In this document: positions 1-34,942 of the stretch, one piece after another
Numbering within the stretch: the first letter of the stretch is position 1
Layout of the letters: each line of letters begins with the position of its first letter
The notes under the pieces: model-generated
What the model saw: only the letters and a program-made list of their open reading frames with translations
Told to the model about the DNA's origin: nothing
Databases searched by the model: none
Position numbers and translations under genes: made by a program
Source: Fragilariopsis cylindrus CCMP1102
Lineage: Eukaryota; Bacillariophyta; Bacillariophyceae; Bacillariales; Bacillariaceae
Direction: 5' to 3'
Length of the DNA stretch: 34,942 nucleotides
NCBI GenBank assembly: GCA_900095095.1
Contig: FMBT01000115.1
Location: 1-34,942, forward strand

Positions 1-975
1 GGCTTTTTTTAATTCACCCTTACTCTCCAATTCTTCCTGAACACTACCATATGCTAAACTAAAGACTTGAAATCCACCTGAATCTGTTATGAATGGTCGA
101 TCTTTGCGATTGGTCCATTGATGGATACCACCAGCCTCGGCAATTATATCAGCTCCAGGATGTAACATTAAATGGTATGTATTTGAAAAGATCAATTGCT
201 GTCCAGCTTTATCAGCATCTCTAAAATCTACACCTTTTAAAGCAGCGTTGGTTGCAACGGCTACATACCCAGGAGTATCTATTATCCCGTGAGGTGTATG
301 GATCCGTCCGACTCGAGCTTGACTCTTACTAGATTCATGTATTAATTCAAAACGAAAAAAGTCACGGGGTTCGTATGCCCAGTCAGGAAAGTCATCTGGA
401 CCTAATAGTGGGTGTTCTTGTGATGATGATGTCGATGACGACGACATTGATGATAATATTGATGATGATGATGATTGTTTCTTATTGCCATCGTTAAAAG
501 TAGGATCCAGTTGTGTCTTTAAAGTCAAGAGCTCTTCAACGACCGGTGCTATTATTGTAGCCTTATCAGCCCCCTCCTCTTTCAAAGCACGGATTTTATC
601 ACCCGTTTCTTTAATTTTTGACTCCAAAACCTTCCTTTGTTCCTCTGAAAGTTCCGTTGCTGATGATCCTGTTGATGATGATGTTGATAATAATGATGAT
701 GATTGTTTTGATAATTTGTGATTGGTATTCCTTCTTAAAGTCTTCTGCGTGTTGCTTTTAGTCGTAATGAATTGAGCCAACCTCGTCGAATGATGATGAT
801 GACGATGATGACAATTTTGCTGTTGGATCTTCATTGGAAGTGAGAGGAAGGCATTTACAGCGCTCGTCCTACCTTTGGATTGATAACCATTCTTCCACAC
901 CAAAGACAACATAATCAGCACAACTACTACTTTCGCTTGTTGATTAAAAGATATGTAATATGGTAAGCACAACAT
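1..975 (-). CDS. tgt: tRNA-guanine (queuine) transglycosylase with WHEP-like N-terminal domain, partial
   Basis: This enzyme exchanges guanine 34 of GUN-anticodon tRNAs for queuine or a precursor. The catalytic domain begins near 400 and runs off the window at position 1. It contains the signature TDSGGFQVFSL (87-55), whose Asp is the conserved general base, and the ending VFSL is closer to bacterial Tgt than to animal QTRT1 as I remember them. The later nucleophile Asp and zinc site lie outside the window. From 642 to 490 an amphipathic segment with ALKEEGADK and VVEELLTLK matches a WHEP-TRS helix pair, normally found in aminoacyl-tRNA synthetases. The start at 975 is the first ATG after an in-frame stop. 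It gives a hydrophobic stretch (AKVVVVLIMLSLVW) followed by VNAFLS, resembling a diatom plastid presequence with Phe at the cleavage site. An ATG at 912 is the alternative. Ser/His-rich linkers separate the parts. Transglycosylase identity is secure; WHEP and plastid targeting are inferred. Confidence 0.9.
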   Translation of the reverse strand, partial: MLCLPYYISFNQQAKVVVVLIMLSLVWKNGYQSKGRTSAVNAFLSLPMKIQQQNCHHRHHHHSTRLAQFITTKSNTQKTLRRNTNHKLSKQSSSLLSTSSSTGSSATELSEEQRKVLESKIKETGDKIRALKEEGADKATIIAPVVEELLTLKTQLDPTFNDGNKKQSSSSSILSSMSSSSTSSSQEHPLLGPDDFPDWAYEPRDFFRFELIHESSKSQARVGRIHTPHGIIDTPGYVAVATNAALKGVDFRDADKAGQQLIFSNTYHLMLHPGADIIAEAGGIHQWTNRKDRPFITDSGGFQVFSLAYGSVQEELESKGELKKA

Positions 976-1460
976 CTGATCAAAAAGTACACTGTACTAG
1001 AACTCTTTTTTGATATTGCAACCAATTTTTATCTAATTTGATGACGAAGACTTCGAAAGTTTCATACCGTCTGTGAGTATTATTGTTGATGTTGATGTCA
1101 AGGGGATTAATAGAGATACGGTACTAGTAGTAATGAGATAATGCTGCAGCCCATCATTTTATCTTTTTTCATGATTGGTCCTCCATCGGCATGTTCAATG
1201 TGTGAGTGAGAGGCAGTCGAGTCGAGTGAGTCGATTGATTCAGTCATGTTTTTAATTTTATTGGAAATTTGAGGGATAGTCGTATTTTTTGTATTTTTAT
1301 ATCATTTTTTAGTAACGTTAGATCCAATGATCCAATCACAATACTCTGACTGCAACACTTTTGCTTTTTTGCTTTTGTTGTAACATCATCAACAGTCTTG
1401 AAATCACAAATACGAGGTATCACAAAGCAAATACATTTTGACATCAAAAAGCAAAAAAGG
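976..1460. other. Intergenic region between divergent tgt and FKBP genes
   Basis: These 485 bases separate two genes transcribed away from each other, so both promoters probably lie here. I see AT-rich sequence and a short GAGTGAG-type repeat near 1203-1232, but no RNA gene and no open frame that reads as a protein. Confidence 0.5.
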
Positions 1461-2754
1461 ATGAAAGTGATTCGATTGCATAGGCCCATGCTTAGTTTTT
1501 GGTCTTTATGGGTAATGACGAGTAGTAAATTGTTATTGGTAAGGGCATTGATAGTCTTTCGATCGTCGTCGTCGTTTCCGCCTTCAACAACAACGACGAC
1601 ATCAATAAGACGGTCCCATGATGTATCTACAAATACTAATAGTTGCTTATTCAATCAAAACAACGAAGATGATGGTGATTATGATACCAGCTTGTTTCCA
1701 CGAAGTAGTATGAACAGAAGGAAAATATTTACTATGTTGACAGGATACACATCTGCTCTAATTGTCACTGCTGCAAATACTAATCCTGCAAAAGCGATTG
1801 TCACCGACGAGACTGACAATTTCGCCGACAATTACTGGGATAGTAGTAGTAGTAGTAGTAGTAGTAGTAATAAGAGTAACAAAGATTCACCCATTTCTTT
1901 ACCATCACCGTCTGACGAAGTTGTGGTAACTGTAAAATCGAAAGATTTACAAACGAAAGGTGGCATTGGCTTAGAACTAGGAGAGATTGAGTTTCGAACT
2001 AATCGTAGAGTATTTGTAAAGAGTGTCAATGAAGGATCTGTTGCTGATCAATTGGGAATACAAAAAGATTGGGTAATCGTGTCAATTAATGGAGACACTG
2101 CTGAACGAACTAATGTTGAGGGTGTAGCTACAATGATTTATCGTGCATCTCATAAAGCATCGTCATCATCATCAGAGTCTGATGATGTAATTGTATTGCG
2201 ATTCAGAGATCCGGTGATTTTTCGTGACCAACTAAGAGACTTATCTTCTTCTTCTCCGGATTCTGTCGTTACAACACAAGTGGCTCCCGCGGGAGATACC
2301 ACACAACGTCAATTGGATGGATCAGTGAAACCTGGTAGAAATGTCACAGAACAAGACGATCAACGAATATCCGTCTCACAATTAATCCCCCCAAAGATGT
2401 GCAAACGTGGTTCGACGTTGGATGACCTAATGGAAATCAGTTACATTGGACGGGTCGTTGAAACAGGGAACATATTTGATGGATCTGCTATCATGGTCGA
2501 TGGTGAAGGTATACCTGGTAGAGGGAACGATGTATCATTTCTTTCGTTTTGGGGAAGCAACCTTTTGGTCAATTTCCACCCGGCTGGGATGTTGGCTTAA
2601 CCGGCATGTGTGTGGGAGAACGACGTAGGATACTTGTTCCACCAGTATTGGCATATGGTGAAAAAGGCCTACCTAGCGAGGAATTCCAAGCCAAGCTACC
2701 TTGCAATATGATGTGACTCTAGTGTCCTTAAACGGACTTGCTACGCCGCGATAG
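1461..2754 (+). pseudogene. Thylakoid-lumen PDZ-like/FKBP-type peptidyl-prolyl isomerase with two frameshifts
   Basis: FKBPs catalyse cis-trans isomerisation of prolyl bonds. The start is the first ATG, giving a hydrophobic leader. Residues 86-112 carry a twin arginine, a hydrophobic core and an AKA cleavage site (NRRKIF ... NPAKA), the classic Tat signal for the thylakoid lumen. A PDZ-like domain follows at about 1920-2215 (GGIGLELG, GSVADQLGI, VIVSINGD). The FKBP domain runs from about 2416. Its frame breaks near 2538-2541, where one extra T in the T run restores VSF into [14 protein letters not shown] and [13 protein letters not shown]. It breaks again near 2675-2679, where one added base restores [19 protein letters not shown] up to the stop at 2752-2754. 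Without correction translation stops at 2600, inside the isomerase fold. Both breaks look like single-base losses, so assembly error is as likely as a true pseudogene. The family call is firm. Confidence 0.8.
1839..1868 (+). repeat. (AGT)n trinucleotide repeat encoding poly-Ser
   Basis: About ten AGT codons in the linker between the lumen-targeting peptide and the PDZ-like domain of the FKBP gene. It is an in-frame microsatellite and probably length-variable. Confidence 0.85.
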
Positions 2755-3359
2755 TAATATTATTTTATATCATATATGTGTATATATTTCTTTCGTATTC
2801 AATCGGACACTCTCTGTCGGTTAAAATCAAAGCCTAGTATAGCTTTCGGGAGCCACATATGCACTAGTAGGTTCAACCAAGCTGGGTCTAGTAAACAGAA
2901 AATGTAGATTCAGTAATAGAGTCGTAATAGGATTCATCAATATAGGGTAGTGCATGTAATAATGGATAATGGTTATTGCTTATAAAAGTGAGCATCATCA
3001 GGGTCATGCAAAACTAGTCATAAGGGCAATTTAGTCCTAATCTATCTATGCCTCATTTATAAAAAAAATATTTGTAATTGGATGCATTTACGGTCCGATA
3101 AATTATTATTAATGTTTAAAAAAAAAAAAAAAAAATGTATACATAATAATCGCAAAGAAATACTTTAACTTATGTACTTCAAGTCAGGGTCATAAAATTT
3201 ATAACCCTGTTTCAAGCAAGATATGAAAATAAATGCGAAGAAATGCAAAAACATATCATCAAATTTCATACGAATAGAAGTACCAATACAATCATCGTAA
3301 CATAGAAAGTACAATCACAATTAGATCGTCTAGCACAACGCTAACGTCAAGTCTGAGCT
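2755..3359. other. Intergenic region with poly-A run
   Basis: AT-rich sequence between two same-strand genes. An uninterrupted A run lies at about 3119-3135. I see no RNA gene, mobile element or credible reading frame. The last 100 bases are presumably the promoter and leader of the ArfGAP-DENN gene. Confidence 0.5.
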
Positions 3360-6300
3360 ATGGCTCGAGTGAAAGGTGACGCGTCGAGGAGTGTCGACAC
3401 CGATCGACAACGGAAACTTCCAAAAAAAGAACAAAACGACGATGCTGGAACAAAATCAGGATCGAAATCAAATAGCAACACCAAGCAAGAACGAAACAAT
3501 ACCAAGATGCATGAAGATATCAGCAACACCAGTGATCGTTCTGTCGCTAAGATATTGACCTTGCTGCGATCTCAACCTTCTAATAGATCGTGTTGTGACT
3601 GTCGATGTGCTTTGATAGATCCATCAAATGTTTTTGTCTCAGTTTGTTGTCCCGAAAATTCGATTGGGAGAGGTATCTGCCAAAATAAGAGTCGAAAGAT
3701 AGATAATGAGGACGATACGATTGAAATTTCTCTACAAGATTTTCATTTAACGCACCGTGCTTTTGCACCCCCAAATAAAGTTGCTGTTGAAAAAAACGGC
3801 GACGATAATAGTAATAGTCAAAATCTATACAAGTATAAAGACGACCCAGCAATTTCAGCTAATGGACGCTTTGGTGGGCATGGCGTATTTATATGTTCGA
3901 GATGCGCTGACGCTCATCGGCAGCTTGGTTATACAATACAAGTGAAACGAGTCGTGGATTCCTCTCTTTGGACGATGGACGAAGTGCAATCCATTGCTGG
4001 GAATGAACAGTGTTGGAACATTTATGAAGGCTTCGTGCCAGATTCGTGGAAACAACGGAGACCGATATTTTCCAGTCCTATATCAACCCGTATCTTGTTT
4101 TGTCGTGCAAAATACGAGGCCTTAGCCTTTTCTCTGCCACAAGTTGGGCCGTTGGCAGAAATAAGCTGGCGAGTTGTCCTACGGAACCATCAAAAGAAGA
4201 ACAAAAATCTTCTCGGAAAACAGTCGTACAAAATATCTGCCAGTTTGAAAAATATCTATTCTCTTTCGATAATGGCCCAATCGAATGTGCCAAACAAAAA
4301 TACTGCAGAAGGAAAAGGGAAGAAATCTAGTCGCATACCCATCGACTTATCGATTATTTTTGTGTTATCTCATCATCGTCGCAACTTCTTCCAAGCAACC
4401 CTATCAGAAGCAAAAAACAAAAGACGGTCGATTATTCCAATTTAACTTCTCCAGAGGAACTGAAATTTTGGCCTCATGTTACTGACTGTTTTCCCCGAAA
4501 AAACACACACGGGGAAATGGGATATCAAGATCATATTTCCAGTTTTGTTATGCCCGATGGATGTCATCCAACGTTACAACCTAAACCACCATGCTTTTTT
4601 ACCTTTGTACTGACCATGCCGGACGGCTCATACTTGTACGGTGGATCTCTACAAATTTACGACGAACATGTCGACGCAGGAGAAATCAAGAGCAGTATGA
4701 GAGATTCGGGATACAAAAATGGATTTCCTAAGTTTCTTCAACAGAATGACATCAAAAATAATGATACATCTACTACAGACTCATCGGATGTGTTCTTCTT
4801 TCCCAAATGCTTAGTTATCTTGTCGCGTTATGCGTTCTTTGATATCTTTCGGAGCGTCCTTTTGGATATATACCAAATCTCGTTGATAGGCGCGCCTCTT
4901 CCCATCGAACGGTACATTGCCAATATTGTTTGTGAAATTCCACTGCCACCACAGGGTCAAGTTAAGGTTGAATTTGGATTCTCAAGTGACAAAAAGTTTC
5001 GGATTGAACGTCCGCCCATAAATGAATTGCCCATGGCCAACTTTTCCTACCGCCCATTATTTGCCTCGTTGAGTGTTAGCAATGTGATGGTAGTTCTGGG
5101 GTATCTATTGCAAGAATGCAAGGTAGTGATACTATCACAACATTACAGCATATTGACACCAGTAGCAGAAGCGCTTTTAAGTGCTATTTTTCCCTTTCGG
5201 TGGGCCGGTCTTTACCTTGTAAGTTTTCACATACTTCGTTTTATTTGCTTTCGGTTTTGAAGTCGTTTCTATACTCGTTGTGCATTAGTCGTTTTCCAGC
5301 CCGTACTTACTTACGAATTGTTTGCATTACCTTCATTATTGTTGGATATAGCCCGTGGCTCCTCTGAAAATGATAGAAATCTTGGATGCCCCAGTGCCGT
5401 ATCTCATAGGGTGAGTTAATTTTTGCATTTATTTTCCCTTTCCTTTTGGTTCCTTCTGGTCTTTCTTTCTAACGAATCGCGATTCTGTGATAGGCTGAAC
5501 ACGGAATACTTCAAGATGGTGGATGTTCGCCACAGACCACCAGATGCAATACTTGTAGATTTGGATCGAGATGTCATTTATATAGGAGATATTCCGCTTC
5601 CAGAAATTCCAGTACGTGACGCTCAAAAACTTAGTACGGCGTTAGAAGAAGCTGCTGGGTCAGTATATGTCGTTCCAAACAGTGGTATAAAAGGCTGTAT
5701 TATGGGCGGTTCGAAAGAATTAGTTTTAGTTCCTAACGAAGACCGTCCACGATACGCATATATGACAACTGCGACTGGCCTACCAGTAGAGATGCACTCT
5801 ATGGGTCGATCGGAAGTATTTTCAATAACTGATTTGGCTTATGGCAGATTTGATGACGAAACTGATAGAATCAACGGGTTTGGAAGTGTAGACGGTCAAT
5901 TTACTTCTACGGAAGAGACCGAAGTAACAAATGAAAAGAAAAAAGGGATCGCTTTTAACGCGAGTCCGATGAAAAGGCCTAGGTTTATGCGAAATAAAAA
6001 GGTCGATATCTTGTCCAATAATCACTTAGCAATGAGTCAAAGCCATCTTCTCGACATAATGGCTGAGCCAGAGGGATTTTCTGTAAGTAATATTCGGAAC
6101 ACATTCTTCGATTTACAGTTGCTACATTTGCAGAATATCAAGATTCCTTGTTATCGGGTTCGAAACGCGATTTGTTCGACAGGGAAAAATTCATTGATAA
6201 GGGTGGTTCTCAAGGGGGAGGATCCAAGTTATTTCTGGAGAATATATTGAATACACAGCTCTTCCAGCGTTTCCTAGAAGAACGAATAGAAAATCCTAAT

Positions 6301-8442
6301 TTACCAGAAATTCGCTTTTTCGACGAATCCATTGTTGCAAAAAGGAATCGATCAAAGAAGGCAATCGCGAACGGTGGAAAGAAGTCGACGCCATTTTTAA
6401 ACGACAAAACTACATGGAAGGTAACAAAACAATTCGCACCTCCTCCACCGAACAATTTTGGGCTACCTGACACAGAAGATTCTCGCGCTTATAGATACGG
6501 ATCATTTCCAGCATTGAATGCTGCGCTATTTGGTCGAATTCGCCCCCCTGTAACGTGGCCTCAGCACACTAATCTTGACTCGGTTCGATCGAAGTACACA
6601 AGATCTGACTCGGAAATGAAGAAAACTCAAAATCGTATCTTCAAAAAAGTTCTTGCAGCACCAAATGTAATAGCGGCAGCAGCAAAGCATACAGCCAGAA
6701 ACTTGGAGTCAACACTCTCTGCCCTATCTATTATTCCTATTGCGAAACCCCAAGATGTTGTTTCCAACAAGACTGAAGGAGGAGGAGGAGGACGAGAAGG
6801 AGAAGGAGAGGGAGAACTTCCCTCCCCTCAACGAAATGTCAGCACGCTTACAGCTGCAGATACAATTATGATGGATACTAGAAGAAAGCAGACTATCCTA
6901 TTGGATATAATAATACAAATACAAGCAATCTGCCGTGGCTTTTTAGCTCGGCTTCATTGCAACGCTATCAAAGGTGAAGTTCTAAATACCAAAGAGAAGC
7001 AGGTGCAGCATGAGTTGGAATCAGCGAAAGCGAAACGCAAAAATAGACGCACCAAAGAGAAGCAGGTGCAGCATGAGTTGGAATCAGCGAAAGCGAAACG
7101 CAAAAATAAACGCCTTTGTAAAGCTGCAATAGGGATACAAAGTTTTGTTCGCATGTATAATGCCCAGAAATTGGCCAACCAACTCCAAAAAAGACGCCTT
7201 TGTAAAGCTGCTGCAATAGTAATACAAAGTTTTGTTCGCATGTATACTGCCCAGAAATTGGCCGACAAACTGCTTAAAGCAATTGTCGAAATTCAAAAAA
7301 GCCAACGAGCCTCAGTTGCTCAAAAGAAATGGAGAATAATGAAGCATAGTGCCATTGTGATTGCAAAGAACATAAGGGCTCGACGGGCTCAAATCATTTT
7401 TCATGAGTTGAAACGAATCGTTACAAGTATCCAGGCTAGAGTGAGAGGAATGCAGATTCGGGTTGGAATTAAAGATTTTGTGGAGAAGAAAATTTTGTTA
7501 TATAATAGCCAAATATTTTTGCTGTGGAAACATTTACACGTTTCTCTTACTTTCAGAACCAAGCTATGGCCTGATATTTCGGGGAGTCATAGCTTTATAT
7601 GTCTTCGTCTAGCAGAATCAGAACTAATACGACTATGGGAAATTGCTGATTTCCCTGATCGATTAACGGATGCCAAAGGCGCAGACGAAATAACACGGCT
7701 TGGTGATGTTTTTGGCATCGGTAACGAAGTCTATTGCAGAAGCATAAAATGCATAGATTGGATTAATAATTGTGGATCAGCGTTGACTGAATATTCTACT
7801 ATCGAAAACGCTTTTCGAATAGAGGAAGCGGAACGTCTACAGATATATGAAAGGTTGAGCTCCAGTGTCAGTGTATCCAAGAAGGGTGTACCCGAGAAGG
7901 ATATCTTAACGATGTATCATAATTTTGATATTCTTCAGTCGACCCCGATGAAAAAAGTTTCCCTCTCCAAACGAATCTGGACGAATCTTGATGAGTCCGA
8001 CCGCTCGGCATCTTCTATGATTTATCTTTTCCCGGAATTAAACAATTCACTTGGTATTAGCTTTCAAAAGCCTTCTTCCAAGGGCCAACGTCGATTTCCG
8101 AAGACTCGCAAACCGCCACTTCCTTCAATAGACCATGTACTCTGGGACCGCGCTTCAATAGAAGGCAACACAAAGAGACACGTTCAAGAAGTTGCCATGA
8201 TCTTCATTACAAGAGTCCCCTCACTAACGATTAAACTGGATTCCATCTGTCAGAGAAGATCAAATTCAAGATATATTTCATTCCTGGAAGCTGCAAGGAA
8301 AGTGTACGGCTTCCAAAACCTTGAACAAGCCCAATGTTCTATCATTATGCAATATCTCAACAAAAGCTGTTCTGCAAAACTGAATCCAAAAAAGGAGAAC
8401 GAGAACCAACGTATTATCTTATGTGAAGAGAAAAAGTGTTAG
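3360..8442 (+). CDS. ArfGAP-DENN-IQ multidomain protein
   Basis: ArfGAP domains switch off Arf GTPases, DENN domains are Rab exchange factors, and IQ motifs bind calmodulin. The ArfGAP zinc finger has C78/C81 (NRSCCDC) and C179/C182 (VFICSRC), the arginine finger in HRQLG and an ending RAKYEALAF. The DENN module follows: uDENN from RLIDYF (about 4343), cDENN through APVPYLIG and ILVDLDRD (about 5040-5620), dDENN with FDREKFI and TQLFQRFLEER (about 6190-6290). Six IQ motifs lie at about 6905-7470, then about 320 residues I do not recognise. Introns are 5219-5351, 5411-5493 and about 6083-6133. One base must be added at 4338-4340 (CCC run) and one at the 6082/6083 donor to keep frame. Between the stop at 4328-4330 and the ATG at 4517 the uDENN start has no initiator of its own, which argues for one fused gene. 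A weak intron ending at 4330 is the alternative link. Confidence 0.82.
6988..7113 (+). repeat. Tandem 63-bp direct repeat in the IQ region
   Basis: Two adjacent 63-base copies (6988-7050 and 7051-7113) are identical except for one base near the end (AGACGC versus AAACGC). Each encodes 21 residues beginning TKEKQVQHELESAKAKRK, a charged helical segment that lengthens the lever between the first and second IQ motifs. The near identity indicates recent duplication. Confidence 0.95.
7114..7281 (+). repeat. Duplicated IQ-motif unit (about 84 bp, two copies)
   Basis: 7114-7197 and 7198-7281 are similar in-frame units, each opening CTTTGTAAAGCTGC and encoding IQSFVRMY followed by AQKLA. Each is one complete IQ motif. 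Differences are few, apart from a one-codon indel and a more divergent 3' end, so this calmodulin-binding segment expanded recently. Confidence 0.9.
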
Positions 8443-8861
8443 TTCAAAAAACTAATGAATTATATCATGTTTTTTCTAGTACTATTGTTCAAACATTTTA
8501 TACCGAATAAAGTCAAAATTATGAATTTTCCCTCATTTTTAGCCTCGCAAACAGTTTTTCTGTTTATAGATCTTGCTATCGAAAGGAATAGCATAGCAAA
8601 CTTCACTCTCATTATGTCTGATAATAGAAGATTCCATCCTCATGTGCTGGACGCATTTAAATTCTTCTCAGTAGCTGCTTCCATAGAATCATTGTGTTAT
8701 TATTAATCTGATATATATCACTCCTTGACCAACATGACTACTATATAAAGACAAAGGTACAATTAATTGCATATAAACACTATATTATTATATAATTTGT
8801 TTGTTTTGTGTGAGTAACTTACCGTATTGAAGTGGGCATTATGAAAGATTATCTTTCTACT

Positions 8862-9085
8862 GTACTTCCTCCGTGCACCGCTTGATTCGTACGCGCTATC
8901 GCCAGGAATTATTTAAGGATAAAAGCACCTTGAAACCTTAAAATCTACCCACAAAATGCGAAATGTACGAAAGAAATAAAAATAAGCGAAGATTTTACGA
9001 AGATTTTAAGGGTTCAACGCCCTTCTATGGTGTAATAATTCGACATGATAGCGCGTACGAATCAAACGGTGCACGGAGGAAGTAC
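8862..9085. mobile_element. MITE-like imperfect palindrome (224 bp)
   Basis: The outer arms (GTACTTCCTCCGTGCACCG... at 8862-8900 and its complement at 9047-9085) match over about 38 of 39 bases. The match continues inward more weakly, for example TTGAAACCTTAAAATCT at about 8931-8947 against the complement of AGATTTTAAGGGTTCAA at 9000-9016, so the whole unit can fold into one long hairpin. This fits a miniature inverted-repeat element or a hairpin RNA source. I could not find a clear target-site duplication and there is no transposase, so the mobile-element label is an inference. Confidence 0.55.
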
Positions 9086-9136
9086 GCTAAAATTGATACC
9101 GCGTGGCAAATACTAGTCGTATTCATTCGCGTCACA

Positions 9137-9402
9137 CGCACTTGCGTCCACACGATTGGGCGACATCAGAGAAAAAAAAAACTTGGAAAATCTCCTGCTG
9201 CCGCTTTATTTAGAATATATTATTTAATTTCAAAGACAACAAAACACCCTCAGAATAACAACTGTTTATGTTTACGAAACAAACAGCAGCGAACGTGAAC
9301 GCACTTGCTTTAATCTTCCAATTATTTATCGACGCAGACACCACACGATTGGCGACAGAGAAAAAGAAAGGCTTCGAAAAAACAACAAAACAAACAGCAG
9401 CT
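9137..9402. repeat. Degenerate direct duplication upstream of the membrane-protein gene
   Basis: The blocks CGCACTTGC, CCACACGATTGG..CGACA..GAGAAAAA, ACAACAAAAC and AAACAAACAGCAGC occur in the same order at 9137-9291 and again at 9299-9402. This indicates an old tandem duplication with internal indels, within or next to the promoter and leader of the gene starting at 9472. Confidence 0.55.
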
Positions 9403-9471
9403 GCATATCGATAGAGCAATAGAATAACAGCCATTGGATTACGGTCGAATCGAATCTAAAGACTTCAAACG

Positions 9472-12261
9472 ATGACGGTGGCAACTGCTATTGACACATC
9501 GTCTACACATTCTGAAAATATACCACATGATTCCATGTCGTCACTTTCAGAAAGCAATAAAAATGAGAATGGAAAGGATCTTGAAAGAAAAAATAATACT
9601 AGTTCGACGACTGCTGATCGAGCAGTGGGTGCAGAAGAAATGACGGCGTCAATTAATAATGAACCTGAAAAAGTCGTCATCATCAACGAAACAGCAGTGC
9701 TGCTGCGCACAACAAAAAAGTCCATTTCTTTCGAGGAGGATGCTAATAGTAGTAACTCGCAAAACAATTACGATGAATGTCAATCACAGATTGAGCCTGA
9801 GGGCAGCACAATACCTGATCATCTGAGGAAAGCTAGTCGCAGATTCGACGAAGGAATGCTACAAAAAGTTCTATCAGGAGAAGAGTACGACAACGGAACG
9901 ACGGGAGTCGAAACAATAGATAATACCAGTACCGAAGACTTCGATAAGATGAAAATCGTGCAAGAAATAAATGAAGACGAGGATGAAAAATCAAGAGAAC
10001 CACCGTCAGGATCTCCTTCAATTTTTTCTTCTTCTGATGGAGAAATCGCAACAGAAAGTTCTGGTAAGGGAGGAAAAGAAACAATAGATGCTAATGAAAT
10101 AGAATCAAAGGAAACCCAGACAGTCGAAGAAAAAGTTGAGTTGATAGAAGAAGAAGAAGATGATGATGAAAAGAAAATTAACGGAGAACAGATAATTTCA
10201 AGGGAACCATCAGGAACATCAACAATGTCAACTGGAGATGATACTGATCATGGCAAGGAAACGAAAAAGACATTCCAAGAGGAAAAAAAGTCCGATGAGC
10301 GACCCATCATACACGTAACGGAGATTGTTCAGGACGAAAAAATGCCGTTAGATCTTCATCAGCCTATAATTTCTGAATTAAACATCAGTCATACTATTCC
10401 AAACACAAGTTCGCGTCCTATATCATATACTCAACCACAACTCACTGTGAGAACAAATTCACCAACCTTAAATGAATTGTCACCTAGTGATATTGATACA
10501 TCGGATCCTACAGGCTTTCGATATTTGACGTTAAATGGACAGCTAGGAAATGGAATTCCACTTCAGCATCCTGAACTAGGTATTCCGCACCTTCCCCCTT
10601 TAATGGCACCAATACCAATAATAGGATCATCACATGCTGCAGCAATACAAGGACCCGATCATTCGAATGGCTACCATCAATTTCAGCATAGATTATCGTT
10701 GTCATCTATTCCAAATCAAGTTACAACCATGTCTGCGCCTGATGGCAAACGAAAAATACATCTACGTCTAATAGAAGATGTGAGCTCTCTAATGCAACCT
10801 GAAAAGAGTGGATTTCTTTCATTCCGGCGGAAAAAGGGTATACTTCGAAGTCCAATGCATACGTCGTCAATATCTGAATTCGGAGCAAAGAAGAGTGGTA
10901 GTAGAGACTCGAGCGGGGAGGACCGCGGGAGTCTAACAGTTTCTTGGTACGAGGGAACAAGTTCAGTGGAGCTGCAAGAGCATGTACGAAATAGTATAAT
11001 TCGAAAATTGGGCATCAGGGGTACAACTAAACTACTGGATTTTCGTGTTCTGGATGAAAGTTCTGATCCACCCGAAGGTAAGTTTATCTGTTTTATTCTT
11101 TCAAACTAACATTGTGATGATATTGCATTTAGGTGGTTAATGTTCTGGGATGTTTTTTTTCGAAAATTAATCCTACTTTTTCAGTTAATCTTACCTATAT
11201 TGATATCTTCTTTCTTTACTACAGAAATTGTACTCAGTACTTACATTCCGAATGGGTCGAGGTTGCTCGTTCGATTTGCTACCACGACTAATGAAGGTGA
11301 AACAACGCCACCAAAATACACGAGATTCTCCGATTTTAACAGTCCACCTGATTCGCCCTCGGCAGCACCAAGTCCATACCCATCCAATTTAAATCTAAAA
11401 GGCTTGAACTTGAACGCGAATCAGATGGCTTTGTTGGGAACGCGTTTGAATGGTATGCAAATCGCAGGAGCAGATCCATACAACCAAGTAAAATCGCAAC
11501 AAATTGGAAAAAAATCAAATTTATCGAGATCTTCTAAGAAAAAGAGCTCTAAAGATGAAGACGATGAAGACGAAGACGACGGTAACTCAAAAAGTTCAAA
11601 TATGGAAGTAGCATCTCTCCATCCTGAAGATCCAGTCCAAAAAAGCTTGCGTGAAATCACTGGGCTTCTACTTGCAGAACGTAAAGGGGAAATTCGACAG
11701 CAGCCTCGACAGGAAAAGCGACAGATCATATTCGTCTTAGCGAATTATTTCGTACTGTTCTTATCACTTCTTGCCATGTCTGCTGAGATACAAGCAAGAG
11801 CACCTGGTTGGCACACAGCAATGGAGCAGCAATTCAAGAATGTTCATGACTGTTCAAAAGACAAAGAGTCCTTGTTTCAATGTGTCGAGAATGGTGATAT
11901 GGCTGGTCTTGTTGCTTCGGTGATTCTTTGGTTAAGTAGGTCAGCTGCTACTAAAAGAATTTTTCTTTTTGGATTTGAGTCTCCACTGAAATTGTGGACT
12001 GCTGTTTATGAATCCCTAGTGACTGCCTTTTGTTGGGGTTTCAGCTACATTGTTATCCGCCGCGGTATGAACCCTGACAATAAAAGAGATTTTCTTCGAA
12101 GGTTCTGGAAAGATGCTGTTTATGGAAGTCTTGCTGGTTTCAATGCTGCATTTATGAAACAAGTGTTGAAGAATTTGATTCCGCAGGAAGTTATTGAGGA
12201 TGCACTCCAAGATAGGCAGCTAAGAATACTTTCGTGGCTACACTTACCAAGTATTGGTTAA
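9472..12261 (+). CDS. Unrecognised multi-pass membrane protein with long acidic N-terminal region
   Basis: I do not recognise this family. Exon 1 is 9472-11077 and exon 2 is 11225-12261, joined by a 147-nt GT-AG intron with donor GTAAGT and acceptor TACAG. Splicing makes a GAA codon and reads PPEEIVLSTYIPNGSRLL, giving about 880 residues. The first 350 residues are acidic and Ser/Thr/Glu-rich, probably disordered. Near the splice site a compact stretch (LTVSWYEGTSSVELQEHV to SRLLVRF) looks like a small alternating beta/alpha domain. A proline-rich linker and an acidic Lys/Ser/Asp tract follow. About four hydrophobic segments lie at 11725-11785, 11899-11940, 12010-12060 and 12115-12170, the first beginning IIFVLANYFVLFLSLLAM. 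The first exon has no signal peptide, so the large N-terminal part is probably cytosolic. Function is unknown. Confidence 0.8.
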
Positions 12262-12480
12262 CATGATATTATATGTATATGAGAGTGCAAAAATAGAGAA
12301 TAAAAACGCACAGGGAAAATAGATAATGAAATGATATTAAATAAAGTTTACTTTGTTGATTCTGAAATAGAAAGCACTGTAACTCCAAAATTAGTTGGAA
12401 AAGGAAAGAAGAAGAAAAATCGTCATCGAATACGCCCGCGATCGTTATCCACATCTTTGAATAAACCAACAAATCATTGA

Positions 12481-15400
12481 CTAGTCACGCGAGGACTCAC
12501 GTCTTCGAAAAAGTCTTCTTAAAACTCCTGATCGTCTTTCAACCGACTGCCGTGGAGAGGAATTCTGATTTTGTCCTTGCCGTTCATTATCGATATCGTT
12601 GCTATTACCCAGTGATTGATTTGTTTGCGTTTGCGAGTTGTTCGATCCGGTGTTGTTGCCGTCGTCGTTTTCAGTCTCTTGATTCCCTGTTGCTGTTGTC
12701 TGAGAGATTCTCTGAACAAGTGACCCGTTCGGATCAATAGGCCTCGGATTCTCTGAATAAAGCTCAGAAAAGAGATCAGCATTATCTTCGTCGTCCATGG
12801 GATCGGTATCGGTGGACAATAGGGAGTTGCCGAATAGAGCCCCTCCCCTACCTAGCCGTGTCATGCTCCTGTTAGAGGAGGACAAGTTTCTTGCGCCCCC
12901 AAGGATTGCTGTCGGCGATCTGCCACCACTGCCTATAGTAGCAATGCCCATACCGCCTGGAGATGCCCCCGGGGCTGTTACAATAGCGTGAATATGAATG
13001 TCAATGCCAGTATCGCCTGATCCGCCATTAGATCCTCTTGATAAGAGTCTTGCCAGTCCTGTACTGCTACCAGAACCATTTTCGTCATCCGCTGTGCCGC
13101 TTCCAAGACTGGCTGCTGCCAAATATGTTCCAAGTAGATTTGCAACGTCGTCGTGAGAAGTTCGACTCCTAGGTCCTTGTCTAACCTCACCTCGTGATGT
13201 ATTGACTACACCACTCGCAAAATCTACATGATCAGGATCGATCGTGGCTGTGAGCGTTTCAGGTCGTGTTGAAGCACTCTCCTGGTTTCCATTATGACGC
13301 CGTCGTTCACGAGACCATAACGAAAGTAGGCCTCCAAGTGGAGCCAAGGACGCCTCCAATTCTGGAGGATTTATACGTTCTGAACTGTTCGAAGCGGACT
13401 GGTCAGATGAAGTGTTAATCTCTTCTGGAAGCGATGCAGCTAATGAGGCAACATGTGAGGCGCTAGTAGTTAAAATTCGGCCAAGACGATCAAAAACTGT
13501 CGCAAGGTTTCGCAACTCTCTTTGACTATACATTGTTCTCGGATCGCGACCAGAAACTCGTTCTGAAATTGCATCTTCGTCATCGTAGTATATATTTTCT
13601 TGTTCGTCCTCTTCTTCAGGATCTTCTATATTGCATCGTACTGCACTACTATATGTACGATCATCATCATTATCATCATCATCGGATTTATCAGATTTAG
13701 TTGAATTCTCACCATCGTTTACACCCTCCTGCGCCATCCATGGTAAGTCTTTCTTGGCTCTTCCACACGTATCGTTAGTTTGTCTTTGTCTACTCAAGGG
13801 ACACAAGTCTCCAGTTCATCTTCGTCACTTTCTGACTATTGTTATCGCCGTGTTCCCGATGAACTAACTCTCCGAGCAAGTCGCTGACCTGGGCAAGGGC
13901 AACATTCAACTCGGGTAAAAGAGCAAGCCGATCTTCTTCTTCACCACCGTCTCGAATATTAGTTCTAGGTGCTTCAGTAAATACAGACTGCGGTGTTGGT
14001 GATGCTATAGATGACATATTGGGGTGACGAGTTCTCGTACGAAACGGTCGAATCCGTTCACTGTCGCTTCTCAGAAATTCGTCCCATCTTTCGGGCCATC
14101 CGTTGTAATGAATGAGAAGTAACTTCACACCATTATTATTAGATCGGGGCCGGAATGATGACTGGAATGATGGTGATGATTCGTCACCACGACCAGCATT
14201 ACTGCTACCTGAGAGCAATTCTTGTGGATCACCAGGTTCGCATTCTTCCAAAAAAAGTCTTCGTCGTCCCTCAAGGTCGGTAGAACTGATTACTGGATCA
14301 TTGTCTACATTTGATACTCGTCGCGCTCGTCGTCGTTGTCTATCTCTACGATACAAGGGTGATCCAATCGATGCAGCAGCAGTAGCTGTAGCAGACGTTG
14401 TTGTTGGTTGATTACGTAAAACTGCGTCGTCTAAAATATCCTGAGGATCTAGTACGTCAACGACGGTGGCCTCCAACCACTGGTTTACAGTGTCTCTAGC
14501 ATCTATCCATTGTCCTCGAAAAAATTCACGATTAGCTTCAAATGGATGATGAGATCTGATTCCTCCTTCACCTGCATGTACGTTCTGTTGTGAATTCATT
14601 ATTGTATGCAATGTCATAAGACCTTGTCGTACAGGTTCCATACTTCCTGGATCTGGAACTTCCAAGTCCTCAGCTACTAATCGGTAGGGCAATCGACGAT
14701 TATGACGATGCGAAAAAAGACCACTACTACCACTCGTGCTTGTGCTCGCTCGAGATGATCTCCACGGAGAGACAGTAGGTGCTGCTGCTGCTGCTGTTGG
14801 TGTTGTTGATCGATCAATAGTATTATTCGTATTAATACCGCTGTCTAGACTACCCAAGCCTAACAATGCCGCTAATAGAGCACCACCACTTCCGCTACTA
14901 TGCGATCCTCCTTCATTATCCGTAGTAGAACTATTATTTCCTACGCCAGCGGAACTAAAGTTAGCAGTTGTATTACTCGAATCTGAAAGAGATAATCCCG
15001 ACGTGTTAGCGTTGTCCTGTTCATCAGCAACATCAATCTCTGCAGTCTCCGTCTCTCGTCGTTTCTTAACGAGATGAATTGTCTGTCCATCACAAAGGCC
15101 TACGATGTCCTTAATTTTGTATTCATTTTCACAACAAACTATAGTCTTTTTTGAATCATCATTATTGTTTTGGTTGTTGTTGTTGTTGTTAGCATTGATG
15201 GGACTACTACTTTGAGAAACATCACTCTTCCCAATCAATCGACCGCGATAGATTAGTCGTTGTTGAGAGCCTTTTACACCAGTAACACCTTCAATTTCTT
15301 TATGCAGAGAGTCCATTCCGTCTTCTGGAGAGACCAATACATTGAATGATCGTGGTCCACCAACGACAGCGATTTGTTTACCGTTTACCTTTTCATCGTC

Positions 15401-15520
15401 ATCCACGCTAAGGCGAAAATCGTCGTCAAAACCACCGCCGACGGCCTTGACAAATAAACACCAGGGACTTATGGCCTGATCTTCTTCATTTTGTTTGGAT
15501 GTTGTTGCGGAAGGCGTCAT
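12481..15520 (-). CDS. Ubiquitin-like/Tudor-knot protein, BAG6/Scythe-like
   Basis: The N-terminal ubiquitin-like fold spans roughly residues 58-152 (FNVLVSPEDGMDSLHKEI, QQRLIYRGRLIGK, DGQTIHLVKKRR) and is interrupted by an Asn-rich loop. Near 14120-14050 a Tudor-knot/chromo-barrel-like segment follows (HYNGWPERWDEF, SERIRPF), preceded by DTVNQWLEATVVDV, the usual first strands of such a barrel. The C-terminal half contains RELRNLATVFDRLGRIL with HVASLAASL and IDIHIHAIVTAPG, reminiscent of BAG6-type proteins, and ends in an Arg-rich tail. The frame must change near 13790-13804. The likeliest cause is a 52-nt intron, 13804-13753, with CTAAC as a possible branch point; a one-base indel is the alternative. 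BAG6 acts as a chaperone holdase in protein quality control, but that role here is only inferred. Confidence 0.75.
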
Positions 15521-16329
15521 AGTAGCGAATTTTCCGATCGGTGTCTTATATCTTCTATGTCGATTGTGCTGTTGATGATGGAGGGAAGGTTTACGAGTTT
15601 TTATTTTATTTTAATTCTATCTAGGGGTTGGTTCATATGCTGTGTGTGTGTATGTGACCAATGGTTGCTTATTTCTGTAGACTTGCTTCGTATATCGTTC
15701 TTATTAAAATCCGTTCTTATTATCAGATCTTTCAAGAAAACAAAATTATACAAATGTCGTGGCTGCTACTGGTACAAAATGCGAGAGTTGGTGTTGCTGT
15801 TGGTATTTGGAACTCTTCTGTTGTTTCAATGATGATAATTGCTCAGAGAGCTACCTTTTGCTGGCATAGAGCAATAAAATATATATGCGATATTAGTCAA
15901 TACAAGGGAAGAATTTCAAATCAATCTAAATTCTTGATGTTTTTTTTGTTCCGCGCCGCGGTAAAGACTGATGATGTGTTCGTGTAAAATAAAATTTATC
16001 AAGTGCGCCATTTCGACATAGTTATATGTTAGTCCGCAAATACTAGCATGTAATAAGCGCCTGTCATTAATTATCTTGGGGGGTTCGCTGCTGTATCATG
16101 TGCAATACTAGTATGCATTTTCAGTTCACTCCTCTTTTTCAGTCATGGATATGCTCATATTTTATGATGATATAAACATATCATACAATCATACATACAG
16201 AGTGCTACGAGCGGAGGACAGACCTGCGTGTGTGTGTGTGTGTGTTATTGACGAGACTAAACAACAGTATAGTATAAACAACTAGTTGTATCATCTCACA
16301 TAAGAATGGAACACACCAAGTTAACATTG

Positions 16330-16376
<47 letters not shown>

Positions 16377-16773
16377 TTTGTTAGTGATGAGAATAAACAA
16401 GTGTCAGTGGTCACGTTTTTTGGAAGCATAATTGCGTGGCTTATAGCGCAATTACAAGTGGAACGTTTACTAGTCTATTTGCAAAGCGCAGGTAAAAAAC
16501 TAGACGAACATAAGTGCCATAATATATATAAATTGGTTTAGTATTGCAAAAATAGCCGAAACGCAAACTTGACTTCTTCGGTGTTGCGTAGAGTGTAGAT
16601 AAATAAACCATATATATATATATATATACGCATATCTTGTCTCGTCGGTACTGTATTCATTATTTATGAAACTGTGCGGAAGGAAACATACATATAAACA
16701 GTAAGATATGAAGAATCGTCAATCCTGAGTATCTGAATTGAAAAAAATAGTATGATTAGTAGGGAGGGGGATT
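15521..16773. other. Intergenic region rich in microsatellites
   Basis: The region upstream of the BAG6-like gene and downstream of the F-box/FIST gene. It carries two TG tracts and a short TA tract, listed separately. The open frames at 15491-15987 have a composition unlike the genes here and no recognisable motif. I see no tRNA or other RNA gene. Confidence 0.5.
16228..16373. repeat. Two (TG)n microsatellites
   Basis: TG repeats occupy 16228-16245 and 16331-16373. The sequence following each tract is similar (GTTATTGACGAGACTAAACAA versus GTTAGTGATGAGAATAAACAA), suggesting that the tract and its flank were duplicated. A separate TA tract lies at about 16611-16628. Confidence 0.85.
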
Positions 16774-18798
16774 TCAATAATGGCAATGCAGTCTTTTTCG
16801 GACAAATTTTTGAACATTATCAATCGAATCGTCCAAATTGTACATGTCAGTTCCATCCTTTATGGGTACAATGAATAAAGCAAACACCGCAGTAAACTAC
16901 GATGTAGAAATAATTTGCAGTACATGCATCGTAAAACATACGGATAGAGGAATAGAAAAAAAGAAGGACTGTGATGAGAACAAGCGACTGCGGAAACGAC
17001 CAATTGTACTATTTTTTATAAAACTTTTTTTGTGCGTACTTACTCCTTGATGTAAAGCTCGACCCGTTTGAAAGACATTATTATTACCAGCTAATGCAAT
17101 GGGACCAAATTCACCATTCGCGTAAAATCCTAAACAAGGAACATTCGGAAATTTATTAGCAAAACGCTTTGCATCTGACATTTCTTCTGATATAAAATCA
17201 GGATTATTATCTGGTCCACGTCCACAACATGTATACATTAATGCACCTAATATTTGTTCATTTTTTGTTTGGTCCTTAAGTTTGGACATTGTTCTATCCA
17301 TATCTTCCATACATGATTTGCCATTCAATGTAAAGAAATCAATTTCTGCACCCAGTAATGATTCACTTTCATAGTCTGAACCATCTGTTGGTACAATGAA
17401 TGCATCTATGGATAATGATGTTGATACGTCAATTGCATTAGATAATTCGAATCCATCCATTCCATTATCTCGTTTTAAACCAATAAATTCAAAATTGAGG
17501 AGATCTGTATCATCTAATGATGATGATGACGATGATGATTCGAATAATTCAGATGATAACAATTCAATTGGAGTATAAATTTTATTGGTTTGGATATCTT
17601 TAATTTTTCGTATAAAATGAATCGGTGGTTGTTCATGTGAACCAAATACGAAATCATCATCACCTGGTTTCAGTAAGGATACATCTGTAACAATTAAGTT
17701 TGTTGAGTTTGCGTTGTTGTTTAGTACACTATGTACACCTCTTGATACGACACTCTTCACTGGTACATTCCCACCTAAGAAAACTCCAAATGCACCAGAT
17801 CTATTGATTTGTACCATCGTACTATCATTATTATCGTCTTCTTTTATTTTCTTTAGGGCATTAAATACGTATTCGACAAGATCAGACTTTCCTGGAAATT
17901 GTCTTGTATATGCAAACTCCGTTGTACTTCCTGGTATTGCGCAAGTATTTTTTAATATGTACCGTAAATGACTGATAGTCATATTATTCAATTCATTTTT
18001 TGTATATATTGAGTTTGATACGTATCCCTCTTTACAGACACCACCAACTATCACAGCATTCGGTCCGATAATTTTTTGCATCCGTTTTGTTATCATATCG
18101 GATGATTCAACACTATCCCCAACAACATACAATATCATTGCCTTCCAAAAGAATGGTTCGCTATTTTTGTTGTGATAACACAATCGTTGCTCTAAAAATT
18201 CTAAATCCTGTATATCAGGATGATGTCCATTAATGTTACAATTAATAACAAATGGTAATATTTTTGCATTAGGAAAATTCATTGCCATCAGTGATGCTGT
18301 ACTTGTATGTTCAATGATTGGCGGTCTTGGACTTTTTGAGGTTGAGCTAGCATTTGAGGTTGAGCTTGGTTGATTCACTTGAATATATTCATGAGCAACA
18401 GCACCAAGACTTATTGTATATTTCGATGGGAATGTTCTTTCAAAACCAACAGACGTTGGGCGCGTTGTCGCTGCTGTGGATGAAAATGTTAAGACTAAAT
18501 TCGGTCTAGTTTGAAGTTTATTCTTGCAATCTTTTATCATACATTTTTCTATTTCAAATTTACATGCTGCGTTTGCGTTTGCGTTTGCGTTTGCTATTGT
18601 TGATGATGCTACTATCGATTCAATGGCTGATGTTGTTACTAATTCTGGTCCTTTTATTTCATCACGGTATTTATGAACAAGATAATAATATCGTTGTGAA
18701 GTATTTGCTAATTGACCACTATCGACAACATTAAGGTATTGTATAATCCTTAGTGTAAGATCTGATGATAGATCATCAAATAACGACTCCTCAAACAT
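16774..18798 (-). CDS. FBXO22: F-box/FIST domain protein, FBXO22-like
   Basis: FBXO22-type proteins are SCF ubiquitin-ligase substrate receptors that join an F-box to FIST domains. Residues 1-50 form an F-box-like helix set (FDDLSSDLTLRIIQYL, then NTSQRYYYLV). The middle has a FIST_N-like stretch (VVGDSVESSDMITKRM, VIVGGVCKEGYVS). The end is FIST_C-like (ALMYTCCGRG, FPNVPCLGFYANGEFGPIAL). Exon 1 is 18798-17044, the 147-nt intron is 17043-16897 (GTAAGT...CGTAG) and exon 2 is 16896-16774. Exon 2 supplies FTAVFALFIVPIKDG, the hydrophobic strand expected after LHQG, and the stop. Total length is about 625 residues. Reading through the intron would give a tail with no family likeness. A repeated TTTGCG run encodes NANANANA near residue 75. 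The domain order supports the call; orthology to FBXO22 is inferred. Confidence 0.82.
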
Positions 18799-19220
18799 TT
18801 TAAAAACTTGTACTTATTTTGAACTACTAGTACTCTTGTGTTACGAATACGGGTATTGTATTGTGTTGCCTTGTCGTAGCTGGATAGATCTCATACACAA
18901 GAATAAATCTAGACGGCTACTATACTTTAATTGAAAAAAAGTGCGTACATGAGAGTGCTACAAAAGTGAAAAGAACAGAATGTGATACCTTCGTTTTTCG
19001 TCATCATCATCGTCGCCGAAGATTCCGCGCTGATATTGAACATGCACGACTGGATCTATCTGGATCCAAAAAATATCTCTATCACCTTATTATTATTTCA
19101 CCTTTCACACTCATCAATCATCAGGATCAAAATACAACAAAACGACGACGACGACACGACGACGACACACAACAACAACAGAAAAAAACAGACACATTAG
19201 AGAACACAACCATTACGCGT

Positions 19221-20323
19221 ATGATTAGCAGTATGATTATTGAAATATTAAAACGTCCTACTACTGATCACAACGACAACGGCGACGAGGATCATAATCG
19301 TACTAATATTGTTGATGATCCGTCGTATACAATCAAAGTTGTTAAGGTGCTAACATCCACCGACAATTCACATTCACAGCAAGACCAACAATTATCCAAC
19401 GTCGATGTAGACCTGGCAGCAACGGCAACCCAGAAAAATGAAGTAGTAGTAAACATACCGGTTTTAGCATTTGGTATGTATAAGGTACCCGATAATGATG
19501 ATGGTGTACAAATTGTACTAAATGCAATTCAGTGTGGTTATCGACATTTTGATTCTGCTAGTATTTATGATAATGAAGAAACATTAGGAAAGGCTTTACA
19601 AACATCAATCTTCAAGTCTAAGATCGTAAAACGGTCTGAATTGTTCATTGCGAGTAAGGTATGGAATGATGTACAAAAAGATGGTAGAGATGCTGTTCGG
19701 CGTAGCGTCGAACAAAGTCTTAAAGATTTACAAACTGATTATTTAGATATATGTTATATCCATTGGCCTATTCCAGGATATTTTGTGGAAACATATAAAG
19801 AACTTATTTTATTGTGTAATGAAGGGAAATAAATTCTATAGGTATTAGTAATTTTAATAAATTAGACTACGAAGAATTACTTTCTGGTATTGCAAAAGAT
19901 GAGGAGTTATTAGATTTTATTCCACCATTAATCCATCAATTTGAGATATCACCATTTATGTATCGACCTGATATGATACAATATTTCCAAAATGAACATG
20001 GTATATTAATTGCAGCAAGTAAAGCATTAAATCGTTTCGGGGCTGGTAGTGATAGGGATGATACTACCAGCATGAAAATTATACAGGATATTGCAACATT
20101 GTATTCTGTTACTTATGCACAAATTTTAATACGATGGAGTTATCAAAAAGGATATATTGTTCTAAGTAAAACATCAAATATATTACGAATGAAAGAAAAT
20201 AGGAATATATTTGGTGGTTTTTGTTTATCAGATAAAGAAATGAAACTATTAGATTCTATTACAACATATAATGATGTACGAATACGAGAAGAATTAGAAG
20301 TACAAAGAAAAATGAATTCATAA
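19221..20323 (+). pseudogene. Aldo/keto reductase with one frameshift
   Basis: The family reduces carbonyls with NADPH. The full catalytic tetrad is visible: Asp and Tyr in [15 protein letters not shown], Lys in FIASKVWN and His in CYIHWP. The C-terminal cofactor loop is present as IVLSKTSN followed by RMKEN. The frame breaks at 19827-19829. As written it stops right after NEGK, but one additional A in that A run joins it to SIGISNFNKLDYEELL, the expected beta-strand, and the frame then stays open to 20323. The start is the first in-frame ATG, giving about 75 residues before the barrel ([15 protein letters not shown]) with no family likeness. The catalytic residues are intact and the only damage is one base, so a functional gene with a sequencing deletion is at least as likely as a pseudogene. 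Confidence 0.82.
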
Positions 20324-20848
20324 TAAAGGGAGTAAAAAAAGAAGCAATGTTGCTACAAAATAAATAGATAAATAATTGAATCACACCAGTATATTGAAAT
20401 AGTAATAAACGCTATTGCTGTATATTCAAATAATATTTTGTACAGTATTGCATTGTATTAGGTTAGATCTTCTTCGGCGAGAGTTTTTGATCTGGATCAA
20501 ATGAAGTAAATGATATGTGTTCATGTACAGGTATCTAGAATTATCACCGACAATTTATGTTGAAGATGGGGCGCAATATGATTAAGCACCGTTTCCCCGC
20601 ACCAACCACCAGCAACGGGACACACACGCACACATCGTGAGGGCGAGTACTTATTGCGGGGATGGCTGCAGTATTTGCTTGCAGTTCTGGAACTGATATT
20701 GCATTAAATACGACCAGAATGAAGTCGAGACCAACCTAAGTATATGCGATTACTTATGCGATTAAGATCGTACAAGGTACATAATTACTATTGATAATAT
20801 TTTATATAAATGTTTCGTAAAACTTTTCTGTCGAATACTAGAATTCTC
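20324..20848. other. Convergent intergenic region
   Basis: 525 bases between the 3' ends of the reductase and the kinase. AT-rich, presumably holding both 3' untranslated regions. I see no gene or repeat of note. Confidence 0.5.
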
Positions 20849-23095
20849 TCAACCACCAAAGGATAGTCTCGGAGGAGGAGCACGAGAAAGTTTCAATTCA
20901 GCCTTTTTCTTCAAACGCAATTCAAACATAACCTTCGAGATAAGAAGAAGGTCGGACAAACCCTGACTTTCTGGATCGTGCATATTATTAATATGTACTC
21001 GTCGACGTCGTTTGACAGGCCTTTGATTATCCCCTTCGGCATCAACGACAACGTCGTCATAGATAATTTTCATTTCACGAAAATTCCGAAATTTGGTAGC
21101 ACATGTAATACATTTTTCTACCAGCTTAAGAAAAAACTCTCGACGATGACCGTCATTGTTCGACCTATGTCCTCCTTTTTCGTACCGCTCTGAATCCCAT
21201 GGACTATACAATATAGGTAGAGCAACGCGGAGCCAATCACGTAGGGCCAAGTGCGGTTCAATGGACGTGTTGTGTAAGGTATTATAATCCATTTGGGCAA
21301 CACGAAATCGTAACTCCATTGGCAAACGTGCAATATCAGCTGCTTCTCCAGATAATGGAGCACCATTTTCTTCTTCAGAATCTTTTTCACTAATCATGCT
21401 TGATTCTGCCTCAGCAAATATGAAAGATTCCAATAAATCCTGTTCGTCTAACAAATCCCATGTCGGCACAGACGAGTTCTCCAATAGTCTAGAATCACTT
21501 CGTATCTTAGATGTCCTTTTTTTCGAATCGTTGTTTTCAAATGCTTCAGTTAATTGCTCCCAATCGATAGGTGGTATTGACAAATCCCGACGACCCTCCA
21601 TTGTGTCATTACTAGTATCTGTTAGAAAGGCTTCCAAGCATTCTTTTATCAAATCATAATCTGGTATGTCATTAAATCCAAGACCTTTTAAATGCTCAAA
21701 GGCCTTTGTCAATAGACCAACCTTGTGTTCGTCTCCGGATAAGGCCATAGGTTTTGGTAGGGACGGATCATCTTCGTCGTTGACGATAACATCTTGACCG
21801 TCGTGTTTCGGTGGATCGACCTTACCCTTACGTTTCTTGAACAGCGCCACGTGATACTCGTCTCCCATAAGTAAACGTCGTGTATTGATTAATATTTCAC
21901 CATCGGCTTGCGCCTCTAAGCCATGGATCCGTTCCTTGAGGGTTTTACATGCATCCCGATCTCGATTGGCCGCATGGCTCATCCACGGCAGTCCTCCTGA
22001 GGCTAGATCACAAAAGACATACAATAAAGACCAAATATCATCTCGAGGACAATAATCATTCAGCTGATGAACTCGGACACTTGCGTACATAGAGGTACCA
22101 CGGAAATCGGCCTTTTCTCGTTCTTTTCGGTAGCAAGATCCCGCTGAACCAGGAGATTGGCCTATCCAATTCAAACCACCCCAAGTTAGTGTCGAATTTG
22201 CCAAATTTGAATCTGATGGTACTACAATCGATTTAGACAGACCGAAGTCGACCATGCAAAACAAATTATTGCTCCCTCGTTTAACAACATTGCTCGGCTT
22301 GACATCTCGGTGAACGATTCCGACATAATGCATTTTTCTTAAGAGGGGTAGCATAACGTTAGCAGTTAGATATACGGCATCATTGATTGCGATCCGACGT
22401 CGGGCGCGGGCAGGAGTACTTGTTGTTGTAGAGCCGTTATTGGTATTATTGGTAGTACTACTGATACTATTCGGAGCAACTCTTTCGTCGTTGTTGTCTC
22501 TCTGCGAAGAGAATTGCGGTGGTTGTGGTTGCTGCTGTCTTTGTTGCTGTTGAACTTTCGGTTGTTGTCGAGTCGCCCAGTCTCTAATGACGTGCATATC
22601 TTGTCCTGTCAAATACTCCATAACAATAGCCGAAGTAACGGTGTTGTTATTTTTATCCCTATCTTTACTTACATAATGTCCCATATATGAGGGTACTGTA
22701 TGAGAAGGTAATACGTCGTCTAGGAAATGCAAAATTGATGCTTCTCCCCCCAAAACACCTGAATTTTTGAAATCACCAATCTCCACCTTGGCAGCTGCTA
22801 GTCGATGAGTTTTTGGTTTATTCTTTCCGTTATTACTAGTACTATCAATTTGTGTGTGATGATAACGCATGTTTATGCACTTGTGAATACTACAAAAGGT
22901 TCCTTTTCCTAACCGCCCTATGCTAAAATAGGGACCGAGGGTGGATCCAACTGCCGGGAAGTTGCCGGTTGTACGTGCAGATATCGGAGCACCATAATTG
23001 ACATTATCACGTCCACGACCGCTGGCTGTTCCTGCAGGCACCGCCGTTGCAGCAGGTGCCGTTATAGCACGCATACTTGAAGCCGCATCGTCCAT
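20849..23095 (-). CDS. Serine/threonine protein kinase, CK1/TTBK-like
   Basis: An intronless frame of 748 residues with all kinase signatures: glycine loop GRLGKGTFCSI, ATP-binding Lys in AAAKVE, catalytic loop HRDVKPSN and DFG (VDFGLSKS). In place of the usual APE region it reads RGTSMYASVRVH, followed by CPRDDIWSLLYVFCDLASG. That RGT-YASV-H and DDxWSLxY pattern is typical of the CK1 superfamily, especially tau-tubulin kinases. A Gln/Ser/Asn-rich insert of about 80 residues sits between the hinge strand (IVMEYLTGQDM) and the helix before the catalytic loop. The C-terminal 250 residues are not recognised and end PPRLSFGG. It lies downstream of, and on the same strand as, the PP2C-cNBD gene but is separated by 1.15 kb, so it is an independent gene. 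Substrates are unknown. Confidence 0.88.
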   Translation of the reverse strand: MDDAASSMRAITAPAATAVPAGTASGRGRDNVNYGAPISARTTGNFPAVGSTLGPYFSIGRLGKGTFCSIHKCINMRYHHTQIDSTSNNGKNKPKTHRLAAAKVEIGDFKNSGVLGGEASILHFLDDVLPSHTVPSYMGHYVSKDRDKNNNTVTSAIVMEYLTGQDMHVIRDWATRQQPKVQQQQRQQQPQPPQFSSQRDNNDERVAPNSISSTTNNTNNGSTTTSTPARARRRIAINDAVYLTANVMLPLLRKMHYVGIVHRDVKPSNVVKRGSNNLFCMVDFGLSKSIVVPSDSNLANSTLTWGGLNWIGQSPGSAGSCYRKEREKADFRGTSMYASVRVHQLNDYCPRDDIWSLLYVFCDLASGGLPWMSHAANRDRDACKTLKERIHGLEAQADGEILINTRRLLMGDEYHVALFKKRKGKVDPPKHDGQDVIVNDEDDPSLPKPMALSGDEHKVGLLTKAFEHLKGLGFNDIPDYDLIKECLEAFLTDTSNDTMEGRRDLSIPPIDWEQLTEAFENNDSKKRTSKIRSDSRLLENSSVPTWDLLDEQDLLESFIFAEAESSMISEKDSEEENGAPLSGEAADIARLPMELRFRVAQMDYNTLHNTSIEPHLALRDWLRVALPILYSPWDSERYEKGGHRSNNDGHRREFFLKLVEKCITCATKFRNFREMKIIYDDVVVDAEGDNQRPVKRRRRVHINNMHDPESQGLSDLLLISKVMFELRLKKKAELKLSRAPPPRLSFGG

Positions 23096-24245
23096 CGTTT
23101 CTCTCGATCACTTGTTCTTCCTGTGCTCTACTCTGATTGTTAAGATTGAGTACTAGTACAAAGCATCATTCTGGGGTTCTTTCAACTTTCAACAAACGTA
23201 ACCACAGATTTTTATAATAATTCAACATACTTGAAATACACGAATACACCGTAGTTAAATAAATGTTGAAATTGTCGTCAATCTACCGGTACTTGCAGTA
23301 CTGTAGTTTGAAAAACTACAGTACATACCTTTCTTACAACGTATACATAGGAAGAAGGTTATTTCTAAAACTTTATGATATATTTTATATAGATAGTATC
23401 AATATGAATGTTCATTGACCCCTCCACACTATGACCAAGAATTCACCCTTGATTGCATTGAAAGATCATATTCCCTAAAAACAGGCAATATGTATCACAG
23501 AATTGAATTTAAGTTCTAAACTATCAAATTTGTAAGTGGATCAGAAGTTAAGTGATTGAAAACACAGGGCTTATAATATTATTCAAGAGATCACATAGGG
23601 TCTTGAGCCGGAGAGATATGTATACGTCACTTTGTTAATGGCTCTGGTGGTTTAGAATTGTCAAGCTCTATGCCGTCATACATATTGCATATATCATTTG
23701 TTCTGGGAATACCATTACACACACATCACAGCCAGCGTAGATTGATGATGAACAAAAATGCATTCAAGTCCATTATTAGTATATCTACCTTTTTATGCAA
23801 GAGATATACATAGCTGAGCTTGGAGTGGCGGCAATATTTTTCTTATCCTCTCTTGTAAAGCACTCATACAGGCATGATCAAGTGTCTTACTAATCTAATA
23901 AATCATGAAGATTTGATGGATGCCACTCTACTGATATAAAATGCTAATATGTCTACTGTAGATACCTACCATATCACTAGCACGAATAAAAGTATAAATA
24001 GTGTATGAAGGAGTAATTAGTAGCTACTACCGTAGGGCGCATTAAAATGCTCGGTTTAAGACTACTTCAAGTATTAAGATAGTTATTCCAACACAGTAAA
24101 AGAGAATTGTTCGCAGTTGTCCTGCTAAATTCTTTTTCTTGAATGCCACTACCCTAGCGACAGATATTTTTTCTAACCACACCACTCACACATAAACACA
24201 TACGATTGATGTGACACAAATCCTGTTCGGACACATTGAATATTC
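23096..24245. other. Intergenic region with a perfect hairpin
   Basis: 1.15 kb of AT-rich sequence between the PP2C-cNBD stop and the kinase start. Apart from the hairpin at 23298-23324 I see no gene. In particular, no kinase-domain exon continues the PP2C-cNBD gene here. Confidence 0.55.
23298..23324. repeat. Perfect 12-bp inverted repeat with 3-nt loop
   Basis: GTACTGTAGTTT, loop GAA, then AAACTACAGTAC. It lies about 200 bases upstream of the kinase start and could be a cruciform, a dimeric regulator site or part of a transcript hairpin. Confidence 0.8.
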
Positions 24246-26638
24246 TCAAGCGCTTCCTTCCAGTTTTTCGACTGATATTAGATTAGTTAGGACCTCTCTA
24301 TCGATTTTCCACCCTGTTATTGTTTGAAGTGAGATTACAGTTGCCGCATATTTCTGTTGGTCAACAATGACTTCGTGACCGACGTAGTCTCCAGGTTTAA
24401 GTGTAGAATTCTGAGGAACACCCTTGACCACTTTTACCCGCTCTGTGTTGTAAAAAAAAAATGCAAAATGAAATAAGATGCAAATAAAATAAAAGATTAG
24501 AATCATTATTAAGATCAATCAAAAGTGGCAATACTAAAGATAGAGCCCACGAGGAAGTGTATTTTTTATCATCATGGTACGGTCGCCGATAACTTACCAC
24601 AAGTACCCGAGGTAAGGACAAACATTGATTCCCCAAAATGGCCCTGTTCGACGAGACTTTCTCCGCGACCGAAGGCAATTTCATCAAAAGAAACTGCTAC
24701 CTTCGTAATTTCCTCCTTGTCCAGTCCCCGAAAGAGTGGGATATTCGAAATTGTCTTCATTAACTCCTTCCTTGTTCCTTGCGATTGGGCTAGTACTTGA
24801 CGAAAGGCAGCACGATGTAAACCCCACAAATGACCATCTGAACGAGCTATGATTGAAGCAGATCTAGGAGCTGAGTACATCAGAGCCAATTCTCCGAAAC
24901 AAGGATGCAAATGCTTTGAAACAGAACCCTCGTAGACATGGATAAGAGCACCGCCAGTCCCATTGTCCTCTTCTCCTTCTCCTAAGATGCGAACCTCAAA
25001 GGTACCATCGTCGATGATGTAGAAGCGGTCTCCCACCGTCCCTTGCTTTATGACCCATGTACCCTTTTCAACTGGAATTGGCTCCATGATACCAAAAATT
25101 AGTTCGCGTTGTTCATCAGTGATGTTCCGGAACATAACAGACGTCTTGATTGCATCCGCTATTCGAGCCTTCTCCGAAAGAGTCTTTACTGTATATAGCT
25201 GATCTAAGTCAACTTCCTTGTTTAGCTCCGCTAGGTCCTCCTCGCTCACAACAGCATTCTGTTTAAGCTTTTCGATTTCCTGTGCCTTCTCTTTGGTCAT
25301 ACGACTACGAACAGGCCGCGCATCCTCACCAACATTGTTACTGAGATGATTGCTTAACGAAAGTTCCGCTTGCGTGGATGGTCCCTGATTTACATCTAGA
25401 TTTCTTATCGACGAAGTTACGTATTCTCCTTCCATCGCTTCCGGCGTGTTAATTGTTTCTACAAACATACAAATGATGGTGATATCATCCGTTCGTAGCT
25501 CATATTGAAGCCACAATTCATAACTTTCTGCGACAACTGCACGACAGGCCTCCAATGGATCAGTAAACTTTGCACAAATATCAATTACCGATTGATTGGT
25601 CAAGAACTCAAAAACACCATCACTTGCTATAACAATGACCCGATCTTCAGGTTTGATTTCTCGTGTTAACATTTCAGGTTCGGCATATACACCAAGCTCC
25701 TCAGCCATTGCATCACCCAAAGATCTCGTAAATGCCGTACCTGGATAGTCTCCATTAGCACTCCATACACGAGGAGGATCACCTCCTTCATCTAGCTCCT
25801 CTCCGAGTTCTATATCACCCTCATCATTGTTCTCGTCGTCATCAGCATTATCATTGATCGGTTGTAATCCTTCCAGCTGATCAAGAGATAAAATCCGTGC
25901 ACCTGTCTTTCTAATGCGTATACGTTCATCTTTACGATATGGCGTTTGGTCACGAGAAAGAGGGAACGCCTTAAGTGCTTGCCTTTGACCGTAACCATTT
26001 GGTTGAGTGGCCTTACCTAGTACAGCCCGACTATCGCCTACGTTGGAAATGGTTAACCGATTACGGCGTCCGTGAACGTACGCCGAAATTGCAGTAGTCC
26101 CTGACAGAGAATCATCAACATGTGGATCCTGATGCATGGCTAGATTGCATTCTACATGAGCACGAAGACTTGCTTTATGCATTTGTTCCTTTGATAGTTC
26201 AATATGAGAGAGTGGGTCAGATGTTCTATATGTTTCCAGCTTATCTTTCATGGCATTTGACTCCTTTGCTTTCATTTTATTGATATGCTTTGCGAGGTAC
26301 TTAGGCATTTCATCTCTAGCAAACTGAGAACATAGATCTCCATCTCGGCCATGTCCATCATAAACTGCAAAGAAACCATCATTCGATTCACGTGTTCCGA
26401 AACGATCAGTTACACTGTACGCATCCTGATTCGGCTTGTGAGGATCATCGGGGTAGTACCCCTTTTGACTTAAGTACGCGTATCGCATTCGTAAACCACC
26501 ACAGATAATTTCTTTTGACTCATCACTACAATCAACTTTTCGCAGAGCCTTTTCTTCTCCACGTCCCATACTACCGTTGGCTTTCGACATCGGTTTAGAG
26601 CCATTACCCTCTACTTCGGCCGACTCACAGCACCCCAT
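24246..26638 (-). CDS. PP2C phosphatase fused to two cyclic-nucleotide-binding domains
   Basis: The start at 26638 gives MGCCES, a strong N-myristoylation plus palmitoylation signal. Residues about 50-400 are a complete PP2C phosphatase: NQDAY, FFAVYDGHGRDGD, SLSGTTAI, ISNVGDSRAVLG, AFTRSLGDAM, VIASDGVFEFLT and RTDDITII, so the metal-binding Asp residues are kept. A charged helical linker follows, then cNBD1 with an intact phosphate-binding cassette (CFGELALMYSAPRSASI). cNBD2 starts at IPLFRGLDKEEI and crosses a 155-nt intron, 24597-24443. Its cassette reads PGDYVGHEVIVDQQKYAATV, lacking the usual Gly-Glu and Arg. The protein of about 745 residues stops at 24246. Plant relatives with this order continue into a protein kinase and were described as PKG-like; here there is no kinase. 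Probably a membrane-bound, cyclic-nucleotide-regulated phosphatase (inference). Confidence 0.88.
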
Positions 26639-28682
26639 GATATCGCCGAGGATAAGATACAATTATTGATCGGTAGATTGACAGTTTCGAGTACTTTGTA
26701 GAATATCAGTGAAGAGATGGTTTGATGGCAAGAGCCGAATAGGTGCTAAGGACAGCGTTTCAGTTGCTTTGATTTCAATTTCTTAAACAAAATACTGTAC
26801 AAGAGTATGTGTATTGATAATGTCAGTAACAGCATGCATATTAAGTACAAACAGTTCGCCGTTGATTCTTCGATTTACGTTGTTAAGGTGCACCTTAAGA
26901 GCGATGATCATGCAGCATTGCGAAAAAAAAAAGATGACTTCTCGTGATTTCGTGCGCGTGCAGCGCGAATTAAAAAATACTTGATGTCAATCAATTAAAA
27001 ATAGACATTACTGTACTGTAGCTCGCTCGAGCTCCACGCACATTTAGTACAATTAGTTGTAGTCATTCATCATGTTATATTTTGATTTTGATATAAGTAA
27101 TAGGTTAGTACTACTGTATTACTAAATATTACTTACTATGCTTAGTACTTCTATGGGTGTTACTTGGTAAAATGATTCGATTTTGCTTTTGCTGGCTATT
27201 GGGTTCCAGAAGCTATGCATGGACGTCTGCCTGAATCATCGTTGCCTTCTTCTTTGATGATGTGATGACATTCACTTGCATTATATGATTAAAAGAGACA
27301 TCATCATCATGTATGTTGTGTCTTTATGTAAAAATTATTACAGCCCTTTCTTTTAAGGCTACTAGTAGTAACTTAAAAGGAAAAAGAATATGTTATGCGC
27401 TTCCCTTTTCTTTCAAATATAAATCATTAATCAATCTATCAAAGAACCATTTCCTCAGGTTGTTGAGTAGACAATTGTAATCCAGAACACATAACCTGTT
27501 CACCTCATCCCAGCAATCAGTACATCATGTGACATGCTTCAAATTCATCAAGAGGTATGCACATGCATGCATGTATGACTAGAATTGTGGACTGAACAGT
27601 CAGATATTTCTAATTTAGATTTAAAAATAAAAAAAATCACAACATACAGAGTCTAGCCTCCTCCCGTCAACTGCGCAACGTAACGTAATTTTCGTTTTAA
27701 CAATATTTAAGTAACAACACGTTGACGATGTGTTTGAACAATATCAATCACTTTCACTACCGGTAAATACAAGTATTAAAAAAAGAAGTTCTATTGCTTT
27801 TTCAGGTTGAGGACACCAACATCAAGCCACATCAAATCATCGATTGATGTCGACCAATAACGAGAACGAGAAATAGTAGTCTTCACTTGTTACAGTTGTA
27901 CAAGAAAATTGAAAGAGAAACAAAAAAGCCGCGCTTATTAATAAGTTTACGATCAATAAATAAATAAATAGCCACCGGACGTTGAACCAACATCACTGTC
28001 TCAAAGACGAATCGAATCAATCAAGATTAACCCGAAAAATCAGAATCAGATTCAATATCCCTCGAGGGAAATTAAATTCCAAGCTTTCAGTTTTCTTGAT
28101 ACAATTCTAGCTATTTGAAAGAAAGATTGGAAGGTATTGATTACAATACAAGAAGAGAGGAGAGGAGTTTGACAAGTTGAAGTGGTTGCTACTTTCAAGT
28201 ACAGTAATTCAAGACAGACGTCGAATTGTTAGTTGTCAGTTGTCAGTTGTCAGTTGTCAGTTGTCAGTTTCCAAGTAGCATCTCAGAAGATAAATCACTT
28301 CGGCGGTAATAACCACACGAGAACTCACATCGGAAAAACCTTGACCTTGACGGCAATACAATAAAGATTAATATCGAATTCTTGATCATTCATTGATAGC
28401 TCATCACGATTAAAAAAAACAAAAATAAAGACTTGCTGTTCGACCAATCGTTGTTCTTTAATAGACACACTCTTTATCACTACTTTTTTGTTGATTGGCT
28501 TGGCTGCCTCTGCCTGAAAGAAAGAAAAAAAGATCAAAATTGAACGATAGGGCTTATACATTATCTATCTTTATTTGACCGTATTATTCTATTGAATACC
28601 TACATTGAAAGTATTATTTCCAAAAATATATACAATACAGTACAACAAAAACACCTTTTAAACATAAAACAAACGATACATA
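26639..28682. other. Two-kilobase intergenic region
   Basis: The divergent promoter region of the PP2C-cNBD gene (-) and the RBBP6-like gene (+). It contains a perfect 16-bp palindrome at 26883-26898 (TTAAGGTGCACCTTAA), short CATCAT and TAAA repeats, and a heptamer tandem repeat at 28231-28269. A 78-codon minus-strand frame at 28325-28561 has a plausible upstream acceptor but no recognisable motif. No tRNA or mobile element seen. Confidence 0.55.
28231..28269. repeat. (AGTTGTC)n heptamer tandem repeat
   Basis: Five perfect copies of AGTTGTC plus a partial sixth, about 415 bases upstream of the RBBP6-like start codon. Confidence 0.95.
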
Positions 28683-31166
28683 ATGTCATCTACAATTTTA
28701 TACAAATTTCGAGCGTCTACGACGTTCGAGGCTTTACCTCTTCCCGGCTCTGCCGCTAGACTTTTTGATGTCAAAAAGGCTATCGTCAAGGCTAACAAGC
28801 TTGATACTGGAAGTATGGAATTCGATCTCGCTGTTCGTAATGCTGATACCAATGAGGAATATGCCGACGAAAGTATGCTATTACCACGTGGGACCAGAAT
28901 TATCGTTCAACGTCTTCCTGCAGGTCGGGGACAGGGTTTTCTTGCTCGTATGCAACGCAACGAACATGGAGGCGGCGGTGCAGGTAATAATAGCTTTCAG
29001 CAACAGCAACAGCAGCACCCTAGTGGGTATTATACGATCGACAGCCGAGCAAGAGAAAACGAAGAAGAAGAGTTCGTGGAGACGGATACTGCCGAAAGCA
29101 ACGACGATAAGGAGTTAGCTGCTCTTCAAGCGGTTACCTCTATTCAAGCTGATGGACCTACCATGGCTGGTGGACGATCCATGATGGGAGGTGGAGGTCA
29201 CCGAGGGGGGCGTGGCGGACCACAGCAACCTGCAGGGATGGGAGCTCCACCGAGTGGATCGAAACCGAATTACCATCAAAAATCTAATAACACCCATCAA
29301 CGACCGAATGCAGATCCGGAATTACGTGATCAGGAGAAAAAACTCATGCCCAAGAAACGTGCCACTGGTATTCCTCGAACTTTTTTGAATCTTTCAGCTC
29401 CACCCAAAACGGATGGTACCAAGGAGGGGGAAGAAGGTGACCAGACTCCGCTTTTGCAGCCAAACAAACAGGGATTTAAAGAGTTGGTTAGTCGTGGAGG
29501 AGGTCAGAGCGCAAATACAGCAGGCACACGAAGAGATTTGGACTATGTCTTGAAGCTCACTTCAACAACTGTGCCGGAGCATCTTCAATGCGCTATCTGT
29601 GAGAATGTTGTTAAGAGTGCTCTGTTATTGCCGTGGGATACAGAAGGCAGAACTGTGTGTGAAACTTGCATTCGGGATGCCTTAACTCAGAATGGGTTTC
29701 GTTGTCCTTTGACGGGCATGGATGGTGTTAGTCCTGACGATCTAATTCCTAATGTTGGTTTGCGTAAGGCTGCCGAATTGTTTATTAAGGGAGTAATGGA
29801 GCAGGTAGATGAGATTGAAAAGCAACAAGTTGAGGAGTCGGTCAATACGACAGAGAATCAGTCAAGCGAGAAAAACATTCTGGATGGTGAAGGCGTAGAG
29901 AAAGGAGTCATTGTTTCTAAAAGAATGTCTTTTTCTAATTCCAAAAAGTTGGATGGTGATCCTTTTGGCGGCGGTGTTGATGATTTTGGTGGGGATGTTT
30001 TTGCTGTTGAAGCGAAAAATCAGACAGCCAAGGAGCCAGAAGAATTGACGGACAAGAAAGAAGACGAGAATCTTGATACATCTACAACTACAGAAGTAGC
30101 AGTAAAAACAGATAGCAATTCAGAATCTAATACAGTTGTTGAAAGTACAGAAGAAACTAAATCTAATGAATCTAAAGATATTGATACTACTGCTGAAAGT
30201 GATAAATCCTCCTCTTTAACTAATATTCAATCATCTACTAATGAGGCTAATAGCAATAATAAGCAAAATGATAAAACAAACGAACTTTCGATTTCCGCGG
30301 AATCTTCAAATTTGAAGAGTAAGAATGAGCAGTCTTTTAAAACATCTACAAATGAAAGTAAGGCACAGAAATCACAGCCCACACCAACACCGCCATCTTC
30401 TCATATGCGCTTTCACAGAAGACGCGGTCCACCGGCAGGTTATGCTATGGGTCCTGCGGGCGCAAGAGCAACGAGCGCAAGAGTAAATAACCAGTCAGAT
30501 AATAATAACAATAACAATAACAACAACAACAACAACAACAATAATAATAATAATAATAACAATAACCAACATGGAAACAACGGAGGACAAAACTACCCTG
30601 ACCAAATGAACAATAATAACCACGAAAATGGATTTTCGAGAGGTGGTGGAAGAGGTCGAGGTGGACGGTTTCCCGCACGTGGTGGTGGTGGAGGTGGCAG
30701 ACATAATGGCAACTTTAATCAGAGAGATGATCGTAACGGTGGCGGAGATTCGTACGGGAGAGGAGATCGTGGCGGACGAGGGCGTGGCGGTGGACGCGGA
30801 CGTGGTAGAGGCAGATTTGATGGAGACCAGCAGCAGCAGCAGGATCACCGATTAATGGACGAAGACAACAATCGTGGTATGAAAAGAAATAGGGATGACC
30901 ATAGACACCCTCAACAAGATTCGGATGATTTTCGCGGCCATGAAGGTGGAGGAGGAGGAAGAGGAAGAGGAGGACCTTATGGTGGCAGAGGCGGGTATGA
31001 TGATAGAGGGGGAGGAAGGGGACCTTATGGTGGCAGAGGCGATGACAGAGGTGGTGGTTATGAAGGTAGAGGCGGAGGAAGAGGTCGTGGTGGTGGTGGT
31101 GGTGGCGGACGGAACTTTCGTGGAGGTCGAGGTGGAGGTCGTGGCTATGGTCGTGGTCGATACTAA
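28683..31166 (+). CDS. RBBP6: RBBP6/Mpe1-like DWNN-RING protein with RGG tail
   Basis: RBBP6/Mpe1 is a subunit of the pre-mRNA cleavage and polyadenylation machinery with a ubiquitin-like DWNN domain. Residues 1-80 are the DWNN fold (ILYKFRASTTFEALPLPG, FDVKKAIVKANKL, LLPRGTRIIVQRLP). The family motif TGIPRTFLNL occurs near residue 225. A RING/U-box follows at about 29574-29780: LQCAICENVVKSALLLPW, VCETCIRDAL, GFRCPLTG. The CCHC zinc knuckle that normally lies between DWNN and TGIP is absent; that stretch is Gly/Gln-rich. After an acidic Ser/Thr region and a poly-Asn tract comes a long RGG/RGRGG tail, a typical RNA-binding and arginine-methylation substrate region. One exon, 827 residues. The start is the only ATG placing DWNN at the extreme N terminus, as the family requires. 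Confidence 0.9.
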   Translation: MSSTILYKFRASTTFEALPLPGSAARLFDVKKAIVKANKLDTGSMEFDLAVRNADTNEEYADESMLLPRGTRIIVQRLPAGRGQGFLARMQRNEHGGGGAGNNSFQQQQQQHPSGYYTIDSRARENEEEEFVETDTAESNDDKELAALQAVTSIQADGPTMAGGRSMMGGGGHRGGRGGPQQPAGMGAPPSGSKPNYHQKSNNTHQRPNADPELRDQEKKLMPKKRATGIPRTFLNLSAPPKTDGTKEGEEGDQTPLLQPNKQGFKELVSRGGGQSANTAGTRRDLDYVLKLTSTTVPEHLQCAICENVVKSALLLPWDTEGRTVCETCIRDALTQNGFRCPLTGMDGVSPDDLIPNVGLRKAAELFIKGVMEQVDEIEKQQVEESVNTTENQSSEKNILDGEGVEKGVIVSKRMSFSNSKKLDGDPFGGGVDDFGGDVFAVEAKNQTAKEPEELTDKKEDENLDTSTTTEVAVKTDSNSESNTVVESTEETKSNESKDIDTTAESDKSSSLTNIQSSTNEANSNNKQNDKTNELSISAESSNLKSKNEQSFKTSTNESKAQKSQPTPTPPSSHMRFHRRRGPPAGYAMGPAGARATSARVNNQSDNNNNNNNNNNNNNNNNNNNNNNQHGNNGGQNYPDQMNNNNHENGFSRGGGRGRGGRFPARGGGGGGRHNGNFNQRDDRNGGGDSYGRGDRGGRGRGGGRGRGRGRFDGDQQQQQDHRLMDEDNNRGMKRNRDDHRHPQQDSDDFRGHEGGGGGRGRGGPYGGRGGYDDRGGGRGPYGGRGDDRGGGYEGRGGGRGRGGGGGGGRNFRGGRGGGRGYGRGRY
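30496..30567 (+). repeat. (AAY)n repeat encoding poly-Asn
   Basis: An uninterrupted run of AAT/AAC codons inside the RBBP6-like gene, just before the RGG tail. Mixed codons suggest selection on the residue rather than simple slippage alone. Confidence 0.9.
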
Positions 31167-32121
31167 AAGCTAGTAGAATAGTTGAGACACCTGTTCTATG
31201 AAAGTAAAAAATTTGTTAGCAAAAAAAATGAATCAAGATGATAGCATAGCAATTGATTGTGACCTCATCCTTGTATTGTATTGTATTGAATTTAATTTAA
31301 TTTAATTTAATTGAATACACTCGTTGCAGAATAAATAAAAAGAGATATGCTACCAACTGGCCAATACTATACACGCACCTATCTCGCAAATAAGTATGAA
31401 AAAGATAAATAAACAATAGTAAATAGTATATTAAGATAAACAAATAAAAAATGCGCACATTCAACATAACGTTACCTATATGTATACAGAGAGGAGATTA
31501 TAGCTTTAGGCTGGTATTCCACTACTGCTACTTTTCCTCTGTAAAATGAACTTCAGATATAGACAATACTCCATAGATTTTACCATCTATACTACAGTGT
31601 ACATTATACATGGATATGTACGGTAGCTACTGTAGCTAGAGTAGTATGGTCTGAATGCCATGGTATGTTAGTAATAAATTTTAATGAAAAAAAGGGGGGG
31701 GGGGGCTTCGATTTTCTATTAATTTTCAGCGCTTTTTTTGTTTTGTTTTGTGATGACGCGATAAGGGGGCTACGCCACTGATTTGATATGCGCTAGTCGT
31801 TCATTATTCGTTAAAGAACAAGGAACAAACAGCGTCCTGTCGACCAACCGTACTGTCCCATTCGCCGAGGGTTTTCGCTTGCGATGCGGCGATGTGATTT
31901 CAATCAAGCCGATGAATTCGAAAAAGCTGCTTGGTACATCGGAATCACAATAATAAATAAATTACTTCAAGAAGTAGAGAGCAAAAGACAGCTCCCTTTG
32001 TTTCGTGCTGGCCAGTCACGACATCTTCATCAATCATCATCATTCTAGCTATTGCGATCGGTTACTATTTTACACAACAATCATTACATAACACAACATT
32101 CACAGCGTTATATTTTCAGCC
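31167..32121. other. Intergenic region with TTTAA repeats and a G12 run
   Basis: Between two same-strand genes. Contains GTATT and TTTAA short tandem repeats at about 31274-31312 and an A7G12 run at 31687-31705. TAGCTACTGTAGCTA at about 31624-31638 is nearly palindromic. No gene is evident; the last 200 bases should hold the TerC promoter and leader. Confidence 0.5.
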
Positions 32122-33561
32122 ATGATGCTTCTCTATCGAATAACAGTATTATTTGTGGTCGTTGCATGCATATCATCAAATAATCAGAACAGTTTCACAA
32201 TCGCACTCAGTCCATCCTATAATCATAATAATGCACGGAAAGTAGCATCGACGAAATCAACTTTCGTAACTCCCTTGACTCGTTCATCGCAGCAGCAGCA
32301 GCAGCAAAAGCTAAAACATCGCCAACACCAACACCAACTACTATTGTCAGCACAAAGTAACAACGAAAATGGAAATGATCTAGTAGTAAGAACGCCGTCA
32401 CGTGTGAGTATAACGTCATTAAAAGATAGTAGATCCGATTCAGAGGTTACCGTAGTTGACGGTGTTGACGTAGTAGTTAAAGACGAAGGTAATGATATCT
32501 ACAAAACAGCAATTCGAAGGACATTATTTTGGGTCGGAGCTGCTATCGCATATGGATTTTTATTAATATTCATTGCTGGACCAGAAACATCTGGTGAATT
32601 TTATGCTGGTTATTTATTGGAACAATCATTGTCGATTGATAATCTATTAGTATTCCTACTTTTATTTGATTATTTCAAAATCCCATTAGAATTTCAAAAT
32701 AAAGTATTGAATTGGGGTATTATTGGTTCTATTGTTATGAGAGCAACTATGATCGGATTTGGTTCAGTTGCACTTGAAAATTTCCGTGAAGTATTATTAG
32801 TATTCGCTGGTATACTAATATTCAGTGCGGTTAAGGTTATAGTGGGCGATGACGACGATGAAGACGAAGATTTGAGTGATAATGCAATTGTTAAATTTAC
32901 AAAAAATATTATGGGTTCAACTGATCAATTTGAAGGTGATAATTTCTTTACAGAAATCGATGGTATAAGGATGGCAACACCGATGCTATTGTGTATGATC
33001 GCAGTTGAAATTAGTGATGTTGTATTCGCCGTAGATAGTATCCCTGCTATATTTGGTGTTACAGAGGTAAGATCATAAGAATTGAAATTAAAATTGTGTG
33101 ACAACATCCAGCATGAAATATACAAGTTGCTATGTTTGTTAGTCCTACTAGAGAAGCAGACGCAGAAAATCACATAGAAACTACCTCTACCTCTTGTTAT
33201 TTAAAGCTGGACTTTTGTTCTTCTTTTGAATTGCTAACATTATTTTGTCTTTGAATATGATTGTTTTTCTTTTTTGTAGAATCCTTTGGTTGTATTTTCT
33301 TCGAATATGTTTGCAATAATGGGACTAAGAAGTTTATACATTATCTTATCGAAGGCTGCATCAGAATTGAAGTACCTTGAGAAAGCCGTAGCGGTCGTAC
33401 TAGGATTTATTGGTGGCAAATTAATTGCTGAGTACTTTGGGTATACAATATCTACCGAGTTTTCACTTGGGGTTGTAATTACAATGCTGGCTATAGGAAC
33501 TACGGCATCACTTCTAGACAAAGACAATAGCGATGATGACGAAGAAGCAGAAACTGAATAA
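32122..33561 (+). CDS. terC: TerC-family integral membrane protein
   Basis: TerC proteins are multi-pass membrane proteins linked to metal-ion export; the plant homologue is a thylakoid protein needed for plastid biogenesis. Exon 1 is 32122-33066 and exon 2 is 33280-33561, with a 213-nt GT-AG intron splitting the conserved DSIPAIFGVTE from NPLVVFSSNMFAIMGLRSLY. Further hallmarks are LEQSLSIDNLLVFLLLFDYF and VEISDVVFAVDS, whose acidic residues sit in membrane segments. An acidic cytosolic or stromal loop (DDDDEDED) separates the two halves. The spliced product has 408 residues and about seven hydrophobic segments. The N terminus is a signal peptide (LLYRITVLFVVVACIS) followed by a Gln/His/Ser-rich stretch up to about residue 85, consistent with a bipartite plastid presequence, though no clean ASAFAP motif is seen. 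Family call firm, location inferred. Confidence 0.93.
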
Positions 33562-34059
33562 GCTACTTTTTTTGCTGTACGAATAGAAAATGAATGGTAC
33601 AAGTTTACGAATGTCATGATACTACAACAACATACGCAAAATCTAGCTAGACTACCGTACACTATGTTTTTTTCATTTTAAAAAATCATTGCCTTCACTA
33701 TTTAATACTATTATGTTTTGTTTGTTGCCGTCTTTACTGATACATTTCATATACGTTGGTGCAGCAATGGTGTGCTGCTTCTTAAACTAGCCCGATTATT
33801 CATCAGTCACGAACACGAACACGAAGACTTCGGACCATAAAAGTGTGTGAAATTAGTTCTAATGAATGAATGAATTAATCATATCATGATCTCACGACGA
33901 GTAGTACAATGTTGTAGTGATATTATTATTACAACTAACTGTGCACGTATAATTAAGACAAAACATATTACCGTATCGTATTGCATCATGGGTGTACTAT
34001 CAACTAGCTACCTTTAGTCCTACTGTATATCATACCATCGTTTATTTTTGTCCACTGTA
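33562..34059. other. Convergent intergenic region
   Basis: 498 bases between the 3' ends of the terC and UBL3-like genes. AT-rich with short repeats (CGAACACGAACACGAA near 33810, AATG near 33860). Nothing else recognised. Confidence 0.5.
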
Positions 34060-34942
34060 TTAAGATATCACGCATCCGCATCCCTGTCCAGTTTCTTCTG
34101 TTGACCTACCAGCGGAACCGCCCCCACCAGACGAGCTCCCTCCACGTGCACCACTACCATCTTTTCCACCACTTTTGGAATTTTCTACTACTTTAGCCTT
34201 TGGTCGAACTGCTACATTTATAGGAGTTGGGTGTGTTTTGAAAACAGGAACGTCACAATCCTCCAGTGTTCTTGTGTCTGGCATAAGTACTCCTTTACCC
34301 ATACAAATCAACCTCAATTGATCACCACTCGTACAACTGTCTAGATCTGAAGGATACGAGGAGGTATATATATTGTCAAATGTGATTTGATTTGATAAAA
34401 AAGCGTTAGTACAATGTTTTTTTATATGTGTCAACAAAGCAAAACACAAGAAAATCAATGGTAGATAACAAGGAGAATTTTGAACAGAATATAGTTTATA
34501 TCGCGAGCACTACTACTTGCTTTCAACCCTTAATTAACTTACCTTCTGGCCATACAGATAATAGTGTACCCTTCACTTCCCCTACAGTAGTATCCGGTTT
34601 GCATTCTATCGTAATTGTAAAACCATCCTTGTTTGCAAACAAGAAACGCAACGTAATCTTTTCTGCATTAAACTTGTATGGTGGACGTGTTCTTTTAGTA
34701 GCTGAAATAACCGGTCCAGAAGATGGGTCACCAGCACTACTTTGTACCTTCTTCTTTTCTTTTTCTTTTCCTAATACTCCATCTGTTGATTTTTTCTCTT
34801 TATCATCACTACTATCCTTCTCTGTAGTTTTAGTAGTATCTTTTTCCTTACCATTACTCGTTCCATTTTCTTTCTCCTCTTCGTCTTTTTTTCCTTCGGT
34901 GGTATCTATCTTTGCTAATGACGCATTATCTCTCTTCTTCTT
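34060..34942 (-). CDS. UBL3: UBL3/MUB-like membrane-anchored ubiquitin-fold protein, partial
   Basis: UBL3/MUB proteins are ubiquitin-fold proteins attached to the plasma membrane by a C-terminal prenyl group; plant members recruit E2 enzymes. Exon A (34942-34543) encodes KITLRFLFANKDGF, GEVKGTLLSVWPE. A 196-nt intron (34542-34347, GTAAGT...TTCAG) makes the codon GAT. Exon B (34346-34060) continues DLDSCTSGDQLRLICMGKG, the canonical WPED/LRLI core. It then reads TLEDCDVPV and INVAVRP, followed by a Gly/Ser linker and the end GCGCVIS. CVIS is a CaaX box favouring farnesylation, and the extra Cys residue before it could be palmitoylated. Upstream of the fold is a Lys/Glu/Ser-rich extension of more than 60 residues that stays open to the window edge, so the true start is not seen. 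Such an extension is not usual in the short UBL3 proteins I know. Confidence 0.88.

What the first reader, a model, noticed from the sequence alone, without database searches (positions are those of the whole stretch)
3360..8442. ArfGAP, DENN and IQ motifs in one polypeptide
The sequence shows an ArfGAP zinc finger with arginine finger, a three-part DENN module and six IQ motifs in one gene. ArfGAPs inactivate Arf, DENN domains activate Rabs and IQ motifs bind calmodulin, so the chain could couple an Arf-to-Rab handover to calcium. I know of no described protein with this order. The uDENN start has no ATG of its own after the stop at 4328-4330, which argues against two separate genes.
Basis: partly seen in the sequence, partly recalled or inferred. 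Interest (0 to 1): 0.82.

Follow-up and report, generated by a model that had tools for sequence, protein, structure and literature searches.

The report
Conserved ArfGAP-DENN-IQ fusion protein
One diatom gene joins a switch-off module for Arf proteins to a likely switch-on module for Rab proteins and to calmodulin-binding motifs, and the same chain occurs in diatoms, brown algae and water moulds, so it may physically link two steps of membrane traffic.

Summary
Window 3360-8442 is one three-exon gene for a 1622-residue protein: ArfGAP, uDENN, DENN, dDENN, an IQ array and a DUF3490-like segment. The frame break between ArfGAP and DENN is neither intron nor gene boundary: a near-identical second contig reads ArfGAP, uDENN and most of DENN in one open frame. 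The contigs differ mainly by indels, so the window's breaks look like assembly errors. ArfGAP and DENN share a chain in 159 of 236 proteins examined, from oomycetes, brown algae, Tribonema, Nannochloropsis and diatoms; three are transcript-derived. None of eight named hits outside stramenopiles has ArfGAP; most hits are unnamed. The catalytic arginine is present here (R187) but in only 75 of 155 proteins, while the zinc cysteines hardly vary; a tree needs at least 12 changes. So the conserved feature is probably Arf recognition tied to a DENN module; the arginine is kept in this lineage and in the oomycete rows seen, and often lost elsewhere. GAP activity, Rab exchange and calmodulin binding are untested. 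None of the papers listed by my searches describes the architecture.

The parts
3360..5218 (+). exon 1 (620 codons in the intact contig copy): ArfGAP, uDENN, most of DENN
   Evidence: open in L009 3560-5419; the window copy is one base shorter
3567..4145 (+). ArfGAP domain including its insert (residues about 70-262)
3591..3602 (+). first zinc pair C78-x2-C81
   Evidence: sequence; cysteines in 147 of the 148 proteins that have a letter there
3648..3869 (+). insert between the two zinc pairs, with a shared H..FAPP stretch in diatom relatives
   Evidence: alignment; pLDDT under 50 at residues 85-157 of the P0004 model
3894..3920 (+). second zinc pair C179-x2-C182, H186 and putative arginine finger R187 (codon 3918-3920)
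   Evidence: aligned to the HR of SMAP1 and SMAP1L in solved structures
4341..4342 (+). place of one missing base relative to contig C69; causes the apparent break between ArfGAP and DENN
4472..4654 (+). uDENN (residues 372-432); the longin part begins earlier, with RLIDYF at about 4343
   Evidence: Pfam; alignment
4799..5569 (+). DENN core (residues 481-665), interrupted by the two introns
   Evidence: Pfam E 9.4e-49 on the spliced protein against 1e-32 on exon 1 alone
5219..5351 (+). intron 1, GT-AG, 133 bases
   Evidence: inferred from frame and DENN profile continuity
5352..5410 (+). exon 2
5411..5493 (+). intron 2, GT-AG, 83 bases
   Evidence: inferred
5494..8442 (+). exon 3: end of DENN, dDENN, IQ array, C-terminal segment, stop
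   Evidence: open in L009 5695-8644
6103..6104 (+). place of a second missing base relative to contig C69
6175..6327 (+). dDENN (residues 868-918)
   Evidence: Pfam E 4.3e-10, 1.7e-10 on window DNA
6895..7473 (+). IQ array: motifs at residues 1116, 1188, 1217, 1240, 1286 and a degenerate one at 1263
   Evidence: Pfam IQ; motif scan; coordinates
7471..7668 (+). C-terminal segment that aligns with the DUF3490 match of relatives (QIFLLWKHLHVSLTFRTKLW)
   Evidence: motif comparison; PF11995 in 21 of 33 selected relatives; not called by Pfam in the window protein itself

Best explanation
A single-chain traffic regulator, old in stramenopiles. The N-terminal ArfGAP domain recognises an Arf-GTP on a membrane and, in this species, probably stimulates its hydrolysis with R187. 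The DENN module that follows probably loads a Rab on the same membrane, so that Arf is switched off where Rab is switched on. The IQ array probably binds calmodulin or a related light chain and tunes or places the protein. Shown here: one gene, the domains, their order, their conservation and the predicted folds. Inferred: GAP activity, Rab exchange, calmodulin binding and the coupling between them.
Against: The arginine finger is kept in only 75 of 155 proteins and changes at least 12 times on the tree, so GAP catalysis cannot be the shared need. A clade of ten unnamed DENN-only proteins lies among the diatom-type fusion rows, so the ArfGAP part may be dispensable. Three named oomycete hits lack the domain (P0056, P0209, P0211). 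In 25 of 86 long fusion proteins the IQ count is not clearly above shuffles. Fold and motif matches show no activity. IQ motifs often bind calmodulin without calcium (recalled).
Confidence: 0.5

Rival explanations
1. The ArfGAP domain is an Arf reader, not an off-switch: it binds Arf-GTP to recruit or activate the DENN exchange module, much as Arl8b is linked to DENND6A. Catalysis is incidental where the arginine remains.
For: The finger residue ranks 51 of 112 columns in conservation while Asn, Lys-Tyr and Phe columns are invariant among 147 proteins; R to K is the commonest change, 42 of 155; 12 or more changes. Arl8b-DENND6A link: PMC10830484, title and start of abstract seen in a search listing.
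Against: All 31 named oomycete rows with the domain and the window's nearest five rows keep R. All 8 other ArfGAP loci fetched from this genome keep HR, but these are the 8 best-scoring of 29 matches and include near-copies, so the control leans towards canonical members.
Confidence: 0.3
2. The DENN module is not a Rab exchange factor but a GAP or a Rab-recruited scaffold, as in Avl9 or C9orf72-SMCR8, so the chain would hold two ways of acting on Arf.
For: DENN proteins Avl9 and C9orf72-SMCR8 act as Arf GAPs (PMC12803157 and PMC8213707, passages read).
Confidence: 0.1
3. Two neighbouring genes, an ArfGAP gene and a DENN gene.
For: In the window itself the ArfGAP frame stops at 4445 and the DENN frame has a stop at 4328-4330.
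Against: The second contig is open through the site; close relatives read through the same stretch; transcript-derived single chains exist.
Confidence: 0.02

Closest known systems
SMAP1/SMAP2-type ArfGAP domain
   Different: 97 residues between the zinc pairs here; joined to DENN and IQ parts; arginine often lost in relatives
DENND1A/DENND1B Rab35 exchange domains
   Different: ArfGAP in front and IQ array behind; 21-23% identity over the aligned part; Rab partner unknown
Avl9 and C9orf72-SMCR8 (DENN proteins with Arf GAP activity)
   Same: a protein or complex with a DENN fold that acts on Arf (PMC12803157, PMC8213707, passages read)
   Different: the Avl9 passages say that Avl9 lacks the canonical ArfGAP domain, and the C9orf72 passages count its complex as a different fold; here an ArfGAP domain is fused on
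Automatically named stramenopile proteins: UDENN domain-containing, Arf-GAP domain-containing, putative Arf GTPase activating protein (Plasmopara), Rab guanyl-nucleotide exchange factor (Fragilaria)
   Same: same architecture, related over the whole ArfGAP-DENN part
   Different: named after single domains; I found no study of them

Membership tests
ArfGAP domain proteins | C-x2-C ... C-x2-C zinc finger in the ArfGAP fold | tested here: met
ArfGAP domain proteins | arginine finger after the second zinc pair | tested here: met
   R187 in this protein; 75 of 155 aligned proteins have it
ArfGAP domain proteins | stimulates GTP hydrolysis by Arf | not testable with these tools
   needs an enzyme assay
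DENN proteins | uDENN, DENN and dDENN in that order | tested here: met
DENN proteins | Rab exchange activity | not testable with these tools
   needs an assay
IQ-motif calmodulin-binding proteins | repeated IQxxxR motifs | tested here: met
   five clear motifs and one degenerate; Pfam IQ
IQ-motif calmodulin-binding proteins | binds calmodulin | not testable with these tools
   needs a binding assay
named ArfGAP subfamilies with PH, ANK or SH3 parts (ACAP, ASAP, AGAP, ARAP, ADAP, GIT; domain make-up recalled) | accompanying PH, ankyrin or SH3 domains | tested here: not met
   in the full protein only DENN, dDENN, IQ, ArfGap and uDENN pass their cut-offs; the one other family listed up to E 1 is a sub-threshold PIWI-related match
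Avl9-type DENN Arf GAPs | catalytic arginine in the longin loop | not tested
   position known from PMC12803157 passages only

The most novel reading that the evidence does not exclude
Stramenopiles possess an ancient single-chain Arf-off/Rab-on converter under calmodulin control. In it an ArfGAP domain has repeatedly turned, in nature, into a non-catalytic Arf sensor for a Rab exchange factor while keeping its zinc fold.
Probability: 0.35. Interest if true: 0.8.

Novelty: new variant of a known kind. Interest (0 to 1): 0.62.

Why it matters
Arf and Rab switches act in sequence on membranes, and how one hands over to the other is an open question; the precedents read here use DENN proteins with unexpected Arf GAP activity. 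An ArfGAP domain fused to a DENN module, found from oomycetes to diatoms, suggests that the two steps belong together and gives one protein on which the coupling can be measured. The natural R, K, Q and E finger variants are a ready-made series for testing whether an ArfGAP domain can serve as a pure Arf sensor.

Tried and rejected
Intron between ArfGAP and DENN: 33 donor-acceptor pairs would join the frames; none is needed once the second contig is seen. Two genes: rejected. Window breaks as a true null allele: not excluded, but 39 gap openings against 15 mismatches in the aligned 34.9 kb point to assembly errors; I cannot check reads. Paper searches: ten, seen as listings, several of them capped (for example 10 of 1,751 papers and 10 of 742); none of the listed papers concerns this fusion. 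The library lacks most subscription journals; an Arf GAP evolution paper that I recall was only sought through its title words in other papers. The ARF5-DENND1 link (recalled) was searched; only one indirect paper came up, so it is not used. PMC4232254 was looked up for the effect of an R50K change and does not contain the term, so that the K variant is inactive is recalled, not shown. Regex reading of the finger mis-registered at least P0061; the profile alignment replaces it. That profile was built from 33 of the same proteins, chosen because they have the domain. Control for finger loss: only the 8 best of 29 ArfGap matches of this genome were fetched, with near-copies among them. The tree uses DENN columns and 119 of 148 eligible fusion rows after thinning; its outgroup has very long branches and the root is uncertain. 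A relation to SMCR8 or folliculin beyond the common fold was not pursued.

Full report
Observation. The window's own DNA encodes an ArfGAP domain (E 4.3e-10), uDENN (4e-9), DENN (1.7e-33), dDENN (1.7e-10) and IQ motifs (8e-11) on the plus strand between 3360 and 8442. In the window the ArfGAP frame and the DENN frame differ: the first is open to 4445, the second from 4331.

One gene. The assembly (68 Mb, 818 contigs) holds a second copy on contig C69, noticed because its ArfGap and DENN matches lie in a single 634-residue open frame. C69 matches the window in two stretches, 99.4% identical over 1-3076 and 99.8% over 3159-34942. Between 3300 and 8600 it differs by two substitutions and two extra bases, at window 4341/4342 and 6103/6104. 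In C69 exon 1 reads ArfGAP, uDENN and most of DENN without a break, and exon 3 is open to the stop. With two GT-AG introns the C69 copy gives 1622 residues and one complete DENN domain, E 9.4e-49 against 1e-32 for exon 1 alone. Over the aligned window the two contigs show 15 mismatches but 39 gap openings, a pattern of consensus errors rather than of divergence; I cannot exclude a real frameshift allele without reads.

Relatives. A search with residues 60-930 gave 59 proteins, two profile searches, of which 120 were listed each time. Of the 235 proteins listed plus this one, 159 carry an ArfGAP domain by a profile made here, all with DENN. By name they include diatoms (Pseudo-nitzschia multiseries by its Psemu1 label, Nitzschia, Cylindrotheca, Thalassionema, Ditylum, Chaetoceros, Epithemia, Seminavis, Fragilaria, Mayamaea), brown algae (Ectocarpus), Tribonema, Nannochloropsis, and oomycetes (Saprolegnia, Achlya, Thraustotheca, Aphanomyces, Pythium, Phytophthora, Plasmopara, Lagenidium) (lineages of five of these names looked up). 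P0011 and P0033 bear MMETSP transcriptome identifiers and P0060 a transcript name, so single transcripts carry the fusion. Among the 77 proteins without ArfGAP many start inside DENN or later and may be fragments. They also include three named oomycete proteins (P0056, P0209, P0211) and the diatom Entomoneis P0095, whose sequence starts just before the longin part. Ten unnamed DENN-only proteins (P0139, P0191-P0194, P0196-P0198, P0200, P0204) form a supported clade among the diatom-type fusion rows, which suggests loss of the ArfGAP part, or a missed first exon.

The finger. In 155 proteins with the second zinc pair aligned, both cysteines are present in 155 and the histidine in 154, but the finger arginine in 75; K 42, Q 9, E 7, N 6 and others make up the rest. 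It ranks 51 of 112 columns in conservation among 147 proteins chosen for having four cysteines, where N70, K106, Y107 and F112 do not vary (profile column numbers). On a tree of DENN columns with 119 fusion rows the state changes 21 times by parsimony and at least 12 times by starred branches. All 31 named oomycete rows with the domain have R, several of them from one genus; of 12 named diatom rows listed 6 have R; of the named Ectocarpus, Tribonema and Nannochloropsis rows 2 of 4 have R. The window protein and its nearest five rows have R. All 8 other ArfGAP loci fetched from this genome have HR, but they are the 8 best of 29 matches and partly near-copies, so this control is biased. The plain reading is that the ancestor had the arginine and that it was lost many times while the fold was kept; regains are not excluded, and another residue could stand in for it. 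That a K at this place abolishes GAP activity is recalled.

Zinc-finger insert. Compact rows, among them the oomycetes and Ectocarpus, have 17-20 residues between the inner cysteines of the two pairs; insert-type rows, among them all named diatoms that the scan could measure, have 50 to 284, with a shared H..FAPP stretch in most of the diatom rows shown. Its role is unknown.

C-terminal part. Five IQ motifs plus a degenerate one. Pfam IQ matches 23 of 33 selected relatives, and 21 of 33 match DUF3490 (best 3.9e-16), which I recall from plant NACK-type kinesin tails; the window protein has the corresponding stretch but does not reach Pfam.

Mechanism. I commit to an Arf-coupled Rab exchange factor: ArfGAP engages Arf-GTP, DENN loads Rab, IQ motifs tune. 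Shown: gene, order, conservation, folds. Inferred: all activities. The main rival is that Arf engagement, not hydrolysis, is the shared function. Related precedents are Avl9, a DENN protein that is an Arf GAP recruited by Rab8 (PMC12803157, passages), C9orf72-SMCR8 (PMC8213707, passages) and Arl8b-DENND6A (PMC10830484, title and abstract start in a listing). In the survey of DENN proteins (PMC3521125) the terms Arf GAP, stramenopile and calmodulin do not occur in the main text, and ArfGAP was counted 0 times.

Novelty. Known modules, an architecture that I did not find described in the papers listed, present over a large clade: a new variant of a known kind. Public databases already hold the sequences under single-domain names.

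Noticed in passing
window 7471-7668; relatives P0153, P0049, P0060: A segment after the IQ array matches DUF3490 in 21 of 33 selected relatives, a domain I recall from plant NACK-type kinesin tails; a possible further shared module.
   Followed up: partly
window 1-34942 against G000 C69:189269-224147: The window contig is a near copy of part of C69 with 39 gap openings and 15 mismatches; indels cluster at 23400-23480. Other genes in the window may carry false frameshifts.
   Followed up: partly
window 1464-2600: A PDZ-containing reading frame upstream ends at 2600 in the window; contig C69 differs by single-base indels near there, so the end may be false.
   Followed up: no
window 6988-7113: A near-perfect tandem duplication of 63 bases (98.4%) between the first and second IQ motif, repeating TKEKQVQHELESAKAKRKN.
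   Followed up: no
P0139, P0191-P0194, P0196-P0198, P0200, P0204: A clade of ten unnamed DENN proteins without ArfGAP among the diatom-type fusion rows; a likely duplicate that lost the ArfGAP part, unless a first exon was missed.
   Followed up: partly
P0063 and P0188: Two Ectocarpus fusion proteins, one with HR and one with HE at the finger; P0188 groups away from the HR brown-alga-like row P0049 in the tree. Possibly two paralogues.
   Followed up: no
window 13793-15520 (-), 16900-18798 (-), 20852-23095 (-), 28683-31163 (+): Neighbouring reading frames with ubiquitin-like, FIST_C, protein kinase and DWNN (plus a sub-threshold RING) matches.
   Followed up: no
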